From assembly GCF_003337735.1 (NCBI RefSeq), contig NZ_QPJY01000009.1, positions 133,124-167,145 on the forward strand: DNA of 34,022 bases. The letters run 5' to 3'. Of this stretch, positions 1-34,022 are shown in pieces (the first letter of the stretch is position 1; every line of letters begins with the position of its first letter). The notes under the pieces are model-generated. The model did not search any database. It was not told the DNA's origin and saw only the letters and a program-made list of their open reading frames with translations. Position numbers and translations under genes: made by a program. The stretch is from Thioalbus denitrificans (lineage in GTDB: Bacteria; Pseudomonadota; Gammaproteobacteria; DSM-26407).

Positions 1-2
1 CG

Positions 3-77
3 GCGTTGCCGGCGCTGCTGAAAGGCTTGTTAACCGCAGATTACGCTGATTTGCGCAGATTTTTCAGTGCATGCTGA
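3..77 (+). CDS. possible 3' end of an upstream gene (partial)
   Basis: Frame 3 is open from the window edge to a TGA at 75-77 and would encode about 24 residues beginning ALPALLKGLL. The second half is read through the 9-bp-period repeat at 35-64, giving a tail like TADYADLRRFF. The first 30 bases are GC-rich like the main chromosome, and the AT-rich patch starts after them, which would fit the end of a chromosomal gene. The piece is too short to assign a family, and another frame also stays open for a while, so this is only a suggestion. Confidence 0.25.
   Translation, partial: ALPALLKGLLTADYADLRRFFSAC
35..64 (+). repeat. 9-bp-period repeat array, single arm
   Basis: Units CGCAGATTA (35-43), CGCTGATTT (44-52) and CGCAGATTT (54-62), the last shifted by one base, followed by a T run. 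This is the same family and orientation as the left arm of the inverted repeat at 8328-8361. No facing arm is visible nearby, so it may be a half element or have its partner outside the window. Confidence 0.75.
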
Positions 78-223
78 TGGCGTGTCGAGATGATGGGCGG
101 CCCGGGCCTTGGGGTGTGTGTCGTTGTTGTAACTGCACCAGTGTTGTGATGAATGGAATATGGCAATTTATTGGCGATATGTGTCAAGTTATCCATTGAT
201 TTGAATTCTTGGAGCTGGAACAC

Positions 224-727
224 ATGTCAGATTTTGAGATGGACCCTATTCTTCCGTTATCCGAGGCGCATATCTTGGCAATCGGACGTGTTACTGCCTA
301 TTTTTCATTGATCGAATCGGGTGCAAATATACTTGTAGCTGAATTTTTGGGGTTGGAATCCAGAGAGGACGCTACTTCACTCACAGCTCATATGATGTTC
401 TCAGTCAAAGTCCAACTTTTGAAAACGTTGGTTAGTACACGGTTTGAAGGCGAAACGGAACTGAAGACGTTGATAGACGAACTTCTCTGCGATATGGAGA
501 GTGCGAATAAATCGCGCAATAGGATCGTCCATGCTCAGTGGTACTACTACTCACCGAAGAATAATAAGTCTGGGGCACTTCGGCAAACAGCGCGGGGGTC
601 AATTAAGACCTCTCTTCAGGGGTTTACGCCAGAGGAAATTAATAGGGTCGCGGGTGAGATGATTGTTGTGTACGGTAAGTTTCAACGCTTTTTAATGAAG
701 AAGAACGGGTTTTTGAGTTTTAGGTAA
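224..727 (+). CDS. HEPN-like hypothetical protein
   Basis: A protein of 167 residues with no family I can name. It is largely helical-looking and contains R98-N99-R-I-V-H103, which fits the R-x4-6-H signature of HEPN-fold proteins, with Asn directly after Arg as in many HEPN ribonucleases. Many HEPN proteins act in toxin-antitoxin or anti-phage systems, but some are non-catalytic, so RNase activity is inference. I chose ATG 224 because GGAG at 211-214 sits 9 bases upstream; an in-frame TTG at 209 would make it 5 residues longer. Codon use is much more AT-rich than in genes after about 1.5 kb, suggesting horizontal acquisition. No nucleotidyltransferase (MNT) partner lies beside it; the next gene encodes an HNH protein 82 bases downstream. 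Confidence 0.6.
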   Translation: MSDFEMDPILPLSEAHILAIGRVTAYFSLIESGANILVAEFLGLESREDATSLTAHMMFSVKVQLLKTLVSTRFEGETELKTLIDELLCDMESANKSRNRIVHAQWYYYSPKNNKSGALRQTARGSIKTSLQGFTPEEINRVAGEMIVVYGKFQRFLMKKNGFLSFR

Positions 728-758
728 GCGCGGTTGCTCTGACTGTGTGTGAGACCCT

Positions 759-778
759 GCCTAATTGAACTGTTAGGC
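759..778. repeat. short inverted repeat between the two island genes
   Basis: GCCTAA (759-764) and TTAGGC (773-778) form a perfect 6-bp stem around an 8-base loop. There is no T run, so it is not a convincing intrinsic terminator. The right half contains GTTAGGC, which matches the R' core of integron attC sites, but the extended L and R arms of an attC are absent. Confidence 0.45.
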
Positions 779-809
779 GTGAGGGAGGCGCAGCAGAAAT
801 CTCAAAGCG

Positions 810-1451
810 ATGAGAGAAGCTGAGATGCTTGAAAGCGAACAGGATCGCCTTTGTCTTAGAGAGCCAATTCCCGAGATTGCTGATGCAGCTCGCTATTTGG
901 ACGCGGCAGTGTCGGCGCACCTTGTCGGACGCACTGAACTAGCCAATGAGCTATTCCTGCTGGCAAATATGCCAGCGGTCAGAGAATGGGCGGAATCCTT
1001 ATGGGGTACAGATAGTCCCTATATAGGATATCGGCCGGTAGATGGTGCTCCACTGGTCGTTCCAAAAGAAGCACGCGTGCCAGTTCGCATGCCCACAGCA
1101 GCCGAAAAGCAGGCGTTACATGAACGTGATGGATTTCATTGTCGCTTTTGCGGCATTCCGGTCATCCGCAAAGAGGTGCGACAGAGAATTCACAGAAAAT
1201 ATCCGAAGGCCGTGCCTTGGGGCTCAACGAACAAATCGCAGCATGCGGCGTTTCAAGCCATGTGGCTACAATATGATCATGTTCTGCCGCACGCGAGAGG
1301 CGGGGACAATAGCTTTTACAACCTGTTGATAACTTGCGCCCCGTGCAACTATGCGCGTTGGAACTATACGTTGGAGGAGGTTGGTCTTGTTGATCCGCGA
1401 GAGCGAGAGCCAATTAGATCGATTTGGGATGGCCTCGAGCGCTTTCGCTAG
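810..1451 (+). CDS. HNH endonuclease
   Basis: A 213-residue protein whose C-terminal half carries a zinc-type HNH nuclease domain. C111-x2-C114 is followed by the core D156-H157 in YDHVLPHARGGDNSFYNLL, and then C176-x2-C179-N180. The four cysteines would form the structural zinc knuckle; D156/H157 and the downstream Asn are the metal and catalytic positions known for the family. The N-terminal 100 residues have no recognisable domain. ATG 810 is the longest start. ATG 825 has a better upstream purine stretch (AGAGAAG) and would remove five residues, so the start is uncertain. The gene lies in the AT-rich patch with the HEPN-like gene. HNH proteins of this size occur in defence islands, phages and as restriction-like nucleases; the biological target cannot be told from sequence. 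Confidence 0.85.
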   Translation: MREAEMLESEQDRLCLREPIPEIADAARYLDAAVSAHLVGRTELANELFLLANMPAVREWAESLWGTDSPYIGYRPVDGAPLVVPKEARVPVRMPTAAEKQALHERDGFHCRFCGIPVIRKEVRQRIHRKYPKAVPWGSTNKSQHAAFQAMWLQYDHVLPHARGGDNSFYNLLITCAPCNYARWNYTLEEVGLVDPREREPIRSIWDGLERFR

Positions 1452-1724
1452 CGTCGATGGATGTGATAGAAGAACGTTTCTGTGAAATAGGGGCCGGCGA
1501 CAAACTGAGAATCGTTACCGCATCCCGGCGCTTCAGTTGCCTGCTCCACTTCTGCCCCGGATGATGACGCCCGACTATCCAGTGCGATCTCCAGTCCCTT
1601 TCCCGGCGGGTTGACTCATCCGCACCCGGGGAACCGGTGTAAACTGCGTCCATGGCTGGTTGCTGCGACCACGGATGTGGGCGGGGTCGCTGCGGCCGCG
1701 GTGCGCACTGGGGATCGTTCGACC

Positions 1725-2357
1725 ATGAATTTCGAGAGCTGGCTGCTGTTCGCTTCCATCGCGTTCATCGCGACCATCACCCCGGGGCCGGCGATCCTGC
1801 TGGCCACTTCCCACAGTCTCGCCTACGGGCTGGGGAGGGCGGTGTTCACGATCCTGGGGAACATCTCGGGGCTGTTCGTGATGTCCTTGCTCTCAGTGGC
1901 GGGTCTCAGCGCCATCATTCTCGGTTCATCCACCGTGTTCACCGCGGTGAAGCTCCTGGGCGCGCTGTACCTGGTGTACCTCGGGCTCAGGCTGTGGCGT
2001 CACGGTTTCCAGGGGCCGGCGCGCACCCGGGAAGCGGTTCGCGGGAGCGCCAGCCCCGGCCGTCTCTACCTCAACGGGCTGGCGGTGGCGCTGAGCAACC
2101 CCAAGGCCATCGCCTTCACCACCGCGCTGTTCCCGCAGTTCATCGACCACCGGCAGGGCCTGGCGATGCAGTTCGGCATTCTCGTGGCCACCTTCATGCT
2201 GCTCTCCTTCGGGTGCCTGTTCGCCTATGCCTACCTGGCCGAGAGCACGAAGAGCCGGCTGGTCAGCTCCATGCCCAGGATCGTGAGCAGGATCTTCGCC
2301 ACGGGCTTCATCGCCTCCGGGGTCGCCCTGGCGGGCGCCTCCCAGAGACACGCGTGA
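1725..2357 (+). CDS. LysE/RhtB family amino-acid exporter
   Basis: A 210-residue inner-membrane protein, the usual length for the RhtB branch of the LysE superfamily. These carriers export amino acids or homoserine-lactone-like compounds using the proton gradient. The diagnostic N-terminal motif FIATITPGPAILLATSHS lies around residues 12-29, and the second conserved block LSNPKAIAFTTALFPQF is in the middle of the protein. About six hydrophobic segments are visible. ATG 1725 gives the family-typical N terminus directly before the first membrane segment; the longer reading from 1611 adds an atypical leader. The gene stands alone. The 273 bases before it (1452-1724) and the 212 after it (2358-2569) show nothing I recognise. 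The substrate cannot be predicted. Confidence 0.9.
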   Translation: MNFESWLLFASIAFIATITPGPAILLATSHSLAYGLGRAVFTILGNISGLFVMSLLSVAGLSAIILGSSTVFTAVKLLGALYLVYLGLRLWRHGFQGPARTREAVRGSASPGRLYLNGLAVALSNPKAIAFTTALFPQFIDHRQGLAMQFGILVATFMLLSFGCLFAYAYLAESTKSRLVSSMPRIVSRIFATGFIASGVALAGASQRHA

Positions 2358-2569
2358 GGGGGCGCCGTCCGCAGCGGCGTGGCATGACGGGACGGGTCGA
2401 CGGCTACCGCATCTCCGGTCGGCTGTTCCCGGCCTCTCCGTGGCCAGTCAGCCCCGTCGAACCGGGGCTGTATTCCGCCGCGGGCGCAGGACGAGACGCA
2501 GTTTCAATCAACGATAATCAACGCAATCCGCGCTAACTCATTTCCTTCCGCATATCCGGCGGAGCCGCC

Positions 2570-3169
2570 TCAGAACGGCCACAGCCACCCGCCGCTGTCG
2601 AGGTTCTCCTCGCAGCCGGCCAGCTGTTGGCGGTAGCGCCCGGCGCGGTCCGCCACCCGGCGGGCGGTCCGCTTCAGCCAGGCCTTGTCGCGCCAGGTGC
2701 CGCGCAGGTAGCCGCCCTGGCCCTCGTGATAGGCGAGGTACTGGCGGTAGGCGTCGTCCTTGGGGATGCCCGCCTCGCGGTGGCTGAGATCGCCGTACCA
2801 GCCGATGAAGTCGGTGACGTCGTCGAAATCGTCCCGGTCGGCGCCGCTGTTGCCGGTGTCGCGCCGGTAGCGCTCCCAGGTCCCGTCGGTGGCCTGGGCA
2901 TAGCCGTAGGCGGAGGAGAGGCGGGTCCAGGGAATCACCCACAGGAGCCTGCCGCGGGGGGTCTTGGCGTCATCCACGAAGCGGGATTCCTGGTGGATGA
3001 TGGCGAGCTGCACGTCGATGGGAACGCCCCAGCGCTCGTAGGAGGCCTTCGCGCTGCGGTACCAGCTGCCCTTCTCCTCGAAGATGGCGCAGCTGTCGTT
3101 GAGGTTGCGGGGTGGGGTGGTGGAGCAGCTCCACAGCAGGAGCGCCTGCACCAGCATCAGCCATCGCAA
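2570..3169 (-). CDS. lipoprotein lytic transglycosylase (SLT domain)
   Basis: A 199-residue predicted outer-membrane lipoprotein. A short hydrophobic signal ends in L-W-S-C15, an acceptable but not ideal lipobox because Trp at -2 is unusual. The SLT fold follows: the catalytic glutamate is E61 in AIIHQESRF, then AYGYAQATDGTWERY, and YHEGQGGY later in the chain. These match the motifs of soluble-lytic-transglycosylase-like enzymes, which cleave the MurNAc-GlcNAc bond and release 1,6-anhydro-muropeptides. The protein is at the short end for such lipoproteins and has no LysM or second domain. It is transcribed in the same direction as the kinase-fusion gene upstream of it (gap 146 bases) but does not look tightly coupled to it. 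Confidence 0.88.
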   Translation of the reverse strand: MRWLMLVQALLLWSCSTTPPRNLNDSCAIFEEKGSWYRSAKASYERWGVPIDVQLAIIHQESRFVDDAKTPRGRLLWVIPWTRLSSAYGYAQATDGTWERYRRDTGNSGADRDDFDDVTDFIGWYGDLSHREAGIPKDDAYRQYLAYHEGQGGYLRGTWRDKAWLKRTARRVADRAGRYRQQLAGCEENLDSGGWLWPF

Positions 3170-3315
3170 TGTCTTCCGTCCCCCCCGGATCGGCGCCGGC
3201 GTTGTCTCTCCCTGGGTGCGATTTCACCGGACGGGGGCGCGCAGGTCAAATACGGCCGGGCTCCTGTCGTCACCCGACCGGGGGTTGATGCCCACCTGAC
3301 GCCGATCCGCGCCCG

Positions 3316-4899
3316 TCAGGCGCCGCCCGGGAGCAGCGCCCGGACCGCCTCCGCCAGCTCCGCGCCGTCGTGGACCCGCTCGGCGTCGGCGTGGACGCTG
3401 CGGGCCCGTTCATTTTCGTCGAGGGGCTCGCGGCTGCCGAGCTGGTGTTCCAGCACCTCCAGGTCGGCCTCGGAGGCGTCGCCGCCGCGCGCCGCGCGCT
3501 CGCTCACCCAGCGGCGCAGGGTGTCCTCGCCGGCCACGCAGTCGAGGATCACGAAGGGCACCCCGAGCCGTCCGGCCAGCTCGGCGAAGAGGCGGCGCTG
3601 GTCGGCCTTGAGGAAGGTGGCGTCCACCAGCGCGGGATAGCCGGCGTCGAGGATGGACTCCGCCAGCCGGGCCAGGTGCCGGTAGGTGTCGAGGGTGGCC
3701 TCGGCGGTGTAGAGCCCGCCGCCCAGCGCCGATTTGGTGCGGGCTCCGGCCTCGAGGCCGAACAGGCGCTTGCGCTCCACGTCGGAGCGCACCCGCACCG
3801 CGCCGAGCTGCTCCACCAGCCCCTGGCTGAGGGTGGTCTTGCCGGAGCCGGAGACGCCGTGGGTGATGATGAGCGCCGGCCGGCCGGGCCGCCCCAGGGC
3901 CTCGGCCAGGTCGGCGTAGCCGCGGTACTTCGCCCGCACCGTGGCCTGCTCGTCGGCGGGGACGTCGGGCTGGGCGAGGCGGATGACCGAGACCTTGGCC
4001 CGCACCATCGCCCGGTAGGCCCGGTAGAAGCGCAGCAGCGCCAGCCCGCCGTAGTCGCCGGTGCGCTCCAGGTAGCCGTTGAGGAAGCGGGCGGCGTAGT
4101 CGGGGCGGCCGCGGTCCATGAGGTCCATGGTGAGGAAGGCCACTTCGCTCACCACGTCGATCCAGCGCAGGTGGTCGTTGAACTCGATGCAGTCGAAGGG
4201 GGTGACGCGATCGCCGATGAGGGCCATGTTGCCCAGGTGCAGGTCGCCGTGGCACTCGCGGATGAAGCCGTCGGCCTTGCGCGCCGCCATGGCCTCGCGG
4301 CGGGCGGCGTACTCCCCCTCGGCCCAGGCCTGCAGCCGATCGAGCTGGGCCAGGTCCTCCGCCGCGTGGAGCAGGGGCCGGATCTGGTCGAAGTTCTGAC
4401 CCACGGGGAAGTACGCCACCTCGGGCGTGCCGAAGTCGGAGCCGGGGTCGGCGGTGGCGATGCCGGCGTGGAAGCCGGCCACCGTGGCGGCGAGCTCGTC
4501 CATCCGTTCCGGCGGCAGTTCGCCGCGGGCGAGCAGCCCGTCCAGCAGCGCCGACTGGTCGAACTGGCGCATCTTCACCGCGTACTCGAACGGCTCGCCG
4601 GCGCCGCCGAGCGCGGGTGCCCCGGGGCTGCCGGTGATGGGCACCGACTCCAGGTAGAGGTCGGGGGCGAGGCGGCGGTTGAGGCGCAGCTCCTCCGCGC
4701 AGAAGCGCCGGCGCCGTTCCAGGGTGGAGAAGTCGAGGAAGCCGAGATCGAGGGGCTTCTTGATCTTGTAGGCGTACTCGCCGGTGAGGAGCACCGAGGA
4801 GATATGGGTCTCCAGCAGCTGGAAGCCGCTGACCGGGTGCGGGTAGAGGGCCGGGTCCTGCAGGGCCTGGAGAAGTCGGCTGTGGCTGCTGCTGTCCAT
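3316..4899 (-). CDS. fused aminoglycoside-phosphotransferase-like / P-loop kinase protein
   Basis: A two-domain cytoplasmic protein of 527 residues. Residues about 30-330 resemble APH/choline-kinase folds: K45 and K47-K48 lie in AYKIKKPLDLGF, and the catalytic loop is H217-G-D219-LHLGN, followed by FDCIEFN. The C-terminal part, from about 340, is an AAA_33/zeta-toxin-like kinase with the Walker A motif GVSGSGKTT at 348-356. The same domain order is known in a widespread bacterial family (COG2187 plus COG0645) whose substrate is not established to my knowledge, so an antibiotic-resistance role should not be assumed. ATG 4899 was chosen because the conserved region begins soon after it; upstream residues in the open frame look non-coding. 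The gene is divergent from the DUF4197 gene across 155 bases. Confidence 0.85.
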   Translation of the reverse strand: MDSSSHSRLLQALQDPALYPHPVSGFQLLETHISSVLLTGEYAYKIKKPLDLGFLDFSTLERRRRFCAEELRLNRRLAPDLYLESVPITGSPGAPALGGAGEPFEYAVKMRQFDQSALLDGLLARGELPPERMDELAATVAGFHAGIATADPGSDFGTPEVAYFPVGQNFDQIRPLLHAAEDLAQLDRLQAWAEGEYAARREAMAARKADGFIRECHGDLHLGNMALIGDRVTPFDCIEFNDHLRWIDVVSEVAFLTMDLMDRGRPDYAARFLNGYLERTGDYGGLALLRFYRAYRAMVRAKVSVIRLAQPDVPADEQATVRAKYRGYADLAEALGRPGRPALIITHGVSGSGKTTLSQGLVEQLGAVRVRSDVERKRLFGLEAGARTKSALGGGLYTAEATLDTYRHLARLAESILDAGYPALVDATFLKADQRRLFAELAGRLGVPFVILDCVAGEDTLRRWVSERAARGGDASEADLEVLEHQLGSREPLDENERARSVHADAERVHDGAELAEAVRALLPGGA

Positions 4900-5054
4900 C
4901 AAGGGGGCGTGCTCCAATGGCTGGATCGGTAGGGGTCGATGGCGAATTTTAACAAATGCGGCTGGCTGTCGTCGGAGTCCGGGGTTAGGTTTACAGGACA
5001 ACCGCCGCGCACCGGGCGAGTGCCCCGGCGGCGGCATTCCGGAAGGAGACGCAG

Positions 5055-5819
5055 ATGGTCATGAAGAGACGCAGGATGGCAATGACAGTTCTGTCCGCAG
5101 CCACGCTGGCGATTGCCATGGGCGCCGTGGCGGGATGGCAGGACACCCTGCGCGGTGTCCTGCAGGGGGGCGGGACCCCGGGTGGCGGTGGCGGCACCGC
5201 CGCGCTCACCCAGGGCGAAATGACCGGCGGCCTCAAGGAGGCGCTGGCCCAGGGGGTGGAGTGGTCGGTCAACGCGCTGGGCCGCGAGGACGGCTTCCTC
5301 GGCGACGAGCGGGTCCGCATTCCCATGCCCAAGCCGTTGCGGATGGTGGAGCAGGGGGCCCGCGCCCTGGGCCAGGACCGCTACGCCGACGAGTTCATCA
5401 CCACCATGAACCGCGCCGCCGAGCAGGCCGTCCCCGAGGCCGCCTCCATCCTGGCCGACGCCATCCGCGCCATGACCGTGCAGGATGCCGCGGGCATCCT
5501 CAACGGGCCGGACGACGCCGCCACCCGCTACTTCCGCCGCACCAGCGGCGAGACCCTGGAGCAGCGGTTCCTGCCCATCGTGCAGGAGGCCACCAGCCGC
5601 ACCGGCGTGACCGTCGCCTACAAGAACCTGGTTGGAAGGGGCGGGGGCATGATGGGCGGGCTGGTTGACACCGGCTCGCTGGATCTCGACCGCTACGTCA
5701 CCGAGAAGGCCATCGACGGCCTGTTCACCTATATCGCCCTGGAAGAGAAGCGCATCCGGGAAAATCCCCTGGCCCGCGGCAGCGACCTGCTGAAGAAGGT
5801 GTTCGGCAGCCTCAACTGA
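5055..5819 (+). CDS. DUF4197 exported protein
   Basis: A 254-residue protein with a basic N terminus (KRRR), a hydrophobic signal segment and A-x-A-like sites before about residue 30, so it is probably periplasmic. The rest matches the DUF4197 family as I remember it: GLKEALAQGVEWSVNALG, VRIPMPKPLRMVEQG, and a C-terminal block VTEKAIDGLFTYIALEEKRIR. The function of the family is unknown. ATG 5055 has a strong AAGGAG eight bases upstream. A glycine-rich linker (GGGTPGGGGG) follows the signal region. A perfect 32-bp palindrome just after the stop probably ends the transcript. Confidence 0.85.
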   Translation: MVMKRRRMAMTVLSAATLAIAMGAVAGWQDTLRGVLQGGGTPGGGGGTAALTQGEMTGGLKEALAQGVEWSVNALGREDGFLGDERVRIPMPKPLRMVEQGARALGQDRYADEFITTMNRAAEQAVPEAASILADAIRAMTVQDAAGILNGPDDAATRYFRRTSGETLEQRFLPIVQEATSRTGVTVAYKNLVGRGGGMMGGLVDTGSLDLDRYVTEKAIDGLFTYIALEEKRIRENPLARGSDLLKKVFGSLN

Positions 5820-5824
5820 GCGTT

Positions 5825-5856
5825 CGTGGGCATCCCCCGCGCGGGGGATGCCCACG
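5825..5856. terminator. perfect 32-bp palindrome, likely terminator-type hairpin
   Basis: The two 16-base halves (5825-5840 and 5841-5856) are exact reverse complements, so the RNA can fold into a 14-bp GC-rich stem with a GCGC loop. It begins six bases after the DUF4197 stop codon. Only GTTT follows, so the U tract of a classical intrinsic terminator is weak. Because it is symmetrical it can act on either strand. Confidence 0.65.
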
Positions 5857-5941
5857 GTTTCCGCACCGCCGGCGGTGCATTCCGGCGCCGTCCCGGTATC
5901 CCTGTCACACAACCCGGACTGCGGCGGGCGCCGTTTGTCCC

Positions 5942-5947
5942 TATACT
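5942..5947 (+). promoter_or_regulatory. -10-like hexamer just before mrcB
   Basis: TATACT matches the sigma70 -10 consensus at five of six positions and ends 8 bases before the mrcB ATG. Transcription from it would begin almost at the start codon. No good -35 hexamer is visible 16-18 bases upstream. Confidence 0.35.
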
Positions 5948-5955
5948 GTTGCGCC

Positions 5956-8316
5956 ATGTCACGACGCACCCCTGCCAAGAAGAAAGGCCGCCGGAAATCC
6001 AGGCGGCGCAGCAACCGTTCCGGGTTCGGCCACCGCCTGGCCGGGCTGCTCCTGAAGCTGTCCCTGGTGGGACTGGTGGCCCTCGGCGGTCTCGTGGTCT
6101 ATGACGACGCGGTCATCCGGGCCCAGTTCGAAGGCAAACGCTGGTCCCTCCCGGCCCAGGTCTACGCCCGCCCCATGGAGCTCTACGCCGGCCGCTACCT
6201 GCGTCCGGAAGAGCTCGGGCGCGAGCTGGAGGCGCTGGGCTATCGCAAGCGCGCGCGTCCCGAGGGCGTGGGCGAGTACAGTGTCGCCGCGGACCGCTAC
6301 GAGGTGCTGACCCGCGGCTTCACCTTCTGGGACGGCCGCGAGCCGTCCCGGCGCATCCGCGTGGGCTTCGACGGCGGCACGGTCTCCAGCCTTCGTGACG
6401 CGGGCACCGGCGGCGGGCTCGGCGTGGTGCGCCTGGAGCCCCAGCGCATCGGCGGCATCTACCCCGCCCACGCCGAGGACCGGGTCCTGGTGCGGCTGGA
6501 CGAGGTGCCGCCGGAGCTGGTGCAGGCGCTGATCGCCGTGGAGGACCGGGCCTTCTACGACCATTTCGGCATCTCCCCGCGCGGCATCGCCCGGGCGCTG
6601 TGGGCCAACATCCGCGCCGGCGGGGTGGTGCAGGGCGGCAGCACCCTGACCCAGCAGCTGGTGAAGAACTTCTTCCTCACCAGCGAGCGCAGCCTCTGGC
6701 GCAAGGGCCAGGAGGCGATCATGGCGCTCCTGCTGGAGTGGCACTACACCAAGGAGGAGATCCTCGAGGCCTACCTCAACGAGGTCTACCTGGGCCAGGA
6801 CGGAACACGTTCCATCCACGGCTTCGGGCTGGCCAGCCAGTTCTACTTCGCCCGTCCGCTGGAGGAGCTCGGCAGCGCCGAATACGCCCTGCTCGCCGGC
6901 CTGGTGCGCGGACCCTCCTACTACAACCCCCGCAAGCACCCGGAGCGGGCCCGGCTGCGCCGCGACAGCGTCATCGACCAGCTGGTGGCCGAGGGCGGGC
7001 TCAGCGCGGAGGCCGGGGCGCAGGCGAAGAAGCGCCCGCTGGGCGTGACGCCCCGGCCCCCCGGCGGCAGCAGCACCTACCCCGCCTTCATCGACCTTGT
7101 GCAGCGCCAGCTCCGGCGCGACTACCGCGACGAGGATCTGACCACCGAGGGGCTGCGCATCTTCACCACGCTGGACCCGCGTGCCCAGCACGCCGCCGAG
7201 CAGGCGCTGGCGGAGCGCCTGAAGGGCATCGAGCGCCAGCGCGGCATGGAGTCCGGGGTGCTGCAGGGATCGCTGGTGGTCTCCACCACCGAGGGCGGCG
7301 AGGTGCTGGCCGTGGTGGGCGGACGCGAGGCCCGCTTCGCGGGCTTCAACCGCGCCCTGGACGCGGTGCGCCCCATCGGGTCGCTGGTCAAGCCCGCGGT
7401 CTACCTGGCCGCGCTCGCCGGCAACCGCTACAGCCTGGCCACGCCCATCGACGATCAGCCCCTGGAGGTGAAATCGAGCGGCGGACAGGTCTGGCGGCCC
7501 CAGAACTACGACAAGCAGAGTCACGGCCAGGTGCCCCTCTACCAGGCCCTGGCCCACTCCTACAACCTGGCCACCGCGCGCCTGGGGATGCAGGTGGGGC
7601 TGCCGCAGGTGGTGGAGATGCTCCACCGCCTGGGGGTGGACCGGAACATCCCCGCCTATCCCTCGGTGCTGCTCGGCGCGCTGGAGCTCTCGCCGCTGGA
7701 GGTGACGCAGGTCTACGAGACCCTGGCGGCGGGGGGATTCCGCACGCCGCTGCGGGCCATCCGCGAGGTGCTGGACGCCGACGGCCAGCCGCTGGGACGC
7801 TACCCGCTGGCCGTGGAGCAGGCGGTGCAGCCGGCCCCGGCGTTCCTGATTACCGCGGCCATGCAGGAGGTGATGCGCTCGGGCACCGGCCGCGGCGCCG
7901 GGGCGCGGCTGGGGGCGTCCATCGCCCCGGCGGGCAAGACCGGGACCACCGACGAGCTGCGTGACAGCTGGTTTGCCGGCTTCACCGGCGACTACCTGGC
8001 GGTGGCCTGGGTGGGCCGCGACGACAACACCTCCGCCGGCCTCACCGGCGCCACCGGGGCGATGCAGGTGTGGGGCGACGTGATGGAGTCGCTCCACCCC
8101 CAGCCCCTGCGGCCGGTGGTGCCCGCCGGCATCAGCTACCGCTGGGTCGACGAACAGGGCCGGCTGAGCGGCTCGGACTGCCCCGGCGCGGTGGAGCTGC
8201 CCTTCGCCGAAGGCACCGTCCCGGTGGAGTACTCCCCCTGCGGCGGCGGCCCGGGCGGCGACCTGCGGGAGTCCGTGGACGGCATGGTGGACTGGTTCCG
8301 CGAGCTGTTCCGCTGA
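5956..8316 (+). CDS. mrcB: penicillin-binding protein 1B (bifunctional class A PBP)
   Basis: A 786-residue inner-membrane enzyme that polymerises lipid II and cross-links the glycan strands. A very basic cytoplasmic tail (residues 1-27) precedes one membrane helix (about 29-50). A UB2H-like region follows (about 65-165), the part that in E. coli PBP1B binds the outer-membrane activator LpoB. The GT51 domain has catalytic E196 in VEDRAFYDHFGIS and GGSTLTQQLVKN. The transpeptidase has S476-x-x-K479, S535-Y-N537 and K661-T-G-T664, so both activities look intact. The length and UB2H-like region favour PBP1B over PBP1A. ATG 5956 starts at the basic tail, but there is no Shine-Dalgarno sequence and a -10-like hexamer lies 8 bases upstream, so the mRNA may be leaderless. 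Confidence 0.94.
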   Translation: MSRRTPAKKKGRRKSRRRSNRSGFGHRLAGLLLKLSLVGLVALGGLVVYDDAVIRAQFEGKRWSLPAQVYARPMELYAGRYLRPEELGRELEALGYRKRARPEGVGEYSVAADRYEVLTRGFTFWDGREPSRRIRVGFDGGTVSSLRDAGTGGGLGVVRLEPQRIGGIYPAHAEDRVLVRLDEVPPELVQALIAVEDRAFYDHFGISPRGIARALWANIRAGGVVQGGSTLTQQLVKNFFLTSERSLWRKGQEAIMALLLEWHYTKEEILEAYLNEVYLGQDGTRSIHGFGLASQFYFARPLEELGSAEYALLAGLVRGPSYYNPRKHPERARLRRDSVIDQLVAEGGLSAEAGAQAKKRPLGVTPRPPGGSSTYPAFIDLVQRQLRRDYRDEDLTTEGLRIFTTLDPRAQHAAEQALAERLKGIERQRGMESGVLQGSLVVSTTEGGEVLAVVGGREARFAGFNRALDAVRPIGSLVKPAVYLAALAGNRYSLATPIDDQPLEVKSSGGQVWRPQNYDKQSHGQVPLYQALAHSYNLATARLGMQVGLPQVVEMLHRLGVDRNIPAYPSVLLGALELSPLEVTQVYETLAAGGFRTPLRAIREVLDADGQPLGRYPLAVEQAVQPAPAFLITAAMQEVMRSGTGRGAGARLGASIAPAGKTGTTDELRDSWFAGFTGDYLAVAWVGRDDNTSAGLTGATGAMQVWGDVMESLHPQPLRPVVPAGISYRWVDEQGRLSGSDCPGAVELPFAEGTVPVEYSPCGGGPGGDLRESVDGMVDWFRELFR

Positions 8317-8327
8317 TTTGGAAAGAG

Positions 8328-8551
8328 TTTTCTCCGCAGATTACGCAGATTGCGCAGATTTTTCCCGGGGCCTGCAGAGTGCGTTGGCGGAACATATGCC
8401 TCATGGTGGGATGAGGCCAGGAAAGAAACAGGCAGTGCAATACCGGTTTCAGTGTCTCCACGAAGTCCACCGCCCGGATTCCCGACGGGCCTGTCTCAGC
8501 GCACGGACAATTTCAAGTAATCTGCGTAATCTGCGTAATCTGCGGAGAAAA
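8328..8551. repeat. inverted pair of 9-bp-period arrays (CGCAGATTN family)
   Basis: The left arm (8328-8361) is TTTTCTC followed by CGCAGATTA, CGCAGATTG and CGCAGATTT. The right arm (8518-8551) is three exact TAATCTGCG units followed by GAGAAAA. Read as reverse complements the 34-base arms differ at only two positions. They enclose 156 bases with no convincing gene; small open frames inside are chance or repeat-derived. The element fills nearly all of the 343-base gap between mrcB and the TPR lipoprotein gene. I know of no transposase associated with this type of repeat. Confidence 0.85.
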
Positions 8552-8659
8552 GCCCTTGCAGTCGTGTATTCGTCTTTGCACGGTTCCGCGGGTCCGGCGT
8601 GGTGGTAACATTCGCCCTGCATCCTGTGGAATCGGTGGAACCCGAAGAGGTCATGCCAG

Positions 8660-9310
8660 ATGACGGTCAAGATGACGACGAACGCGGGCCTGGGAACGGC
8701 CTGCCTGATGCTGCTCGCCCTGGCCGGCTGCGCCAGCGCACCCTATGGCGGCGTGCCGGTGGAGGACCGCAGCGTCCATCGCGGTGAGCCGGCGCCCCGT
8801 CCGGCCCCCGTGGAGGAGGCGTCCGGCGCCACGACCGCGCCGGCCGGGGAATGGACCGTGACCCCCGCCCGGCCCCTGCCGCCCGGGCAGCCCGCGGGCA
8901 GCCCGGACTACAGCGCCCCCGCCACAGCGCGTCCCTCGCCGTATCCCGACGCGCGGCCGGAGGCGGCCCCCGCCGGTCCCGCCAGCCCGGCGGTGGTGGC
9001 CCTGCTGGAGACCGCCCGCGAGCAGCAGAACGCCGATCGCCTTGCCGAGGCGGCGGCCAGCCTGGAGCGCGCCGTGCGCATCGAGCCGCGCAATGCCCGG
9101 GTCTGGTACGAGCTGGCCACGGTGCGCTTCCGCCAGGGTCAGCTGCAGCAGGCCGAGCAGCTGGCGCGCAAGTCCGATGCTCTCGCCGGCCCCGACAACA
9201 CCCTGCGGGCCCGCAACTGGCGCCTCATCGCCCTGGTGCGGATGAAGCTCGGCGACAACGCCGGGGCGGTCTCCGCCCGGCGCCAGGCCGAGGAGCTGGA
9301 AGTCCGCTGA
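8660..9310 (+). CDS. TPR-containing lipoprotein
   Basis: A 216-residue predicted lipoprotein: a short signal with lipobox LALAGC (C24), then a long proline/alanine-rich low-complexity linker (about 30-110). A C-terminal helical region (about 112-216) has two to three TPR-like repeats, for example ADRLAEAAASLERAVRIEP and NARVWYELATVRFRQGQLQQAEQLARK. Such proteins usually serve as periplasmic or outer-membrane-anchored scaffolds. It follows mrcB in the same direction, so a role alongside PBP1B, comparable in position to an activator lipoprotein, is conceivable. The repeat element between them argues against a simple operon, and it has no visible LpoB similarity. ATG 8660 is used; ATG 8672 is a possible alternative. 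Confidence 0.82.
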   Translation: MTVKMTTNAGLGTACLMLLALAGCASAPYGGVPVEDRSVHRGEPAPRPAPVEEASGATTAPAGEWTVTPARPLPPGQPAGSPDYSAPATARPSPYPDARPEAAPAGPASPAVVALLETAREQQNADRLAEAAASLERAVRIEPRNARVWYELATVRFRQGQLQQAEQLARKSDALAGPDNTLRARNWRLIALVRMKLGDNAGAVSARRQAEELEVR

Positions 9311-9400
9311 TGCTCTCCCCCGGGCCCGGGCGGCCGTGCCCGGGCCGGACCCTACCCTCCGCGTCCGCCCCCGGGCGTGGTCATTCCCGCCGTTCGCGCC

Positions 9401-10126
9401 TCACGCCTGGCTCCCTTCCGGGGGCTCCTTCAGATAGCCGTGGAACAGATGTTCCAGCTCGGCCAGCGAGTCCTCCAGCGAGGTGGGCACGTACTGGGTC
9501 AGGGCGTCGAGCATGACGATGGCGTTCAGGGTCCCGTCCTCCCGGGTGGCCGCCCGCAGCCGGTTCACCACCGCGTCGTTCACCGCCCCCAGGGCCTCGT
9601 AGCGCTCGAACAGGGCGTCGAAGCCGAAATCCACCGGCAGCCAGTGCCGGCCGCGGAAATACTGCGCCAGCGAGTACATGGACACCACCCGGTAGAAGGT
9701 CTCGTCGGGACTCGACAGGGGCAGGTGGAAGCGCGCCATCGGCTTGAGAAAACGGGTATGGGGGCAGCCGCTGGTGGCGATCAGCAGGCCCATCAGCGAG
9801 CTGATGGCCTCCTGGGCGGTGGTCTCGGCCGAGACGGTGCGCTCGTCGGTGGTCACCTCCAGGTGCACCGGCAGGTAGGAGCGCCAGTGGCCCAGCCGGG
9901 TCACCAGGGGCAGGAGGGAGAGGGCCAGGGGGCAGTGGGGATGGCTGTCCGGCCGCAGCGGACAGTGGGCGCACTGGTAGTAGTCGAGCTCCACCCAGCG
10001 CGGCAGGTCATCCTCCGCCGCCCGGCGGGGCTCGAGCCGCTGCGGGTCGAGATCCAGCTCGAAGCGGGCTTCGGTCGGCTCGGTGGAGTCGGACTGGAAA
10101 CGGTAACGGATGGTGAGGTCGGACAT
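9401..10126 (-). CDS. unrecognised conserved-looking protein with Cys cluster
   Basis: A 241-residue soluble protein that I cannot place in a family. The N-terminal 45 residues alternate polar and aromatic residues like a beta-rich segment. A metal-site-like cluster follows: C52-x2-C55-x9-C65, with a fourth cysteine at C121 followed by H123 (SGCPHTRF). The remainder is helical, with an acidic C terminus. Four cysteines in this pattern could bind zinc or an Fe-S cluster, but that is inference. ATG 10126 is preferred because the reading upstream of it looks non-coding. The gene is convergent with the TPR lipoprotein gene and divergent from the XRE regulator. Codon bias is that of the main chromosome. 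Confidence 0.75.
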   Translation of the reverse strand: MSDLTIRYRFQSDSTEPTEARFELDLDPQRLEPRRAAEDDLPRWVELDYYQCAHCPLRPDSHPHCPLALSLLPLVTRLGHWRSYLPVHLEVTTDERTVSAETTAQEAISSLMGLLIATSGCPHTRFLKPMARFHLPLSSPDETFYRVVSMYSLAQYFRGRHWLPVDFGFDALFERYEALGAVNDAVVNRLRAATREDGTLNAIVMLDALTQYVPTSLEDSLAELEHLFHGYLKEPPEGSQA

Positions 10127-10269
10127 GGCGGTTTCCGGGTTGGAGCTCCTGGTGCCCAGTCTAATCCGCCCCGTGGGCCGGGACAGTGACTGCGGCTGCA
10201 ATTTGGACGCCCGGCGGCGGATTCTCTGTCACCCCGGCGCAGGAGACGAGCATCGCAGATGCCGGGTGC

Positions 10270-10299
10270 TTGATAATTAACTGTTCATGCATTTATATT
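10270..10299 (+). promoter_or_regulatory. sigma70-like promoter for the XRE-hyf unit
   Basis: TTGATA (10270-10275) and TATATT (10294-10299) are spaced by 18 bases in a short AT-rich island inside otherwise GC-rich DNA. It lies just upstream of the regulator and is the only good candidate promoter for the whole hyf-like operon. Confidence 0.6.
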
Positions 10300-10327
10300 G
10301 ATGCATCAGACATTATAAGAGATGCAT
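10287..10327. repeat. three ATGCAT boxes, candidate operator
   Basis: The palindromic hexamer ATGCAT occurs at 10287-10292, 10301-10306 and 10322-10327, with centre-to-centre spacings of 14 and 21 bases. The first lies between the -35 and -10 hexamers and the second directly after the -10 hexamer, as expected of binding sites for an autoregulating repressor. Binding by the adjacent XRE protein is inference. Confidence 0.5.
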
Positions 10328-10332
10328 ATGAC

Positions 10333-10605
10333 ATGATAATCGCGGCCCAGATCCGCGCCGCCCGGGCGCTCCTGGGGATGGACCAGCGCAGCCTGGCCGA
10401 GGCGGCGGGCCTGTCGCTGCCCACCATCCAGCGCATGGAGGCCAGCACCGGCGCCCAGGTCCGCGGCAACGTGGACTCGGTGGTCAAGGTGGTGGAGGCC
10501 CTGGAGCGGGCCGGGGTGGAGCTGATCGGCGATGGCGCGGTCAGCGCCGGCGGCGGGCGCGGCGTGCGCCTGAAGACCCCGCCGCCGGTGGAGGAGAGCT
10601 CCTGA
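10333..10605 (+). CDS. XRE-type helix-turn-helix regulator
   Basis: A 90-residue DNA-binding protein. Residues about 5-60 form a Cro/C1-type HTH: QIRAARALLGMDQRSLAEAA is followed by GLSLPTIQRMEAS, with the usual Q at the start of helix 2 and PTIQRME at the recognition helix. The tail after residue 65 is short and shows no sensor domain. I placed the start at ATG 10333; a longer reading would run back through the promoter. It ends two bases before the hyfB-like start codon, so it is almost certainly the first gene of that operon and a likely regulator of it. Small XRE proteins can also be antitoxins, but there is no toxin partner here. Confidence 0.85.
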   Translation: MIIAAQIRAARALLGMDQRSLAEAAGLSLPTIQRMEASTGAQVRGNVDSVVKVVEALERAGVELIGDGAVSAGGGRGVRLKTPPPVEESS

Positions 10606-10607
10606 CC

Positions 10608-12614
10608 ATGGCGATCGGGCTCGACCTCGCCGCGCTGGCGCTGGGGTTGGCGCTGGCCTCCGCCCTGGCCTCGACCCTGACCGTCCGGGCGCCGCGCCTG
10701 CTGCGGCTCCTGGTGCTGCCCCTGTTCGGGCTGGCGGGCGCGGCGGCGGTGGCCGCGGGGCTGGTGGCCCTGGTGCAGGGAGAGGTGGCCACCGCGGTGC
10801 TGCCCCTGGGGCTGCCGTGGCTGCCGTGGCAGGTGCGGCTGGACGCCCTGTCCGGGTTCTTCCTGGCCCTGATCGGCGTGGTGACCTTCGCCGTCGGCCT
10901 CTACGGGCCCGCCTATGTGCGCGGCTTCGAGCGCGGCCGCGATCCCCTGCCGGTGCTGGGCGGCTTCGCCGGGCTGTTCCTCGCCGGGATGCTGCTGGTG
11001 GTGCTGGCCGACGACGCCTTCCTGTTCATGGTGGCCTGGGAGGTGATGTCGCTCTCCTCCTATTTCCTCGTGGTCTTCCACCACGACAACGCCGCCAACC
11101 GCCGGGCCGCGTTTCTCTACCTGCTGATGGCCCACGTGGGCGGGCTCGCCATCCTGCTCGGTTACGGCGTGCTGGCCTCCTTCGGCGGCGGCTTCGCCTT
11201 CGAGGCCATGCGCGCCGCGCCGCTCTCCTTCGGCTGGGCCAGCGTCGCCTTCAGCCTGGCGTTCCTCGGCTTCGGCATGAAGGCGGGCCTGGTGCCCCTG
11301 CACGCCTGGCTGCCGGAGGCCCATCCCGTGGCGCCGTCCCACATCTCGGCGCTGATGTCCGGGGTGATGCTGAAGGTGGCCGTCTACGGCTTCATCCGCT
11401 TCGTCTTCGATCTCATCGGCGAGGTCCACTGGCAGTGGGGGGTGGCGGTCACCGCCGTGGGCAGCCTGTCGGCCCTGCTCGGAGTGCTCTACGCCCTGGT
11501 GCAGAACGACCTCAAGCGCCTGCTGGCCTACTCCTCGGTGGAGAACCTCGGCATCATCTTCATCGGCCTGGGGCTCGCGCTGGTGTTCCAGGGCACGGGC
11601 AACAGCCTGCTGGGGACGCTGGCGTTCGTGGCGGCCCTCTATCACGCCATCAACCACGCCCTGTTCAAGGGGCTGCTGTTCTTCGGCGCGGGGGCGATCC
11701 TGCACAGCACCCACGAGCGGGATCTCGACCAGATGGGCGGGCTGCTGCGGCGCATGCCCTGGACCGGGTTGTTCTTCCTGGTGGGCGCCCTCTCCATCTC
11801 GGCCCTGCCGCCTTTCAACGGCTTCGTCTCCGAGTGGCTGACCTTCCAGGCGGCCCTGCAGGCCTGGCAGCTGGAGAGCGGCGTGCTGCGCAGCCTCATC
11901 CCCATCGCCGCGGCGATGCTGGCGCTCACCGGGGCGCTGGCGGCGGCCTGCTTCGTCAAGGTCTACGGCGTGGCCTTTCTCGGCCAGGCCCGCAGCCGCC
12001 ACGTGCGCCGGGCCCGGCAGGTGCCGATCGGCATGCGCGCCGGGCAGGGCGTGCTGGCCTTCCTGTGCCTGCTCTTCGGCGTGCTGCCCACCGCCGTGGT
12101 CGACCTGATCGAGGCCGTGCCGCGCCAGATCCTGGGCCAGGGGCTGCCCGAGGCCACCGCCCACGGCTGGCTGTGGCTGACGCCGGTGGCGCCCGCGACG
12201 GCGAGCTACGGCGCGCCGCTGATCGCTCTCGTGCTGCTGGTCCTGGCGCTGCTGGCGGTGTGGGCCGCGCGGCGCGGCACGCTGCGCCGGGCGCGCCGCT
12301 GCGATCCCTGGGACTGCGGCTTCGCGCCGCCCGGCGCGCGCATGCAGTACACCGCCACCGCCTTCGCCCAGCCCCTGCGCCGGGTCTTCGCCCTGCTGTT
12401 CCGCATCGACGAGCGCGTGGAGCGGCGGGAGGACGGGTCGCTGCGCCACCGGCTCACGGTGGGCGACCGGGCCTGGGGGCTGTTCTACGCCCCGGTGGCC
12501 CGCGCCGTGGAGTCGGCCGCGGCCCGCATCGTCCGCCTGCAGTCGGGCAACGTGCGCATCTACCTCGGCTGGACCCTCTCCACCCTGCTGGTGCTGCTAT
12601 GGATTATCTCCTGA
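10608..12614 (+). CDS. hyfB: hydrogenase-4-like antiporter subunit HyfB
   Basis: A 668-residue, very hydrophobic inner-membrane protein of the NuoL/MrpA/HyfB family, about the length of E. coli HyfB. In complex I and related enzymes these subunits move protons or sodium ions. The residues known to be essential are present: Glu145 in MVAWEVMSLSSYF (the TM5 Glu) and Lys225 in MKAGLVPLHAWLPEAH (the TM7 Lys). FSSVENLGIIF-type and FKGLLFFGAGAI motifs follow. The C-terminal part holds a loop with CDPWDCGF, typical of HyfB/HycC-type subunits. A strong GGAGGAGAG precedes the start, which is two bases after the XRE stop codon. It overlaps hyfC by 16 bases. It is the first structural gene of a six-gene complex. 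Confidence 0.92.
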   Translation: MAIGLDLAALALGLALASALASTLTVRAPRLLRLLVLPLFGLAGAAAVAAGLVALVQGEVATAVLPLGLPWLPWQVRLDALSGFFLALIGVVTFAVGLYGPAYVRGFERGRDPLPVLGGFAGLFLAGMLLVVLADDAFLFMVAWEVMSLSSYFLVVFHHDNAANRRAAFLYLLMAHVGGLAILLGYGVLASFGGGFAFEAMRAAPLSFGWASVAFSLAFLGFGMKAGLVPLHAWLPEAHPVAPSHISALMSGVMLKVAVYGFIRFVFDLIGEVHWQWGVAVTAVGSLSALLGVLYALVQNDLKRLLAYSSVENLGIIFIGLGLALVFQGTGNSLLGTLAFVAALYHAINHALFKGLLFFGAGAILHSTHERDLDQMGGLLRRMPWTGLFFLVGALSISALPPFNGFVSEWLTFQAALQAWQLESGVLRSLIPIAAAMLALTGALAAACFVKVYGVAFLGQARSRHVRRARQVPIGMRAGQGVLAFLCLLFGVLPTAVVDLIEAVPRQILGQGLPEATAHGWLWLTPVAPATASYGAPLIALVLLVLALLAVWAARRGTLRRARRCDPWDCGFAPPGARMQYTATAFAQPLRRVFALLFRIDERVERREDGSLRHRLTVGDRAWGLFYAPVARAVESAAARIVRLQSGNVRIYLGWTLSTLLVLLWIIS

Positions 12615-13564
12615 ACGTTTCCACCTGGGGGCTGGCCCTGCTGCAGGCGCTGCTGTTCGCGGCGCTGGCGCCGCTGCTCGTGGGCTGGGTGCGCAAGGTC
12701 AAGGCGTGGCTGCAGAATCGCCGCGGCGCGCCGCTGCTGCAGCCCTACCGCGACCTCTACAAGCTGCTGGGCAAGGAGGTGCGGGTGGCCCACACCGCCT
12801 CGATCCTGTTCCGCGCCGCGCCCTACGTGGTCTTCATCGCCACCTGGCTGGCCGCCTCCGCCGTGCCCCTGGTGGCGGTGGCGCTGCCCACCGCGGCCAT
12901 CGCCGACATCATCGTGCTGGTGGGGCTGCTGGCGCTGGCGCGCTTCTTCCTGGCGCTGGCGGGCATGGACGTGGGCACGGCCTTCGGTGGCATGGGCGCC
13001 TCACGGGAGATGCTGGTCTCCGCCCTGGCGGAGCCGGCCATGCTGATGGCGGTCTTCACCCTGGCCATGACCGCCCACAGCACCAACCTGGCGAGCGTGG
13101 TGGACGCCCAGCTCGCCGGTGGCCTGGTGCTGCGCCCCTCCTACCTGTTCGCCCTGGGGGCGCTCGTCCTGGTGGCGCTGGCGGAGACCGGCCGCATCCC
13201 GGTGGACAACCCGGCCACCCACCTGGAGCTGACCATGATCCACGAGGCGATGATCCTGGAGTACTCCGGGCGCCACCTGGCGCTGATGGAGTGGGCGGCC
13301 CAGGTCAAGCTGCTGCTCTACGGCGTGCTCATCGCCAACATCTTCCTGCCCTGGGGCATCGCCGCGAGCCTCGCCCCGGCGGACCTCGCCGTGGGGCTGG
13401 CCGCCATCCTGCTCAAGCTGCTGGCGCTCGGCGCGGCGCTGGCGCTGGCCGAGACGGTGCTGGCCAAGATGCGCCTGTTCCGCGCCCCGGCCTTCCTCAA
13501 CCTCGCCCTGCTGCTGGCCCTGCTCGGGCTGCTCGGCCACGTGATCCTGGAGGTGGGGGCGTGA
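12599..13564 (+). CDS. hyfC: hydrogenase-4-like membrane anchor HyfC (NuoH-like)
   Basis: A 321-residue membrane protein with about eight hydrophobic segments, homologous to NuoH, HycD and HyfC. In the family this subunit links the peripheral arm to the ion-pumping arm and lines the quinone-like cavity. Hallmarks are KVKAWLQNRRGAPLLQPYRD near the N terminus and AETGRIPVDNPATHLELTM at 195-213, including E196, R199 and the acidic HLELTM segment. The ATG lies inside the last codons of hyfB (16-base overlap) and its stop overlaps the GTG of hyfE, indicating translational coupling. Length and motifs are complete. Confidence 0.93.
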   Translation: MDYLLNVSTWGLALLQALLFAALAPLLVGWVRKVKAWLQNRRGAPLLQPYRDLYKLLGKEVRVAHTASILFRAAPYVVFIATWLAASAVPLVAVALPTAAIADIIVLVGLLALARFFLALAGMDVGTAFGGMGASREMLVSALAEPAMLMAVFTLAMTAHSTNLASVVDAQLAGGLVLRPSYLFALGALVLVALAETGRIPVDNPATHLELTMIHEAMILEYSGRHLALMEWAAQVKLLLYGVLIANIFLPWGIAASLAPADLAVGLAAILLKLLALGAALALAETVLAKMRLFRAPAFLNLALLLALLGLLGHVILEVGA

Positions 13565-14247
13565 GCATCACCCAGCTTCCGCTGCTGCAGCAGCTGGTGC
13601 TGGTGCTGGCGGCCATCGTGCTGTTCACCTCCTTCGTGCTGCTGGCCCAGGCGCGGCTGGTCTCCGCCATCCACGCCTTCGCCTGGCAGGGGGGGCTGGC
13701 GGCCGCGGTGACCGGCGTGGTGGCCGTCGCCGGCCATTCGCCCCACCTCTACTTCTCGGCGCTGCTGACCCTGCTGCTCAAGGCGCTGCTGATCCCGTGG
13801 ATGCTGCACCGGCTGGTGCACCGGCTGGAGCTGGACCGGCACGTGGACCTGCTGCGCCGGCCGGCGCTGGTGGTGATGGCCGCGGTGGCGCTGGTGATCT
13901 TCAGCTACTGGCTGGTGCTGCCCATGGTCCAGCAGGAGCTGACCTTCACCCGCAACATCGTCGCCATCAGCCTGGCGGTGGTGCTCATCGGGCTGCTGAT
14001 GATGGTGTTCCGCCAGCAGGCGGTGGTCCAGGTGCTCGGCTTCATGTCCATGGAGAACGGCCTGTTCCTCGCCGCGGTCTCCGCCACCGGCGGCATGCCC
14101 CTGGTGGTGGAGCTGGGCGTGGCCTTCGACGTGCTGGTGGCGATGGTGCTGTTCGGGGTGTTCTTTTTCCAGATCCGCGCGAACATCGACACCCTGGACG
14201 TGGACCGTCTCAACCGCCTGACCGAGACCGGGGGGGAGGAGCCGTGA
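13561..14247 (+). CDS. hyfE: hydrogenase-4-like membrane subunit HyfE
   Basis: A 228-residue membrane protein with about six or seven hydrophobic helices. It resembles HyfE, whose C-terminal half is NuoK-like (VQVLGFMSMENGLFLAAV, with a Glu in a membrane helix). The reading starts at GTG in a GTGA overlap with the hyfC stop and ends in another GTGA overlap with hyfF. E. coli HyfE is similar in length (about 216 residues). Its role in the family is structural and ion-translocating within the membrane arm. No ATG is available at a sensible position. Confidence 0.88.
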   Translation: MSITQLPLLQQLVLVLAAIVLFTSFVLLAQARLVSAIHAFAWQGGLAAAVTGVVAVAGHSPHLYFSALLTLLLKALLIPWMLHRLVHRLELDRHVDLLRRPALVVMAAVALVIFSYWLVLPMVQQELTFTRNIVAISLAVVLIGLLMMVFRQQAVVQVLGFMSMENGLFLAAVSATGGMPLVVELGVAFDVLVAMVLFGVFFFQIRANIDTLDVDRLNRLTETGGEEP

Positions 14248-15716
14248 GCGCCCTGCTGCTGACCGTGCTCCTGCCGCTGGCCGGCGCGCTTGTCCTGGCG
14301 CTGCTCCGCTCCCTGCCGCTCGCCGGCTGGATCAACGTGGCCGTCTCCGCGCTCAGCTTCGCCGCCTCCGCGTGGCTCGCCTGGTCGGTGGCGGCGGCCG
14401 GCGAGATCGCCGGGCTCGGGTTCCGGGTGGACGCCTTCAACGTCTACCTGGTGGTGCTGACCGCCTTCGTGGGGCTCACCACCTCCATCTTCTCCCGGCC
14501 CTACATGCGCCACGTGTGCAAGACCGGGCTGACCAGCGAGCGGGGCATGCGCGTCTACCACGCCATGTACCAGGCCTTCATGTTCACCATGCTGCTGGCC
14601 CTGACCACCGACAACCTCGGCGTGCTGTGGGTGGCGGTGGAGGGGGCGACCCTGGCCACGGTGCTGCTGGTCTCCCTCTACCGCACCCCGGAGGCGGTGG
14701 AGGCGGCGTGGAAGTACTTCATCCTCTGCGGGGTGGGCATCGCGCTGGCGCTGTTCGGCACGGTGCTGACCTACTTCGCCGCCCAGCACGCGCTGGACGA
14801 TCCGGCGGCGGGCCTGACCTGGAGCATCCTCTACCGCCACGCCGACGGCCTGGAGCCGGCGGTGATGAGCCTCGCCTTCGTCTTCCTGCTGGTGGGCTAC
14901 GGCACCAAGGTGGGCCTGGTGCCCATGCACCAGTGGCTGCCCGACGCCCACTCCGAGGGCCCCACGCCCATGTCCGCGGTGCTCTCCGGGCTGCTGCTCA
15001 ACGTGGCGCTCTACGCGGTCGTCCGGCTGAAGATGCTGGTGGACGGCTCCCTGGCCGGCACCGCCTCGCCCCACGTGGCGGGCTACCTGCTCATGGGCTT
15101 CGGCATGGTGTCGTTCCTGGTGGCGGGCCTGTTCCTGCACCGCCAGCGCGACATCAAGCGCATGTTCAGCTACTCCTCCATCGAGCACATGGGGCTGATG
15201 ACCTTCGCCTTCGGCATGGGCGGGCCGCTGGCCACCTTCGGCGCCCTGCTGCACATGCTGGTGCACTCGCTCACCAAGTCGGCCATCTTCGTCACCGTGG
15301 GGCATGCCGCCCATATCGCCGGCACCCAGCGCATCGACCACATCCGCGGCCTGATCCGCACCCAGCCGGTGGTGGGCTGGTCGCTGCTCCTCGGGGTGGC
15401 GGCCATCGCCGGCTTTCCCCCCTTCGGCGTCTTCACCAGCGAGTTCCTGCTGCTGACCGCCACCATGCAGGCGCAGCCCTGGCTGACGGTGGCCCTGCTC
15501 TCGGGGCTGGCGGTGGCCTTCGCCGGCCTGTTCCGCCACCTGCACCCGATGGTCTACGGCCCCGCCCCCGAGGGGCAGCAGCCGGTGCGGGCCAACCTGC
15601 TGCCGGTGGTGGTGCACCTCGGCCTGGTGCTGTGGCTCGGGCTGTCGATACCGCCCTTCCTGGTCGCCTGGCTGGACCGGGCCACGCAGCTGATCACCGG
15701 AGCCCACCTGCTATGA
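14244..15716 (+). CDS. hyfF: hydrogenase-4-like antiporter subunit HyfF
   Basis: A 490-residue antiporter-like membrane subunit (NuoN/NuoM/HyfF group). It carries E133 in WVAVEGATLATVLLVSLY and K222 in TKVGLVPMHQWLPDAH, the TM5 Glu and TM7 Lys needed for ion pumping in relatives, plus FSYSSIEHMGLM and HSLTKSAIFVTVGH. The EGATLA signature points to HyfF rather than HyfD. The start is GTG 14244 in a four-base overlap with hyfE; the stop overlaps the hyfG ATG. The operon therefore has two antiporter-like subunits (HyfB and HyfF); HyfD is absent. Confidence 0.91.
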   Translation: MSALLLTVLLPLAGALVLALLRSLPLAGWINVAVSALSFAASAWLAWSVAAAGEIAGLGFRVDAFNVYLVVLTAFVGLTTSIFSRPYMRHVCKTGLTSERGMRVYHAMYQAFMFTMLLALTTDNLGVLWVAVEGATLATVLLVSLYRTPEAVEAAWKYFILCGVGIALALFGTVLTYFAAQHALDDPAAGLTWSILYRHADGLEPAVMSLAFVFLLVGYGTKVGLVPMHQWLPDAHSEGPTPMSAVLSGLLLNVALYAVVRLKMLVDGSLAGTASPHVAGYLLMGFGMVSFLVAGLFLHRQRDIKRMFSYSSIEHMGLMTFAFGMGGPLATFGALLHMLVHSLTKSAIFVTVGHAAHIAGTQRIDHIRGLIRTQPVVGWSLLLGVAAIAGFPPFGVFTSEFLLLTATMQAQPWLTVALLSGLAVAFAGLFRHLHPMVYGPAPEGQQPVRANLLPVVVHLGLVLWLGLSIPPFLVAWLDRATQLITGAHLL

Positions 15717-17299
15717 GCCGTTTCGACTGGCTGTCGGAGTACCTGGCGCGGCTCGAGGATGAGCACGTCATCGTGCGCGCCGGCGAGGCGCGGAGCCTGG
15801 CGCCGGCCCACCGGCTGGTGCTCGATGCGGAGGACTGGGGGCGGGCGGGCGGCGTGGCGGCCGCGCTCGGCTGCCGCTGGGCCGGCGTGTGGGGCGATCC
15901 ACGCGGGGAGGCGGTGGTGGTGCGCGCCTGCCTGGAGTACCAGGGCGACTACCTGGTGCTGGAGACGGGGGTGCCCCTGTCCCACCCGATCCTGGCCTCC
16001 CATACGCCCCGCTACCCGGGGGCGGACCGGCTGGAGCGACACCTGCAGGATCTCCTCGGCATCGCTTTCCTGGATCACCCCGACAGCCGCCGCTGGACCC
16101 GGCACCAGGCCTGGCCCGAGGGCGACTACCCGCTGCGTCCCGACTTTCCCGTGGCGGGGCGCACCCCGGGGCGGGCGCCGGCGGACACCGACTATCCCTT
16201 CGTCCGGGTGCAGGGCAGCGGCGTCTACGAAATCCCGGTGGGGCCGGTGCATGCCGGCATCATCGAGCCGGGCCACTTCCGCTTCCAGGCGGCGGGCGAG
16301 GATGTCCTGCGCCTGGAGGAGCGGCTGGGCTACGTCCACAAGGGCATCGAGAAGCTCGCCGTGGGCCGTGACCCGGCGGCGCTGGCGCGCCTGGCCGGGC
16401 GGGTCTCGGGGGACTCCACCGTCGCCCACGCCTGGGCGGCATGCCAGGCCATGGAGCGGGCGACGGAGTGCGCGGTGCCGGCGCGGGCGCTGCACCTGCG
16501 CGCGCTGTTCGCCGAGCGCGAGCGCATCGCCAACCACCTGGGGGACATCGGCGCCATCTGCAACGACGTGGGCTTCGCCTTCGCCCTCGTCCAGTGCGGG
16601 CGGCTGCGCGAGCGCTGGCAGCGCCGCAGCCGCGAGCTGTTCGGCCACCGCCTGCTGATGGACGCGGTCGTGCCGGGCGGCGTGGCGCGGGACCTGCCGC
16701 GGGAGGCCATCGCGCCGCTGCGCGCCGACCACGCGGACCTGCGCCGGGAGGTCGCGCCGCTGTTCGAGATCATCGACGATCACCCCTCGCTGGACGATCG
16801 GCTGCTCGGCACCGGCATTCTCGCCCCGGCGGATGCCCGGGCGCTCGGTTGCACCGGCTACCTGGGCAGGGCCAGCGGGCTCGGCTTCGACGTGCGCCGG
16901 GACAATCCCTATCCCCCCTACGATCGCCTGGTGCCGGAGGTGCCCGTGCAGGGGGAGGGCGACGTGGCCGCCCGGGTCCGGGTGCGCATGGCGGAGGTGC
17001 GGGCGAGCCTGGCGCTGCTGGACCGGCTGCTCGAGGGTCTGCCCGGGGGCGATATCGCGGCGCCGCTGCCGGCCCCCGCCGCGGGCGCCACGGGACTGGG
17101 CCTGGTCGAGGGCTGGCGCGGGGAGATCCTGACCTTCGTCCGCTTCGGCGAGGGGGGCCGCATCGAGCGCTTCTTCCCCCGGGACCCGAGCTGGTTCGCC
17201 TGGCCCGCCCTGGAGCGGCTCATCCACGGCAACATCGTCCCCGACTTCCCGGTCTGCAACAAGTCGGTCAACGGCTCCTACTCGGGGGTGGACCTGTGA
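15713..17299 (+). CDS. hyfG: NiFe-hydrogenase-like large subunit HyfG lacking all Ni ligands
   Basis: A 528-residue protein: a NuoC-like N-terminal part (about 1-165) fused to a NuoD/hydrogenase large-subunit domain (about 175-528), the layout of HyfG/HycE. In active [NiFe] hydrogenases the metal is held by R-x-C-G-x-C-x3-H near the start of this domain and D-P-C-x2-C at the end. Here the first motif reads R230-V-S-G-D-S-T-V-A-H239, with both cysteines replaced by serine. The second aligns as N520-G-S-Y-S-G525, where D-P-C-x-x-C is expected. The chain ends three residues later, so there is no C-terminal peptide for a maturation protease. The fold is otherwise intact (GPVHAGIIEPGHFRF, GYVHKGIEKL). 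This places it with energy-converting hydrogenase-related (Ehr) proteins. It cannot bind nickel in the usual way and its substrate is unknown. Confidence 0.9.
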   Translation: MSRFDWLSEYLARLEDEHVIVRAGEARSLAPAHRLVLDAEDWGRAGGVAAALGCRWAGVWGDPRGEAVVVRACLEYQGDYLVLETGVPLSHPILASHTPRYPGADRLERHLQDLLGIAFLDHPDSRRWTRHQAWPEGDYPLRPDFPVAGRTPGRAPADTDYPFVRVQGSGVYEIPVGPVHAGIIEPGHFRFQAAGEDVLRLEERLGYVHKGIEKLAVGRDPAALARLAGRVSGDSTVAHAWAACQAMERATECAVPARALHLRALFAERERIANHLGDIGAICNDVGFAFALVQCGRLRERWQRRSRELFGHRLLMDAVVPGGVARDLPREAIAPLRADHADLRREVAPLFEIIDDHPSLDDRLLGTGILAPADARALGCTGYLGRASGLGFDVRRDNPYPPYDRLVPEVPVQGEGDVAARVRVRMAEVRASLALLDRLLEGLPGGDIAAPLPAPAAGATGLGLVEGWRGEILTFVRFGEGGRIERFFPRDPSWFAWPALERLIHGNIVPDFPVCNKSVNGSYSGVDL

Positions 17300-17381
17300 T
17301 CAGTGAGTCGGTCGACAACCTCGCCATGATTCCCGTGCCCGGTGCAGCGAACACCCTGCCTGAGACAACCGGAGGCCAACC

Positions 17382-17891
17382 ATGTACCGGATTCTGAAGC
17401 AGGCGTTCCGCACCGGGGTGGTCACCGAGGCGCCGCCGCGCCTGGACGACGCCGAACTGGAGGCGGTGGGCGTGGAACTGCGCCGGCGGATCGAGGCCCG
17501 CTTCAACCGCAGCCTCGCCATCCGCCAGGTGGACGCCGGCTCCTGCAACGGCTGCGAGCTGGAGATCCACGCGCTGAACAATCCCTACCACGACGTGGAG
17601 CGCTTCGGCGTGCACTTCGTCGCCTCGCCACGCCATGCCGACGCGCTGCTGGTGACCGGGCCGGTCTCGCGCCACATGCAGACCGCCCTGCGCCGCACCT
17701 GGCGCGCCACCCCCGCGCCGAAGCTGGTCATCGCCGCCGGGACATGCGCCTGCGACGGGGGCGAGTTCGGCGTCACCTACGCCAGCTGCGGCGCGGTGGA
17801 GAACGTCATCCCGGTGGACGTGAAGATCCCCGGCTGTCCGCCGACGCCGCTGGAGCTGCTGCGGGGGCTGCTGGCGGCAATCGGCGACTAG
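17382..17891 (+). CDS. hyfI: hydrogenase-like small subunit HyfI (NuoB-like), Fe-S site intact
   Basis: A 169-residue Fe-S protein homologous to NuoB, HycG and HyfI. The four ligands of the proximal (N2-type) 4Fe-4S cluster are present: C55-x2-C58 in DAGSCNGCELE (hydrogenase-type C-x2-C, not the tandem Cys pair of NuoB), C122 in AAGTCACDGGEFG, and C152 in IPGCPP. C124 and C136 are extra. It can therefore still pass electrons although its partner lacks nickel. ATG 17382 has a clear CGGAGG upstream. Unlike the earlier genes it is separated from hyfG by 82 bases; a 33-codon frame from a GTG at 17296 crosses that gap but does not look real. It ends 12 bases from the convergent hemL stop codon. 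Confidence 0.92.
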   Translation: MYRILKQAFRTGVVTEAPPRLDDAELEAVGVELRRRIEARFNRSLAIRQVDAGSCNGCELEIHALNNPYHDVERFGVHFVASPRHADALLVTGPVSRHMQTALRRTWRATPAPKLVIAAGTCACDGGEFGVTYASCGAVENVIPVDVKIPGCPPTPLELLRGLLAAIGD

Positions 17892-17903
17892 GGGCGGTCC
17901 GGG

Positions 17904-19187
17904 TCAGCCCAGGCGGGCGAAGACCCGTTCGGCGGCGGCGAGGGTGGCCTCGAGCTCGGCCTCGCCGTGGGCGGCGGAGACGAAGCCCGCCTCGAAGGCC
18001 GACGGCGCCAGGTAGACCCCTTCATCGAGCATGCCGTGGAAGAAGCGCTTGAACCGCTCCGCGTCGCAGGCCATCACTTCGGCGTAGCTGTTCACCGCCG
18101 CCGCTTCGGTGAAGAACAGGCCGAACATGCCCCCGACGCGGTTGGTGGTGAAGGGGATGCCCGCGGCGCGGGCCCGCTCCGCGAGTCCCTCGGTGAGGGT
18201 GCGGGTACGCTCGGCCAGCGTGGCGTGGAAGCCGGGGACGCCGATGAGCTCCAGGGTCTTGAGGCCCGCGGCCATGGCCACCGGGTTGCCGGACAGGGTG
18301 CCGGCCTGGTAGACCGGGCCGAGGGGTGCGAGGTGCTCCATGATCTCCCGCCGGCCGCCGAAGGCGCCCACCGGCATGCCGCCGCCGATGACCTTGCCCA
18401 GGGTGGTCAGGTCCGGGGTGATGCCGTAGTGGCCCTGGGCGCCGCCCAGCGCCACGCGGAAGCCGGTCATCACCTCGTCGAAGATGAGCACGCTACCGTG
18501 TCCGCTGCAGACCTCCCGGAGTCCCTCAAGGAAGCCGGGCAGGGGCGGGATGCAGTTCATGTTGCCGGCCACCGGCTCGACGATCACCGCGGCGATCTCC
18601 GCGCCCAGGCGGGCGAAGGTCTCGCGCACCGCCTCGATGTCATTGTAGGGCAGGGTCAGGGTGTGCTCGGCCACTGAGGCGGGGACGCCCGGCGAGCTGG
18701 GCACGCCCAGGGTCAGCGCGCCGGAGCCGGCCTTCACCAGCAGGGCGTCGGCGTGGCCGTGGTAGCAGCCCTCGAACTTGACGATCTTCTCCCGGCCGGT
18801 GAAGCCGCGGGCCAGGCGGATGGCGCTCATGGTGGCCTCGGTGCCCGAGTTCACCATGCGCACCATGTCCATGGAGGGCACCAGCTCGCACACCCGGTCG
18901 GCCATGCGGGTCTCCAGCTCCGTGGGAGCGCCGAAGGAGAGCCCGTGGGTCGCGGTCTCCTGCACCACCCGGATCACCTCGGGATGGGCGTGGCCGAGAA
19001 TCATCGGGCCCCAGGAGCCCACGTAGTCCACGTAGCGGCGCCCGTCGGCGTCCACCACCCAGGCCCCTTCCGCCCGCTCGAGGAAGACCGGGTCCCCGCC
19101 CACGCCGCGGAAGGCGCGCACCGGGGAGTTCACCCCGCCGGGGATATGCCGCTGGGCCTGGAGGAAGAGGTCGTGGGAACGGGTCAT
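17904..19187 (-). CDS. hemL: glutamate-1-semialdehyde 2,1-aminomutase
   Basis: A 427-residue PLP enzyme, standard length. It converts glutamate-1-semialdehyde to 5-aminolevulinate in the C5 route to haem, sirohaem and related tetrapyrroles, in the cytoplasm. The Schiff-base lysine is K265 in [18 protein letters not shown]. Other signatures are [17 protein letters not shown], the PLP aspartate in [10 protein letters not shown], and the N-terminal [11 protein letters not shown] clear AGGAG lies before the ATG. The gene is preceded by a repeat element that separates it from thiE, so it may have its own promoter. It is convergent with hyfI. hemJ, another haem gene, lies 3 kb away on the same strand. 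Confidence 0.96.
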
Positions 19188-19277
19188 GGAAGGCTCCTTG
19201 GCTGACGGTTCAATCGCAAAGCGCCCATTGTAGCGGCTGAAGCGGGGGAGGGGTTAGACGGAGGCACGGAGGTGGAT

Positions 19278-19456
19278 GAATAGACAGGATTAACAGGATT
19301 TACAGGATTGAAAGTCATCTACGGGCAACGATTGACGCAACCGCCGGGGGTGCACGCAACTTCGCCGGTGAGCCGCCACCGGTCCCCGCTCTCCATCAAT
19401 CAAAAAATCCTGTAAGTCTCGGAAAATCCTGTAGGTCCTGTAAATCCTGTCTATTC
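19278..19456. repeat. inverted pair of 9-bp-period arrays (ACAGGATTN family)
   Basis: The left arm is GAATAG followed by ACAGGATTA (19284-19292), ACAGGATTT (19293-19301) and ACAGGATTG (19302-19310). The right arm faces it with AATCCTGTA (19406-19414), a degenerate unit, AATCCTGTA (19425-19433), GGTCCTGTA (19434-19442), AATCCTGTC (19443-19451) and then TATTC. About 95 bases without a gene lie between. The design and the 9-bp period match the element at 8328-8551, but the unit differs. A short run with two CGGAGG units (about 19257-19272) lies just outside the left arm. The end of the right arm includes the thiE stop codon. Confidence 0.85.
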
Positions 19457-20095
19457 GCCCTTGTCTTTGAATACACCGGCGTAGGCCGCGGCCGCGGCGC
19501 GGATGTCGGGCTGGCCGAACACGCCGTGGACCACGGCCAGGAGATCGGCGCCGGCGGCCACCAGTTCGGGGGCGTTCTCCGGGGTGACGCCGCCGATGGC
19601 GCAGATGGGGACCTGCAGCCGGGCGCGGGCCTCGCGCAGCAGCGCGAGGGTGGCGGGCGGCGCCCCGGGCTTGGTCCGGGAGGGGAAGAAGCGGCCGAAG
19701 GCCACGTAGTCGGCGCCCGCCTCCACCGCCGCCAGCGCCCGCTCCAGGTCGGCATGGCAGGTGGCGCCGATGATGGCGGCGGGGCCCAGCGCCGCGCGGG
19801 CCGCGGCGATGTCGCCGTCCTCCAGGCCCAGGTGCACCCCGCCGGCGCCGACGGCCACGGCCAGCTCCACGTCGTCGTTGATGATGAGGGGAATGCCCAG
19901 GGGCCGGCAGAGCATGGCCAGGTCCTCGGCCTCCCAGCGCCGGCGGCCGGCATCGGCGGACTTGTCCCGGTACTGCACCAGGGCCGCGCCGCCCGCGATG
20001 GCGGCCGCCACGGCGGGCACCAGCCGGTCGCTGCCGCCGAGCAGCGCGCCGTCGGTGATCACGTACAGGCCGCGCAGGTTTCGGGTGGGATGCAT
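19451..20095 (-). CDS. thiE: thiamine-phosphate synthase
   Basis: A 214-residue TIM-barrel enzyme of usual length. It joins HMP-pyrophosphate and the thiazole phosphate to make thiamine monophosphate. Conserved segments are [29 protein letters not shown] (Asp for Mg-pyrophosphate), [10 protein letters not shown], and [15 protein letters not shown] near the phosphate site. ATG 20095 begins the typical N terminus 17 bases after the thiD stop codon, so the two genes form an operon. The final residues (DKGE) and the TAG stop run into the 9-bp repeat element, whose conserved GAATAG provides the stop; the original C terminus may have been slightly altered. Confidence 0.95.
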
Positions 20096-20112
20096 GGCTT
20101 CTCCGCGGGAAT

Positions 20113-20940
20113 TCACTGCAGGGTGGCGGGGGCGGGCGCTTCCTCTTCGTCCCGGGCCCAGAACAGGCGGTTGGGCAAATACTGGCCACGGCCGATGCGG
20201 TAGCCCTGGCGCAGCGCCTCCCAGGCGTACTCCTGGGCCTCGTGGACGGCCGTGAACGGCTCCAGGCCCACCGCCAGCAGTCCGGCGATGGCGGAGGCGA
20301 GGGTGCAGCCGGAGCCGTGGTAGCTGCCGCCGAGCCGTTCCCAGAAGAACGTCTCCAGCAGATCCCCGCCGGTGTAGAGACGGTTTTCCACCTGGTCTGT
20401 CTCCTCGTGGGTCCCGGTGACCAGGACATACCCGCAGCCGTGGGCGAGCAGCTCGCGGGCGCATTCGTCCAGGGTCGCGCCCCGCGGGGCCAGCGCCCGC
20501 GCCTCCGGGCTGTTGGGGGTGAGCACGGTGGTCAGCGGCAGCAGCAGCTTGCGGATGGCCTCCAGCACCGCTTCCCCCCCCAGGCCGCCCCCGCCGCCGG
20601 CGGTGGCCACGGGATCCAGCACCACCGGCGTGTCCGGGTACGCGCTCAGGAGCTCGTGCGCCGCCTCGACATTCTCCAGGCTGCCGAGCATGCCCAGCTT
20701 GAACGCGGCCACGGGCATGTCCTCCAGCACGGCCCGCGCCTGGGCCAGGACCAGGTCCGCGGAGACGGCGGAGAAGGTGTGCACGGCGCTGGTGTCCTGG
20801 ACGGTGAGGGCGGTGATCACCGGGGCGCAGTGGCAGCCCATGCTGGCCAGGGTCTCGATATCGGCCTGGATGCCGGCGCCTCCGCTCGGGTCGTTGCCGG
20901 AGAGGGTGAGCACCACGGGTACGGCGGGATTCTGGGGCAT
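20113..20940 (-). CDS. thiD: hydroxymethylpyrimidine/phosphomethylpyrimidine kinase
   Basis: A 275-residue ribokinase-fold enzyme that phosphorylates HMP and HMP-phosphate to the pyrophosphate used by ThiE. Signatures are [19 protein letters not shown] at the N terminus, [41 protein letters not shown], and the anion-hole/catalytic motif [15 protein letters not shown] 20940 begins the canonical N terminus; the upstream in-frame extension lacks family similarity. First gene of a thiD-thiE unit. I looked for a TPP riboswitch in the roughly 240-base divergent region and found none of the consensus elements. Confidence 0.95.
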
Positions 20941-21179
20941 GACTCGGATCTGTGCTGGGTTGGTCGGTAGTTTCGGACAGGCGGCACGCTGACCGCAACC
21001 GGCATCGAATTCGCCATCGGACTCACCGGTGTCCGGCTTCCGCAGGCTGCTCGCCCCATTGTACACCGGCACCGGGCGGTTCCCTTTGCGAGGTCCGAAT
21101 CTGGACTAGACTTGGCTCATGGCGGCCCCCACCGGCGATACCGTGGGTGCGGGGCCTGGGCGCCGGGACGGAGGCGGGA

Positions 21180-21716
21180 ATGTCCACCAGCGAGCAGAAT
21201 CTTCACAACATGGCGAACGCGGCGCAGCAGTACTGCAATCTCGTGGAGACGGTCGATCAGCTGCACTGCGAGGAGTGGATCCGGCAGATGGCGGTCGTAC
21301 TGGCGCGCCTGCACGCCGCGGTGGCCACGCTCGAGATGGAGCCGGTGGCGGGGGGGTATCCCGCCGCGCCGAATTTCGAGGCGCGCTTCGAGCTGTTCAG
21401 CCGCATCCGCGAGTTGCTCGGCGACTACGACGGCTACTGGCTGGAGTACGACAAGGTGGGTGAGGAGGCCTGCAAGAGCGGCAGCCTGGCCGACGATTTC
21501 ACCGACATCTACTTCGATCTCAAGGCCGGCCTCGACTGGCTGGAGGCCCACCCCCAGGATGCCGACGGGGCGCTGGCCCTCTGGCACGCCGGCTACAAGA
21601 TGCACTGGGGGCAGCATGTCGTGGACGCCAGCCGCCAGATCTACACCCTCATCTCCGCCGGCTGGCACCGCGATGCGCAGGGCGGTCCCACCGGGGCGAG
21701 CGACGGCAAGGAGTGA
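21180..21716 (+). CDS. DUF5063-like hypothetical protein
   Basis: A 178-residue acidic, helical, cytoplasmic protein. It resembles the DUF5063 family from memory (ANAAQQYCNLVETVDQL, GLDWLEAHPQDADGALALW, MHWGQHVVDASRQIYTLI), a family without known function. ATG 21180 has GGAGGCGGGA directly upstream and is preferred over longer readings. It stands alone between the thiD-thiE unit (divergent) and the class II aldolase gene (convergent). No metal-binding motif, membrane segment or signal peptide is visible. Confidence 0.75.
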   Translation: MSTSEQNLHNMANAAQQYCNLVETVDQLHCEEWIRQMAVVLARLHAAVATLEMEPVAGGYPAAPNFEARFELFSRIRELLGDYDGYWLEYDKVGEEACKSGSLADDFTDIYFDLKAGLDWLEAHPQDADGALALWHAGYKMHWGQHVVDASRQIYTLISAGWHRDAQGGPTGASDGKE

Positions 21717-21752
21717 GCCCCCCGGAAGTACCTCCAGGAGTGACTCAGTACA

Positions 21753-22313
21753 CTAGGGCAGGGTGCCCGCCTGGCGGGCGATGAAAGCCGTCTTCGCCGA
21801 GAGCTCCAGCGAGCAGGTCCACTTGTAGGCCAGGTTGAGGGTCTCGCCGCAGACGTAGACCCCGTGGCCCCGCACCACCACCACCCGGTACCGCGCCAGC
21901 AGTTCGCCCACCCGCTCCGGCGCCTCCTCCACGTAGCGATCATAGGGAATGGTGATGACCGGGACCCGCGGAAAATAGTAGTGCCCCTCGAAATCCGCCG
22001 GGATGAAATCCTCCCCGTTCATGGTCAACGCCACCGTGTGGGCGCCGTGGCTGTGCAGCACGGCGTCGGCCGCGGGGTTGTGGCGGTAGACCGCCAGGTG
22101 CAGGGGGGCGTCCAGGGAGGCGCCGGCGGGCGGCGCCTCTCCCGGCGTGCAGGGCAGCAGGTCGGCGGCGGCGAGGGTGTCGGCGCAGGCGCCGGTGGGG
22201 GTGACCCAGACCCGGTCGCCGGCGCGCACCGAGGCGTTGCCGCTGTGGGAGTCGTTGATGCCGTACTGGCGCAGCCAGCGGTAGTGGCGGATGAGGTCTT
22301 CGCGCGGGTCCAT
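21753..22313 (-). CDS. class II aldolase/adducin family protein
   Basis: A 186-residue protein with the class II aldolase fold. The zinc-binding histidines known for the family are present: HSHGAH in the middle and RGHGVYVCG later, with the phosphate-binding N-terminal segment NDSHSGNASVR and TPTG after it. Members include L-fuculose-phosphate and L-rhamnulose-phosphate aldolases, ribulose-5-phosphate 4-epimerase and methylthioribulose dehydratase; the short length and lack of sugar-pathway neighbours prevent a choice. It lies 26 bases after hemJ on the same strand and may be cotranscribed with it. Confidence 0.85.
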   Translation of the reverse strand: MDPREDLIRHYRWLRQYGINDSHSGNASVRAGDRVWVTPTGACADTLAAADLLPCTPGEAPPAGASLDAPLHLAVYRHNPAADAVLHSHGAHTVALTMNGEDFIPADFEGHYYFPRVPVITIPYDRYVEEAPERVGELLARYRVVVVRGHGVYVCGETLNLAYKWTCSLELSAKTAFIARQAGTLP

Positions 22314-22339
22314 CAGCGGCGTCTCTCCAGCAGGGGTTT

Positions 22340-22768
22340 TCAGAAGGGCCTGACGATGACCAGGATCACCACCCCGATCAGGATCAGCACCGGGAACTCG
22401 TTGAACCAGCGGAACCAGACATGGGAGCGGCGGTTGCGATCGGCGGCGAAGTCGCGCACCAGCCGCCAGCACCAGAGATGGTAGGCGATCAGCAGGGCCA
22501 CCAGGGTGAGCTTGGCGTGCATCCAGCCCTGGCCGCCCTGGAAGTAGACCGGCCACCAGGCGATCAGGTGCCAGGTACCGAAGATCGCGGTGGCGATGCC
22601 ACCGGGGGTGGTGATGCCGTAGAACAGCTTGCGCTCCATCACCTTGAAGCGCTCGCGGCTGGGCGTGTCCTCCGCCATGGCGTGGTAGACGAACAGCCGC
22701 GGCAGATAGAACAGCCCGGCGAACCAGGTCACCATGAAGATGACGTGAAAGGCTTTGACCCACAGCAT
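22340..22768 (-). CDS. hemJ: protoporphyrinogen IX oxidase, HemJ type
   Basis: A 142-residue inner-membrane protein with four hydrophobic helices, the normal size of HemJ (UPF0093/CopD superfamily). HemJ oxidises protoporphyrinogen IX to protoporphyrin IX, the penultimate step of haem synthesis, in bacteria without HemG or HemY. Family marks are KAFHVIFMVTWFAGLFYLPRL at the N terminus with the conserved haem-ligand histidine, ERKLFYGITTPGG, and WMHAKLTLVALLIAYH. It is complete, and may be cotranscribed with the aldolase gene that follows it. Confidence 0.93.
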   Translation of the reverse strand: MLWVKAFHVIFMVTWFAGLFYLPRLFVYHAMAEDTPSRERFKVMERKLFYGITTPGGIATAIFGTWHLIAWWPVYFQGGQGWMHAKLTLVALLIAYHLWCWRLVRDFAADRNRRSHVWFRWFNEFPVLILIGVVILVIVRPF

Positions 22769-22828
22769 CGCGTGCTCCCGCCAGGTTCAGGAGCGGGCAT
22801 TGTAGCGGCGCCGCCGCCCGGAGGCACG

Positions 22829-23476
22829 TTACTCCCGCGGCCCGAACAGCCGCAGCCGGGGCGGCGGGGGCGGCGCCTCGCGCTTGCTCCCGAACAGGCG
22901 GCCGAGCTTGTAGAAGACCCACTTGATGCCGCGCCAGATTTTCGGCAGCAGCCAGGCCATGAGCAGGATGAACAGGATCAGCCCGGCCAGGAACGCCCAG
23001 GGGTAGTTGAGCGCCGTCCACAGCCCGCCGATGACGGCCAGGTCCTCCGCCACCGAGGCGGTCCAGTTGGTGAACGGTTCCGGCGAGGTGTTGATGAGCA
23101 CCCGGCTGCCGGCCTTGGTGGCATGGGTGCCGGCGGCGAGCCCGCCGCCGATGAGCAGCGCGGCCAGCTCCGCCGCCGGGCCCACCTCGGCCACCGCGCC
23201 CGCGGCCAGCAGCGCCCCGGCGGGAATGCGGATGAAGGTATGGATGGCGTCCCAGCCGGTATCCACCCCCGGTGTCTTGTCGGCGAAGAACTCCACGCAG
23301 TACATGAATCCCGCCGCCGCCAGCACCAGGGGGTCGGTGAGGAATATCAGGTCGGGGGGAAGCTGGATGTTCCCCGTGGCGCCCATGTAGCCCAGCATGA
23401 AGACGGCCGCGTAGAGATTGATGCCGCTGGCCCAGGCGGCGCCCATGGACAGGGCGATTGTGCTGATTGCATCCAT
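22829..23476 (-). CDS. DUF4126 membrane protein
   Basis: A 215-residue membrane protein similar to the DUF4126 family: GAAWASGINLYAAVFMLGYMG at the N terminus, PLVLAAAGFMYCVEFFADKTPGVDTGWD, and a glycine-rich GGGLAAGTHATKAGSRVLIN segment. The C terminus has a long hydrophobic helix and a basic, proline-rich cytoplasmic tail. The family has no established function. ATG 23476 has GGAG upstream at normal spacing. It lies 34 bases downstream of clcA on the same strand, so the two may share a transcript. Confidence 0.86.
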   Translation of the reverse strand: MDAISTIALSMGAAWASGINLYAAVFMLGYMGATGNIQLPPDLIFLTDPLVLAAAGFMYCVEFFADKTPGVDTGWDAIHTFIRIPAGALLAAGAVAEVGPAAELAALLIGGGLAAGTHATKAGSRVLINTSPEPFTNWTASVAEDLAVIGGLWTALNYPWAFLAGLILFILLMAWLLPKIWRGIKWVFYKLGRLFGSKREAPPPPPRLRLFGPRE

Positions 23477-23510
23477 CGAACGCTCCTCGCAGCAGTGGGT
23501 CCCACGGCCC

Positions 23511-24806
23511 TCAGCGTGCCTTCTCGGTAAACGCCAGCGCCAGTGCCCGGTAGATGGGCGTGTCGCAGATGAGCGAGGAGACGCCATAGCCGATCATGGC
23601 GGCCGCCATCAGCGGCAGCAGCATGGCGTGGCTCTCGGTCATCTCCATGACCACCACGAAACCGGTAATGGGAGTCTGAACCACGCCGGCGAAATAGGCC
23701 ACCATGGTGAGCAGCACCATGGCCTCGAAGGGCACCACCGTGATCCACTCCGTCAGGTTGGCGCCCAGGCCGGCGCCGGTGGCCAGCGTCGGGGCGAAGA
23801 TGCCACCGGGAATCCCGCTCACGTAGGAGACCAGGGTGGCGGCCATCTTGGTGAAGGCGTAGTAGCCGGGCAGCTCATGGCCGCCGGTGATCACGTGGGA
23901 GGCCTCCTGGTAGCCGGTGCCGTAGGTGAGTCCGCCGGAGAGCAGGCCCAGGAGGGCGATGGCCAGGCCGCAGGCGGCGGGCACCGCCAGCGGGTGGCGG
24001 CGGATGACCGGGGCGATGGCCCGCGTGATGCGGATCAGCAGGGTGGAGAAGATGCCCCCCAGCAATCCGCCCGCCACGCCGGCAACCGGCACCGCCAGCC
24101 AGTCCGACGGCGCGCCGAGGGTCGCGCTGGTGGTGCCGAAGTAGTTGTAATTGCCGAGAATCGCGAGCGCCGTGACACCGGCGAACAGGACGGTGCTGAG
24201 GATGGTCCCGGAGCTGCGCTCCTCGAAGCTGCGGCTCATCTCCTCGATGGCGAAGACGATGCCCGCCAGCGGCGTGTTGAAGGCCGCGGCGATGCCGGCG
24301 GCGCCCCCGGCCACGATCAGCCCATGGTCCAGGTGGTGGCGGCGGAACTGGGCGAAGCGGCCCAGCGCATACATGACCGAGGCGCCGATGTGCACCGTGG
24401 GCCCCTCGCGGCCGATGGAGGCGCCGGAGAGCAGGCCCAGGAGGGTGAGCAGGATCTTGCCGAAGGCGATGCGCAGGGAGAGCACGCTGCGGCGGAAGCG
24501 GACGTCGGTCTCCTGCAGCGCGGCGATGGACTGGGGAATGCCGCTGCCCTGGCTCCCGGGGAAGTAGCGCCGGGTCAGCCAGGCCACCAGCACCAGTCCC
24601 AGGGGCGAGACCAGCAACGGCCAGTAGGGCGAGTGCTCGACCAGCTTGCGGAACAGGTCGCTGGCGAGCTCGGCGCTGATTGCGAACAGCGCCGAGAGCA
24701 GCCCCACCACCACGGCCCCGGTCCAGAACACCAGCCTGCGCTTCCAGCGCTTGATGGAGGCCATCGACTTGGCAAGCAGGCGCAGGTTCCGTGTAACAAG
24801 CCTCAT
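23511..24806 (-). CDS. clcA: ClC-type chloride/proton antiporter
   Basis: A 431-residue inner-membrane ClC protein. The three anion-filter motifs are present: GSGIPQ (87-92), GREGP (132-136, gating Glu134) and GIPGGIFAPTLATG. E189 in IEEM matches the internal proton-relay glutamate of E. coli ClcA, so exchange of chloride for protons is expected rather than a passive channel. No CBS domains follow. ATG 24806 was chosen; an in-frame TTG five codons upstream is possible. The protein may help in acid stress or anion balance, as in E. coli, but nothing here fixes its role. The gene is divergent from argC. Confidence 0.92.
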   Translation of the reverse strand: MRLVTRNLRLLAKSMASIKRWKRRLVFWTGAVVVGLLSALFAISAELASDLFRKLVEHSPYWPLLVSPLGLVLVAWLTRRYFPGSQGSGIPQSIAALQETDVRFRRSVLSLRIAFGKILLTLLGLLSGASIGREGPTVHIGASVMYALGRFAQFRRHHLDHGLIVAGGAAGIAAAFNTPLAGIVFAIEEMSRSFEERSSGTILSTVLFAGVTALAILGNYNYFGTTSATLGAPSDWLAVPVAGVAGGLLGGIFSTLLIRITRAIAPVIRRHPLAVPAACGLAIALLGLLSGGLTYGTGYQEASHVITGGHELPGYYAFTKMAATLVSYVSGIPGGIFAPTLATGAGLGANLTEWITVVPFEAMVLLTMVAYFAGVVQTPITGFVVVMEMTESHAMLLPLMAAAMIGYGVSSLICDTPIYRALALAFTEKAR

Positions 24807-25100
24807 GGTTTGTCTCTGCAATTATGGGTGGTGGGCGGCGTGGCAGGATGCCACTCGGGCAGGGTAATAAAACTATCATGAAATCAGTGCCTTGGCTATC
24901 CGGCGTGGCGTCTGTGCCGCGCCCCGCGGTGGATTCCCTTGTATTGCAGTGAGTTGCGTGGCGCATCGGGGCGGGCGGCGGCTGGGCTGGCGGGACTGCT
25001 GCTGTGCCGGGCACAGCCTTTCTCTTTTTGGGGGCAACCCGTATCATCCCAAGTCTGTTTTCCTTCGGGCCATTGGACCAGTTCAGGAGCGGGAGAAGTC

Positions 25101-26132
25101 GTGATCAAGGTTGGGATTGTCGGTGGAACCGGGTACACCGGGGTGGAGTTGCTGCGGCTGCTGGCCTCGCACCCCCGGGTGCAACTGCAGATCATCACCT
25201 CGCGCTCCGAGGCCGGCATGCCGGTGGCGGAGCTGTTCCCCAACCTGCGCGGCCGCGTGGACCTGCGCTTCAGCGAACCCGACAGCGCGGCGCTGGCGGG
25301 CTGCGACGTGGTCTTCACCGCGACCCCCAACGGCGTGGCCATGGGCATGGCGCGGGAGCTGCTGGAGGCCGGCACGCGGATGATCGACCTGGCCGCCGAT
25401 TTCCGCCTCAGGGACCCGGCGGAGTGGGAGCGCTGGTACGGCATGCCCCATGCCTGTCCCGAGCTGCTGGAGGAGGCCGTCTACGGCCTGCCGGAGGTGA
25501 ACCGCGAGGCGGTCCGCGCGGCCCGCCTGGTGGCCAATCCCGGCTGTTACCCCACGGCGGTGCAGCTCGGCTTCCTGCCGCTCATCGAGGCGGGCCTGGC
25601 GGACACCGGCCGGCTGGTGGCGGACTGCAAGTCCGGGGTCAGCGGCGCCGGTCGCAAGGCCGCGGTGCCGACCCTCATGGCCGAGTCGGGCGAGAGCTTC
25701 AAGGCCTACGCCGTGCCGGGACACCGCCATCTTCCCGAAATCCGCCAGGGGCTGGCCCTGGCCGCCGGCAGCGAGGTCGGACTGACCTTCGTGCCCCACC
25801 TGATACCCATGATCCGGGGCATCCACGCCACCCTCTACGCCACGGTCGCGGATCGGGGCGCGGATCTGCAGGCCCTGTTCGAGCGGCGCTACGCCGGTGA
25901 GCCGTTCGTGGATGTCATGCCTCCGGGCTCCCACCCGGAGACCCGTACCGTGCGTGGCGCGAACCACTGCCGGCTGGCGCTGCACCGGCCCCAGGACGGG
26001 GACATGGTGGTGGTCCTCGCGGTCATCGACAACCTGGTCAAGGGAGCCGCGGGGCAGGCGGTGCAGAACATGAACCTGATGTTCGGCCTGCCCGAGGACA
26101 GCGGGCTCGGGCAGATCGCGCTGCTGCCGTGA
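25101..26132 (+). CDS. argC: N-acetyl-gamma-glutamyl-phosphate reductase
   Basis: A 343-residue enzyme of standard length. It reduces N-acetylglutamyl-5-phosphate to the semialdehyde with NADPH, the third step of arginine synthesis. The NADP-binding loop [15 protein letters not shown] is at 5-19, and the catalytic cysteine is C149 in [22 protein letters not shown] and GHRHLPEI follow. The start is GTG 25101, with a purine-rich GGGAGAAG just upstream; no ATG fits the conserved N terminus. The 294-base divergent region shared with clcA shows no clear regulatory element to my eye. It may be cotranscribed with the DUF6776 and bactofilin genes that follow. Confidence 0.95.
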
Positions 26133-26187
26133 CGGCGGAGCGGACAGGCGCCGCGGGTGCGCGGCCCCCCCACGGGGTACGGTACTG

Positions 26188-26928
26188 ATGTCGGGACCGC
26201 GGCCGACCCGCCTCGTGGTGCGCCAGCAGCGCCCGGGGCGCCTCGGCCTGCTGCTCCTGGCCGGGCTGGCTCTTGTCGCCGTGGTGGCCGGCGGCGGGTA
26301 CTTCACGGGGCAGTACTACAGCGACGACCGCGTGGCCGTGCTCATGGAGGAGAACGATTTCCTCCAGCAGCAGCTGGCACAGACCCGCAAGGAGCTCAGT
26401 GCCCTGCGCCAGGAGGTGATCCAGGCCCGCCAGTCCTCGCGCCTGGACCGCGAGACCCTGAACGAGGTCAACGGCGCCCTGCGCGAGCTGGAGCAGCACA
26501 ATGCCCAGCTGGAAGAGGAGCTGGTCTTCTTCCGCGGTATCATGGCCCCGGAGGAGAAGACCGGCGGCCTGCAGGTGCGGGAGCTGGTGCTGGAGCCGGG
26601 CGAGGGCGCCGGCAGCTACCGCTTCAACCTGGTGCTGACCCAGGTGCGCAACAACGACAGCGCCCTGCAGGGCCAGGTCACGCTGGGCATCAAGGGCCGG
26701 CTGGCGGGGGAGGAGAAGGTGCTCAGCTGGGAGGAGGTGGCCGACGGTCCCCGGGAACTCAAGTTCCGCTTCCGCTACTTCCAGAACCTGGATGGCGGCT
26801 TCAACCTGCCGGACGGCTTTACGCCCGAGGCGGTATCGGTGGAGGCGAAGGCCGGCGGGAAGCGGCCCGAGTCAGCCAAGAAGGTCTTCCCATGGCCGTT
26901 CGAGGAGGGGACAAATGCTGGGCAGTAA
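26188..26928 (+). CDS. DUF6776 membrane-anchored coiled-coil protein
   Basis: A 246-residue single-pass inner-membrane protein: basic N terminus, one membrane helix (about 20-41), then a long coiled coil (about 50-120, for example MEENDFLQQQLAQTRKELSA) and a beta-rich periplasmic-looking domain (about 125-220). This matches the DUF6776 family, usually found directly before a bactofilin gene. Its last 14 bases overlap the bactofilin start, implying translational coupling and perhaps a shared job at the envelope or cytoskeleton. The function is not known. Confidence 0.82.
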   Translation: MSGPRPTRLVVRQQRPGRLGLLLLAGLALVAVVAGGGYFTGQYYSDDRVAVLMEENDFLQQQLAQTRKELSALRQEVIQARQSSRLDRETLNEVNGALRELEQHNAQLEEELVFFRGIMAPEEKTGGLQVRELVLEPGEGAGSYRFNLVLTQVRNNDSALQGQVTLGIKGRLAGEEKVLSWEEVADGPRELKFRFRYFQNLDGGFNLPDGFTPEAVSVEAKAGGKRPESAKKVFPWPFEEGTNAGQ

Positions 26929-27337
26929 GAACAAGCGCAAGCGTACCAACCAGATCGACACGCTCATCGGGCAGAACACCAAGCTGCTCGGGGATCTGCA
27001 CTTCTCGGGCGGTCTGCACGTGGACGGCATCGTCAATGGCAACGTGGTGGCCGTTGACGAGAGCAGCTCGGTGCTGACCCTGAGCGAAAAGGGCTCCATC
27101 GAGGGCGAGGTCCGGGTGCCGCACGTGGTCATCAACGGCCAGATCATCGGCGATGTGCATGCCAGCGAGCACGTGGAGCTCGCCTCCGAGGCCCGGGTCA
27201 CGGGCAATGTGTATTATGGCCTGATCGAGATGGCCATGGGGGCGGAGGTGAACGGCAAGCTGGTGCACGAAAGCGAGAAGAATCCCCCGCTGCAGCTCAG
27301 CCATGCGCCCGAGGAAGTTCCGGTCGAACAAAGTTGA
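26915..27337 (+). CDS. bactofilin (polymer-forming cytoskeletal protein)
   Basis: A 140-residue bactofilin: a short basic N-terminal tail (KNKRKR), then the right-handed beta-helix core (about 15-115) with repeating hydrophobic/glycine turns such as GDLHFSGGLHVDGIVNGNV, GSIEGEVRVPHVVINGQIIG and ASEARVTGNVYYGLIEMAMG. A polar tail follows. Bactofilins self-assemble without nucleotide and position cell-wall enzymes or shape determinants. The start ATG 26915 has GAGGAGGGG upstream and overlaps the DUF6776 gene. The erpA promoter -35 hexamer overlaps its stop codon. Confidence 0.92.
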   Translation: MLGSKNKRKRTNQIDTLIGQNTKLLGDLHFSGGLHVDGIVNGNVVAVDESSSVLTLSEKGSIEGEVRVPHVVINGQIIGDVHASEHVELASEARVTGNVYYGLIEMAMGAEVNGKLVHESEKNPPLQLSHAPEEVPVEQS

Positions 27338-27362
27338 CTGCCTGGCTGGGGAAAATCATAAT
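27334..27362 (+). promoter_or_regulatory. sigma70-like promoter for erpA
   Basis: TTGACT (27334-27339) and CATAAT (27357-27362) are spaced by exactly 17 bases. The -35 hexamer overlaps the bactofilin stop codon. This would give erpA its own transcript with a leader of about 35 bases. Confidence 0.65.
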
Positions 27363-27404
27363 ATCACCCAATCACCCTGAAGCTTTCCACGCAGGAGAAG
27401 TGCA

Positions 27405-27743
27405 ATGAGTGCTCCCGAACCCCTCATCTTCACCGATTCGGCCGCCTCCAAGGTCCGCCAGCTCATCGAGGATGAAGGCAACAACAACCTGATGCTGCGG
27501 GTCTTCGTCACCGGTGGCGGCTGTTCCGGCTTCCAGTACGGCTTCACCTTCGATGAGGACATCAAGGAGGGTGACACCCGGGTGGAGAAGGGCGGCGTGA
27601 CCCTGCTCATCGATCCCATGAGCTTCCAGTATCTGGTCGGTGCCGAGATCGACTACACCGAGGGTCTGGAAGGCGCCCAGTTCGTCATCCGCAACCCGAA
27701 CGCCACCACCACCTGCGGCTGCGGCTCCTCCTTCTCGGCCTGA
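27405..27743 (+). CDS. erpA: A-type iron-sulfur carrier protein ErpA
   Basis: A 112-residue HesB/IscA-family protein with the three cluster-binding cysteines C40 ([11 protein letters not shown]), C104 and C106 ([11 protein letters not shown]). ErpA delivers Fe-S clusters to apo-proteins such as IspG and respiratory enzymes. The [10 protein letters not shown] and [14 protein letters not shown] motifs favour ErpA over IscA or SufA, and the gene stands alone, outside isc or suf operons. AGGAG lies before the ATG. A good promoter lies upstream and an intrinsic terminator downstream, so it is probably monocistronic. It could help mature the HyfI cluster, but nothing links them specifically. Confidence 0.94.
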
Positions 27744-27770
27744 GCCGGAAGCTGCGGCGGCAGGAAACGA

Positions 27771-27795
27771 GGGCGCCCATCCAGGCGCCCTTTTT
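27771..27795 (+). terminator. intrinsic terminator after erpA
   Basis: GGGCGCC (27771-27777) pairs with GGCGCCC (27784-27790) around a 6-base loop and is followed at once by TTTTTC. This is a typical Rho-independent terminator 28 bases after the erpA stop codon. Confidence 0.88.
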
Positions 27796-27902
27796 CTTTG
27801 CCCGCGGTTCGGGAAACCTGCACGTTTCCCCGCGCCCGGTTGGGGTTAGAATCAAGGCGGTACGCGTCCGCCGGTGCGGGCGCCGGGGCAGAGGGGGTGG
27901 AT

Positions 27903-28478
27903 ATGGATTTCTTCGGTTACGGGCTGCTGATCGCGCTGCTGGTGGTGGCGATCTACGGGGTGGCTATCTACAACCGGCTGGTCGCCCTGAAGCACAACGT
28001 CAAGAAGGCCTGGGGCAACATCGACGTACTGCTCAAGCAGCGGCACGACGAGCTGCCGAAACTGGTGGAGACCTGCCGGCAGTACATGACCTACGAGCAG
28101 GAGACCCTGGAGCGGGTGATCAGCGCCCGGAGCCAGGTGTCCGACGCGCGCGAGAGCGGTGATGTGGGGGCGCTGGGGGCGGCCGAGGGGCTGCTGCGGG
28201 CGGGGCTCGGCCGGTTGTTCGCCCTGGCCGAGAACTACCCGGATCTGAAGGCCAACGAGAGCTTCCGTCATCTGCAGATCCGCATCACCGGCCTCGAGGA
28301 CGCCATCGCCGACCGGCGTGAGTTCTACAACGAGTCGGTCAACATCAACAACATCCGCATCGAGCAGTTCCCCGACCTCATCGTGGCCCGGATGTTCGCT
28401 TTCGGTCCCTTCGAGCTGCTGAAATTCGAGGAGAGCGAGAAGGCGGACGTGGACGTGCGCTCCCTGTTCAACGCCTGA
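27903..28478 (+). CDS. lemA: LemA family protein
   Basis: A 191-residue protein with one N-terminal membrane helix (about 5-24) and a helical bundle, as in LemA. The conserved segments are YNRLVALKHNVKKAWGNIDVLLKQRHDELPKLV (23 onward), LFALAENYPDLKANESF, and the C-terminal EFYNESVNINNIRIEQFPD. The biochemical role is not settled. It is followed three bases later by a GIDE-type membrane protein, a pairing seen in many bacteria. ATG 27903 starts the canonical N terminus; the upstream frame is intergenic. Confidence 0.93.
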   Translation: MDFFGYGLLIALLVVAIYGVAIYNRLVALKHNVKKAWGNIDVLLKQRHDELPKLVETCRQYMTYEQETLERVISARSQVSDARESGDVGALGAAEGLLRAGLGRLFALAENYPDLKANESFRHLQIRITGLEDAIADRREFYNESVNINNIRIEQFPDLIVARMFAFGPFELLKFEESEKADVDVRSLFNA

Positions 28479-28481
28479 TCC

Positions 28482-29390
28482 GTGCCGGAATTCCTGCTGC
28501 GGCTGAAGGCCGACCTGCTGCACGGGGCCATGTCCGCCGGCTACCTGCTGGCGGGGCTGCTCCTGCTCCAGGCCCCCACCGCGGGTCTGCGCTTCGGCCT
28601 GCTGGGGGTGGTGGCCGCCGTGAGCCTGGTGGTGTGGCTGGCGGCCGGGCGGCGCTACCGCCTGGTGGCGGACACGCCCACCGCCCGGATCGCCTCCGCC
28701 CACCAGGGCTACGTGGAGCTGGTGGGCCGCAGCGAGCTCCATCCCGGGACCCCGGGGCTCGGCTTCTCCTCCATGCCGCCCAGCGTCTGGTTCCGCTACG
28801 TGGTGCACCAGCGGCGTCTCGACGGGAAGTGGGCGCGGGTGGACGGCGGCCGCTCCGATGAGACCTTCCTGCTGGTGGACCCGAGCGGCAGCTGCGTGGT
28901 GGATCCCGACGGGGCTGAGGTGATCGGCAGCCACCGCCGGGTCTACTACCAGGGGGATTACCGCCATACCGTGGAGTACCTGCTGCCCGGCGAGACGCTC
29001 TATGCCCTGGGCCTGCTGCGCACCGAGGGAGGCGCGTCGGCGCCGCTGGACCGGTCGGGTGACGTGCGCGACCTGCTGGCACGCTGGAAGCGGAACCGCC
29101 GCTCCCTGCTGTCCCGCTTCGACTTCGACGGCGACGGGGAGCTGGACCTGGCGGAATGGGAACAGGCCCGGCGCCAGGCGGAACGCCAGGTGGCGCAGGA
29201 GCATGGCGAGATCCGCCGCCAGCCCGGTGTGCACATCCTGCGGGCGCCGGCCGACGGACGCCCCTACCTGCTCTCCAACCGCGACCCGGACCGGCTCATG
29301 CGCCGCTTCCGCTGGTGGTCATGGTTCCACCTCGCGGTGTTCATGGCCGCGGCGGCGACGGCCCTGGCGGGGCTGGCGCGGCTCGGCTGA
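28482..29390 (+). CDS. GIDE-domain membrane protein with an EF-hand-like loop
   Basis: A 302-residue membrane protein. Two hydrophobic helices at the N terminus (about 15-32 and 38-55) and one at the C terminus (about 280-298) flank a soluble part resembling the GIDE/MUL1-type domain: AHQGYVELVGRSELHPG at 73-89 and FLLVDPSGSCVVDPDGAEV at 129-147. Residues 214-225 (DFDGDGELDLAE) match every ligand position of a canonical EF-hand loop: D214, D216, D218, G219, D222 and E225. No RING domain is present, unlike the eukaryotic relative. GTG 28482 lies three bases after the lemA stop codon, so the two genes are cotranscribed. Calcium binding is inference from the loop alone. Confidence 0.8.
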   Translation: MPEFLLRLKADLLHGAMSAGYLLAGLLLLQAPTAGLRFGLLGVVAAVSLVVWLAAGRRYRLVADTPTARIASAHQGYVELVGRSELHPGTPGLGFSSMPPSVWFRYVVHQRRLDGKWARVDGGRSDETFLLVDPSGSCVVDPDGAEVIGSHRRVYYQGDYRHTVEYLLPGETLYALGLLRTEGGASAPLDRSGDVRDLLARWKRNRRSLLSRFDFDGDGELDLAEWEQARRQAERQVAQEHGEIRRQPGVHILRAPADGRPYLLSNRDPDRLMRRFRWWSWFHLAVFMAAAATALAGLARLG

Positions 29391-29412
29391 GCCGCGGGGC
29401 TGCGCCGGCGCG

Positions 29413-30555
29413 TCAGCCGGGGCGGTCCGGCGGCCAGCGGGCCCCGGGATAGATGCCGCCCAGCACCACCGGGTGGCCGGCACCGGTGACCGCGGGCAGG
29501 TTGCCGGGGCGTCCGGCCAGGGTCTCGCGGGCGAGCCAGGCGAAGGCTGCGGCTTCCACCCATTCCGGCGCCAGGCCGCAGGTGTCGGTGGTGGCGACGG
29601 CGAGTTCCGGCAGGGCCGCCGCCAGCGCGGCGAGGAGAACGGGGTTGCGCGCCCCGCCCCCGCATACCAGCAGCTCCTCGGTCCCGGCGGCGTGTTCCCG
29701 CACGGCCCGGGCCACGCTCCCGGCGGTGAGCGCCAGCAGCGTGGCCTGGATATCCTCGGGGGCATGGGCCGCGTGGGGGCCTTGCAGGTGCCGCTCCAGC
29801 CATTCCAGGTTGAACACCTCGCGCCCGGTGCTCTTGGGCGGCGCGGCGGCGAAGTAGGGATCGTCCAGCAGCCGTGCCAGCAACTCCCCGGCCACCCGGC
29901 CCGAGGCGGCCCAGCGGCCGTCCCGGTCGAAGTCATCGCCCCGGCTGCGGCTGATCCAGGCGTCCATCAGGCCGTTGGCGGGGCCGGTGTCGAAGCCGGT
30001 CACCGGCGCCGCGGGGTCGCCCGGAAGCACGGTGATGTTGGCGATGCCGCCGAGGTTCAGCACCACCCGGCTGCGACCCGGTGTCCGCAGCAGGGCGGCA
30101 TGGAAGGCCGGGACCAGCGGCGCGCCCTCGCCGCCGGCGGCGAGATCGCGGCGCCGGAAATCGGCCACCGTGGTGATGCCGGTGCGCTCGGCGATGGTGC
30201 TGGGATCGCCGACCTGGAGGGTGAAGGGGAGGCGCGCCGCGGGGCGATGGCGCAGGGTCTGGCCATGGCTGCCGATGGCCCGCACCCGGCCGGGATCGAT
30301 GTCATGCTCCCGGAGGAGGGCGACGGCGGCGTCGGCGAAGAGCCGTCCGACCGCGGTATCGAGCTCGCCGAGACGGTCCAGGTCCACGCTGCCGCCCTGG
30401 CCCAGGGCGAGCAGCTCCCGGCGCAGCGTCTCCGGCACCGGGTGGGCCCGGGCGGCGGTGATGCGGACCCCGGCCGCGCCGAACCCGACGGCGGCCGCGT
30501 CCACGGCGTCCACGCTGGTGCCCGAGATCAGGCCGACGTACAGCCCCTCGTCCAT
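29413..30555 (-). CDS. anmK: anhydro-N-acetylmuramic acid kinase
   Basis: A 380-residue ASKHA-fold kinase. It phosphorylates 1,6-anhydro-MurNAc released from recycled peptidoglycan, opening the ring to give MurNAc-6-phosphate. Signatures are GLISGTSVDAVDAA at the N terminus, GSHGQTLRHRP, VLNLGGIANITVLPG, GFDTGPANGLMDAW, and the ATP-site CGGGARNP. One small difference from the usual GTSMDGID is V-D-A-V-D here; the catalytic Asp region (DTGPAN) is kept. It lies 20 bases after the M23 peptidase gene on the same strand. The pairing of a wall hydrolase with a recycling enzyme makes functional sense and matches the lytic transglycosylase at 2570-3169. Confidence 0.94.
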   Translation of the reverse strand: MDEGLYVGLISGTSVDAVDAAAVGFGAAGVRITAARAHPVPETLRRELLALGQGGSVDLDRLGELDTAVGRLFADAAVALLREHDIDPGRVRAIGSHGQTLRHRPAARLPFTLQVGDPSTIAERTGITTVADFRRRDLAAGGEGAPLVPAFHAALLRTPGRSRVVLNLGGIANITVLPGDPAAPVTGFDTGPANGLMDAWISRSRGDDFDRDGRWAASGRVAGELLARLLDDPYFAAAPPKSTGREVFNLEWLERHLQGPHAAHAPEDIQATLLALTAGSVARAVREHAAGTEELLVCGGGARNPVLLAALAAALPELAVATTDTCGLAPEWVEAAAFAWLARETLAGRPGNLPAVTGAGHPVVLGGIYPGARWPPDRPG

Positions 30556-30575
30556 GGGACCGGCGACCCTGTCGC

Positions 30576-32105
30576 TCAACGGTCCTGCAGGGCCAGGGTG
30601 CTGTTCTTGTAGGTGTCGAGCTGCGCGATCGTGCGCTTGGCGTGACTGAGGAAATCCGCCCGGTAGGCCGCCTGGATGGGCTCGGCCTCGGGCAGCTTCA
30701 CCGTGAGCGGGTTGCGGTGCACGCCGTCGACGCGGAACTCGTAGTGGAGATGGGGCCCGGTGGCCAGGCCGGTGGCGCCCACGTAGCCGATCACCTGGCC
30801 CTGGCGGACCCGGGTGCCGGCGTGGATGCCCTTGCCGAAGCGGGACATGTGGCCGTAGAGGGTGCTGTACTTCTCGCCATGCTGCAGGATGACGGCATTG
30901 CCGTAGCCGCCCTTGCGGCCGGCGAAGACCACCTTGCCGTCGCCCGCGGCCCAGATGGGCGTGCCGGTGCCGGCGGCGTAGTCCACGCCCTGGTGGGGAC
31001 GCTTCTTGCCCAGCACGGGGTGGAAGCGCTCCCGGGTGAAGCGGGAGGAGATGCGGCGGAAGTCCACCGGTGCGCGCAGGAAGGCCTTGCGCATGCTCAG
31101 CCCTTCCGGGGTGTAGTAGTCGGTGTGGCCCGTTGCATCGGTGTAGCGCACGGCCTGGTACACGCGGCCCTGGTTGACGAACTCGGCGGCCAGGATGTCG
31201 CCGTCGCGGACCCACTCGCCGTCGAGATACTTCTGCTCGAAGGAGACGGCGAAGCTGTCTCCCTCGCGGATGTCGAGGGCGAAGTCCACGTCCCAGCCGA
31301 AGATGCCCGCCAGTTCCATGATGAGGGCATCGGAGAGGCCGGCGCGCTGGGCGCTCTGGTAGAGGGAGTCGGAGATGGAGCCGGCGCTGTGGCCGACGCG
31401 GATCTCCAGCGCGCGCTCCTCGGTGGCGGCGCGGAAGCCGTCGCCTTCCGGCCAGATGCGCAGGCTGTGGGTGATGTCCTCCTGGTAGACCAGTTCGCGC
31501 AACCCCTGGTCGGGATCGATGCGGAAACGGAGCGCCTGGCCGGGATAGATGCGGGTCAGGGAGCGGGTTTCGTCGCCCAGGCTGAGGATGCGGTGCAGGG
31601 TGGTGGCGCTCAGTCCCTGGCGGGAGAAGATGGCGGCCAGGGTGTCGCCGGACTTCACGGTGACTTCGGTCCAGGGCAGTTCGGAAGCGGCGGGGGCGGC
31701 GGACTCGGCGGCTGTCGTCTCCTGCGCCGGAACGGGGGTCTCCGCCAGGGGCTGGGCGGCCGCCGGCGGCGGGGCCGGAGCGTGCTCCCGGGCGGGTGCG
31801 GCAACGGGCACGTCCGGCGCGGCGAGTGTCGCGACCGGCTCTCCGGGGGTGGTGCCGGGCACCGGCAGGGCCAGGGTCACCCGCTGGCTGCCAGGTGCGG
31901 TGAAGCTCGGCGTTTCGCGGTTGGCGCCGGCTTCGTGACTGGGGTAGAGGCCCAGGACGATGGCGGAAAGGCCGATGCCGACAGCCAGCAGGGTGGCGAT
32001 CCGGTGGTGCGCCGGACGCCTGGAAGAGGTGAACGGGGCTTCGGCATCCTGGCCGAAAATTGAGCGACCGCGCTTCGAGCTGCGGGAGAACAGACGGTAA
32101 TCCAC
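30576..32105 (-). CDS. M23 family peptidoglycan DD-metalloendopeptidase (MepM/OapA-like)
   Basis: A 509-residue protein with a basic cytoplasmic tail, one membrane helix (about 36-53), and a long Pro/Ala-rich periplasmic linker (about 65-142). An OapA/LysM-like region (about 145-200, TVKSGDTLAAIFSRQGLS) and a second helper domain (about 205-345) follow. The C-terminal LytM domain keeps all zinc ligands: H371-x3-D375 (HQGVDYA) and H452-L-H454. It probably cuts peptide cross-links of the wall to allow growth. The start is GTG 32105, with GAGGT seven bases before it; no ATG fits. It has a convincing promoter upstream and is divergent from tyrS. Confidence 0.92.
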   Translation of the reverse strand: MDYRLFSRSSKRGRSIFGQDAEAPFTSSRRPAHHRIATLLAVGIGLSAIVLGLYPSHEAGANRETPSFTAPGSQRVTLALPVPGTTPGEPVATLAAPDVPVAAPAREHAPAPPPAAAQPLAETPVPAQETTAAESAAPAASELPWTEVTVKSGDTLAAIFSRQGLSATTLHRILSLGDETRSLTRIYPGQALRFRIDPDQGLRELVYQEDITHSLRIWPEGDGFRAATEERALEIRVGHSAGSISDSLYQSAQRAGLSDALIMELAGIFGWDVDFALDIREGDSFAVSFEQKYLDGEWVRDGDILAAEFVNQGRVYQAVRYTDATGHTDYYTPEGLSMRKAFLRAPVDFRRISSRFTRERFHPVLGKKRPHQGVDYAAGTGTPIWAAGDGKVVFAGRKGGYGNAVILQHGEKYSTLYGHMSRFGKGIHAGTRVRQGQVIGYVGATGLATGPHLHYEFRVDGVHRNPLTVKLPEAEPIQAAYRADFLSHAKRTIAQLDTYKNSTLALQDR

Positions 32106-32131
32106 GGAATTACCTCATGAAATTTGCAATA

Positions 32132-32160
32132 AACTTAGACCTGAACGGCGTCGGGATCAA
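32132..32160 (-). promoter_or_regulatory. sigma70-like promoter for the M23 peptidase-anmK unit
   Basis: Read on the minus strand, TTGATC (32160-32155) and TAAGTT (32137-32132) are spaced by 17 bases, about 27 bases upstream of the GTG start. Confidence 0.55.
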
Positions 32161-32198
32161 ATTTTGCGCGCCGCTGGCCCCCGGTTCCCCTGACTATG

Positions 32199-32227
32199 TT
32201 ACTTTTTTTTGCCGCATTGGGTATCGT
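32199..32227 (+). promoter_or_regulatory. possible tyrS promoter
   Basis: TTACTT (32199-32204) and TATCGT (32222-32227) are spaced by 17 bases and would leave a leader of roughly 35 bases. A T8 run lies just inside the spacer. A short hairpin-like stretch, TCTGG with CCAGA, follows at about 32228-32246. The leader is too short for a T-box. Confidence 0.4.
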
Positions 32228-32268
32228 TCTGGGTTTTTAAACCAGACGCGGTTTCGGAGCAATAACAG

Positions 32269-33474
32269 ATGTCAAAGATTGAAGAGGCCCTCTCCATCAT
32301 CAAGCGCGGCACCGAAGAGATCCTGCTGGAGGATGATCTTCGCCAGCGGCTTGCCAGTGGCCGCCCGTTGCGGGTCAAGGCCGGCTTCGATCCCACCGCG
32401 CCGGATCTCCACCTGGGACACACGGTGCTCATCAACAAGCTGCGCCAGTTCCAGGACCTGGGCCATGAGGTGATGTTCCTCATCGGGGACTTCACCGGGA
32501 TGATCGGCGATCCCACCGGCAAGAACGTCACCCGCCAGCCCCTTACCCGCGAACAGGTCATCGAGAACGCCCGCACCTACGAGCAGCAGATTTTCAAGAT
32601 TCTCGATCCCGAGCGCACCCTGGTCATGTTCAACTCCAGCTGGATGGGCGAGATGAAGGCCGCCGACCTGATCCAGCTCGCCGCCCGGCACACCGTGGCG
32701 CGCATGCTCGAGCGCGAGGACTTCAGCAAGCGCTACGCCGGCGGCCAGCCCATCGCCATCCACGAGTTCCTCTATCCCCTCATCCAGGGCTACGATTCGG
32801 TGGCCATGCAGGCGGACGTGGAGCTCGGCGGCACCGACCAGAAGTTCAACCTGCTGGTGGGACGGCAGCTCCAGGAGAGCTTCGGCCAGAAGCCGCAGGT
32901 GGTGATCACGCTCCCCATCCTGGAGGGGCTCGACGGCGTGCAGAAGATGTCCAAGTCGCTGGGCAACTACATCGGCATCAACGAGGCGCCGGACGAGCAG
33001 TTCGGGAAGATCATGTCCATCTCCGATGACCTCATGTGGCGCTACCTGGAACTGCTCTCCTTCCGGCCGCTGACCGAGATCGAAAAGTGGCGGCGCGAGG
33101 TGGAGGAGGGGCTCAACCCGCGGGACGTGAAGTTCCGCCTGGCCGGCGAGATCGTCGAACGCTTCCACACCCGGGAGGCGGCCATGCAGGCCCAGGAGAA
33201 CTTCGTCTCCCGGTTCCGTCACGGCGCCCTGCCGGAGGACATGCCGGAGCTCGAGCTGGGCGCCGACCCGGACAGCGGCGGACTGGCGCTCTCCACCCTG
33301 CTGAAGGAGGCCGGACTGACGCCGAGCACCTCCGAGGCGCTGCGCATGATCCGCCAGGGCGCCGTGCGGATCGACGGCGAGCGGGTGGAGGATGCCAAGG
33401 CGGTGATCCCGGCGGGCTCCAGCCACGTGGTGCAGGTGGGCAAGCGCCGCTTCGCCCGGGTCAGGGTGGCCTGA
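32269..33474 (+). CDS. tyrS: tyrosyl-tRNA synthetase
   Basis: A 401-residue class I synthetase that charges tRNA-Tyr. The ATP-site motifs are HLGH (48-51) and KMSKS (226-230). The tyrosine pocket lies around [12 protein letters not shown] and [23 protein letters not shown], and an S4-like RNA-binding domain is at the C terminus (about 335-401). The intact KMSKS places it in the TyrZ-like branch rather than the E. coli TyrS branch, whose motif is KFGKT. CGGAGC lies upstream of the ATG. The gene sits directly before an rrn operon, a common arrangement in gammaproteobacteria. Confidence 0.96.
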
Positions 33475-33597
33475 ACAGGCCCTGTCCGCGCAGAGGCCGG
33501 AGCCGGTTGGCGGGGCGGACAACCCGGCCGTGCCCGGCTAACCCCTTGATCGTCCGTCGTCGCGGCGGGTCGGGCGGAAAAAAGTTCATACCCCCTC

Positions 33598-33625
33598 TTG
33601 ACCCGGCCGATTTCCGGCTTAAAAT
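33598..33625 (+). promoter_or_regulatory. rrn promoter, first of three
   Basis: TTGACC (33598-33603) and TAAAAT (33620-33625) with a 16-base spacer. An A6 run about 20 bases upstream resembles an UP element, and the sequence after the -10 hexamer is GC-rich, as in growth-rate-controlled promoters. Confidence 0.7.
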
Positions 33626-33696
33626 GCGCCGCTCTTCCGGTTGCCGAACCGGGAGCGGCCGGGAGGCCGGGGCCGGAAGGCCGGCTCGGCGAGGGG

Positions 33697-33726
33697 TTGA
33701 CAACCGGATCTGGCCGGGTTTAAAAT
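33697..33726 (+). promoter_or_regulatory. rrn promoter, second of three
   Basis: A perfect TTGACA (33697-33702) and TAAAAT (33721-33726), spaced by 18 bases. Confidence 0.72.
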
Positions 33727-33808
33727 TACTTTCCCAATCAGATAGTTACATCGTCCTGTTGGGTGCTGTCGGGCAATCCCGCAGCAGGGGCGGAGGCGAA
33801 AAAAGGTG

Positions 33809-33838
33809 TTGACGCCCCGCTCGAAGAGCAGTTAAGAT
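33809..33838 (+). promoter_or_regulatory. rrn promoter, third of three
   Basis: TTGACG (33809-33814) and TAAGAT (33833-33838), spaced by 18 bases (17 if TTAAGA is used). An A6 run directly before the -35 hexamer could act as an UP element. Confidence 0.7.
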
Positions 33839-33929
33839 TCCACTTCTCCGCTGACGGGTTTTCGACGAGGCGGAACAGGGATGCGGCCAAGTGCGCAGCC
33901 CGACCGGTTCAGGCCAGTTCCTGACCGGG

Positions 33930-34022
33930 GCTCTTTAAAAATTTGACGATCAAGTAATTTGTGTGGGCGCTTGCGTCGATGATTCGGGGTACTGAAATTT
34001 ATCGATGGCAAGCAATCTCGTG
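33930..34022 (+). promoter_or_regulatory. rrn leader: boxA antitermination site and processing hairpin
   Basis: GCTCTTTAAAA at 33930-33940 matches boxA, where NusB/NusE bind to protect rRNA transcription from termination. It is followed by AATTTGTGTGGGCGCTTGCG, very similar to the E. coli rrn leader. GCTTGC (33969-33974) with TCGAT after it pairs with ATCGA and GCAAGC near 34001-34013, a leader hairpin of the kind found before 16S rRNA. The 16S gene should start shortly beyond the window. Confidence 0.88.

Follow-up and report, generated by a model that had tools for sequence, protein, structure and literature searches.

An inverted tandem-array element between thiE and hemL of Thioalbus denitrificans ends in a conserved motif that forms the thiE stop codon

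The window analysed here, a stretch of 34,022 nucleotides of Thioalbus denitrificans DNA, carries thiE and hemL, whose names were confirmed by NCBIfam (TIGR00693 and TIGR00713, respectively), and between them a 179-bp element (window 19278–19456) in which facing arms of ACAGGATTN units flank a 95-bp centre (Table 1). The element lies upstream of hemL, 90 bp from its start. Its left arm consists of GAATAG plus three ACAGGATT units, and a 19-bp repeat makes up part of the right arm. When the arms were compared in inverted orientation, 29 of the outer 32 bases agreed, which confirms an earlier note, made from the sequence alone, that had described facing arms of 9-bp units with GAATAG ends at this site. 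A second element in the window has the same layout with a different unit, also as described there, and its outer end differs as well. Hairpins of −78.5 and −77.0 kcal/mol, one value per strand, were predicted for the thiE–hemL element; Rfam covariance models, applied at gathering score to the window and five element loci, gave no matches. Just beyond the left arm, and on that hemL-facing side alone, lies CGGAGGCACGGAGG (window 19259–19272), perhaps a remnant of another array with 8-bp units.

Table 1. Positions of the element, its parts and neighbouring features in the window
Feature	Position	Strand	Description
Left (hemL-side) arm	19278..19309	+	GAATAG, then ACAGGATTA ACAGGATTT ACAGGATT
Centre	19310..19404		95 bp, without gene
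Right (thiE-side) arm	19405..19456	-	five imperfect units, reading inward from GAATAG
GAATAG	19451..19456	-	final Glu codon plus TAG stop of thiE; same six bases as at the outer end of the arm family
thiE, thiamine phosphate synthase	19451..20098	-	215-aa frame, provisional start; NCBIfam TIGR00693
hemL, glutamate-1-semialdehyde aminomutase	17904..19187	-	NCBIfam TIGR00713; next gene, same direction
Second element	8329..8550		arms of CGCAGATTA units ending outward in TTTATC; 12 bp past a gene stop
Extra CGCAGATT arm	29..51	+	left edge of the window; 0.87 match to arm consensus

Both repeat types are dispersed through the genome of the window (G000; 4.14 Mb, 21 contigs). The two-unit pattern ACAGGATTNACAGGATT gave 131 matches, with a chance expectation of ~0.0002 at 66% G+C and none in a backwards-read control, and the two-unit pattern of the CGCAGATTA family gave 141. 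Among 110 arm clusters, facing pairs comprised 35 of CGCAGATT and 21 of ACAGGATT; in composites, the CGCAGATT arm was always inside and the ACAGGATT arm always outside. The centres of the 76 paired elements range from 87 to 301 bp, with those of CGCAGATT elements clustering around 141 bp, and are mostly unrelated to one another, which is unusual for copies of one transposon and was counted against the interpretation preferred below. A third repeat, CACGAAGGCACGAAGG, flanks many elements externally. Predicted folding of either strand was far stronger than that of shuffled sequences, with a mean z of −6.7 for 33 elements of G000 and −8.7 for 21 elements of G083, a single-contig genome from a different family of the same class. 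Complementarity of the inter-unit bases in G083 fell below expectation (P 0.03 and 0.013, uncorrected), which suggests a stem with regular mismatches; in G000 it was at chance level.

Loci L166–L168, which hold lone arms in a repeat-rich region, were not counted in the statistics on pairing and context. At L166 and L167 (G000 C2:630–695 kb), lone ACAGGATT arms are numerous, share a single orientation and adjoin a GC-rich palindromic repeat (CGCCCCGGGGGCG...). For the lone arms at C2:630–716 kb, an integron/attC interpretation was considered and set aside, since these arms stand beside another GC-rich repeat. An autonomous element was likewise considered at L152, where arms lie 1.2 kb apart, and was rejected when the enclosed gene was found, by eye, to resemble the housekeeping protein RibB. 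At L399 (positions 1503–2742; G000 C1:774 kb), two CGCAGATT arms that point the same way flank a thiE paralogue (27% identity).

The thiE product ends ...FKDKGE*, with GAA and TAG read on the minus strand from 19456 to 19451, so that termination inside the right-arm GAATAG, as the earlier note had it, is borne out. At the six positions outward of the first unit in 94 ACAGGATT arms, taken from stretches around arms on contigs C1–C7 of G000, the base frequencies were G.53, A.90, A.94, T.97, A.70/G.26 and G.98; the outer end of CGCAGATT arms is TTTATC. The GAATAG ends of both arms are thus a property of the ACAGGATT family and no coincidence, and the last Glu codon and stop of thiE are arm sequence. 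An ancestral GAATAG stop that the element merely abuts, with the inverted GAATAG at the opposite end a coincidence, would find a precedent in one of 80 thiE relatives (L071), whose gene ends in GAATAG without the array. The earlier note had named just such an end as evidence against its claim; this single case, which we put down to a chance combination of codons, leaves the 94-arm consensus standing, and as GAATRG is conserved at the outer ends of those arms at unrelated loci, the match is what an element would be expected to bring. An ancestral stop is accordingly hard to credit.

A comparison of ThiE C termini, as the earlier note had suggested, placed the T. denitrificans tail of 26 residues past the last shared motif well within the range of 79 relatives (21–41, median 25); the protein appears normal in length and, judged by its sequence, not visibly altered. 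Of the claim that the element landed at the end of thiE and set its stop, the second part is supported by the arm consensus, and the landing itself we infer, since the thiE–hemL locus falls in a contig gap in the sole sister genome (G001) and no element-free thiE allele was seen, a circumstance also counted against the preferred interpretation.

The genome-wide survey of stop overlap that the same note had proposed showed the arrangement to recur. Copies are intergenic and often lie within 12 bp of a stop. Facing the 76 paired elements of G000 are gene 3′ ends in 94 cases and gene 5′ ends in 57. Of the 47 3′ ends that face ACAGGATT arms, 29 are at most 12 bp away, and in 8 the stop lies wholly or partly within the outer six bases of the arm, the arm TAG serving as the stop in three cases (thiE, L119 and L137). 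The closest of 27 5′ ends facing such arms is 8 bp distant. The 21 paired elements of G083 are 64–102 bp long; 14 of them pair an AATAG end with an AATGG end, and no element carries the same end twice. An arm overlaps 8 of 23 gene 3′ ends in that genome, and 5 of the 21 elements provide the TAG stop of the adjacent gene (a gnd-type gene, aroA, fabD, argF and a cyclopropane-fatty-acid-synthase gene), so that arms of this kind provide the stops of further genes in two unrelated genomes. At the gnd junction, the products of element-free relatives (n = 7) end 5–7 residues past a shared motif, and that of G083 ends 6 past it.

The earlier note had left a choice between precise targeting of gene ends and tolerance there. 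The element is nearer the gene whose 3′ end it faces than the gene whose 5′ end it faces in 20/22 and 17/19 same-direction pairs. This bias fits a null model of uniform insertion in which 8–40 bp before the next start is kept free (KS P 0.08–0.56); tolerance at gene ends is therefore sufficient, and precise 3′-end targeting was dropped as unnecessary. The same positions could reflect a selected structural 3′-UTR element that is not mobile, acting as a bidirectional terminator or as a near-stop stem affecting translation or mRNA decay, an effect reported where a REP lies within 15 nt of a stop. The short distances between 3′ ends and ACAGGATT arms, the strong predicted hairpins and the excess of convergent over divergent sites (24 versus 6) would suit such a role, as would the ribosome stalling that PMC12306157 reports for REPs close to stops. 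We nevertheless judge it improbable, given the many copies between same-direction genes, such as those following aroA and fabD in G083, and the turnover seen in the sister genome.

That genome, G001, shows ~95% identity in the window. In a 20-kb stretch chosen regardless of G001, five elements were compared: one site lay within a 91%-identical alignment whose local part fell under the 85% filter, one element was reduced to a single arm, and three intergenic gaps were unalignable or held degenerate arms. Most elements of the stretch are thus missing or replaced in G001, which argues against a conserved 3′-UTR function. Orthologous pairs were also aligned, most of them picked for the presence of a G001 arm and hence biased with respect to element presence; one of 15 comparisons was excluded for a missing flank (L096). 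Among the 14 pairs with both flanks, the centre is clearly inverted in two (L137/L231 and L150/L238), weakly inverted in two (L116 and L119) and unchanged in orientation in ten, one of these weakly. Centres can therefore invert between sister species. Their replacement between species had been suspected where BLAST gave no match; closer alignment favoured inversion plus divergence, or divergence in the same orientation. At L132, the centre and one arm were lost via a 7-base microhomology. By eye, one centre is common to five G083 elements (L288, L289, L292, L293 and L303), in some of which the AATAG and AATGG ends are swapped relative to the centre, as if centres flip between ends that stay fixed. 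A different repeat of ~270 bp at L242 (9044–9315; G000 C2) has dozens of matches in G001 at 75–91% identity.

At the same junctions in relatives, arrays of other sequence were found. Other inverted-array families lie downstream of thiE in 3 of 79 relatives tested: a CGCAAAGG-unit arm begins at the thiE TAA in L009, GCACAGAG-type units follow closely behind the thiE TGA in L010, and CACGGAA-type units run from +23 past thiE in L016. In L009 and L010, a partner arm precedes the apparent hemL start (by eye). Relatives were searched for four of the eight G083 junctions, the fourth by its first gene only. Within the family of G083, inspection by eye revealed both arms after the argF stop in 3 of 11 relatives, with arrays in one more, and element arms after the fabD stop in 2 of 3. 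At the fabD junction of G382 (L329), an inverted array of ~11-bp units, AACCACAGATGAACACAGATAAACACGGAT, follows soon after fabD.

AATRGACAGGATTNACAGGATT is present in G000 and G001 and absent from 54 other relatives. Among 369 genomes of the class, 3 contain three consecutive units. Plasmids bearing arrays of this unit include those of Candidatus Thiodictyon, with facing arms and AATAG, and of Spirosoma (Bacteroidota), with facing arms that in one case lie within a cobalamin gene cluster; viral contigs contained few, with 2 and 3 stretches matching the two arm patterns.

Some elements of similar plan enclose a gene. At L168, a 137-aa gene of the GxxExxY family (TIGR04256, E 8e-40; PF13366) lies between ACAGGATT arms spaced 631 bp apart, one with AATGG and the other with AATAG. 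All eight plasmid GxxExxY records were sampled, and in three (Sphingomonas, Bernardetia and Bacteroides) inverted arms passed the arm threshold. On the Sphingomonas plasmid, the gene order is fabD–GxxExxY–fabG, the GxxExxY gene having its own inverted arrays. A separate inverted-array element lies just downstream of the GxxExxY gene of L415, and that of L414 (Fusobacteria plasmid pZRK30-1) is flanked by direct repeats of ~45 bp, not inverted arms. For four-helix-bundle (S23) genes, 12 of 43 plasmid records were chosen to avoid near-duplicates; nine of the 12 are closely flanked by inverted arms, mostly of 7–10-bp tandem units (Fisher P ~1e-6). None of 27 control genes of comparable size, drawn from three of these plasmids, passed the threshold, and 1 of 180 random 370-bp intervals did. 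The gene ends of L415, L416, L428 and L431 are unannotated and were placed approximately. Several four-helix-bundle genes lie within operons, e.g. cas10-4HB-cmr3: on a Picosynechococcus plasmid (L429), such a gene with inverted arms of 9-bp units separates cas10 from cmr3 and thereby interrupts a type III-B CRISPR operon. Counted against the preferred interpretation are the 5/8 GxxExxY and 3/12 four-helix-bundle plasmid genes below the threshold, the standing of L168 as the only ACAGGATT element with a gene inside among the loci examined, and the finding of no four-helix-bundle gene in the chromosomal loci examined. A further 13 loci of G083 were scanned for arms alone, and no GxxExxY relative was confirmed in viral contigs. 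Open-access full text, a corpus that mostly excludes subscription journals, yielded no paper joining S23 or GxxExxY genes to inverted short-tandem arms and no match to the arm-unit strings; the accessible parts of the open-access literature on GxxExxY held nothing on such elements, and on S23/IVS and repeats the Coxiella paper discussed below alone looked relevant.

Repeats comparable to these units are presumably those named short tandemly repeated repetitive (STRR) heptamers in cyanobacteria. They share short purine-rich tandem units, which here form inverted arms around four-helix-bundle genes on Nostoc and Calothrix plasmids, and differ from the thiE element in unit and length. No link between STRR and four-helix-bundle genes was present among the literature matches listed.

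An ordinary MITE- or REP-like palindrome family, mobilised by a transposase in trans, could also account for the dispersed copies, in which case the 9-base units and the GxxExxY and S23 genes would be incidental. PMC2229807 describes Correia/NEMIS MITEs as shorter than 200 bp, intergenic, bounded by terminal inverted repeats and transcribed into long stem-loops. The thiE element resembles these in being under 200 bp, non-coding and intergenic, with terminal inverted repeats and a predicted stem-loop transcript, and its family has a high copy number; the centre common to 5 of 21 G083 elements is as expected of copies of one element. It differs in that its arms are tandem arrays and the centres of its family are mostly unrelated, and the ordered nesting of CGCAGATT within ACAGGATT arms is a further difficulty. 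No clear excess of direct repeats was seen at arm ends at offsets of 0–15; assignment to bacterial MITEs fails on this lack of a target-site duplication, which was counted against our preferred interpretation as well. REP/REPIN sequences with their RAYT genes are similar in forming inverted pairs of short units at high copy near stops, and RAYT-like genes (PF01797) are present in G000, G001 and G083. The flanks of the 13 PF01797 loci in these genomes contained no ACAGGATT arm and one CGCAGATT arm, and REPIN/RAYT membership was rejected on this basis. Taken with the evidence on both sides, a MITE/REP-like origin seems to us unlikely. Near one RAYT gene (L382, 2066–2188), GCAGATGAATCTGC repeats, with 13 occurrences in the loci examined, probably represent a true REP family of its genome.

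A closer parallel is offered by the intervening sequences (IVSs) of 23S rRNA. That of Coxiella, according to PMC4990558, has a ~28-bp mismatched terminal stem, three tandem GACAGAT heptamers near the arm and an S23 ORF in the loop, and is excised by RNase III. The thiE element likewise has terminal inverted repeats able to form a long stem, and S23-family genes on plasmids lie here between inverted tandem arrays. Unlike an IVS, the thiE element is located between thiE and hemL, at the end of an mRNA gene and outside any 23S rRNA gene, and its centre is without an ORF; a single member of its family holds a GxxExxY gene, and the S23-type genes found with such arms all come from plasmids of other bacteria. 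For these reasons of location and content, membership of the IVS family is not claimed, and the thiE element may, by analogy, work like an IVS.

On balance, we consider it somewhat more probable than not that the locus carries a dispersed, cargo-less, IVS-like inverted-array element that was inserted at the thiE stop, tolerated there and trimmed by RNase III, and that is kin to gene-carrying elements. Such an element would consist of two facing arms, each of at least three 9-bp ACAGGATTN units, with GAATAG or AATGG outward and a short centre. Insertion would have occurred at or beside the old thiE stop and may have been tolerated because the outer end of the element brings an in-frame stop. 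Once transcribed, the arms would pair as a stem of ~30 bp with mismatches, which RNase III probably cuts, trimming the thiE message and separating thiE from hemL in a manner likened to IVS removal from 23S rRNA. The thiE element, itself without cargo, would then be related to similarly built elements whose arms enclose a GxxExxY or S23/four-helix-bundle gene. No mobilising enzyme for it was found, which was counted against this interpretation.

A broader proposal, which we put forward tentatively and would doubt sooner than assert, is that architecture rather than sequence defines a cross-phylum class of mobile elements, with inverted arms of about three tandem 7–10-bp units, of which rRNA IVSs are a special case. 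Members would insert at gene ends and in operons, being mostly empty and sometimes holding an S23/four-helix-bundle or GxxExxY gene, and would survive in operons because their arms are excised or trimmed as double-stranded RNA and their outer ends supply stop codons. If this is true, a single architectural class of selfish elements would have as its cargo the orphan genes now labelled 'four helix bundle protein' or 'GxxExxY protein', rRNA IVSs would be one case of that class, and many unexplained short repeats beside bacterial stop codons would share an origin. The thiE junction would also show concretely how a mobile element may take over the stop codon of a gene and leave the protein undamaged.
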